Source of the DNA: Dehalococcoidia bacterium
GTDB taxonomy: Bacteria > Chloroflexota > Dehalococcoidia > SZUA-161
Length of the DNA stretch: 35,678 nt
Reading direction: 5' to 3'
Assembly: GCA_011174795.1 (NCBI GenBank)
Contig: DUEY01000044.1
Location: forward strand, 1-35,678
Below are positions 1-35,678 of the stretch, piece by piece. A program made the translations under genes and the position numbers. Numbering within the stretch: the stretch's first letter is position 1; each line of letters begins with the position of its first letter. The notes under the pieces were generated by a model, which made no database searches, was not told where the DNA came from, and saw only the letters and a program-made list of their open reading frames with translations.

Positions 1-976
1 ATACGTTGAAAAGTATGCACCTTGCGTTCAGTTTCTTGAGGAATCCCTCATCCCCCATCCAGTTAGTAATCAGGTGCCCCGCCCACGAGAACCTCTGCAT
101 GCCCAGGTCATAGGCTACGGGGACGCCAATAGCGTCCGACTTGTCGGATTCGTAGTGGACGTCCGCCATCGGTTCCAGGGTGCCCGTCTGTGCGTCCTTG
201 ACGCCCCACTTGGGATGCCGCTTCATGTACTTGCGGCGTATGCCGTGGGCGCCCTGACCGCCGCCGATACCTACCCACCACTCCACCATGTCCGTCTGGC
301 CCAGCGGTCCCTTGACGACCGGAGTGACCGCGTCTCCCACTTTTACGTCTTCCCAGAGCCGCGATTCGGCGCCACGTATCTCTTCGTTCTCATACATATC
401 ATCTATCTTTTTCAGTTCCTCTGCCGTGTACTTGTATTTCGTTACCTGTGAGTACTTACCCCTCTCCTTGGCCGCCTTCCTCTCGACCCGCATGGTCTCC
501 CGTTTCTGGGTGCCGACAACATCGCCCCTCTGGTTGTAGTATACGGTCCTGCCCACCTGGAGGAACTGGCGCCCCCCCATCTTGCCCTTCTTCTCTATGA
601 GGTCGAGGGGGTAGTCGACACAAGTAACCTCGTCGTTGACATGTATCGCCCTGTGCCACTCCCAGTTGCAGCCGCAGTAGAAGGCGTGCACCCCCGGCAG
701 CCCTTCCATGCCCTGGGGGCAGGCCACGGCATACAGGAACAAGCCCGGCGCGATTATATGTCCCCACCTCGTTCTAGTGGCGTATTCGGGATTGCGGAAG
801 AGGGGGTTATCGTCGCCTATACCGTTGCAGAACTGTCTTATGGCGTCCTTTGAAGCCACTTCGTTTTGCCTGATCATATAATAGGGCACTCCGAACTTGG
901 CCCTCATCTTCGCCAGGCCTTCCTCGGTTATCTTGCCGAATGTTACCTCCGGCTTCGATTCTGCCTGTTTAACCAT
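1..976 (-). CDS. MaoC-like / FAS1-like acyl dehydratase domain protein (3' end cut off by window)
   Basis: The reading frame opens at ATG 976, with AAGGAGG 11 bases upstream, and runs without a stop to base 1, so about 325 residues are visible and the C-terminus lies outside. It appears to contain two hot-dog halves. The N-terminal one has the GDDNPLF stretch (about residues 51-57) followed by a WGHIIAPGLF motif, as in the N-terminal dehydratase domain of MaoC-type proteins. Canonical (R)-specific enoyl-CoA hydratases have D-x-NP-x-H; here the histidine position is not His, which is usual for the non-catalytic half. The second half begins near the WEDVKVGD segment and is incomplete. The family hydrates or dehydrates acyl-CoA thioesters in fatty-acid or side-chain degradation. 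The substrate cannot be told from sequence. It is followed by purA upstream on the same strand, which gives no functional context. Confidence 0.75.
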   Translation of the reverse strand, partial: MVKQAESKPEVTFGKITEEGLAKMRAKFGVPYYMIRQNEVASKDAIRQFCNGIGDDNPLFRNPEYATRTRWGHIIAPGLFLYAVACPQGMEGLPGVHAFYCGCNWEWHRAIHVNDEVTCVDYPLDLIEKKGKMGGRQFLQVGRTVYYNQRGDVVGTQKRETMRVERKAAKERGKYSQVTKYKYTAEELKKIDDMYENEEIRGAESRLWEDVKVGDAVTPVVKGPLGQTDMVEWWVGIGGGQGAHGIRRKYMKRHPKWGVKDAQTGTLEPMADVHYESDKSDAIGVPVAYDLGMQRFSWAGHLITNWMGDEGFLKKLNARCILFNV

Positions 977-1072
977 ACCTTGCTATACCTCCTTGATTGT
1001 CTTGCCGACCAAATAGCTATTATATCATAGAGAGATGGTGTAAGCCCATGTTCTCTTGCATACTGCCGGACA

Positions 1073-2353
<1,281 letters not shown>

Positions 2354-2413
2354 TTAAACCTTTTCATTTCAGTCAATTCGTATTTACTATTCCCGTACGG
2401 AGCAGAAAATTAT

Positions 2414-2896
2414 TTATTCTACCCTGGCAATAATTGAAACGTAGTTCTTGCCATATTTTTTGGCACACTTGGGACAGGTTGTGTACCACATATACCATTT
2501 TTTAACTTCCAGATTTTTACCTTTTGTATAATCCTCGAAATCCTTGCACCACTTCCCTGTCTCTTTATAGGCTCCCTCGTAAACCTTACTTAAAAACTTG
2601 CCGCTCAAGGTGATATTTTCAGCACCGGGAACCTCTCTATCTACCGTTAAATAAATATCCATATTCCATTTTGAGGTATGATCGGAAAGGCCAAGGTTAT
2701 CGGGGATTGTCGCTCCAGCCTGACGAACTTTCTTATCAAGCCGTCTCATTACCGAGCCAAAATTGAGGGGTATGTAAAACAGGGTAAAAACTTTACCTTT
2801 GATGAATTTTTTATTATCCCACTGAAAAATTTTATTATCCCAGGGCGCGGGATCAAACTTAGGACAACATGCTGTATTTTGATTTTTATCGCCCAT
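2414..2896 (-). CDS. Conserved small cysteine-containing protein (family often labelled 'hydrolase'; function unknown)
   Basis: The protein has 160 residues with no signal peptide or membrane segment. I recognise the layout of a small family spread among anaerobic archaea and clostridia: an N-terminal FDPAPWDNK / W-x-NKKFIKG stretch, a central VPGAENITLSGKFL segment and a C-terminal TTCPKCAKKYGKNYV motif (about residues 138-152) with a CxxC pair. Databases tend to call it 'hydrolase', but no catalytic triad or metal motif is evident, so the function is open. The beta-rich pattern could suit a GyrI/SOUL-like small-molecule-binding fold; that is a guess. Base composition is clearly more AT-rich than purA and the replication genes. 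With the next gene it forms an AT-rich patch beside the tRNA-Ser pair, suggesting acquisition by transfer. Confidence 0.6.
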   Translation of the reverse strand: MGDKNQNTACCPKFDPAPWDNKIFQWDNKKFIKGKVFTLFYIPLNFGSVMRRLDKKVRQAGATIPDNLGLSDHTSKWNMDIYLTVDREVPGAENITLSGKFLSKVYEGAYKETGKWCKDFEDYTKGKNLEVKKWYMWYTTCPKCAKKYGKNYVSIIARVE

Positions 2897-2926
2897 ATAT
2901 TTATCCTGTTAACTAACTAAATTGAT

Positions 2927-3274
2927 TTAGCAGGGTTTACAAAAAGCCTTCTTGTCCACCATCTTTATCAATGTTACCAATTTTTTCTCATCGATATCCG
3001 CTGGCGAATGGATCTTTATATGTCTCATTGTCTTGCCACTGCCCTCAAACAAGCTTATCTCCTCTTTACTCAATCCGTTTATGGCAAAGCCAACATGCAC
3101 CCGGTTCTTCATGGCAGCGATGTAAAATTTACCGCCTGCAAACGCTATGACACCCCAAGTAATCTTCTCCTCACAACCTGGAATCGTTTCTAATATAAGT
3201 TTTCTAACCTTCTTAAGGCTCTCTTTTTGAGGAGAACTTTGCTTATCAATATAGTGGGCAATCTCCTTGTCCAT
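2927..3274 (-). CDS. DUF1801 / YdhG-like protein
   Basis: This 115-residue protein looks like the DUF1801 (YdhG/YdeI) fold: an N-terminal helical DKEIAHYIDKQ segment, the IPGCEEKITWGVIAF stretch (about residues 31-45) corresponding to the family's conserved 'P..E...YG.P.F' region, then VHVGFAINGL. The biochemical role of the family is unresolved, although related proteins have been proposed to act as small iron or metabolite chaperones. It sits 30 bases upstream of the AT-rich 160-residue gene on the same strand and shares its composition, so the two probably arrived and are transcribed together. A TTGACA hexamer lies at 3323-3328 (minus) upstream, but no good -10 box follows at the right distance. 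Confidence 0.65.
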   Translation of the reverse strand: MDKEIAHYIDKQSSPQKESLKKVRKLILETIPGCEEKITWGVIAFAGGKFYIAAMKNRVHVGFAINGLSKEEISLFEGSGKTMRHIKIHSPADIDEKKLVTLIKMVDKKAFCKPC

Positions 3275-3343
3275 GAATCATTCAACACATTTGGGAGTTA
3301 ATTACTCGATATTTATTGACCCTGTCAATCACTAAAATCACAA

Positions 3344-3433
<90 letters not shown>

Positions 3434-3434
3434 G

Positions 3435-3522
3435 CGGAGAGGGTGGGATTCGAACCCACGCTCCGATACAATCGGAGACCGCTTTTCGAGAGCGGCACCA
3501 TAAACCACTCGGACACCTCTCC
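3435..3522 (-). tRNA. tRNA-Ser(CGA)
   Basis: This is a class II tRNA on the minus strand. The acceptor stem GGAGAGG (3516-3522) pairs with CCTCTCC (3436-3442). The anticodon stem CCGCT/AGCGG encloses loop CTCGAAA with anticodon CGA. The long variable arm contains the TCCGAT/ATCGGA stem, and the T-arm has GTTCGAATC. Discriminator G is at 3435. No CCA follows: only base 3434 separates it from the next tRNA, so CCA must be added after processing, unlike its neighbour. Confidence 0.97.
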
Positions 3523-3564
3523 CTATCCACCCTCTTCGCAAAGGCCCTTCTCGAGGCCAGCGGC

Positions 3565-3583
3565 GTGGTGTCTTCAACACCAC
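3565..3583 (-). other. Perfect stem-loop in the leader of the tRNA-Ser transcript
   Basis: GTGGTGT (3565-3571) and ACACCAC (3577-3583) form a seven-base stem with a five-base loop. It lies between the predicted tRNA promoter (3601-3629) and the first tRNA (starts 3522). It could be a processing element, or the terminator of the dnaC-like gene that ends at 3726. No T-run follows on the minus strand, so an intrinsic terminator is not favoured. Confidence 0.4.
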
Positions 3584-3600
3584 TCTAGCGCCAAAGACCT

Positions 3601-3629
3601 ATTGTATCTAAGGGAGTGTGATAAATCAA
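3601..3629 (-). promoter_or_regulatory. Predicted promoter for the tRNA-Ser pair
   Basis: On the minus strand, TTGATT (3624-3629) is followed after exactly 17 bases by TACAAT (3601-3606), a good sigma-70-type match. It lies in the 203-base gap between the dnaC-like stop codon and the first tRNA and points at the tRNAs. The predicted RNA would begin near 3594 and contain a short leader with a hairpin before the tRNA-Ser(CGA) 5' end at 3522. The rest of this gap holds nothing else I can support. Confidence 0.5.
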
Positions 3630-3725
3630 GGTTGAGGAGCGTCGGCCATTTTTCGGAGTCCGCATCCGGGGGACGACGAAGAAATCTTAGATATGAATTT
3701 CAGCCTCAATCTGAATCTTATCGAC

Positions 3726-5129
3726 CTACCGCCCTCTGCGGGGGTGGCGGGAGCGCCCGGAATCCTCCGGCGGCTTCGCCTGGCTGCGGTAGTCGGGGGC
3801 GTGGATGAAGATGAGGTTGCTCAGCTTGGGATCCTGAAGGCGTGAGCTCAATCGGCCTTCGAGTTCCTCCAGGAAGCCGGCAACGGTGATAACCGTGGGC
3901 AGCCGCGAGTTGTAGCGGTAGTTCAGTATCTGGTAGAGCTTCTCCTGGGCCCACGGCGTGCTGCTCTCGGTGCCCAGGTCGTCCAGGATGAGCAGCGGGC
4001 TTGACTTCACCCCTTCGAAGACACGGTCGTAGGTTATTTTGCTCTCGGGGCTGAAGGTGGAGCGGAGGTGGTCGAGGAGGTCGGGCACGACGGCGAAGAA
4101 GACGGGTCGCCCCGCTCTCAACTGGTGGTTGGCTATGGCTGCCGCAAGGTGGGTCTTGCCGCAGCCGTGCACACCGAGGAAGACGAGCCAGTTCTCGGGC
4201 GCCTCGGCAAACTGGCGTGCGGCTTCCCAGGCGGTCTGGAGGCTCTCCCGCCCCCTCTCGTCGGCGTTTATTCCCCGTGTATCGAACGTCTCGAAGGTCT
4301 TGTCGCCGAGGAACTGGAGGCTCAGGCCGCCTATTTCCTGAAAGAGGGGTTTCAGAGGCTTCTCCAGTTCGCACTGATAGGCTATAGTAGGGTCTTGCAG
4401 CCGTGCCACGAGCCGCTCGTCCAGCCCCCCCAGGTTGTTGACTGTTACCACCGTCGGCAGCTCGGTGTTGAACCGGTGGTTTAATATCTGGAACAGCTTC
4501 TCCTCGGCCCAGGGAGTGCTGCTCTGGCTGCCCAGGTCGTCGAGCACCAGGAGAGGGGCGTTGCGCACCCGCTCGAAAAGTTCATCGTAGGCAACGTCGC
4601 TCGTGGGGCTGAACGTGGTGCGAAGGTGGTCGAGGAGGTCGGGGACGATGATGAAAAATGCCCGGTGCCCTTCGTGAATCCGCTGGTTGGCTATAGCCGC
4701 TGCCATATGAGTCTTGCCGCAGCCGCTGGGGCCGCTGAGGACGAGCCACCCTTTGGGCTCCCGGGAGAACTCTTTCGCCGCTTCAAGACAGCGGGCGAAC
4801 CTCTCCTGGTTTTGAGGGTCGCTGCTGCGTCCCCGGGGCAGCAGCTTATCGAAGGTGAGGCGTGTCAGTGGTCCCAGGTTGCTGTATCGCTCCAGCCGTG
4901 ACACACGGCCCTGCTCTATTTCCTTTTTGGTACATTCACAGGGTACCAGCCTGCCGAAGTCGGGGTGATCCAGGGGGACGTCGAAGCGCAGCCAGCCCCT
5001 TCCCTTGCAGATAGGGCACTCGCCCTCCGCGCCATCATCCGGCAGGCTACTTCTTGAGGAGGTGTCCGTATCTCCTGTAGTATTCTTCTGGGTCAGACTC
5101 CGCTTCAGTATGTCGCCCAGGCTTTCCAT
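3726..5129 (-). CDS. Tandem-domain DnaC/DnaI-like AAA+ ATPase (putative helicase loader)
   Basis: This 467-residue protein is about twice the size of a normal DnaC/DnaI loader. After a short N-terminal stretch comes a likely zinc-binding module CPICKGRG ... CEC (about residues 38-65). Then follow two complete AAA+ domains. The first has Walker A GPSGCGKTH (about 134-142) and Walker B LLVLDDLG; the second has Walker A GVHGCGKTH and Walker B LLILDDLG. The copies are strikingly alike: VPDLLDHLR-T-TFSP and VPDLLDHLR-S-TFSP, then SSTPWA-EEKL-QILN in both. The offset is 186 residues (558 bases), visible also in the DNA. The second copy lacks the zinc module and the sensor-1-like Asn (TVNN becomes TVAG). 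By family role it should load DnaB at origins or restart forks. It lies downstream of dnaB and dnaD-like genes and overlaps the latter by 83 bases. Start ATG 5129 has GGAGGG upstream. Confidence 0.85.
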   Translation of the reverse strand: MESLGDILKRSLTQKNTTGDTDTSSRSSLPDDGAEGECPICKGRGWLRFDVPLDHPDFGRLVPCECTKKEIEQGRVSRLERYSNLGPLTRLTFDKLLPRGRSSDPQNQERFARCLEAAKEFSREPKGWLVLSGPSGCGKTHMAAAIANQRIHEGHRAFFIIVPDLLDHLRTTFSPTSDVAYDELFERVRNAPLLVLDDLGSQSSTPWAEEKLFQILNHRFNTELPTVVTVNNLGGLDERLVARLQDPTIAYQCELEKPLKPLFQEIGGLSLQFLGDKTFETFDTRGINADERGRESLQTAWEAARQFAEAPENWLVFLGVHGCGKTHLAAAIANHQLRAGRPVFFAVVPDLLDHLRSTFSPESKITYDRVFEGVKSSPLLILDDLGTESSTPWAQEKLYQILNYRYNSRLPTVITVAGFLEELEGRLSSRLQDPKLSNLIFIHAPDYRSQAKPPEDSGRSRHPRRGR

Positions 5130-5757
5130 CCTGTTTGCCCTCCACTGCCCATCTTTCTAAGATACGGGCTATGTATCTCCAGTTACGCTTGTTGAGGTCG
5201 ACTGCTTCCCTGAAAGCATCCTGTATCCATGAGGCGGGGTAGGTGCCCTCCGCCTCCTTGAGCTCCTCGGCTATTATCGGTGAAAGCATGCCGATGTTTT
5301 GCTCGTAGAGGGTGAAAATGTTTGGCCGCTGCTCCTCGGTGGCCTCACGTGGCTCACTTCTGACCAGCCCTTCCAGCTTGAGCTCACCGCTCTCGAGCTT
5401 CTCTACTGCCCTCCTGTCGGCCTCGGTATTCACGAAATAGAGGTCGTCTATAGCGCCATCTCGCTTCAGGGTCAGGTGCAGGAGCGTACCTCTTTTTACA
5501 GCCTGCTCCAGCCCCTGCTGCAAAAGCTCCTCCGGTGCGCCGTCGTCCCCCAGCCCTTTCATCAGGACGGGGTTGCCGAGCAATTCACGGCGGGTAACGA
5601 AGCGGGGATAGCCCCGTTTCTGGTAAACAGACCAGAAGATGTGGAGCGTTACTTTGAGCTCGGCAAGGTTATCGATATCAGGAAGCACCGTGCTGAAGAA
5701 CGGGTTGGGTATCGGGGTGAACCTGGTCTTGATCGGAAAACCACTGAAAGCTTTCAT
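5047..5757 (-). CDS. DnaD-like primosome / replication initiation protein
   Basis: The protein has 236 residues, typical of DnaD. An N-terminal winged-helix-like region (about residues 10-110, with LHIFWSVYQKRGYPRFVTRRE) is followed by a DnaD-domain C-terminal helical part. That part begins near NIFTLYEQNIGMLSPIIAEEL (about residues 147-167) and includes the WIQDAFREAVDLNKRNWRYI signature and the tail YGHLLKK. DnaD proteins bind DNA and bridge initiator or restart proteins to the DnaB helicase and its loader. ATG 5757 overlaps the dnaB stop by four bases (ATGA), implying translational coupling. Its 3' end overlaps the start of the dnaC-like gene by 83 bases in another frame. The order dnaB-dnaD-dnaC-like is a coherent helicase-loading operon. 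Confidence 0.88.
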   Translation of the reverse strand: MKAFSGFPIKTRFTPIPNPFFSTVLPDIDNLAELKVTLHIFWSVYQKRGYPRFVTRRELLGNPVLMKGLGDDGAPEELLQQGLEQAVKRGTLLHLTLKRDGAIDDLYFVNTEADRRAVEKLESGELKLEGLVRSEPREATEEQRPNIFTLYEQNIGMLSPIIAEELKEAEGTYPASWIQDAFREAVDLNKRNWRYIARILERWAVEGKQDGKPGRHTEAESDPEEYYRRYGHLLKK

Positions 5758-7166
5758 AGCAGGCTATGCCTTTCAAGCTCGGTTGTCTCCTCTAGGTTCT
5801 CGAACTTGGCTATTCGATCCCGGAAGAAAAGGTGGGCTCGCCCGATGGGGCCGTTCCGGTGCTTGGCGACTATTATCTCCGCGATGCCCTTGCGGAAAGG
5901 CTTGCCGGGGTATTTCCTCTCCCACTCCTCCTCGTCTTTGACGGTAAGGTCTTCGCGGTAGATAAAGAGCACGACGTCAGCATCCTGCTCGATCGAGCCG
6001 CTGTCCCTGAGGTCGGAAAGCTGGGGGATGGGAGGGTGACGGTCTGCTATAGCCCGGCTCATCTGGGAGACAGCCAGTATCGGGACTTCAAGCTCACGGG
6101 CGAGCTCCTTTATGGAGTGCGAGATTTCGCTCATCTCCTGGACCCTGTTATATGTTCTGCTGTCCATATACCTGCTTGAGCGGAGAAGCTGGATGTAATC
6201 CACTATGATAAGGTCGATTCCCTTATCCTGTTTCAGACGGATAGCCTTGCTCCGCATATCCGAGTCCTTGAGGAAGGGGGAATCATCGATATAAATAGGC
6301 ACCTCGGAGAGATACCCCATAGTTTCACTAATAGTCTCCCGCTGGCTCTCGCTGAGTTCGTCGAGCCGTACCTTCTGGGCATCGATGCCTGATTCAAAGG
6401 CGAGGAAGCGGTAGGCGAGCTCCATCTTGGACATCTCAAGGCTGAACAGGGCAACACTTGCCTTTGATTCGACGGCGGCATTGCGGGCGATGTTGAGCGC
6501 TAGGCTGGTCTTACCCAGGCTGGGCCTTGATGCCAGCACGACCATGTCGGAGCGCTGCATGCCGATGAGTATCCTGTCGAGGTCGGGGAAGCCGGTGGGT
6601 ATATGGGGGATAAAGCCCTGTTCCTCTATGCCGCTCTCCTCGAAATAGCGGTCAAGCACGTCGCGGATGTGGACGAAGTCACCCCTAGTCTGCCCGGACC
6701 TCAGCCCGTAGAGAATGCCCTCCGCTCTACCGAGGGCGTCGTCAATGTCCGGCGGGGCTTCATAGCCGATGGCTGCAATCTGGTTTGAGGCGGAGATAAG
6801 CCGACGCATCATAGAGAGGCGGCGCACGATGTTGGCATAGTACTCGACGTGCACCGAGGTCGGGACCTGAGAAACGAGGTGGCTCAGGTACTCGGCCCCG
6901 CCGGCAGCCTCAAGTTTATGCTGGCGCGCAAGCTCGTGAGCCACCGTGATCTGATTTATAGCTTCCTTGCGATCAAACAGTTGAACGCAGCTATCATAAG
7001 TCCAGCGGTTCTTCTCCCGGTAGAAATCGTTGGGATTGAGGAAGGCATTAACCTTAACTATCGCCTCCGGGTCTATGAGAATCGAGCCCAGCACCGCCTC
7101 TTCGGCATCGAGGTCGTGGGGGGGGAGCTTGATATCCGACTGGGATTCACCGCTCTCGCCGTACAT
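5754..7166 (-). CDS. dnaB: Replicative DNA helicase DnaB
   Basis: This 470-residue protein has the standard hexameric helicase layout. The N-terminal all-helical domain starts at LDAEEAVLGSIL (about residues 18-30). The RecA-like C-terminal domain has Walker A SRPSLGKTS (about 214-222), Walker B LIIVDYIQLL (about 320) and the arginine-finger region LRDSGSIEQDADVV. No intein interrupts the P-loop. DnaB unwinds DNA at the fork and organises primase and polymerase. The start ATG 7166 lies two bases after the rplI stop, with GAAGGA inside the end of rplI acting as its ribosome site. rplI-dnaB linkage is a very common bacterial arrangement. Confidence 0.98.
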   Translation of the reverse strand: MYGESGESQSDIKLPPHDLDAEEAVLGSILIDPEAIVKVNAFLNPNDFYREKNRWTYDSCVQLFDRKEAINQITVAHELARQHKLEAAGGAEYLSHLVSQVPTSVHVEYYANIVRRLSMMRRLISASNQIAAIGYEAPPDIDDALGRAEGILYGLRSGQTRGDFVHIRDVLDRYFEESGIEEQGFIPHIPTGFPDLDRILIGMQRSDMVVLASRPSLGKTSLALNIARNAAVESKASVALFSLEMSKMELAYRFLAFESGIDAQKVRLDELSESQRETISETMGYLSEVPIYIDDSPFLKDSDMRSKAIRLKQDKGIDLIIVDYIQLLRSSRYMDSRTYNRVQEMSEISHSIKELARELEVPILAVSQMSRAIADRHPPIPQLSDLRDSGSIEQDADVVLFIYREDLTVKDEEEWERKYPGKPFRKGIAEIIVAKHRNGPIGRAHLFFRDRIAKFENLEETTELERHSLL

Positions 7167-7168
7167 GG

Positions 7169-7870
7169 CTATTCCTTCTCTTCCTCTTCCTCCGATACTG
7201 GTTCAGGCTCCTGCTCCTGCATTTCTGTTTGCGTTTCCGGCTCAGGCTCAGGCTCAAGCTCAAGCTCTGGCTTAAGTTCAGGCTCCTGCTCCTGTAATTC
7301 CGTTTCCGGCTCCGGTTCAGGCTCTTGCTCTTGCTCTTTCTCCTCTACCGCCTTTTCCTCCTTCTTTTTCTTGGGCTCCTTCGCTTTCTCTTTTTCCTTC
7401 TTCTCCTTGCCCTCTTCCTCCTCCTCTTTCTGCTCGACGAGGACGTTTACTGTGGCGGTTACATTCCTGGTTAATCTAATCGATACCTCGTGGCTGCCCA
7501 GCTCGCGGATGGGCTCTTCAAGCTCTATGTTGTGCTTGTCGATATCGTGTCCGGTGAGCCGCTTTATCTCTTTGGCGATGGCTGCATTTGTGACCGAGCC
7601 GTAGATGCGGTCTTTAGCCCCGGCACGAGCCTTCAGGGCTACGGTAACCCCTCTCAGTTCTTGAGCCAGGACTTCGGCTTCCTGCTCCAGAACAGCCTGA
7701 CGGCGTTCTTCGGACTGGCGCCACAACTCCAGTTTTCGCAGTTCGCCGGGGGTGGCGAGTACGGCGAGCTTCTTGGGGAAAAGAAAATTTCTGGCATAGC
7801 CATCGGCTACATCTTTAAGGTCACCCGCTCGGGCAACGTTGGTGACATCCTGGAGAAAAATTACCTTCAT
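7169..7870 (-). CDS. rplI: Ribosomal protein L9 with a long low-complexity acidic tail
   Basis: Residues 1-147 are a normal bL9: an N-terminal 23S rRNA-binding domain ([15 protein letters not shown], then [16 protein letters not shown]), a connecting helix rich in E/R, and a C-terminal domain ending at [10 protein letters not shown]. The remaining ~86 residues are low complexity. First comes an EK-rich part, then repeated E-P, E-Q-E-P and E-L-E-P units, ending in EEEEEKE. Typical bL9 is about 150 residues, so the tail is an extension with no recognised domain, probably disordered and highly acidic. AGAGG lies five bases before ATG 7870. A TTGACC box (7906-7911) and TAGAAT (7881-7886) face the gene, but their 19-base spacing makes that promoter uncertain. 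Confidence 0.97.
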
Positions 7871-7963
7871 TTTGACCTCTATTCTATTTCTTGCTGTTTA
7901 TTGGGGGTCAAGCGATTTTTCCACGAACTTTTCAACGAGTTATCCACTGTATCAACAGCGGCT

Positions 7964-10165
7964 CTACGCCATTGCCCTTTGCAGGCCGCCTTTCCAGGCG
8001 TCTGTCACATCGTCGAGCGGTAAATCAACCATGTTTTCGATAATGAAGCGGCTGCCCCCGACAACACCGAGCTTTTGTAGAGGGACGTGATGCCTGGTAG
8101 CCAGTCGCTCGAGGTCTCGCAGTCGTGATGGCTCGAGCGATACCACGATTCGCGACTGCTCCTCACCGAAAAGCTCACTGTCACCTCTCCCCGCTATTTT
8201 CCACTTCGCCCTGATTCCGATGTTGCCGGCAATGCAACTTTCAGCCAGCGCTACAGTGAGCCCACCGTCGGAGCAGTCGTGCGCCGAGTGGATAATGCCC
8301 CTCTTTATAGCATCGCGACAGCACTGCTGCACCCTTTTTTCTAGGTTGAGGTTGATTGCGGGGATTCCGGCAACGAGGTCGTGTACCAGCTCGAGGTACT
8401 CGCTGCCGCCCAAGCTGTCTGTATCGGTATCTGTGCCCCCAAGCAATACCACGATATCATCCTTGCGTTTGAAACCTGTGGTGCAGAGGCGGTCTATTTC
8501 CTCTATCAGCCCCAGCATTCCCACCACCGGCGTGGGATAGACGGCTTCGTCCCTGGTCTCATTGTACAGGCTGACGTTGCCGCTGATGACGGGTATGTTC
8601 AGTATCTTGCAGGCTTGAGCCATCCCCCTGATGCATTGCTCGAGCTGGTAGTAGACGTCGGTCTTCTCCGGGTTTCCGAAATTGAGACAGTCTGTCATGG
8701 CTATGGGCTCGGCCCCGGCGCAGGACAGATTGCGTGCTGCCTCGGCGACAGCGATTATGCCGCCTGCGAACGGGGCGAGGTAGCAGTACCTTCCGTTGCC
8801 ATCCGAGGTCAGGGCGATGCCCTTTTTTGTGTCTTTGACCCTGAGCACGGCTGCATCGCTCCCCGGCTGAACCACGGTATTGATCTGGACCTGATGGTCG
8901 TATTGCCGGTAGATCCATTCCTTACTGGCGATATTAGGAGAGGAGAGCAGCCGCAGCAGCACCGAAGATGCATCTCCCCTGATATCGGGGATATCACTGA
9001 AGTCGGATTTCTGCAGCGCTTCAAGCCAGTTGGGCTTAACGCCCTTAGGGCGGTAGAGAGGCGGGCTGGTGAGGAGTTCGATAGGAGCCTTGGCAACCAT
9101 TTCCTTCCCGTCCATTATTTTCGCTAGGCCGTCATCGGTCACCTGGCCGATGATATCTGAGCGCAGGTCCCATTTATCGAAAATAGCCTTCACCTTATCC
9201 TCGCAGCCCTTCTTCACGATAACCAGCATCCGCTCCTGTGACTCGGAGAGCATGACCTCGTAGGGGGTCATGCCTTCCTCGCGCCGCGGAACCTTGGCAA
9301 CGTCTATTATTACACCGCTTCCGCTTTTCGAAGCCGACTCGATGGCGGAGCTGGTCAGTCCCGCGGCGCCGAGGTCCTGGAGCGCCACGATGTAGTCGGT
9401 ATCGGCAAGCTCGAGGCAGGCCTCGAGCAGCAGTTTCTCCATGAAGGGGTTGCCTACCTGGACCGTCGGCCTTAGCTCCCGCTCATCCTCGAAAGTCTGC
9501 GACGCCAGACCCGAGGCGCCGTGCAGGCCATCGCGACCGGTATCGGCGCCGACAAGCATCAGCAGGTTGCCCTTGCCGCTCGCCCTGGAGCTTACCAGCC
9601 TTCTCTTCTCGGCGATGCCGACGCACATAGCGTTGACCAGCGGGTTTGCCGAATAGGAGGGTGAGAAGTAGACCTCTCCGGCAACGTCGGGGATGCCGAG
9701 GCAGTTGCCGTAGCCGGCGATACCAGAAACCACGCCGCCGAAGAGATAGCGGTTTCGCGCCTCGCTCAGGGGTCCGAACCTGAGCGAGTTAAGCAGGGCA
9801 ACGGGCCTTGCTCCCATGGTGAAGATGTCGCGCACTATACCACCCACCCCTGTGGCTGCCCCCTGGTAAGGCTCTATGGCCGAGGGATGATTATGGGACT
9901 CCATCTTCATCACCACACAGAGGCCGTCGCCGATGTCGACAGCGCCAGCGTTCTCCTCGCCTGGTTTGACCAGTACGCGGGGGGATGCATGGGGCAACAG
10001 CTTGAGCAGCAGCTTCGAGTGCTTGTAGCCGCAGTGCTCGCTCCACAGGCTCCCGAAAAGCCCTATCTCTACCAGGTTGGGCTCGCGGCCCAGGTCCTGC
10101 ACAATGATGTCGTATTCCTCTTTGCTCAGTGCAACGTCATCAAGCGTCTCTTTGGAGATAGGCAT
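7964..10165 (-). CDS. purL: Phosphoribosylformylglycinamidine synthase, large (synthetase) subunit
   Basis: The protein has 733 residues, the size of the small-type PurL of Gram-positive bacteria and archaea. It performs the ATP-dependent synthetase half of the fourth step of purine synthesis, using ammonia passed from the PurQ glutaminase. Visible family motifs are SLWSEHCGYKHSK (about residues 39-51), MKMESHNHPSA near residue 87, QDLGAAG in the middle, and HDCSDGGL in the C-terminal half. AAGGAGC precedes ATG 10165. purQ lies 54 bases upstream on the same strand. In PurL/PurQ systems a small PurS subunit is required; none is present here. Confidence 0.98.
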   Translation of the reverse strand: MPISKETLDDVALSKEEYDIIVQDLGREPNLVEIGLFGSLWSEHCGYKHSKLLLKLLPHASPRVLVKPGEENAGAVDIGDGLCVVMKMESHNHPSAIEPYQGAATGVGGIVRDIFTMGARPVALLNSLRFGPLSEARNRYLFGGVVSGIAGYGNCLGIPDVAGEVYFSPSYSANPLVNAMCVGIAEKRRLVSSRASGKGNLLMLVGADTGRDGLHGASGLASQTFEDERELRPTVQVGNPFMEKLLLEACLELADTDYIVALQDLGAAGLTSSAIESASKSGSGVIIDVAKVPRREEGMTPYEVMLSESQERMLVIVKKGCEDKVKAIFDKWDLRSDIIGQVTDDGLAKIMDGKEMVAKAPIELLTSPPLYRPKGVKPNWLEALQKSDFSDIPDIRGDASSVLLRLLSSPNIASKEWIYRQYDHQVQINTVVQPGSDAAVLRVKDTKKGIALTSDGNGRYCYLAPFAGGIIAVAEAARNLSCAGAEPIAMTDCLNFGNPEKTDVYYQLEQCIRGMAQACKILNIPVISGNVSLYNETRDEAVYPTPVVGMLGLIEEIDRLCTTGFKRKDDIVVLLGGTDTDTDSLGGSEYLELVHDLVAGIPAINLNLEKRVQQCCRDAIKRGIIHSAHDCSDGGLTVALAESCIAGNIGIRAKWKIAGRGDSELFGEEQSRIVVSLEPSRLRDLERLATRHHVPLQKLGVVGGSRFIIENMVDLPLDDVTDAWKGGLQRAMA

Positions 10166-10187
10166 GGAAGCTCCTTCTTTGTCATGA

Positions 10188-10216
10188 ATGTTAGCACAGG
10201 TGTTCTACTATGTCAA
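10188..10216 (-). promoter_or_regulatory. Predicted promoter between purQ and purL
   Basis: On the minus strand a perfect TTGACA (10211-10216) is followed by a 17-base spacer and TAACAT (10188-10193). It begins four bases after the purQ stop and points at purL, whose ATG is at 10165. This would let purL be transcribed separately from purQ, in addition to any read-through. Confidence 0.5.
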
Positions 10217-10219
10217 GGG

Positions 10220-10939
10220 TTAATCCAGTTTCACACAGCCCATCGCCCTGGTGGTAACCTCGCCGATGATGGACTCGAAGATGACGTTCCCGTCCAAACC
10301 GCCGACTATTCCCTCGCATGCCCTCTCGGGATGGGGCATCATACCGAGGACATTGCCCGCTTTATTGACGATGCCGGCGATGTTGTCGATTGAGCCGTTG
10401 GGGTTCGCTTCCTCAACTATCTCGCCCAGACTGTTGCAGTAGCGGAAGGCGATTTGTTTATTGGCTTCGAGCTCTTTGAGTGTTTCAGCATCGGCGTAGT
10501 AGCTGCCCTCATAGTGAGAGACGGGAATGTAGAGGACCTGACTTTCTTCTGTCCTCGAGGTGAAAGGCAGGGAGTTATTTTCCACTCGCAAATAGACCCA
10601 TTGACATCTGTACTGGAGATGGTTGTTCTGCATGAGGACGCCGGGCAGGAGGCCGGACTCGCACAGTATCTGAAAGCCGTTACAGATGCCTATCACCAGC
10701 TTGCCAGCAGCGGCAAACTTAGCGACTTCGGTCATTATGGGTGAAAAGCGGGCGATAGCACCGGGTCGCAGGTAATCGCCGTAGGAGAAGCCGCCGGGGA
10801 GGATAACGCAATCGAAGCCAGAGAGATCGGTCTCCTTGTGCCACACGTATTCCACCTTCTGTCCCAGAACCTTGTCCAGCACGTGGTAGCAGTCCCTGTC
10901 GCTCCACGTGCCGGGGAAGACCAGAACACCGAACCTCAT
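10220..10939 (-). CDS. purQ: Phosphoribosylformylglycinamidine synthase, glutaminase subunit
   Basis: This 239-residue class I glutamine amidotransferase supplies ammonia to PurL. The nucleophile Cys lies in [11 protein letters not shown] (about residues 81-91), and the partner His-Glu pair is in [11 protein letters not shown] near the C-terminus. The N-terminal [17 protein letters not shown] and [18 protein letters not shown] stretches are characteristic of PurQ rather than of other amidotransferases. ATG 10939 is the natural start. The upstream gene is yqeY, separated by a 147-base gap with a strong inverted repeat (11019-11061), so purQ probably has its own transcription start. purS, normally just before purQ, is absent. 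Confidence 0.97.
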
Positions 10940-11018
10940 ATCAAACGCCCCTGTAATCTACTTCTATCCCCTTTGGGAGAGAGATATCCGGTCGAAGTTA
11001 CCCTCAAAATATGTGAAA

Positions 11019-11061
11019 AGGGAACAACCGCACAAGTCCATTACTTGCCCCTTTGTTCCCT
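11019..11061 (-). terminator. Nested inverted repeat, possible terminator of rpsU-yqeY
   Basis: An outer nine-base stem, AGGGAACAA (11019-11027) with TTGTTCCCT (11053-11061), encloses a second five-base stem, CAAGT (11033-11037) with ACTTG (11043-11047). On the minus strand the outer arm is followed directly by TTTTC and, a little later, ATATTTT. That fits an intrinsic terminator for the yqeY transcript, although the nested arm is unusual and an RNA regulatory role in the purQ leader is also possible. Confidence 0.4.
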
Positions 11062-11086
11062 GTCCAAATCTCTTCAGGATTCCCTT

Positions 11087-11539
11087 CTATCCTGTTGAGC
11101 CGCTGAGTAACTCTGTTACTACCTCGTTTATATCGCGCCCCTCTGCTTTCCCCTTCAGTTGAGGCATAAGCTTCTGCATAACCTTGCCCTTATCTCCAGG
11201 ACCCTGTGCTCCTACCTCTTCTATCACCTGACGGGCTGCGGTAACAATATCGTCGCGTGATATCTGTTGCGGAAGGTACTCGAGGACAATAGCCAGTTCA
11301 GCTTCCTCTTTAGCTATGAGATCCTGACGCCCGCCCTTTTTAAACTCCTCAATACTCTCCCGATGCTCCTTAGCCTCCTTGGCGATGAGTCCGAGAATAT
11401 CGGGGTCGTCCAGCGTTTTTTGCTGCGCTATCTCAGCGTTTTGGAGCCGGGCTCGAATCATACGAATTACGGAGAGGCGAGTCTTATCGCCACTCCGCAT
11501 CGCTGCTTTGAGGTCAGCCGTAAGCTTCTCTTTTAACAT
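11087..11539 (-). CDS. yqeY: GatB/YqeY domain-containing protein
   Basis: The protein has 150 residues, the usual length of stand-alone YqeY proteins, which resemble the tRNA-interacting tail domain of the GatB amidotransferase subunit. The N-terminal half shows MLKEKLTADLKAAMRSGD and the LSVIRMIRARLQNAEI helix. The central IEEFKKGGRQDLIAKEEAEL and the YLPQQIS motif are diagnostic. The C-terminus has GDKGKVMQKLMPQLKGKAEG. The molecular role is not firmly known; a link to tRNA or translation is assumed from the GatB relation. It follows rpsU by 39 bases on the same strand, a pairing common in other bacteria, which supports a translation-related function. Confidence 0.95.
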   Translation of the reverse strand: MLKEKLTADLKAAMRSGDKTRLSVIRMIRARLQNAEIAQQKTLDDPDILGLIAKEAKEHRESIEEFKKGGRQDLIAKEEAELAIVLEYLPQQISRDDIVTAARQVIEEVGAQGPGDKGKVMQKLMPQLKGKAEGRDINEVVTELLSGSTG

Positions 11540-11578
11540 TCGTTCTTTTCGTCGCTTTATTGGGGTTTCCGCTGCTTC

Positions 11579-11770
11579 TTAATAAACCCTGCCACTTCTG
11601 GCACTCTTGCGCCTTTTGGTAGCATCTTTCTTTTTGCGCTTCACACTTGGCTTCTCGAAATGCTCCCTGCGCCGGGCCTCGGCGAGGACTCCATCCTGTT
11701 GAACCTTCTTATTGAAACGCTTCAGGGCAACCTCAAAAGGCTCGTTTTCGCCTACCATTATCTCAGTCAC
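11579..11770 (-). CDS. rpsU: Ribosomal protein S21
   Basis: The product is 63 residues and very basic at the C-terminus (KRKKKDATKRRKSARSGRVY). VGENEPFEVALKRFNKKVQ is the standard bS21 N-terminal signature. It is a late-assembling 30S protein near the anti-Shine-Dalgarno region. The start is GTG 11770: AAAGGAGG lies about 10 bases before it, whereas the internal ATG at 11758 would be 22 bases away. A near-perfect promoter lies 37-66 bases upstream. It is co-directional with yqeY. Confidence 0.96.
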   Translation of the reverse strand: MTEIMVGENEPFEVALKRFNKKVQQDGVLAEARRREHFEKPSVKRKKKDATKRRKSARSGRVY

Positions 11771-11806
11771 TCACAAAACACCTCCTTTCTCCACTGCATC
11801 TAGCTG

Positions 11807-11836
11807 ATTATAGCGTTTTCAGGAAACGGGTGTCAA
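11807..11836 (-). promoter_or_regulatory. Strong consensus promoter for rpsU-yqeY
   Basis: On the minus strand TTGACA (11831-11836) and TATAAT (11807-11812) are both exact consensus hexamers, separated by 18 bases. The predicted transcription start is near 11800, leaving a 30-base leader containing the AAAGGAGG ribosome site of rpsU. This is the best housekeeping promoter in the window. Confidence 0.8.
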
Positions 11837-11934
11837 GTAGCAAGAGAGTGTCTTAATAGGAATAGTATGTTAAGGCCATCCCCTGTCCGAGGGGACTGCT
11901 GGGGATAGGTAAGGGGAAATGTGGCCGTTTAACC

Positions 11935-14406
11935 CTATGGTTGCGCAGTCTCGGCAGCTGTTTCCTCTGCAGGCTCGTCCGGCTCCTTTGCACTTTTTTT
12001 CGACATCCTGTACCGTGCGAGCGCCTTCTTGGTGTGCTCTATCTCCTCGGGCGTGACCTTCTGGCGCATTTCCTCCAGATTGCGCATAATCCGGGCAAAC
12101 CTGGCGCCCTCCGCGGAGCTGATCCATTCCAGTTGCAGGCGTTCTGGCCTGATCCCCAGCTTCTCCATGCGAGACCAGAGCTTTTCAGCACGGCGCTTGG
12201 TCCATTGATTAGCGTCTATGTAGTGGCAATCGCCTATGTGGCAGCCTGAGAGCAGGACAATGGGAGCACCCTTCTCGAAGGCGTGCAGGATGAATTTTTC
12301 GTCCACTCTACCGCTGCACATGGTGCGGATGAAGCGGTTATTGGCGGGGTATTGAAGCCTGGAAACTCCCGCTAGGTCACCGCCGGCATAGCTGCACCAG
12401 TTACACAGGAAGCTTATAATCTTCTTCTCCGGCTCTTCCTCTAATGCGGCGTCTATCTGGGCCATTATCTGCTCGTCGCTGAAGTGCTGCATTGTTATGG
12501 CGTCGAAGCGGCACTCCGCGGCGCAGGTTCCGCAACCGGCACATGCCGCAGCCACAACACGTGCCTCTGTCTTGCCTTTGACGTCCACTGTTATTGCACC
12601 ATAGGGGCAGACCTTGGCGCAAACGCCGCAGTATGTGCATTTGTCTAAGTCTATTACTGCCTTGAGGGCCTCGCCGGTGATGGTGCCTGCATTGAGTATG
12701 ATTGAGCTCCTGGAGGCGGCTGCTCCCGCCTGCGTGACGCTGTCCTTGATGTCCTTAGGCGCTTCCACACAGCCGGCGAAGAAGATGCCGGGCGTAGGCG
12801 CGTCCACTGGCCTCAGCTTGGGATGAGCCTCCATAACGAAGCCGTCACTGGTATGGGAGAGGTTAAGAAGGCTGGATAGGTGCCTCAGGTCTTGCTTGGG
12901 CTCGAGACCCAGCGCCAGCACTACCATGTCGAGTTCGTATTCCTCCACCCGTCCCGCGGTTGTATTCTCAACCTTGAGGCGAAGATTTTTAGTGGTGGGG
13001 TCCTCGGTTATTTCGCCGGGCATACCCCGGATGTAGTGAACGCCCTCTTCCTTAGAGCGCCGGAACAGGTCCTCGAAGCCCTTGCCGAAGGCGCGGATGT
13101 CCATGTAGAAGACGTAGACCTCAGCGTCTGGATGATGCTCCTTGATGAGCAGGCTGTCTTTCACCGTGGCCATGCAGCAGACGTTGGAACAGTAGGGATT
13201 GCCGCGGTTATCCGTTCGTGAGCCAACGCACTGGATGAAGCCGATGCGCTTCGGTGTCTGATGGTCGGAGGGACGCACGAGGTTTCCATCGGTCGGCCCG
13301 CTGCCGCAGATCAGCCTCTCGAACTCTATATTAGTGACTACATTTTCGAATCGTGTATATCCGTATTCGTCCAGCGGGGTCGGGTCGTATATCTCCATGC
13401 CTGTAGCTACAATTATGGTGCCCACTTCCAGTTCGACTATCTCATCCTCCATGTTGAGGTCGATGCACTGCTTGTCACACGCGTCGAGGCACTTGGAGCA
13501 CGCTATGGGATTGTTGCCCAAACAGTGCTCCATGTCGATGAGGTATGCGGCAGGCACTGCTTGGGGAAAGGGGATATATGCTGCTTTGCGCGAGGAAAAA
13601 CCTTGCTGGAACTCGTCTGGTAATACGACCGGGCACACTTCGGCACACTTATCGCAGGCAGTACACTCTTTGGCATTGACATAACGTGCCTTCTTCCGCA
13701 CCTTGACCTTGAAATTGCCGATGTATCCCGAGACCTCCTCGACTTCGCTCAGGGTCATCAGTTCGATTCTGGGATGTCGACCGACATCCGTCATTTTAGG
13801 ACCGAGTATTCATATCGAGCAGTCCATAGTGGGGAAAGTCTTGTCGAGCTGTGCCATTATGCCGCCGATGCTGGGCTGCTTCTCGACCAAATAAACCTGA
13901 TGGCCTGCATCGGCGAGGTCGAGGGCTGCCTGGATACCGGCGATACCTCCGCCGATGACCATGGCTTTGTCCGTCACCGGTATCTTGATTTCCTCCTCGG
14001 GCGACATGTAGCGAGCCCTGGCAATCGCCATTTTAACGGCGTCCTTGGCCTTTTGCGTTGCCGCCTCCCGGTCGTGGAGATGTACCCAGCTGCATTGCTC
14101 GCGTATATTAGCCATCTCCAGCAAATAGGGATTGAGTCCCGCTTCGGAAATGCAGTCGCGGAAAGTCTTTTCATGAAGGAGAGGCGTGCATGAGGCGACC
14201 ACAACACGGTTCAGCTTGTATTCTTCTATATTCTTCTTTATCTCCTCCTGCCCGGGGTCGGCGCAGGTGTACCTGTTTCTTACCGCGACAACAACGTCGG
14301 GGAGCCCCTCGGCGAAGCGTCGCACCTCCTCGGTGTCAACCGACCCTGCTATATTGAGTCCGCAGTCACAAACAAAGACGCCTATTCTCAGTTCCTCATC
14401 AACCAA
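11935..14406 (-). CDS. hdrA: HdrA-MvhD fusion with in-frame TGA read as selenocysteine
   Basis: Two adjacent same-frame pieces (to 13810, and from 13794) form one 823-residue HdrA. The TGA at 13812-13810 (codon 199) falls in DCSI-x-ILGPKM, where HdrA proteins have a conserved Cys, and a SECIS-like hairpin follows. Order: an N-terminal HdrA domain starting [13 protein letters not shown]-binding Rossmann motif [10 protein letters not shown] (about 153-162); a cysteine-rich insert [15 protein letters not shown]-fold segments; two ferredoxin clusters, [12 protein letters not shown] and [11 protein letters not shown] (about 590-635); and a fused MvhD domain from [15 protein letters not shown] (about 667). 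HdrA is the FAD subunit that bifurcates electrons in heterodisulfide reductase complexes; MvhD is the [2Fe-2S] link to an electron donor. The start is probably TTG 14406, eight bases after AGGAGG, because GTG 14415 abuts that site. It is the last gene of the kor-hdr unit, following the hdrD-like gene by 12 bases. Confidence 0.9.
13772..13789 (-). promoter_or_regulatory. SECIS-like hairpin downstream of the hdrA TGA codon
   Basis: On the minus strand GGATGTC (13789-13783) pairs perfectly with GACATCC (13778-13772) around the loop GGTC (13782-13779). The loop starts 27 bases after the TGA, within the usual range for bacterial SECIS elements. The GGUC loop matches the SelB-contacting sequence of E. 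coli fdhF. The hairpin sits inside coding sequence (MTDVGRHPR), as bacterial SECIS elements do. Confidence 0.7.
13810..13812 (-). other. Recoded TGA (selenocysteine) codon in hdrA
   Basis: The minus strand reads ATA TGA ATA CTC GGT CCT AAA ATG in one uninterrupted frame. Protein similarity to HdrA continues across it on both sides (DCSI before, ILGPKM after). The position corresponds to the second Cys of the C-S-x-C motif in cysteine-containing HdrA. Selenocysteine-containing HdrA is known in methanococci and some other anaerobes. Confidence 0.8.
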
Positions 14407-14418
14407 ATTACTCACCTC

Positions 14419-15555
14419 CTAGTCTAAAGCCCGGGCTGCCAGTTCTGCCAGGTCTTGAATCTCGATTTGGGGAGCTTTGCCATCGCTCCTTTTCTGGGCA
14501 CACTTCAGGTGTATCTGGCATTTGGGACATGTGGTTACCAGTATCTCGGCTCCGGTTGCCTCTGCCTGGGCGAGACGCTGTTTCTGTATCTCCCTGTTGA
14601 CAGCGCCGCAGTTCACCCAGGGGCTTGCCCCACAACATAGTGATTTCTCCCGGCTCTCCTCCATCTCCACGAACTCCAGCCCCGTCAATCCCCCCAGAAT
14701 TTGTCTGGGCTGGTCGAAAATTCGCGAGCATCTTCCCAGTGTACAGGGGTCATGATAGGTAGCTGTTTTTTCTATCCTGCCCAAACTCATTTCGCCGCTT
14801 TGCAGCAGCGGGGCTATGACCTCTGTGAGATGCATTACCTCGATACCCGCGTTTCCCAGTATGGCGGGATACTCGACCTTTAGCGTATAGTGACCTTCGG
14901 GGCAGTTGGTGATTATCTTCTTGATACCGTGGCGGGCGAACTCCTCCATGTTGGCCCTTGCCAGCGCCAAGAAGCCCTCCCGGTCTCCCTGAAGGAGCAG
15001 GTCTCTCCCGCAACAGCGTTCATTATCGAGAACAGTGAAAGGTATCTGAGCTCGGTTCAGCAGCCTGAGCGCCCCTTTTATTCCTGCCAGTGTGTTCACA
15101 CCTAAATCGCCGAATATAATATCGAAATAGGGAGCGCACCCGATAAAGAATATGGTATCACACGGCTCCGATAGCTCAATGTCCTGCGGTAGCCAGCCCA
15201 TACGGTCCTGCTTCAGCTCTTCGAGTGACATAAGGTGCATCAGCGACTGGAGAGCTCCCCCGTGACTGCACTGCGGTTGCACCCCTTCCGAGAAGGCTTC
15301 CGCTCTCAGGATTTGGATGAACTCAGGGAACTTCACGTGGTAGTTGCAGCGCTCCACGCACATGTAACAGTTGAGACAGGACCATATTGTATCATCATGC
15401 GGCCTGCTGCTGTCCCGCCTCAGCCTTCGCTGAGCAATAAGACGGGGAGTGAACTCCGGCTCATACTGGGCGACAGGACATACCACGGTGCACTTGCCGC
15501 AGTCGAGGCAGAGGTGTATCTTGGTATCCTTTATCTCCCGTTCTGTATCGAACAC
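14419..15555 (-). CDS. HdrD-like iron-sulfur protein (HdrC-HdrB fusion, two CCG domains)
   Basis: This 378-residue protein has an N-terminal pair of [4Fe-4S] motifs (CLDCGKCTVVCP, residues 16-27, and CLNCYMCVERC, about 60-70), as in HdrC. They are followed by two cysteine-rich CCG domains, as in HdrB. Domain one has FIGCAPYFD, NERCCGRD and NCPEG; domain two has HDPCTLGRC, LCCGAS and TTCPKC. In HdrB these domains hold the noncubane clusters that cleave heterodisulfide. The first copy has CPEG where CPxC is usual, so only the second looks fully ligand-competent. The substrate is unknown: coenzyme M/B are not expected in a bacterium. No membrane segment is seen. The start is GTG 15555 with AAAGGA upstream. 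It lies between a small MvhD-like gene and the selenocysteine hdrA, and should receive electrons from HdrA. Confidence 0.9.
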   Translation of the reverse strand: MFDTEREIKDTKIHLCLDCGKCTVVCPVAQYEPEFTPRLIAQRRLRRDSSRPHDDTIWSCLNCYMCVERCNYHVKFPEFIQILRAEAFSEGVQPQCSHGGALQSLMHLMSLEELKQDRMGWLPQDIELSEPCDTIFFIGCAPYFDIIFGDLGVNTLAGIKGALRLLNRAQIPFTVLDNERCCGRDLLLQGDREGFLALARANMEEFARHGIKKIITNCPEGHYTLKVEYPAILGNAGIEVMHLTEVIAPLLQSGEMSLGRIEKTATYHDPCTLGRCSRIFDQPRQILGGLTGLEFVEMEESREKSLCCGASPWVNCGAVNREIQKQRLAQAEATGAEILVTTCPKCQIHLKCAQKRSDGKAPQIEIQDLAELAARALD

Positions 15556-15630
15556 CCTGGCGCTCTATCCTTTCCATTAATGGATGGTTGCTCTCTATCG
15601 TACATAGGTGATGCGGTCAGCCGGACGCTA

Positions 15631-16044
15631 CTATGCCTTAACGGGGATAGCAGGCTGCATCTGTTCGACCTCCGTGATGAAGCCCGTCACCTGCTTCATA
15701 AAGCCATAGCCATCGCCGTGGGCCAAGTGGGCAATGACCAGTCGCTCTTCCCCTAGACCGAGAAGGTTCAAGATACTGCGTGTATTCTCATACTCATGCG
15801 TTACGAGCCCAGCGTCGATATCGAAATGGCAGTTGCCCGGTTCGCATCCCAGGAGTATAACTCCGTCGGCACCCAGTTCAAACGCCTTGAGTATCAGCCC
15901 CTGGTGTATTCTGGAGAGACAGCTTACTCTGACTACCTTGACTGATGCCGGGTAGCAGTATCCAGCCTGTGACGCAGCCTCTACACAACTGAGGCCGTCC
16001 CAGTTACAGGCAAATATGACGATATTCGGTGCTTGCTTGCTCAT
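15631..16044 (-). CDS. MvhD-like hydrogenase/Hdr iron-sulfur subunit, stand-alone
   Basis: This 137-residue protein is the whole MvhD domain. It begins IVIFACNWDGLSCVEAA (about residues 8-24) and includes VRVSCLSRIHQGLILKAFELGADGVILLGC and GNCHF, which together supply the cysteines for a [2Fe-2S] cluster. Its cysteine spacing in the first motif (C-N-W-D-G-L-S-C) differs from the MvhD domain fused to HdrA in this same cluster (C-N-W-C). The two are therefore not duplicates and may dock to different partners. In methanogens MvhD passes electrons from hydrogenase or formate dehydrogenase to HdrA. No hydrogenase is encoded here. Its ATG overlaps the stop of the 1179-residue upstream gene by four bases. 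Confidence 0.88.
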   Translation of the reverse strand: MSKQAPNIVIFACNWDGLSCVEAASQAGYCYPASVKVVRVSCLSRIHQGLILKAFELGADGVILLGCEPGNCHFDIDAGLVTHEYENTRSILNLLGLGEERLVIAHLAHGDGYGFMKQVTGFITEVEQMQPAIPVKA

Positions 16045-19000
16045 CTCACTCCAGCTGCGCAGGTGATTTTTCCCAGCAGGGCTTCAAGTGTGGAGGTTAT
16101 TTGTTCGTCACTCTGGATAAACTGTGCTATGGCGCCTGTAGGGCAGCGGGCAACGCATGCTCCGCAGCCGAGACATAGTGCCGGGTCAATAAAGGCGCAT
16201 GCTATCCCGCTATCGCGCTCTTTCATCTCTATATAAGGGCATATTGCAGCGCAATCACCACAGCCGCGACATAGTTTGCTGTCGATGGTAACCGCAATGG
16301 CCCGGGGGCTCACGCTGCCCTGGCATAGATAAGCCGAGGCTCTGGCTGCCACCGCTGCTCCTTTGAATATCTGCTCCTCTGGTGGCTCCTCTCCATCCCG
16401 CGATGTGATGAATATGCCTCCAGTCTCTTTAAGTGTGTACTTTCTCAGCTTGGCGGTATCTGTATCTCCCGTCGTTCTCCTGTAGCTTTCAGGTGCGAGC
16501 AGACGACCAAGGAGGTTATCCTTGGCGGTGGCAGTTGAGTCGGGAGGAAACTCGCCTTCTCGCTCTCCGACATCGATTATCACTGTACCGGCCTTGATCC
16601 GGCTGGTCCGTGAGCCGTATTTCAGTTCGGCATTATAGATACCGGGCGGGCCATCCAGCTTCAGGGCGTGAGGCCAGGGCCTGATTTTTATACCCTGCTC
16701 CTCAAGCTGTTTCAGGAGGGAATCCTTTGTATCCCGATACGCTGATTTTTTCTGCTCTCGACCACCACTTTTTTCAGGGCCCGAGACAATATCTACCGAA
16801 TAGCCCTGTATTGCCAGGCTCCTTGCTGCTGAGAGGCCACGAAGCCCTGCACCCAGTATCAGCGCACCTCCCTCTACGGGATGCTCTTCGTGTATTGACG
16901 GCAATACCTTCCTGACACGGGCGACTCCTGCCAGGATTATATCTACCGCTTTACGCGTAGCATCTTCAGGGTGGTCCCGGTGCACCTTGGCGCATTGTTC
17001 GCCGATGTTGACAAACTCCACAGTTATGTTATTAAGCGGGGTCAGGCTATAGCTGAGATTCTCTTGACAGATTACCCGTCTTTCCGTGCAGCTGAAGCAT
17101 ATCTGGTCCAACCCGCAGCACCGACAGGCAGCAAGCACTATCTTGTCCATCTTCCATTCAGCAGCCTGCGAAGCAATCCAGTTTGCTCCCTCTTCGCTAC
17201 ATGCCTGCGATATCTCCTGGACATTGCATATACCAGGAACCTGTAGTACTTCGTTTATCACCTGATTGAAATCTATGACAGAACTGGTGCTGCCGCCGCA
17301 GCGGCACAGGAAGACGCCGATACGTTCTCCACCGACAACGCTCAACTCCTTTTCTTCGCTTGTGCGGGCTAAATCGGCGCCGGGAGTATGTGCGATATAC
17401 GGGGTTTCCTGTGGCTCCTCCTTGCGCTCGAACTTCGTGGCTGCTTCCAATGCGATGGCCGAAGCCCGGGCCAGTTCCCTTTCAAGATCATGGTTCTCCC
17501 CGGTCTGCACTATATAGATGCCCGGTTTTGTGAGATGTAGCTGGGTGTCTCGTGCAAGGTAGCCCGGCTTGCTTTCGCTGACCCCGCCGTTGGACTCGAA
17601 ATCAATTATGGCTTCGGCTCCTATCTCTATCTGCTCGGCATTATCCTTATGAAATACTGCGCCTAACTCGCAGACACGTTCGCATTCCAGGCACTCGCTG
17701 CAGAGGGCGCAGTTGAGGCAGCGCCCGGTCTCGCGGTCCGCCGCATCCGCGGGCAGCCCAAGGGTAACTTCCTCGAAGCTGCCCAATCTTCGCTTGTAGG
17801 GAGGTAGGGCGGGCATGCGGGCTCGTTTGTGATGGGAAATGTCCTTCTCGCCTACTTCGAAATCGACGGGCTTCGGCTTTTCCAGGCTGCGGCCCTTCCT
17901 CAGGTCGCGCCTTCTTATGTATCGGTCGATAGACTCCGCGGCGCGGAGACCGGCTGCCATAGCTTCTACGACGTTGTTCGGTCCGGTGACGCAATCACCG
18001 CCGGAGAAGACTCCGGGTACGTTCGTCTCGAGCGTAAGGGGGTCAGCCCTGATATTGCCTGTAGCATCGTCTATATCGAGCCACTTCGCATTGAGGGTAG
18101 ACACGTTTGGTCGCTGCCCTATGGCTATAACCACGTGGTCGGCTTCGATTGTAAATTCCGAGCCGGGTATTGGCTCCGGCCTGCGGCGACCATCGGCTTC
18201 AATCTCACCCAGTTCCATCCTCTGACAGCGTATTCCGGTTACCTTTCTGCCATCGCCGAGTATCTCCACGGGAGACGTCAGGTATTCTATTGAGACACCT
18301 TCGTTGATAGTCTCCTCAACCTCCTCCTTTACAGCGGTCATCTCGTCGGCGGTACGGCGATAGAGTATCTTCACTTCTCCCTTGCTCCGTCTCTTCGCCG
18401 TCCTGGCCGAGTCTATGGCGCTGTTGCCGCCGCCGATGACAACTACATTTAATCCCACAGCGGCACCGACGTGTATATTCAGTGCGAAGAGCAGCGAGAC
18501 GGCGTCAACCACGCCCTCGAGGTCTTCGCCGGGTATGTTCAGCTTATTGTTCTGATGTGCGCCTATAGCCAGGAAGAAGGCGCGGTAGCCCCGCTCCATA
18601 AGGTCGTAAAACGATACGTCACGTCCTACCGTTACGCCTGTCATTATGTCAACACCCAAAGCCTTAATAGCCTCAACTTCCCGATAGCGCACTTCCCAGG
18701 GGAGACGGAATCTGGGAATACCTGTAGCCAGCATGCCACCCACCTGGGCGTGGGATTCGAATATAGTGGGACGATAGCCACGGCGAGCTAGCTCCCAGGC
18801 GGCGGCAAGTCCGGCAGGACCGCTGCCGACGATGGCTATCCTCTCTCTTCTCGAGCCGGCGGGGGCCTTGAGCCTGTAGTCTATGCCACCGGTGGCGTGG
18901 TCTGCCACATAGCGATGCAGTGCCCGGATAAAAACGGGACTGTCAACTTCACCCCGCTTGCAATTATCCTCACAGGGATGAGTACACACGCGGCCGAGAA

Positions 19001-19580
19001 CACCGGCCAGTGGCGCTGCCTCATTTATCAGGCCGAGGGCCTCATCAACCTTGCCCTTGGAAAGCAGGCAGACGAACCCCTGAACATTGATGCCGAGAGG
19101 ACATGCTGCCCGGCAGGGAGCAATGGCGCCCTTCTCGATGTAATATGCCGATGGTGCTGTCCTCGAACTTGGTATTGGGGCGTGGATGGCGCTGTGGGCT
19201 TTTTTTTGTCCATCCAGCAGCGACGTCACCTTCACTGAGCAAGCTTCCTCACAGCGACCACAACTGGTGCAAAGGTCAGTGTGCACATAGCGTGGGTTCC
19301 TGTTTGCTCTTATGGTAAACTTACCCTGCTTACCCGTTATTGTCCTGACCTCGGTATTGGTGTGGACAGTCACGAGTGGGTGGCTGGCAGTTCGCAGCAG
19401 CAGAGGCCAGATACGTGACAGGTCTTCGGAGGAAGTGTCTGTGGTTCTGGAAATAGGATTCTCTAGACCCAGTGCCGTTGAAGGGGTTAGTAATTTGACC
19501 TCTATCCCCAACTCGGCCAGGGTAAGGGCAGCCTGCGCTGCTTCAACACTGCTGCCGATTACGGCCATACCTCTAGCCAT
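16041..19580 (-). CDS. Giant HdrA / GltD-type NAD(P)H oxidoreductase / ferredoxin fusion flavoprotein
   Basis: The 1179 residues fall into clear modules. Residues 1-90: degraded HdrA-like FAD fold (GSSVEAAQAA). 104-114: half ferredoxin motif CTSCGRCEEAC. 155-210: GltD/DPYD-type Fe-S domain (CRAACPLGINVQG, CTHPCEDNCKRG). 247-560: FAD site VGSGPAGLAAA, NAD(P)H site VIGGGNSAIDSA and the SGGDCVTGPNNVVEAMAAG end motif. 621-637: CLNCALCSECLECERVC. 750-1080: second HdrA-like domain (RIGVFLCRCGG, ACRCCG, LGAGLRGLSAA). 1104-1146: two [4Fe-4S] motifs (CRGCGDCAAIC, CLGCGACVARC). The GltD module is the relative of NfnB and glutamate synthase small subunit and should exchange electrons with NAD(P)H. ATG 19580 overlaps korC by eight bases; ATG 19568 is an alternative. 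Its position between kor and hdr genes suggests a hub joining ferredoxin, NAD(P)H and Hdr electrons. Confidence 0.88.
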   Translation of the reverse strand: MARGMAVIGSSVEAAQAALTLAELGIEVKLLTPSTALGLENPISRTTDTSSEDLSRIWPLLLRTASHPLVTVHTNTEVRTITGKQGKFTIRANRNPRYVHTDLCTSCGRCEEACSVKVTSLLDGQKKAHSAIHAPIPSSRTAPSAYYIEKGAIAPCRAACPLGINVQGFVCLLSKGKVDEALGLINEAAPLAGVLGRVCTHPCEDNCKRGEVDSPVFIRALHRYVADHATGGIDYRLKAPAGSRRERIAIVGSGPAGLAAAWELARRGYRPTIFESHAQVGGMLATGIPRFRLPWEVRYREVEAIKALGVDIMTGVTVGRDVSFYDLMERGYRAFFLAIGAHQNNKLNIPGEDLEGVVDAVSLLFALNIHVGAAVGLNVVVIGGGNSAIDSARTAKRRSKGEVKILYRRTADEMTAVKEEVEETINEGVSIEYLTSPVEILGDGRKVTGIRCQRMELGEIEADGRRRPEPIPGSEFTIEADHVVIAIGQRPNVSTLNAKWLDIDDATGNIRADPLTLETNVPGVFSGGDCVTGPNNVVEAMAAGLRAAESIDRYIRRRDLRKGRSLEKPKPVDFEVGEKDISHHKRARMPALPPYKRRLGSFEEVTLGLPADAADRETGRCLNCALCSECLECERVCELGAVFHKDNAEQIEIGAEAIIDFESNGGVSESKPGYLARDTQLHLTKPGIYIVQTGENHDLERELARASAIALEAATKFERKEEPQETPYIAHTPGADLARTSEEKELSVVGGERIGVFLCRCGGSTSSVIDFNQVINEVLQVPGICNVQEISQACSEEGANWIASQAAEWKMDKIVLAACRCCGLDQICFSCTERRVICQENLSYSLTPLNNITVEFVNIGEQCAKVHRDHPEDATRKAVDIILAGVARVRKVLPSIHEEHPVEGGALILGAGLRGLSAARSLAIQGYSVDIVSGPEKSGGREQKKSAYRDTKDSLLKQLEEQGIKIRPWPHALKLDGPPGIYNAELKYGSRTSRIKAGTVIIDVGEREGEFPPDSTATAKDNLLGRLLAPESYRRTTGDTDTAKLRKYTLKETGGIFITSRDGEEPPEEQIFKGAAVAARASAYLCQGSVSPRAIAVTIDSKLCRGCGDCAAICPYIEMKERDSGIACAFIDPALCLGCGACVARCPTGAIAQFIQSDEQITSTLEALLGKITCAAGVR

Positions 19581-20139
19581 CTGCTTTACTCTTGCTCTTC
19601 TTTCCGTGTTCTAAACCATAGTTATATCCCAACTCGAATGCCTTGGCATTGAATTCCTCTGTTCCCTTGGGCACGGAAGTAAGGACAGACTTCTTGAGTG
19701 CCTTGGGTGATAATATGTCGCTTACAGCTGCCAGATAACCCAGCATTATGATATTCGCCACCACCACTCGCCCCAACTCACGTGCCATGTGGGTTGCCGG
19801 GATGGCTAGAGGCGCCGGATTCTGGGATGGGTCTGGTTTTACCAGATTCGGGTCTATAATAACGAGGGTGTCTGAAGGGAGATCATTCACGTACTTTGTG
19901 TAAGCCTCTTGCGATAGGATGATGAGCACATTCGGGTTCTGAACATAGGGATAGCCTATCGGCTCATCTGATATAACTACTTCGGAGGTGCAGGAGCCGC
20001 CACGGGCTTCTGGCCCATAGCTCTGGGTAAGGGTGGCGAAACCCTTATCGTGTATGGAGGCGGCTTGGCCGACTATCTGACCTGATAGTACGACTCCCTG
20101 ACCGCCGAACCCCGCTATTCTTATCTCTCTAATACCCAA
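19573..20139 (-). CDS. korC: 2-oxoglutarate:ferredoxin oxidoreductase, gamma subunit
   Basis: The protein has 188 residues. IRIAGFGGQGVVLSGQIVG (residues 6-24) is the signature of the gamma subunit, along with YGPEARGGSCTSEVVIS. This subunit completes the tetrameric KorABCD enzyme, which oxidatively decarboxylates 2-oxoglutarate to succinyl-CoA or runs in reverse to fix CO2. The start must be TTG 20139: an in-frame TGA lies two codons upstream and no ATG precedes the conserved region. GAGGA is just before it. It follows korB by 16 bases and overlaps the next gene by eight, supporting one mRNA. Confidence 0.93.
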   Translation of the reverse strand: MGIREIRIAGFGGQGVVLSGQIVGQAASIHDKGFATLTQSYGPEARGGSCTSEVVISDEPIGYPYVQNPNVLIILSQEAYTKYVNDLPSDTLVIIDPNLVKPDPSQNPAPLAIPATHMARELGRVVVANIIMLGYLAAVSDILSPKALKKSVLTSVPKGTEEFNAKAFELGYNYGLEHGKKSKSKADG

Positions 20140-20155
20140 GCTTCCTCACCCCGCT

Positions 20156-21013
20156 CTATTTGCTTTTTTTCTCCTTGACCCGGTCAAATACCTGCTTGCA
20201 GCAGTCCCAGAGAGTGGGACGCTCAATATCGACGTACTTGCCGACTAATATGGGGCCATTCAGACCTATCTCTGCATCTTTTGGGTCTGCTCCATTCCGG
20301 ATGACGCTTCTTTTCAGGTACGTATGCATTGTATCCAGCCCCTTCGACTCTTTGTTCAAACGCCCGTAGAGCGCCGGGCAGGGACTGAGCACCTCTACGA
20401 AGCTGAACCCTGGTTTGACCAGCGCCTCTGCTATAGACCGCTCCAATTCACGCGGGTGCATAACCGTCCAGCGGGAAACATAGGTAGCGCCGCTGGCAGC
20501 CAGGAGGTAAGGCGCATTAAAGGGATATTCAACATTGCCGTAAGGTGTGGTGGTGGTACGGGCATCGATTGGGGTAGTAGGACCCATCTGACCACCGGTC
20601 ATACCATAGTTGAAGTTGTTGATACAGATGACGGTTAAATCTATATTACGGCGGGCAGAGTGTATGAGATGGTTGCCTCCTATAGCGAGAAGGTCGCCGT
20701 CTCCTGAGAAGACCACCACGTTTAACTCTGGATTACCCAGCTTAAGGCCGGTGGCGAAGGGCAAGGCCCGGCCGTGAGTAGTATGAAACGAATCAAGCTT
20801 GACATAACCTGCAGCCCTGCCGGCACAGCCTATCCCCGAGATAAGAGATACCTTGTCCGGGTCAAGACCAGCACGTTCCACTGCCCGAGCGAAGCATCCT
20901 ACGGCGGTGCCTATGCCGCAACCGGCACACCAGATATGCGGCATACGGTCCATTCTGAGGAATGATTCTATATTGCTTTCCTCTAATGTTACCGGTGTTT
21001 TTGTACTTGTCAT
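20156..21013 (-). CDS. korB: 2-oxoglutarate:ferredoxin oxidoreductase, beta (thiamine diphosphate) subunit
   Basis: The 285-residue subunit carries the cofactor-binding GDGDLLAIGG ... INNFNYGMTGGQ motif (about residues 96-135), the thiamine-diphosphate/Mg signature of 2-oxoacid:ferredoxin oxidoreductase beta subunits. WCAGCGIG near residue 27 supplies cluster-ligand cysteines. The open frame extends 67 codons further upstream inside korA, but that part is arginine-rich shadow sequence. ATG 21013 has AAAGGAA 11 bases upstream and overlaps the korA stop by four bases (ATGA), so I start there. Confidence 0.96.
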   Translation of the reverse strand: MTSTKTPVTLEESNIESFLRMDRMPHIWCAGCGIGTAVGCFARAVERAGLDPDKVSLISGIGCAGRAAGYVKLDSFHTTHGRALPFATGLKLGNPELNVVVFSGDGDLLAIGGNHLIHSARRNIDLTVICINNFNYGMTGGQMGPTTPIDARTTTTPYGNVEYPFNAPYLLAASGATYVSRWTVMHPRELERSIAEALVKPGFSFVEVLSPCPALYGRLNKESKGLDTMHTYLKRSVIRNGADPKDAEIGLNGPILVGKYVDIERPTLWDCCKQVFDRVKEKKSK

Positions 21014-22161
21014 TGCAACGATTCCTTTATGGCGTTCAGAATGGTGTGGGGAGTGTGCACGCTGCCGCCCATGTGTGGCACGAGCACTGTACTGGCTTTG
21101 CCCGCTGCGCACCTCTCCACCTCCAGCACAATCTGGCCGTAATTTATCTCGGGCACGATGAAGGCCTTGACCTGCTTCGCCAGCTCTTTGACACGCTCTT
21201 CGGCAAATGGCCATACTGTTATAAGCCGCAGCAGCCCCGCTCGAATCCCCTCGTTACGTGCCTGCTGTACCGCGAGGCGGGCGATACGGGAGGTGATTCC
21301 ATAGGCGCAGACTATAATCTCTGCATCCTCGACATCGCTTTCTTCACATTTAATAATGTCGTTCCTGTTGAGCTTTATCTTGTCTACCAGCCGGCGCACC
21401 AGCTTGTCCTGTGCCTCAGCCGTCATTACCGGGTATCCTTTCTCGTCGTGGGTGAGTCCGGTAACATGGAAGCGATAGCCCTCGCCGGCGATAGCCATCG
21501 GTGGTACGAGGTCACCATCGGCTTTATAGGGCAGATATTCCTCGGGCGGCACATCCGGCCGTCGGCGGCTCATCAGATTCTCAGGTGATATCTCAGGTAT
21601 CACTACTTTCTCGCTCATATGCCCCACAGCTTCGTCTGACATCACCAGTACGGGAACACGGTATCTTTCCGACAGGTTGAATGCCTCAATAATAAGGTCG
21701 AATATCTCCTGTGGGGAACTCGGGACAAGCGCGATTATCTCGTAGCTGCCATGGGAGCCCCATCGCGCCTGCATCATGTCCCCCTGTGCCGGCAGGGTAG
21801 GCAATCCGGTAGATGGGCCGGCGCGTTGTATGTTGACCAGGACGCATGGCGTCTCGAGTATCACTCCCAGACCCAAGTTCTCCATCATCAGACTGAATCC
21901 GGGGCCTGAGGTTGCCGTCATCGCCTTTACTCCCGCCCAGGATGCTCCGAGTACGGCATTCATAGATGCGATCTCGTCCTCCATCTGGATATATACGCCT
22001 CCCACGTGCGGTAGACGCTCGCTCATCCTCTCCGCTACCTCGGTGGCTGGCGTTATGGGATAGCCGGCGAAGAAACGACAGCCCGCACTGATCGCCCCCT
22101 CGGCACAGGCGACATCACCGTTCATGAAAAACGTTCCGTGAAGAATACCATCTTCAGACAT
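21010..22161 (-). CDS. korA: 2-oxoglutarate:ferredoxin oxidoreductase, alpha subunit
   Basis: This 383-residue protein is the pyrimidine-binding alpha subunit. FMNGDVACAEGAISAGCRFF and GYPITPATEVAE (about residues 12-46), MEDEIASMNAVLGASWAG and TATSGPGFSLM are characteristic of KorA rather than pyruvate enzymes. GAGAGGA lies just upstream of ATG 22161. Order D-A-B-C matches OorDABC/KorDABC operons of other anaerobes. The reaction couples 2-oxoglutarate and CoA to succinyl-CoA, CO2 and reduced ferredoxin. In an organism with an incomplete TCA cycle it usually works in the reductive direction for glutamate synthesis. Confidence 0.96.
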   Translation of the reverse strand: MSEDGILHGTFFMNGDVACAEGAISAGCRFFAGYPITPATEVAERMSERLPHVGGVYIQMEDEIASMNAVLGASWAGVKAMTATSGPGFSLMMENLGLGVILETPCVLVNIQRAGPSTGLPTLPAQGDMMQARWGSHGSYEIIALVPSSPQEIFDLIIEAFNLSERYRVPVLVMSDEAVGHMSEKVVIPEISPENLMSRRRPDVPPEEYLPYKADGDLVPPMAIAGEGYRFHVTGLTHDEKGYPVMTAEAQDKLVRRLVDKIKLNRNDIIKCEESDVEDAEIIVCAYGITSRIARLAVQQARNEGIRAGLLRLITVWPFAEERVKELAKQVKAFIVPEINYGQIVLEVERCAAGKASTVLVPHMGGSVHTPHTILNAIKESLQ

Positions 22162-22174
22162 ATAAACAGTCCTC

Positions 22175-22441
22175 TCAGCTCTCGTTACCGGCTATTTCCA
22201 GATGTATAGCGAATTCCGGGCAGAGAACCTCACACAGGCCGCAGCCCAGGCACTTGCTCTCGTCTGCCACCTCGACAAGCGTATAGCCCTTGGGACTCAA
22301 CTCCTCGCTCGTCCTGAGTGCTTCTTTGGGGCAGAATTCGACGCAGTAGCCGCATCCCTTGCATCGCTCCTTGTCGATTACCACCTTCGGAGGCTTTATC
22401 GCCTTCTCCGCCAGGTCGAAAGGCGTTCTCCACATTTTCAT
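22175..22441 (-). CDS. korD: 2-oxoglutarate:ferredoxin oxidoreductase, delta (ferredoxin) subunit
   Basis: This is a small protein of 88 residues from ATG 22441. It has two [4Fe-4S] motifs, CKGCGYCVEFCP and CLGCGLCEVLCP, the second followed by EFAIHLE. It relays electrons between the Kor active site and soluble ferredoxin, or here perhaps directly to the Hdr-like partners. An in-frame GTG at 22453 would give 92 residues. However, it would lie upstream of the transcription start predicted from the TATAAT at 22456-22461, so ATG 22441 (or ATG 22435) is preferred. korA follows after 13 bases. This is the first gene of the long minus-strand unit. Confidence 0.92.
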   Translation of the reverse strand: MKMWRTPFDLAEKAIKPPKVVIDKERCKGCGYCVEFCPKEALRTSEELSPKGYTLVEVADESKCLGCGLCEVLCPEFAIHLEIAGNES

Positions 22442-22455
22442 AATATCATCCACTA

Positions 22456-22484
22456 ATTATAATAATACTGGGATTGCGGGTCAG
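22456..22484 (-). promoter_or_regulatory. Predicted promoter of the kor-hdr unit
   Basis: On the minus strand CTGACC (22479-22484), a 17-base spacer and an exact TATAAT (22456-22461) point at korD. The predicted start is near 22449, leaving only a few bases before ATG 22441, so the message may be nearly leaderless. Confidence 0.45.
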
Positions 22485-22688
22485 CCTCTGGGGATTCGCC
22501 GCCACGGCTCTTCTTGCGGGAGAATACCTGCACTGTGAAAGAGCTAGTCGGTCAGTGAAGTTACTCTCCCTCCGTAGCTCAGTATATCAGATAAAAAATT
22601 CCTTTACAAATCAAGTGCTTTTAGCAGGGATTCTTATGGGTATCTTTGAGCGTAGAACACATTTTAGCAAATTTGGATGAAAAGCTGC

Positions 22689-22718
22689 TTGCAAAACATA
22701 ATATATTGTGTTATGTTT
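22689..22718 (+). promoter_or_regulatory. Predicted promoter with overlapping inverted repeat (possible operator)
   Basis: TTGCAA (22689-22694), a 17-base spacer and TATGTT (22712-22717) form a plausible promoter 43 bases before the plus-strand gene. The same stretch holds a perfect eight-base inverted repeat: AAACATAA (22694-22701) and TTATGTTT (22711-22718), nine bases apart. A dyad covering spacer and -10 is the usual layout of a repressor site. The regulator is unknown. Confidence 0.4.
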
Positions 22719-22759
22719 AGAAATGCTTTGCCAGATTAGGGGTTTACATAGGCAGTATT

Positions 22760-23932
22760 ATGTTAACAGATAGCTTCAAAATATGTATCGATGATACCAC
22801 CCTGAGGGATGGTGAGCAGGCTGCCGGGGTGGTTTTTACCAACGAGGAGAAGGTGATTATCGCCAGGATGCTCGATGCTCTGGGCGTCCATGAGATCGAG
22901 GCGGGAGTCCCTGCTATGGGAGGCGATGAGGTTGAGGCGATTAAGTCTATTATTGCCTTGGGATTGCGGGCGAGGCTCATCACCTGGAATCGGCCGGTTG
23001 TCTCAGACATCGATGCCTCGCTGAAATGTGGCACAGAAGCTGTTGCCTTGAGTATCCCCGTCTCTGACATCCAAATACAACATAAGCTTCATCAGAGCCG
23101 CCGATGGGTTCTGGATAGCATCAGCAGAGCAACCAGATATGCTAAAAAACATGACCTCTACGTCTCGGTTAACGCTGGAGATGCCTCCAGGGCTGACCCC
23201 GAATTTCTCGTCCAGTTTGCTCGGAGCGGTCAAGAAGCTGGAGCCGACCGGTTGCGCTTCTGCGATACTGTGGGTGTTTTGGACCCTTTCAGAACCTATG
23301 AGGTTATTCACCGCATTGTTGAAGAAACGGGTATCGATATTGAAATACATACCCATAATGACTTCGGTATGGCCACAGCGAACGCCTTGGCTGGTATCAA
23401 GGCGGGAGCCAGATACCTCAATACCACGGTCAATGGCCTGGGGGAAAGAGCGGGCAATGCCAGCCTTGCTGAAGTAGTTATGGCCCTTAAGCACATCGAG
23501 AACATCGACGTCGGAATCGACACCAGCGGGCTTCGTGAAATATCCCGGTACGTAGCTGAGGCTTCACAGCGACCGGTACCGGTAAATATGGCGATCGTTG
23601 GGGACAACATCTTTGCTCATGAGTCGGGCATCCATGCCGATGGCGTGCTCAAGCATCCTCACACGTATGAAGCTTTTTCTCCCGAGGAAGTGGGCGCGGA
23701 ACGGCGCATTCTGATAGGCAAGCACAGTGGCTCTCATGCCGTTTGTTTCAAGTTCGCTCAGGAACTGGGGATAGAGCTGAGCGATGACTTAGCCCGTGAG
23801 ATTCTGGCACGTGTCAGGGCTTTGGCGGTTGAGCATAAGAGGGCGCTGCTTGATACAGAGCTGGCGCTCATTTATAGGGAAGTGTGCAAGGAGAGACGTC
23901 TCGACTCGCCACTCTCGCAAGTTTCAGTATGA
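22760..23932 (+). CDS. NifV/LeuA-family acyltransferase, probable Re-citrate synthase (or homocitrate synthase)
   Basis: This 390-residue protein has a TIM-barrel of the DRE-TIM family. DTTLRDGEQ (residues 12-20), the catalytic/metal HTHNDFGMATANA near residue 197, NTTVNGLGERAGNASL and HESGIHADG are all present. By sequence it is NifV-like (IDDTTLRDGEQAAGVVF). No nif genes are nearby. The divergent neighbour is the 2-oxoglutarate:ferredoxin oxidoreductase. Enzymes of this type in Dehalococcoides and Clostridium kluyveri, annotated as homocitrate or isopropylmalate synthase, turned out to be Re-citrate synthases making citrate from acetyl-CoA and oxaloacetate. That job fits here, feeding isocitrate, 2-oxoglutarate and glutamate. 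Homocitrate synthase remains an alternative. The regulatory leucine-binding domain of LeuA is absent. The ribosome site before ATG 22760 is weak. Confidence 0.82.
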   Translation: MLTDSFKICIDDTTLRDGEQAAGVVFTNEEKVIIARMLDALGVHEIEAGVPAMGGDEVEAIKSIIALGLRARLITWNRPVVSDIDASLKCGTEAVALSIPVSDIQIQHKLHQSRRWVLDSISRATRYAKKHDLYVSVNAGDASRADPEFLVQFARSGQEAGADRLRFCDTVGVLDPFRTYEVIHRIVEETGIDIEIHTHNDFGMATANALAGIKAGARYLNTTVNGLGERAGNASLAEVVMALKHIENIDVGIDTSGLREISRYVAEASQRPVPVNMAIVGDNIFAHESGIHADGVLKHPHTYEAFSPEEVGAERRILIGKHSGSHAVCFKFAQELGIELSDDLAREILARVRALAVEHKRALLDTELALIYREVCKERRLDSPLSQVSV

Positions 23933-23959
23933 AGCTCTAATTTACTCTGGAGGGACACG

Positions 23960-24874
23960 ATGGATAACGGAATTACTAGCTTTCTCTCTTCGCTCTCTGT
24001 GGAAAAAGGTTTTTCCAAGAACACTCTCGAGGCGTATAAGAATGACCTCAACCAGTTTGCTGAGTTCGTGCGTGAGCAGACCGGCAAGGGTGACGGTGCC
24101 CACTTCGATTGGGATATAGCTGACCGCTCTTTGTTGATGAACTACCTGGTCAGCCTCAAAGAGCGTAGCTATGCCCCGGCTACGGTAGCACGCAAGGTGG
24201 CTGCCGTTAAATCCTTCTTCAACTTTCTGGTGAGCGAGGGGACGCTGGAGAAGAACCCGGCAGAGGGACTTGCCGGGCCCAAAGTGGGTAAATCATTGCC
24301 CCGCGCGATTTCGGTTGAGGAGGTGGAGAAGTTGCTGGAGCAGCCGGCTAAGAGTAACACTCTGGAGGCTAAGCGGGATAAGGCGATGATGGAGCTTCTG
24401 TATGCTACCGGTATGAGAGTAACTGAGATGGTCTCGCTTAATGTGCGTGATGTCAATCTGCGCGCTGGCTTCGTGCGATGTCTTGGCAAAGGCTCCAAAG
24501 AGCGGATCATCCCCATCCATAGCAAAGCGGTCAGAGCAGTCAGGAGCTATCTCGATGAATCCCGTACCCGCCTTCTCGGGGCTGCTGGAGAGCCCGCTCT
24601 ATTCCTTAATCGGCGTGGTCAGCGGCTCACCCGGCAGGGCTTTTGGCTGATCCTGAAGGGTTACGCCAAGAAGGCAGAGATCGAGGCTGAGATAACACCC
24701 CACGTCCTGCGCCATAGCATAGCGACCCATCTCCTGCATAGCGGGAAGATGAACCTCAGAGAGTTGCAGGAACTGTTGGGCCATGCCAATATCTCTACTA
24801 CTCAGGTCTACACTCATCTCACGACCGAGCGCCTGCGTCAGGTGTACGATAGCGCCCACCCCCGCGCAGAGTGA
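23960..24874 (+). CDS. xerD: XerC/XerD-family tyrosine recombinase
   Basis: The product is 304 residues, standard Xer length. An N-terminal SAM-like core-binding domain (residues 1-95, FSKNTLEAYKNDLNQFAEF) precedes the catalytic domain. All catalytic residues are visible: R153 in ATGMRVTEM, K177 in GKGSKER, H248 and R251 in HVLRH, H275 in LGHANIST and Y284 in QVYTH. Xer recombinases resolve chromosome dimers at dif. One gene per genome can be enough in some lineages, so C versus D assignment is uncertain. GGAGG precedes ATG 23960. No integrase-type context, attachment repeat or phage gene lies nearby, so a housekeeping role is favoured over a mobile-element integrase. Confidence 0.9.
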   Translation: MDNGITSFLSSLSVEKGFSKNTLEAYKNDLNQFAEFVREQTGKGDGAHFDWDIADRSLLMNYLVSLKERSYAPATVARKVAAVKSFFNFLVSEGTLEKNPAEGLAGPKVGKSLPRAISVEEVEKLLEQPAKSNTLEAKRDKAMMELLYATGMRVTEMVSLNVRDVNLRAGFVRCLGKGSKERIIPIHSKAVRAVRSYLDESRTRLLGAAGEPALFLNRRGQRLTRQGFWLILKGYAKKAEIEAEITPHVLRHSIATHLLHSGKMNLRELQELLGHANISTTQVYTHLTTERLRQVYDSAHPRAE

Positions 24875-25057
24875 ATTCGTAGGGGTTTCAGCGCCCGGCC
24901 ACGACTGCTCTGTGTCAGGCATACTCAGGAAGCGACACTACCAATGCAGCAGAAAAAAGGCTTATCCTTATGGGTTTTGAGAAAGCTGAACGCTGACGGC
25001 GAGCAGATGAATACTGATTTTTATATTAATTTTGTAATCCTAGGTTAAAGAGGAAAG

Positions 25058-26858
<1,801 letters not shown>

Positions 26859-26896
26859 ATGGTTTCACCAATTCTGTGACTTAGAAGTGAAAGAGC

Positions 26897-27922
26897 ATGA
26901 AGCAAATCGGCATCACCACCACAGTACCCATAGAGGTGTTGATGGCGGCGGGCTACACGCCTCTGGATCTTAACAACATCTTCATCGGCAGCTCTGAGCG
27001 TGAGCAACTGGTGAATGTTGCCGAGCAGGACGGCTTTCCTCAAAACTGCTGCACCTGGATCAAGGGCATCTACGGCGTGTGCATGGAGTACGGTATCAAT
27101 ACCATCCTCTGCGTGACAAATGGAGATTGCTCCAATACCATCATGCTCATGGAGGTGTTAAAGCTCAAGGGGCTCGAGGTTATACCCTTCGCCTATCCCG
27201 ACCAGCCCGATGTCAAACTCATGCAGCATGCGCTGAATGCTCTGGCAGAAACCCTGGGCACGACGCTGTCCGGAGCAGAGGAAGTAAGAGTGGAGCTTGA
27301 AAGAGTCAGGCGGCTCGCCCTGGGACTCGATGAGCTGACTTGGAAGGACGGTGTAGTGAGTGGGCTGGAGAACCACATGGCGCTGGTTGCTGCTTCGGAT
27401 TTCGGCGGCGATTACAGGGAGTACGAGCACCGTCTGGGCGAGCTTGTATCTCAAGCCCTAACCAGAGAGCCCTATCCGGATGACTGCCTTCGTCTCGCCT
27501 ATATAGGCGTGCCTCCGGTATTTGCTGTAGACTTCTATCCATTCGTCGAGCGCACTGGAGCCAGAGTGGTCTTCAATGAGGTACAGCGCCAGTTCGCTAT
27601 GCCCAGCCCCGGCGGTTCCATCGCTGAGCAGTATTGTCACTACACCTATCCCTACTCCATTTTCGGGCGGGTGAGCGATATCAATGCCCAGCTGCGCAAG
27701 CGGCGGGTAGACGGCGTTATCCATTATGTCCAGGCGTTTTGTCATCGGGGGATAGGCGACATCATCTTTCGCAACTCCATCGATTTGCCTATACTAACCC
27801 TGGAAGGCAATGATGACTTCATGCTCAACCATCACATGAGGACGCGGGTTGAAGCTTTTATTGATATGCTCAAAAGGCGGTCAGCACCAGCTAGCAAAGC
27901 GTCTTACGGGCAAAAATCCTGA
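26897..27922 (+). CDS. 2-hydroxyacyl-CoA dehydratase / benzoyl-CoA reductase D-component family protein (HgdB-like)
   Basis: The protein has 341 residues. The opening IGITTTVPIEVLMAAGYTPLDLNN, the cysteine motifs NCCTWIKG (about residues 51-58), TNGDCSN (about 75-81) and QAFCHRGIGD (about 280) place it in the HgdB/FldB/BcrC family. The cysteines ligate an active-site [4Fe-4S] or double-cubane cluster. These proteins take an ATP-driven low-potential electron to dehydrate 2-hydroxyacyl-CoA or reduce other difficult bonds. Classical members are heterodimers with an ATP-dependent activase. Neither a second subunit nor an activase is in the window. It may therefore be a stand-alone double-cubane type enzyme, or its partners may be elsewhere. 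It lies between enolase and GAPDH, 38 bases after eno. Confidence 0.85.
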   Translation: MKQIGITTTVPIEVLMAAGYTPLDLNNIFIGSSEREQLVNVAEQDGFPQNCCTWIKGIYGVCMEYGINTILCVTNGDCSNTIMLMEVLKLKGLEVIPFAYPDQPDVKLMQHALNALAETLGTTLSGAEEVRVELERVRRLALGLDELTWKDGVVSGLENHMALVAASDFGGDYREYEHRLGELVSQALTREPYPDDCLRLAYIGVPPVFAVDFYPFVERTGARVVFNEVQRQFAMPSPGGSIAEQYCHYTYPYSIFGRVSDINAQLRKRRVDGVIHYVQAFCHRGIGDIIFRNSIDLPILTLEGNDDFMLNHHMRTRVEAFIDMLKRRSAPASKASYGQKS

Positions 27923-27951
27923 GAAATTGAGTAAAACGTAAGGAGGTTAAG

Positions 27952-28965
27952 ATGGCAACCAAGGTCGGCATCAATGGTTTCGGCCGGATCGGCAGGCAGG
28001 TCCTGAAGGGGATAAATGACTACCACGCGGACAAACTGGCGGTCGTGGTAGTCAACGACCTCACGGATACCAAGACCAATGCTCATTTATTCAAGTACGA
28101 CAGCAACTACGGTCGCTATCCGGGCACAGTAGAGGCTACCGAGGACTCGATTATCATCGACGGCAAGCAGGTGAAGGTCATAGCCGAGCGTGACCCAACG
28201 AAAATTCCCTGGCGGGACTTCGGCGTAGATATAGTGGTGGAGTCGACGGGCCTGTTCACCTCGGGACCCAAGGCCGCCGGACACCTTGAGGGTGGTGCCA
28301 AGAAGGTGCTTATAACAGCGCCGGCGAAGGAAGAGGACATAACTGTAGTGCTCGGTGTGAACGAGGATAAATACGACCCGGCGAAGCACCGCATTATTTC
28401 CAACGCCTCCTGTACCACTAACTGCATCGCTCCCGTCGTCAAGGTGCTTCACGAAAGCTTCGGTGTGAGCAGGGGGCTGATGTCCACCATCCACGCCTAT
28501 ACCAACGACCAGAGGGTGCTGGACACGGTTCACAGCGACCTGCGCCGTGCTCGGGCAGCAGCGTTGAACATCATACCCACCACCACCGGCGCCGCCAAGG
28601 CGGTGACCCAGGTTATCCCCGAGCTTCAGGGCAGGATACACGGGCTTGCTTTCAGGGTGCCGACCTCTACCGTCTCGCTGGTTGACTTTGTGGCTGACCT
28701 GGATAAAGAGGTTACGGTTGATGACATTAACAAAGCGCTGCGCACAGCGGCTGAAGGGCCGTTGAAGGGCATACTTGAGTACTGCGACGAGCCGCTGGTC
28801 AGCGTGGATTTCAAGGAGAATCCTGCCAGCTCCATCGTGGATGGCATGAGCACCATGGTCATCGGTGGCAACATGGTCAAGGTACTAAGCTGGTATGACA
28901 ATGAGTGGGCTTATAGCTGCCGTATCGGTGACCTGGCGGTTTACATCATAGAAAAGGGGCTGTAA
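27952..28965 (+). CDS. gap: Glyceraldehyde-3-phosphate dehydrogenase, type I
   Basis: This 337-residue enzyme has the NAD(P)-binding start [14 protein letters not shown] (residues 4-17), the catalytic Cys in [13 protein letters not shown] (about residue 155) and the conserved [11 protein letters not shown] near the C-terminus. It carries out reversible phosphorylating oxidation of glyceraldehyde-3-phosphate. AAGGAGG lies six bases before ATG 27952, a strong site. Together with eno it suggests a central carbon cluster, interrupted by the HgdB-like gene. Confidence 0.97.
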
Positions 28966-29047
28966 AAAGGGCGGTTTTACTGGTGCATTGAGAACGTGTC
29001 CACAGGAGGCATTTTAAAAATCTCCAGTCAGGTTGAGGAGGTGCCAG

Positions 29048-29233
29048 ATGACAATGGATCCGAAGAATGTTGACCTTGTTGCCGCTCTACTGGTTATGCC
29101 TTTGGTGGAGAAGCTGGTTGACCCTGAGGCAGGCAATATAGACCATGAGCGCAAAGTGATCGTTGATAATTACTTTGCAATGAGGCACTTATTACTGGAA
29201 GAGGAGATGTTGCGACAGACACAGCGAGGATAG
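29048..29233 (+). CDS. Small hypothetical protein
   Basis: The product is 61 residues from ATG 29048, which has GAGGAGG eight bases upstream. The frame could be extended to TTG 29033, but that would overlap the ribosome site. It is predicted to be helical, with a mildly hydrophobic segment VDLVAALLVMPLVEKLV near the N-terminus that is too short and charged to be a convincing membrane helix, and a charged C-terminus. I do not recognise the family. It is co-directional with gap, 82 bases downstream. Confidence 0.55.
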   Translation: MTMDPKNVDLVAALLVMPLVEKLVDPEAGNIDHERKVIVDNYFAMRHLLLEEEMLRQTQRG

Positions 29234-29251
29234 GCGGTCAAGAGGTCCGTG

Positions 29252-29758
29252 TCACTGCCTGTTTCTGCTGGGACGCAGCAGCCGTATGGCCCCCAGTACA
29301 ATGTTCATCCTGGGCACGGACTCCATATAGCGCCTGTAGTCATCGCCGAATTTCTCGATGAGCGTATCGTCATCCTGCCGCGCCTGCATATACATAGTCG
29401 CTATCGCGAGCACGCCGGCTGTTGCGGTAGCCCAGTGTTGTGAGAGGAGGATTAAGGCCAGGCTCATAATTACCCAGCTCAGATATTGCGGGTGTCGAAC
29501 TAAGGCGTAGACCCCGCTGTAGACGAGGGTTGTGGTCTGAATCCAGCTTTTTCCCTCAGGCGCTCCTCCCTTTTCCTTCAGGGATGCGACACCGAGGTAA
29601 CCGAGTAGAAATCCAGCTGCCAATACCACCCATCCGACGTAGGTCAGCGCATCAAGCCCCGCCTGGTTGTAGAAAAGAACACACAGTACGATTGCAGCTA
29701 TCATAGAGACAGACTGCGAAACCCACCAGATGTTTTTTCTCAGTTTTTCCAAAGGCAC
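29252..29758 (-). CDS. Isoprenylcysteine carboxyl methyltransferase / phospholipid methyltransferase-like membrane protein
   Basis: The protein has 168 residues with about four hydrophobic segments (SMIAAIVLCVLFY; VGWVVLAAGFLLGYLGV; SWVIMSLALILL; ATAGVLAIATMYM). The motif GVYALVRHPQYLSW (about residues 82-95), followed at the C-terminus by FGDDYRRYMESVPRM, is the S-adenosylmethionine-binding signature of the ICMT/PEMT superfamily. Bacterial members methylate lipids or unknown small acceptors at the membrane; the substrate here is unknown. The frame opens at GTG 29758, but GAAGG touches that codon, so TTG 29752 with five-base spacing may be the true start. It is convergent with the small gene at 29048. 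Confidence 0.82.
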   Translation of the reverse strand: MPLEKLRKNIWWVSQSVSMIAAIVLCVLFYNQAGLDALTYVGWVVLAAGFLLGYLGVASLKEKGGAPEGKSWIQTTTLVYSGVYALVRHPQYLSWVIMSLALILLSQHWATATAGVLAIATMYMQARQDDDTLIEKFGDDYRRYMESVPRMNIVLGAIRLLRPSRNRQ

Positions 29759-29938
29759 CTTCTTTCTTGACCGTTGATAAAAATAGCTGATAGTGAGAAC
29801 ACGAACATAAGGTTGCTACAGGTTTTCGCTTTGGACTTCTTGTGTTACTATACATACCACAGGATGGTCTCGCAAGTCCCGTAGATTGTAACGGGTGTAG
29901 ATGAGTTAAGCCGTGGGGATTTGGAGGAGCAGCAGGAG

Positions 29939-31036
29939 ATGAATGGTAGCAGAGAGAAGGTAAGGCTCGAAGTTAGTCGTTTATCGACTATCTGGGGCAT
30001 ACTCATTTGCTTTTTCGGTGTGGGAATATTACTGGTCGAGGTAATTTGGGAGAAGGACCTCGCGAATGCCGCTTGGGAATCGCGTGATTGGTTTGATGTG
30101 GTGAATTTCGGAGTGATATGGGTGATAGGTGGATTGCTCTCTATTTGGGGAGGGTGGCTCTTAAACAATCCGATGAGGGGCGTGAATGTTAAGAAAATTG
30201 TCGGCTGGCTTATTGTCGTCTTTGGGCTTTGGGGTATGGGTACTATAATAGAAAAGGGAATATCTGCATCAACTGCCGGGAGTTGGGATATAGCCGATGG
30301 CGTTTTTTACCTGGTGCCGTTTATCTGCTGGGAGATTGTAGGGGTGCAGGGGTGGCTGTTGAACCATCCCCGGCAGATGTCTAGGGCCGGTAAGGGTGAG
30401 TATAAGTTTCAGGTGGAATTAGAGGAAAGGTCTACTCTTGTAACCGCTCCTGGCATGGCAGTGGGTGGAGGCGGTGCAATTCTACAGCAGGAAAAAAAGA
30501 GACCGACGGATGCGCCGGCGCCGATGGATATGGGGACTATAGAGCAACCGCCGGAAATAAACCTGACACCGCTCATAACCTTCCCCGACCGGAATATGGA
30601 AGCAGCGGTGCGCAAGGCAGTTGTCATACCTTCAGGAGAAATCCACCAATCCGACATCGAGTGGCTTATGGCTCTTGAGGCCTCCGAGCAGGGAATCTCT
30701 AATATAACAGGCTTGGAGTACTTCACGAATCTGACTGACCTTTCCCTGTGGGGTAACAAGATAAGCGATATCACCCCTATCTCCAACCTCATTAAACTTA
30801 CTACGCTCACACTCTATCTGAATGAGATAAGCGACATCACCCCACTGGCGAACCTCACTAACCTGACGTACATCTCCCTCTGGAATAACAGGATCAGCGA
30901 TATCTCGCCGCTGGTGCAAAACAGTGGGCTCGGTGTGGGGGATGTTGTTGACGTGAGGGCAAATCCCCTCAACAGGGAGTCAATGGAGACATATATACCT
31001 CAGCTTCAGCAACGAGGGGTAAGGATCATAAAGTAA
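29939..31036 (+). CDS. Four-helix membrane protein with C-terminal internalin-type leucine-rich repeats
   Basis: The protein has 365 residues from ATG 29939, with GGAGG 11 bases upstream (a TTG at 29921 lies inside that region). The N-terminal third has four hydrophobic segments: IWGILICFFGVGILLVEVIW, FGVIWVIGGLLSIWGGWLL, IVGWLIVVFGLWGMGTII and FYLVPFICWEIVGVQGWLL. A linker follows, then an internalin-like cap (FPDRNMEAAVRKAV, SDIEWLMALEAS). About three 22-residue repeats come next, of the pattern L-x-x-L-x-x-L-x-L-x-x-N-x-I-S-D-I-x-P (for example YFTNLTDLSLWGNKISDITP), capped by ANPLNRESMETYIPQL. Such repeats mediate protein binding. Membrane anchoring before a repeat domain implies a surface or sensor role, but topology is not decided. 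Confidence 0.78.
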   Translation: MNGSREKVRLEVSRLSTIWGILICFFGVGILLVEVIWEKDLANAAWESRDWFDVVNFGVIWVIGGLLSIWGGWLLNNPMRGVNVKKIVGWLIVVFGLWGMGTIIEKGISASTAGSWDIADGVFYLVPFICWEIVGVQGWLLNHPRQMSRAGKGEYKFQVELEERSTLVTAPGMAVGGGGAILQQEKKRPTDAPAPMDMGTIEQPPEINLTPLITFPDRNMEAAVRKAVVIPSGEIHQSDIEWLMALEASEQGISNITGLEYFTNLTDLSLWGNKISDITPISNLIKLTTLTLYLNEISDITPLANLTNLTYISLWNNRISDISPLVQNSGLGVGDVVDVRANPLNRESMETYIPQLQQRGVRIIK

Positions 31037-31087
31037 GTCTGCTATTGCACAGCTGGTCTCGTGGCGTTCAATGAGGAAGGGGGCGGA

Positions 31088-31477
31088 ATGGCAAAGCTAA
31101 GGATTGTGCTGCTGTCTGTGTTGCTGGTGGCGCTGGCTTTCGGCGCTGCCGGCTGCAAAGGCGGGACGCAGTTGGCTCCTGCCGAGCCGATACACTCGGC
31201 TGGCAGGGTAGCCCTGGAGATTGATTTGAACTCCGTACAGGCAGGAGTTGATGCCTATCTAGCTCAGTCGGGCAAGTTTCCTACCGAGAGTGGCAGGCTG
31301 CCGTCAAGCGGTAAGTACGCCCTGATTGACTTCGAAGCCAGCTTCACACAGGGTGCGAAAACATATACTTTCTACCCCGATATCATCTCCAAGCTTCCCC
31401 AGCACCACGATGAAGGAGTGTGGCGCATCAGCAGCGCGGGCAAGGTCTCTGTGGACATGGACCCGGATGACTACTAA
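31088..31477 (+). CDS. Small predicted lipoprotein
   Basis: The product is 129 residues from ATG 31088. A lipoprotein-type signal runs from a basic start (MAKLR) through a hydrophobic core (IVLLSVLLVALAF) to a lipobox-like AAGC near residue 23. The mature part is short and contains DLNSVQAGVDAYLAQSGKFPTESG. This resembles the segment after the N-terminal helix of type II secretion pseudopilin-like proteins, where a sequence chopped into 'Y....G.YP' is typical, but the hydrophobic pilin helix itself is replaced by the lipobox. Function unknown. GGAAGGGGGCGG precedes the start. It lies 51 bases after the leucine-rich-repeat gene and may form an operon with it. Confidence 0.68.
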   Translation: MAKLRIVLLSVLLVALAFGAAGCKGGTQLAPAEPIHSAGRVALEIDLNSVQAGVDAYLAQSGKFPTESGRLPSSGKYALIDFEASFTQGAKTYTFYPDIISKLPQHHDEGVWRISSAGKVSVDMDPDDY

Positions 31478-31514
31478 GCCGTAGTCCATATACACATACC
31501 TATTCCGCTCTGTC

Positions 31515-32675
31515 TTATCGGCGGATGGGATAGCGCCCCACCTCCATGGCCGTATCGAAGGCGGTAACCACATTGGCCGGCGGGAAATCCGGGACAACCA
31601 TGACGCCGAAGATATAACCTCCGCCGGGCGCAAGCTCGCGCACTACGCTGGTGACATGTGCCCTCACTTCCTCCACGCTGCCCGAGGACATAACCTCCTG
31701 CATGTCGATACCGCTGTGGAACGTGATACGGTCGCCGTAGCGCTTCTTCAAACCTGCCGGGTCCATATCCTTAGCCCGGGCAGTGACGGGGCTGATAATA
31801 TCGAATCCCATGTCGATAAAATCCTCGATCAGGGGAAAGACCGCACCGTCACAGTGGTAGAAGAATTTTGCCTTTGTTAGCCCGCGAACGGCATCGAGAT
31901 ATTTCTTTATCCAGGGCTTTATGAACTCCTCGTAGTCCTTTGGCGAGAGAAATGGCCCGTGCTGCCAGCCCATGTCATCGCCGGAGACGTGGGCTACATC
32001 GATATAGTTGCCGACCTCGCCATAGAACCGCCTGGCTATCTCGATGCTGGAGCCGACCAGCTTTTCCATCAGGGCGTCGTAGAGGTCGTGGTTGCGGTGC
32101 ATGTCGAGGAACCACTGCTCGAAGCCCCGCAGCCACTGGTAGTTGGTGCAGTGATGCTCGGGAATCAGGGGCTCGGCGATGATTGCGTAGTCTGTCTGTT
32201 CGTGAAGGGCTCTAGCGCGCTCGCGGGCGCCGACGGTATAGACGGGGTCGTTGGGGTCGGGCCAGTATTCGTAGTTATCTATATCCTGGACGGTTTTGGC
32301 GTTCTTGAGCGGTGCGTTAGCCAGGTCCGGGTACCAGAAAGGGCCGCCCACACTCTTGTAGAGCAGACCGTAAGGGAAGAGTCGTATATAGTCTGGCCGT
32401 ATTACTTCGGGGAGGGGGAGTCCCATCTGGATGGAGCGGAAGTCGTTGCCCAGACGGTCCTGCAGGCGTTCGTCTATATTCAGTACGTAGCTGCCGAAAA
32501 GTGCTACGGGCTCCGCCACATCGGTTAAGCCCAGGTACTCACACAGAGCATTGTATCCGTAGGGTGGATGGGCATAGATGGAGACGGTAAACGATGCGAA
32601 ATCAATGGGGATGCGGTCCGGCTCTTTATGCTCGATTGCCGTCAGCACCCGTTCCCTCGGGGTCAGCCCGCTCAT
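31515..32675 (-). CDS. Uroporphyrinogen decarboxylase-family corrinoid methyltransferase (MtaA/CmuA-like)
   Basis: This 386-residue protein shares the UroD fold. LTPRERVLTAIEHKEPDRIPID at the N-terminus and the zinc-type motif FFYHCDGAVFPLIEDFIDMG (about residues 275-294) are typical of UroD-like methyltransferases. The arginines of true heme-pathway UroD are not evident, and its neighbour is a corrinoid protein. Members move methyl groups between a corrinoid protein and coenzyme M, tetrahydrofolate or another acceptor. The partner here is probably the corrinoid protein at 32714. The start ATG 32675 has GGGAGG upstream. It is the last gene of the minus-strand run from 34632. Confidence 0.85.
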   Translation of the reverse strand: MSGLTPRERVLTAIEHKEPDRIPIDFASFTVSIYAHPPYGYNALCEYLGLTDVAEPVALFGSYVLNIDERLQDRLGNDFRSIQMGLPLPEVIRPDYIRLFPYGLLYKSVGGPFWYPDLANAPLKNAKTVQDIDNYEYWPDPNDPVYTVGARERARALHEQTDYAIIAEPLIPEHHCTNYQWLRGFEQWFLDMHRNHDLYDALMEKLVGSSIEIARRFYGEVGNYIDVAHVSGDDMGWQHGPFLSPKDYEEFIKPWIKKYLDAVRGLTKAKFFYHCDGAVFPLIEDFIDMGFDIISPVTARAKDMDPAGLKKRYGDRITFHSGIDMQEVMSSGSVEEVRAHVTSVVRELAPGGGYIFGVMVVPDFPPANVVTAFDTAMEVGRYPIRR

Positions 32676-32713
32676 ATTTTTGCCTCCCTTAGCTGTTTGG
32701 GCGTGATAGGCGT

Positions 32714-33346
32714 TTATATCCCCATCAGTTTTTTCGCCAGTACGACGGCTTCGAAGCAGTCCTTGCCGTAGCCGTCTGCGCCTATCGACCGGGCAAATGC
32801 TTCGGTGACGGAGGGGCCGCCGACCATGATCTTCACTTTCTGGCGCAGGCCGTTATCCTCCATCGCCTTCACGACATCCTTCATGCCCATCATTGTGGTG
32901 GTAAGCTCCGCCGAGATGCCCACGATGTCGAGTTGATGCGCCTTTGCAGCCTCCACGAAGCGGTCGGCGGAGACATCGATTCCCAGGTCGTATACCTCGA
33001 AACCGTAGGCTCGCAACATCATTATTACCAGGTCTTTGCCGATGTCGTGGATGTCGCCGAATATGGTGCCGATCGCCACCCTGCCCAGGGCTGAGTCCGG
33101 TTCTCCCTTGAAATGCGGCTCGAGCACGGCGAATCCGTTTTTAAAGGTTTCAGCAGCGATGATAACCTCGGCCAGGTAGAGTTCCCCTGTTTCCATGCCC
33201 TCGCCAGCCAGAGTCAGACCCCCTACCAGCCCTTCGTTAAGGATGCGTTCCGGCGTCTCCCCTTCAGCCAGCAGTTGCTCACAGAGTGAGGTTGTCCGGG
33301 TCTCATCACCGGCGAGGACTGATTTTGCCAGTTCCTGAAACTCCAC
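32714..33346 (-). CDS. Corrinoid (cobalamin-binding) methyltransferase protein
   Basis: The protein has 210 residues in two domains. The N-terminal helical cap (residues 1-85, with LTLAGEGMETGELYLAEVIIAA) and the Rossmann-like cobalamin domain are both present. The Co-ligating DxHxxG motif is in GDIHDIGKDLV (about residues 97-107); ISAELTTTM and GGPSV complete the B12 loop set. This is the MtbC/MtmC/methanol-type corrinoid fold. It receives a methyl group from a substrate-specific enzyme, which is not encoded here, and hands it to the UroD-like protein downstream. The start is GTG 33346 with GGAGG just upstream. Confidence 0.92.
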   Translation of the reverse strand: MEFQELAKSVLAGDETRTTSLCEQLLAEGETPERILNEGLVGGLTLAGEGMETGELYLAEVIIAAETFKNGFAVLEPHFKGEPDSALGRVAIGTIFGDIHDIGKDLVIMMLRAYGFEVYDLGIDVSADRFVEAAKAHQLDIVGISAELTTTMMGMKDVVKAMEDNGLRQKVKIMVGGPSVTEAFARSIGADGYGKDCFEAVVLAKKLMGI

Positions 33347-33395
33347 CTATTCCTCCGTCTTGCTCCTGTCCCGGGCAATCGGCGCGAGACAGCAC

Positions 33396-34067
33396 CTAAA
33401 GGCTTTCGAGATAGCCCTTTATGTATCTCTCAACTGCCGCTGCGGGCTGGTAGATTCCGAAGTGCCCCTCGCACAGTATATCCGCCTTGAGCTCTATGAG
33501 TTTCTGCAGTGACAGCTTTGCCTGCGCCGGGTCGGCTCCCCATTCGGGGTAATAGGGGCCGTGGATGTCCTGCCCGAACAGCACCCTGCCGTCATCTGTG
33601 TCCAGGTACGCGGCGATACTCCCCGCCGTATGGCCCGGAATGTGGATAATCCTCAGTTCACAGTCGCCGAAGCGCAGCACATCTTCAGAACCCCGGATTA
33701 TCTGGTCAACGCGGCAGGGGGTGTAATGCACGCCGTATGCCTCGGCTGCCACCCCTTTACCTTCCTCTATGGCGTCCGCATCGAGTTCATGGGCTATGAT
33801 TTGAGCGCCGAATACCTGCTGTAACTGGTGGAGCGAGCCGATGTGGTCGATATGTGCGTGGGTTACCAGGACGGATTTCAGTTTCTTGGGGTCGAAGCCG
33901 AGCTTCTCTATATTGGAGACGAGCCTGTCGAAGCTTCTGCCGGCTCCGGCGTCGATGAGCACCAGGTCGCCGAAATCGAGCAGGTAGACGCAGCAGTCGT
34001 AGGGATGGGAGAGGTCGGAATCGCCGACCATATAGACGTCTTTACATACCTTCAATAACTTACCCAA
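33396..34067 (-). CDS. Metallo-beta-lactamase-fold hydrolase
   Basis: The product is 223 residues. The zinc-binding THAHIDHIGS (about residues 69-78), GHTAGSI (about 144-150), the later Asp in GQDIHG and a C-terminal CEGHFG give the five metal-binding elements of the superfamily. Family members hydrolyse thioesters, lactones or other esters, and some act as oxidoreductases, so the substrate cannot be named. The frame begins at TTG 34067, overlapping the upstream kinase-like gene by eight bases. The ATG at MVGDSD (12 codons later) is an alternative. It sits between that gene and the corrinoid protein, so a link to methyl-group metabolism is possible but unproven. Confidence 0.85.
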   Translation of the reverse strand: MGKLLKVCKDVYMVGDSDLSHPYDCCVYLLDFGDLVLIDAGAGRSFDRLVSNIEKLGFDPKKLKSVLVTHAHIDHIGSLHQLQQVFGAQIIAHELDADAIEEGKGVAAEAYGVHYTPCRVDQIIRGSEDVLRFGDCELRIIHIPGHTAGSIAAYLDTDDGRVLFGQDIHGPYYPEWGADPAQAKLSLQKLIELKADILCEGHFGIYQPAAAVERYIKGYLESL

Positions 34068-34632
34068 GTATGTGGTTTAATAGCAGGCTGTCCACCGCCA
34101 GAGATAGCTCCTCTTTGGTGCCATCGTTGACTATGGTATAGTCCGCCATAGCAATCGGCCCCGCCTTGTCCACGTTCTCTATCTCGGCGAAGTCGCGCTG
34201 CTCGGCTTCTTCGAAAGTAAGCGGGCGGTCAATTCGCTGCGAAAGGCGGGCATAGCGCAGGGGACGGCTCATGGTAACTGCTACCAACTTCATCTGCTCC
34301 CCGAAATGCTGCCTGAGGTATTTATACTCGGCCCAGGAATAGAGTCCGTCTATCACCGTAGGGCCTGACGAGAGGGCTTCCTCGATCGCCGGGAGCAGGA
34401 GCTTGGCGAAGGCTTCCATGCCGTGTGTTGCCCTCAGTTCCTCCCTCACAGCCCTTTCGTTGGCTTCGTTGACGGGGAGACCACGCGCCTCGACCTCGCG
34501 TATCGTTATCTCCCCGAATCGGATTATCTGCCATCCCTTCTGCTCGAGGTGGCGCGCCACGGAGGACTTGCCCGAGCCGGTCATGCCCACGATTGCGAGC
34601 AGCGGATTGCTCTTTTTGGCGTTGTCATTCAC
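34060..34632 (-). CDS. P-loop kinase-like protein (dephospho-CoA kinase / UPF0200-like)
   Basis: The protein has 190 residues. It has Walker A GMTGSGKSS (about residues 16-24), a lid-like region RPLRYARLSQRIDRP and the TVIDGLYSWAEYKYLR stretch. The pattern, including REVEARGLPVNEANERAVREELRATHGMEAFAKLL, resembles the archaeal UPF0200/adenylate-kinase-related family more than classical CoaE. It probably phosphorylates a small metabolite or nucleotide, possibly dephospho-CoA. The start GTG 34632 is not supported by a clear ribosome site. It is divergent from the dCMP deaminase gene, and pairing of such a kinase with dCMP deaminase points to nucleotide metabolism. Confidence 0.75.
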   Translation of the reverse strand: MNDNAKKSNPLLAIVGMTGSGKSSVARHLEQKGWQIIRFGEITIREVEARGLPVNEANERAVREELRATHGMEAFAKLLLPAIEEALSSGPTVIDGLYSWAEYKYLRQHFGEQMKLVAVTMSRPLRYARLSQRIDRPLTFEEAEQRDFAEIENVDKAGPIAMADYTIVNDGTKEELSLAVDSLLLNHILG

Positions 34633-34744
34633 GGATAATCATGCTCCACGTCGAGTGATTTACAGCCTTTCTATATTAACCCCGACGTCTTCCCATGGCA
34701 ACTACTTTTCCTTACCAGAATGTGTGGTATGGGATGACGAACGC

Positions 34745-34774
34745 TTGTCGAGCGATGTAGGATTGAAGTATAAT
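34745..34774 (+). promoter_or_regulatory. Predicted promoter for the dCMP deaminase gene
   Basis: TTGTCG (34745-34750), an 18-base spacer and exact TATAAT (34769-34774) point rightward in the 200-base divergent gap. The predicted start is near 34781, and the ribosome site GGGAAGGGA precedes ATG 34833. I saw no good promoter for the divergent gene at 34632. Confidence 0.5.
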
Positions 34775-34832
34775 CCAATAACCCGCTTGTTCGGCAGGTG
34801 GGGAGATACTCTACCATAGGGAAGGGATAGTA

Positions 34833-35384
34833 ATGGCGTCTGGTAGCTCCGAGCGCAAGAGACCCGATAAGTTTCAGCACTTCCTTAACCGGGCGAAGGT
34901 GGTGGCAGAGAGAAGCACATGCCTGAGGAGGAAGATAGGCGCTGTTATCGTTAGGGACGGCGTGGAGGTCGCCTCGGGCTACGTGGGCTCGCCGCGGGGT
35001 GCGGAGCACTGCATCGATACGGGGAAATGTCTGAGGAAAGAGCTGGGGATTCCGCCGGGGGAGAGGTACGAGCTGTGCCGGAGCGTGCACGCGGAGCAAA
35101 ACGCCATAATAAATGCGGCCCGGACAGGCGTTACTATAGTGGGCGGTGAGATGTATATCTCCAGTGAGCGGGTCAAGGGGCAATATAACAGGAAGAAGGG
35201 GGAGACGAGCAGGATTTATGGCCCGTGTATGATCTGCGCCAAGATGATAGTCAATGCCGGGATAGAAGCGGTGCATATGCAGGAGGAGGGCGTGGGGACA
35301 AGGACCTATACACTGGAAGACCTCAAACAGATACTGCGGGAGGACGAGGAAAGGCTGAGAAAAGCCTTCGGTAAATCGCGGTGA
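34833..35384 (+). CDS. dCMP deaminase family protein
   Basis: The product is 183 residues. The zinc/catalytic motif SVHAEQNAI (about residues 88-96) provides His and the proton-shuttle Glu, and GPCMICAKMI (about 129-138) provides the two Cys ligands. The ComEB/dCMP-deaminase subgroup is indicated by the N-terminal RSTCLRRKIGAVIV and the asymmetric spacing between these motifs. It converts dCMP to dUMP for thymidylate synthesis. A basic start (SSERKRPDK) and a charged C-terminus are ordinary. It is transcribed away from the kinase-like gene. Confidence 0.9.
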   Translation: MASGSSERKRPDKFQHFLNRAKVVAERSTCLRRKIGAVIVRDGVEVASGYVGSPRGAEHCIDTGKCLRKELGIPPGERYELCRSVHAEQNAIINAARTGVTIVGGEMYISSERVKGQYNRKKGETSRIYGPCMICAKMIVNAGIEAVHMQEEGVGTRTYTLEDLKQILREDEERLRKAFGKSR

Positions 35385-35487
35385 TGGTAACGAGCTTTCG
35401 CAGAAACAACCTCTGCCTAACCTTTTCAACGTCTATACGGTCATTCCATAGCAACAGGACAGTTTAAGAGAGCTTCTGATAATACGG

Positions 35488-35661
35488 TTGTTCATTGCTA
35501 TCGCTATGCTAACGCTGTGTTGTTTCACCAATCCAACCTATGGCATAATGAGCGTCGGTTACCTATGGTTGGGGATACCGGGGTTGGTATCCGTAACTGT
35601 CGTGACCACGGGATTCATGAAACACGCAAGCCGCTTGGGCCACCTCGAAGGGAGTTATTGA
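35488..35661 (+). CDS. Possible small membrane protein
   Basis: An open frame from TTG 35488 (57 residues) or ATG 35506 (51 residues) to TGA 35659-35661 encodes mostly hydrophobic residues. There are two candidate membrane segments, LFIAIAMLTLCC and YLWLGIPGLVSVTVVTTGF, and the product ends in HASRLGHLEGSY. No strong ribosome site precedes either start. Its stop lies four bases before a well-placed start of the next gene, as if the two were coupled; small helper proteins often precede transporters in this way. Family unrecognised. The interval 35385-35487 holds nothing else I can support. Confidence 0.4.
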   Translation: MFIAIAMLTLCCFTNPTYGIMSVGYLWLGIPGLVSVTVVTTGFMKHASRLGHLEGSY

Positions 35662-35665
35662 GGGA

Positions 35666-35678
35666 ATGTCGATTATAT
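35666..35678 (+). CDS. Start of a further gene, cut by window edge
   Basis: ATG 35666 is preceded by GGGAG and GAGGG within 16 bases. Only four codons (MSII) are visible before the end, so identity is unknown. It would follow the small membrane protein frame by four bases. Confidence 0.35.

Follow-up and report, generated by a model that had tools for sequence, protein, structure and literature searches.

The 35,678-nucleotide contig of a Dehalococcoidia bacterium (DUEY01000044.1 of assembly GCA_011174795.1), referred to here as the window, contains an hdrA gene interrupted by an in-frame TGA. This raised the question of whether the codon terminates translation or encodes selenocysteine (Sec), and of which complex the resulting protein would serve. 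Selenoprotein forms of HdrA are documented: one tabulation has sixteen of them, arising with two changes from Cys to Sec and four losses, and the bacterial genera it lists include Syntrophobacter, Syntrophus, Moorella, and Carboxydothermus (PMC1794560). A 2026 review gave the HDR alpha subunit as NF040770, with a CxxU motif and one Sec (PMC13188914). The family model, the CxxU motif, and the in-frame TGA are common to this family and the HdrA of the window. In Chloroflexi and Dehalococcoidia, Sec-containing formate dehydrogenases have been described (PMC5736913, PMC4959059), while no report of Sec-HdrA from these groups was found in the literature searched, including the portions available of those two papers. 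Sec-HdrA is, going by these sources, an already known bacterial selenoprotein family, to which the gene of the window adds a member. It differs from the members of the listed genera in its Dehalococcoidia-type Chloroflexota host, and in that genes of a 2-oxoacid:ferredoxin oxidoreductase, not frhA/frhD, adjoin it. On the evidence below, we put the probability at about 95% that this gene encodes a bacterial selenoprotein HdrA, its UGA being decoded as Sec to give one 826-residue protein. With it, the energy metabolism of uncultured Dehalococcoidia-type bacteria would gain a well-supported predicted selenoprotein.

The hdrA reading frame and its in-frame TGA

The hdrA gene occupied positions 11935–14415 of the minus strand and, when read through the TGA at 13810–13812 (TCA on the forward strand), gave a frame of 826 residues with that one TGA within it. 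Two open reading frames, 13810–14415 and 11935–13794, shared the frame, and five sense codons (ILGPK) separated the TGA from the next ATG, exactly as in a preliminary description of this DNA. That description had also placed Sec at residue 199. The number is right if translation begins at the TTG at 14406, three codons on and with AGGAGG ahead of it (read by eye), and wrong if it begins at the GTG at 14415, from which the putative Sec is residue 202. The codon lay in the sequence DCSI-U-ILGPKM, within a CxxU motif and presumably in the flavin-binding domain.

Homology was unbroken across the TGA, which bore out the earlier claim of a selenoprotein with TGA at a conserved cysteine. Residues 7–657 matched the HdrA of PDB code 5odc, which we take to be the HdrABC–MvhAGD complex of Methanothermococcus thermolithotrophicus, in a single phmmer alignment spanning the TGA (811 bits). 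Residues 661–784, the MvhD-like C-terminal domain, matched the MvhD of the same entry, which is a separate chain in 5odc whereas it is fused to HdrA in the window. Cysteine stood opposite the TGA in the HdrA chains of 5odc, 8rvu, and 8rvv (three printed alignments). The NCBIfam HdrA2 model NF040770 gave 1206.8 bits, above its cut-off of 1100. Against four relatives, dN/dS was 0.05–0.13 on either side of the TGA, these ratios being rough at a dS above 1.

The gene had been expected to be split by automated annotation. The open reading frame list of the window does split it, but the outcome is not certain in general, since a model dedicated to HdrA2, of the kind 'exception', exists at NCBI. A partial hdrA in Methanocaldococcus appears to have arisen through such splitting (PMC12054007), and hdrA of Dehalococcoidia-type bacteria may be affected in the same way.

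Selenocysteine machinery, relatives, and the SECIS-like hairpin

The genome of the window (1.81 Mb, 76 contigs, 89.6% complete) contained all four sel genes for which the preliminary description had proposed a search. The selA gene (535 bits), selB (372 bits), and the gene for tRNA-Sec (selC, anticodon tca) followed one another on a single contig; selD (387.5 bits), itself with an in-frame TGA at GAG-U-ACK, was also present. An FdhA-like gene (G000:C30:35287-38187, L169) carried an in-frame TGA at ARI-U-HSATV; its first piece gave 190 bits, below the family cut-off. It shared a contig with selA–selB and tRNA-Sec, about 5 kb ahead of them, which places a putative selenoprotein gene close to the Sec machinery. 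A genome-wide reassignment of TGA (as in code tables 4 and 25, for example) is scarcely conceivable, since TGA is the ordinary stop of eight of the 29 gene-like open reading frames listed in the window, the Sec machinery is present, the residue aligned to the TGA is Cys and not Trp or Gly, and no point was found in its favour.

The site was compared with the best 80 loci of at least 568 confirmed relatives, obtained by a scan of genome contigs and aligned to the window protein. The codon was TGA in 60 and TGC or TGT in 20 of these 80, a ratio that describes the nearest relatives and not HdrA as a whole. The TGA rows came from Chloroflexota, Acidobacteriota, Zixiibacteriota, Thermodesulfobacteriota, and other phyla, and the tree of 81 rows required four changes of state. 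With TGA or Cys at the codon in 80/80, none of these relatives had the ordinary stop, frameshift, or degraded sequence that the preliminary description had set against its own reading, and the alignment with Cys- and Sec-HdrA homologues favours a selenoprotein. Further in-frame stops within the aligned part occurred in 12 of the 80, all at least 598 codons downstream of the site, and are taken to be the gene ends of those relatives.

The TGA might also be a pseudogene mutation or a sequencing error, a TGC or TGT having mutated or been misread. The relative nearest by identity among the best 80 (L034, 85%) indeed has TGT at the site. However, the TGA and the hairpin described below were shared by independent assemblies (L035, 84%, and L036, 81%), and TGA was present in 58 more relatives of several phyla. 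The same codon in 60 of the best 80 relatives, together with low dN/dS on both sides, argues against chance or decay and makes this explanation exceedingly improbable.

Eleven Chloroflexota Cys rows (L034, L037–L042, L045, L048, L066, and L090) had Val at position +1 and Met at +7, and codon +1 began with AT (Ile) in all 60 TGA rows and the remaining nine Cys rows. The TGAAT of every TGA row may reflect a nucleotide constraint. A second HdrA of the window's genome (G000:C26:2041-4408; L015, L016) was 46% identical, had Cys (TGC) at the site, and was followed by an MvhD-like stretch. Methanococcus maripaludis likewise has a Sec version, HdrAU, beside a Cys version, HdrA (PMC11097638). The second HdrA of the present genome differs in being a Cys paralogue of only 46% identity and not a close twin isoform. 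At seven loci (L047 349, L059 1447, L060 1423, L065 1629, L079 1176, L086 1416, L096 1441), a second HdrA-like stretch upstream had a TGA and a like hairpin, so that these operons seem to encode two Sec HdrA proteins.

A SECIS-like hairpin with a 7-bp stem and a GGUC loop was located at 13772–13789 of the minus strand, behind a 20-nt spacer, the first base of its loop lying 28 nt beyond the TGA. Archaeal SECIS elements lie outside the coding sequence. Bacterial ones lie within it, with the apical loop 16–37 nt after the TGA and a G at the loop start, and the window hairpin agreed with this bacterial rule in its GGTC loop, its distance of 28 nt, and its place inside the coding sequence. Of the 60 TGA relatives, 52 formed all seven stem pairs and eight formed six, as against three to six pairs, and in no case the complete stem, among the 20 Cys relatives. 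The GGTC loop was present in 59/60 TGA relatives vs 0/20 Cys relatives. The sixth pair covaried among the 60 TGA relatives (T-A in 30, C-G in 27, T-G in 2, unpaired in 1).

When the region was recoded synonymously at the gene's own codon usage, seven pairs arose in 0.6% of 2000 recodings for the window and in 2.5% over the 60 relatives. The folding energy was not unusual for the composition, with z values of −0.65 (51 nt) and 0.04 (101 nt) and a range of 0.04 to −1.06 over four lengths. Conservation and synonymous recoding, and not thermodynamic stability alone, single out the hairpin. An Rfam search of the window at gathering thresholds returned two tRNA-Ser genes only, so the SECIS assignment is independent of Rfam. 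When the whole window was scanned mechanically for read-through TGAs, 16 were listed besides that of hdrA; four of the 16 had a SECIS-like stem, and all four were outside the frames of the 29 gene-like open reading frames.

If the TGA were a true stop, HdrA would be made as two shorter proteins, translation of the second beginning anew at the ATG that lies five codons further on, and both open reading frames are indeed long. However, Cys occupied the exact codon in 20 of the best 80 relatives and in the solved HdrA. The sequence before that ATG, ATACTCGGTCCTAAA, contained no obvious ribosome site as judged by eye, and a complete hairpin was confined to TGA carriers in a setting where the genome has Sec machinery. 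A split HdrA is thus very improbable. In the selenoprotein reading, SelB carrying Sec-tRNA-Sec would bind the hairpin behind the UGA during translation of hdrA and deliver Sec at the UGA, an insertion that we infer, to give the single 826-residue chain. Sec would then stand in a CxxU motif at the place of the CxxC found in other HdrA proteins. As a default guess, the selenium atom may serve faster thiol/selenol chemistry or act as a cluster ligand, and the residue may be redox-active, as the preliminary description had it.

Operon neighbours and the probable electron-splitting complex

The genes upstream of hdrA were all on the minus strand. The nearest (14419–15555) encoded an HdrC/HdrB-like (TfrB/GlpC-like) iron-sulphur protein, the probable HdrA partner, with 153 bits to PRK06259 (cut-off 385) and further matches below cut-off to HdrC (59 bits, cut-off 270) and HdrB (21 bits, cut-off 345). 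It was followed by a separate MvhD-like subunit without an in-frame TGA (15631–16044; NF045873, 65.1 bits, below the cut-off of 215). A link to MvhD was present both in the C-terminal domain of HdrA and in this gene. The next product (16041–19580) was an HdrL-like fusion, named after PMC2702500, of a GltD-like NAD(P)/FAD module (PRK12771, 459.4 bits, cut-off 516) with HdrA-like segments matching NF040770 in three stretches. No in-frame TGA was present in its gene.

The subunits of a 2-oxoacid:ferredoxin oxidoreductase completed the series. The gamma subunit (19573–20139) gave 209.7 bits to PRK08537 and the beta subunit (20156–21214) gave 252 bits to PRK09628 over residues 81–304, neither reaching its cut-off (235 and 364, respectively). 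The homology of the beta subunit starts near residue 81, so its true start is probably internal to the open reading frame. The alpha subunit, a 2-oxoacid:acceptor oxidoreductase chain (21010–22161), gave 589.3 bits to PRK08659, exceeding the cut-off of 411, and the ferredoxin-like delta subunit (22175–22453) gave 61.3 bits to NF042987, below the cut-off of 125. Among the operon partners, the alpha subunit alone exceeded the cut-off of the model quoted; because most partners stayed below curated cut-offs, the complex is one that we infer. No MvhA or MvhG was recognised by eye among the translated open reading frames of the window.

The loci of Desulfobacterium autotrophicum offer a likeness, as they hold Sec-HdrA and HdrL fusion proteins with MvhD (PMC2702500). 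The HdrL-like protein of the window differs in its gene lacking an in-frame TGA and in sitting with korABCD. Judged from protein families and gene order, HdrA of the window is probably a flavin-based electron-splitting hub with the HdrC/B-like, MvhD-like, and HdrL-like subunits. Such a soluble Hdr complex would split or merge electrons among three parties: ferredoxin, the module linked to NAD(P), and a further acceptor. At one end of the electron transfer would stand the 2-oxoacid:ferredoxin oxidoreductase, reached through ferredoxin, and at the other an acceptor that is NAD(P)H-linked, a disulphide, or both.

Alternatively, Sec may be inserted while HdrA serves another complex, for example with a formate dehydrogenase or a hydrogenase, the 2-oxoacid oxidoreductase genes being mere neighbours. 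The genome does have the FdhA-like selenoprotein gene, and Hdr–Fdh and Hdr–MetVF clusters occur in other Chloroflexi (PMC5736913). Furthermore, the HdrC/B-like gene was the only neighbour matched beside hdrA in L035, so the full operon is not obligatory. Against this, KorC, the HdrL-like protein, MvhD, and the HdrC/B-like protein were all encoded upstream of hdrA in 37 of the best 80 of at least 568 relatives (30 TGA, 7 Cys), a count to be read in the light of the many remaining loci that were cut by contig or locus ends. Over the same 80, the HdrC/B-like gene was upstream of hdrA in 66 and MvhD in 58. Service in another complex is thus possible but rather unlikely, and the 2-oxoacid-linked hub is the reading preferred here.

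Sec and Cys states within the family, and other features of the window

The presence of selA was surveyed in 48 genomes drawn from 50 of the 80 loci. It was found in 29/29 genomes with TGA-HdrA vs 9/19 with Cys-HdrA (Fisher p 1.4e-5, with kinship ignored); one positive in each class was a partial match under the cut-off, and matches of 42.6, 19.2, and 18.6 bits were scored as absent. The taxonomic family of the window was represented by nine genomes. The hdrA site was TGA in three of them, the window's genome and two from a different genus, and Cys in the other six. All nine had selA, and the six Cys genomes that keep it indicate that the capacity for Sec does not fix the state of the site.

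The gene trees of this family disagreed. The rpoB tree joined the Cys genome G050 to the Sec pair of the other genus (SH-aLRT 96) and set the window's genome apart. The selA tree mixed Sec and Cys genomes in groupings unlike those of rpoB, with the window beside G050 (91). The operon without HdrA gave a clade of G050, G054, and the Sec genome G055 (100/100) and rejected the window and G055 together (p-AU 2.7e-5). By comparison, when the site was masked, HdrA united the Cys rows in a single clade (94/99; recovered in 91% of 200 bootstrap trees) and rejected G050, G055, and G056 as a group (p-AU 0.0013). The operon tree was built without G056, for which too few residues were available, and the comparison of operon and masked HdrA was made without the Cys rows L039–L042, L066, and L090.

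The conflict was also present within hdrA. The operon's groupings were rejected by the 214 codons near the site (p-AU 0.0014 and 0.0085) but not by the 534 codons of the C-terminal part (0.10 and 0.16), which instead rejected the single Cys clade (p-AU 0.017). The whole gene rejected the operon's groupings and not the single Cys clade (p-AU 0.22), which would also be compatible with a transfer of the entire gene. By per-codon likelihood, the Cys clade was favoured most at codons −121 to +60 or +65. The support in a fixed stretch from −160 to +90 was matched by 0/5000 random codon draws and by 12 or 20 of 789 circular shifts; the segment used here, in the split along the gene, and in the comparison of third positions had been suggested by earlier sliding trees, and the p-values are thus partly post hoc. 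Third positions changed sign in the same way, with +24.6 and +19.5 inside the block and −12.4 and −11.1 outside, which argues against mere convergence of the protein.

Other results, among them those from wider samples, were less clear. With 11 Cys rows, the single Cys clade was not rejected on protein (p-AU 0.10) and was weakly rejected on nucleotides (0.037), and a free segment scan was not significant, 254 of 3000 permutations being as high. In the 14-row set, the free scan was equalled by 317 of 3000 permutations under one of the two rival groupings and by 67 under the other. The single Cys clade was favoured in that set by a second stretch too (approximately codons +486 to +535) and, for the three Sec genomes, by the last sliding trees.

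On these trees, the Sec/Cys state goes with a part of hdrA that differs in its history from the remainder of the gene, from the operon, and from rpoB, which suggests an allele exchange, in either direction. At about even odds, homologous recombination made the switch in this Dehalococcoidia family, exchanging a short block of hdrA (roughly codons −121 to +65) that carries codon and SECIS together, within an operon of different history and in genomes that all keep selA. A narrow literature search gave no further report of recombination in Sec/Cys switching. If such recombination did occur, a selenoprotein could be lost or regained by one step of allele exchange, and the hairpin would not have to be rebuilt by point mutation. 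It would provide a concrete route between Sec and Cys, including the return to Sec, for which point mutation alone needs both a TGA and a working SECIS within constrained coding sequence.

Three further features, all on the minus strand, were observed elsewhere in the window. The two tRNA-Ser genes (gga, 3345–3433, and cga, 3434–3522; ARAGORN) abutted without a base between them. The open reading frame at 3726–5129, presumably DnaC/IstB-like, apparently contained the same ATPase module twice, as judged from the near-repeats GCGKTHMAAAIAN and GCGKTHLAAAIAN, an internal duplication. The product of 7169–7870, which we take to be ribosomal protein L9-like, had a long low-complexity tail rich in Glu, Lys, and Pro.
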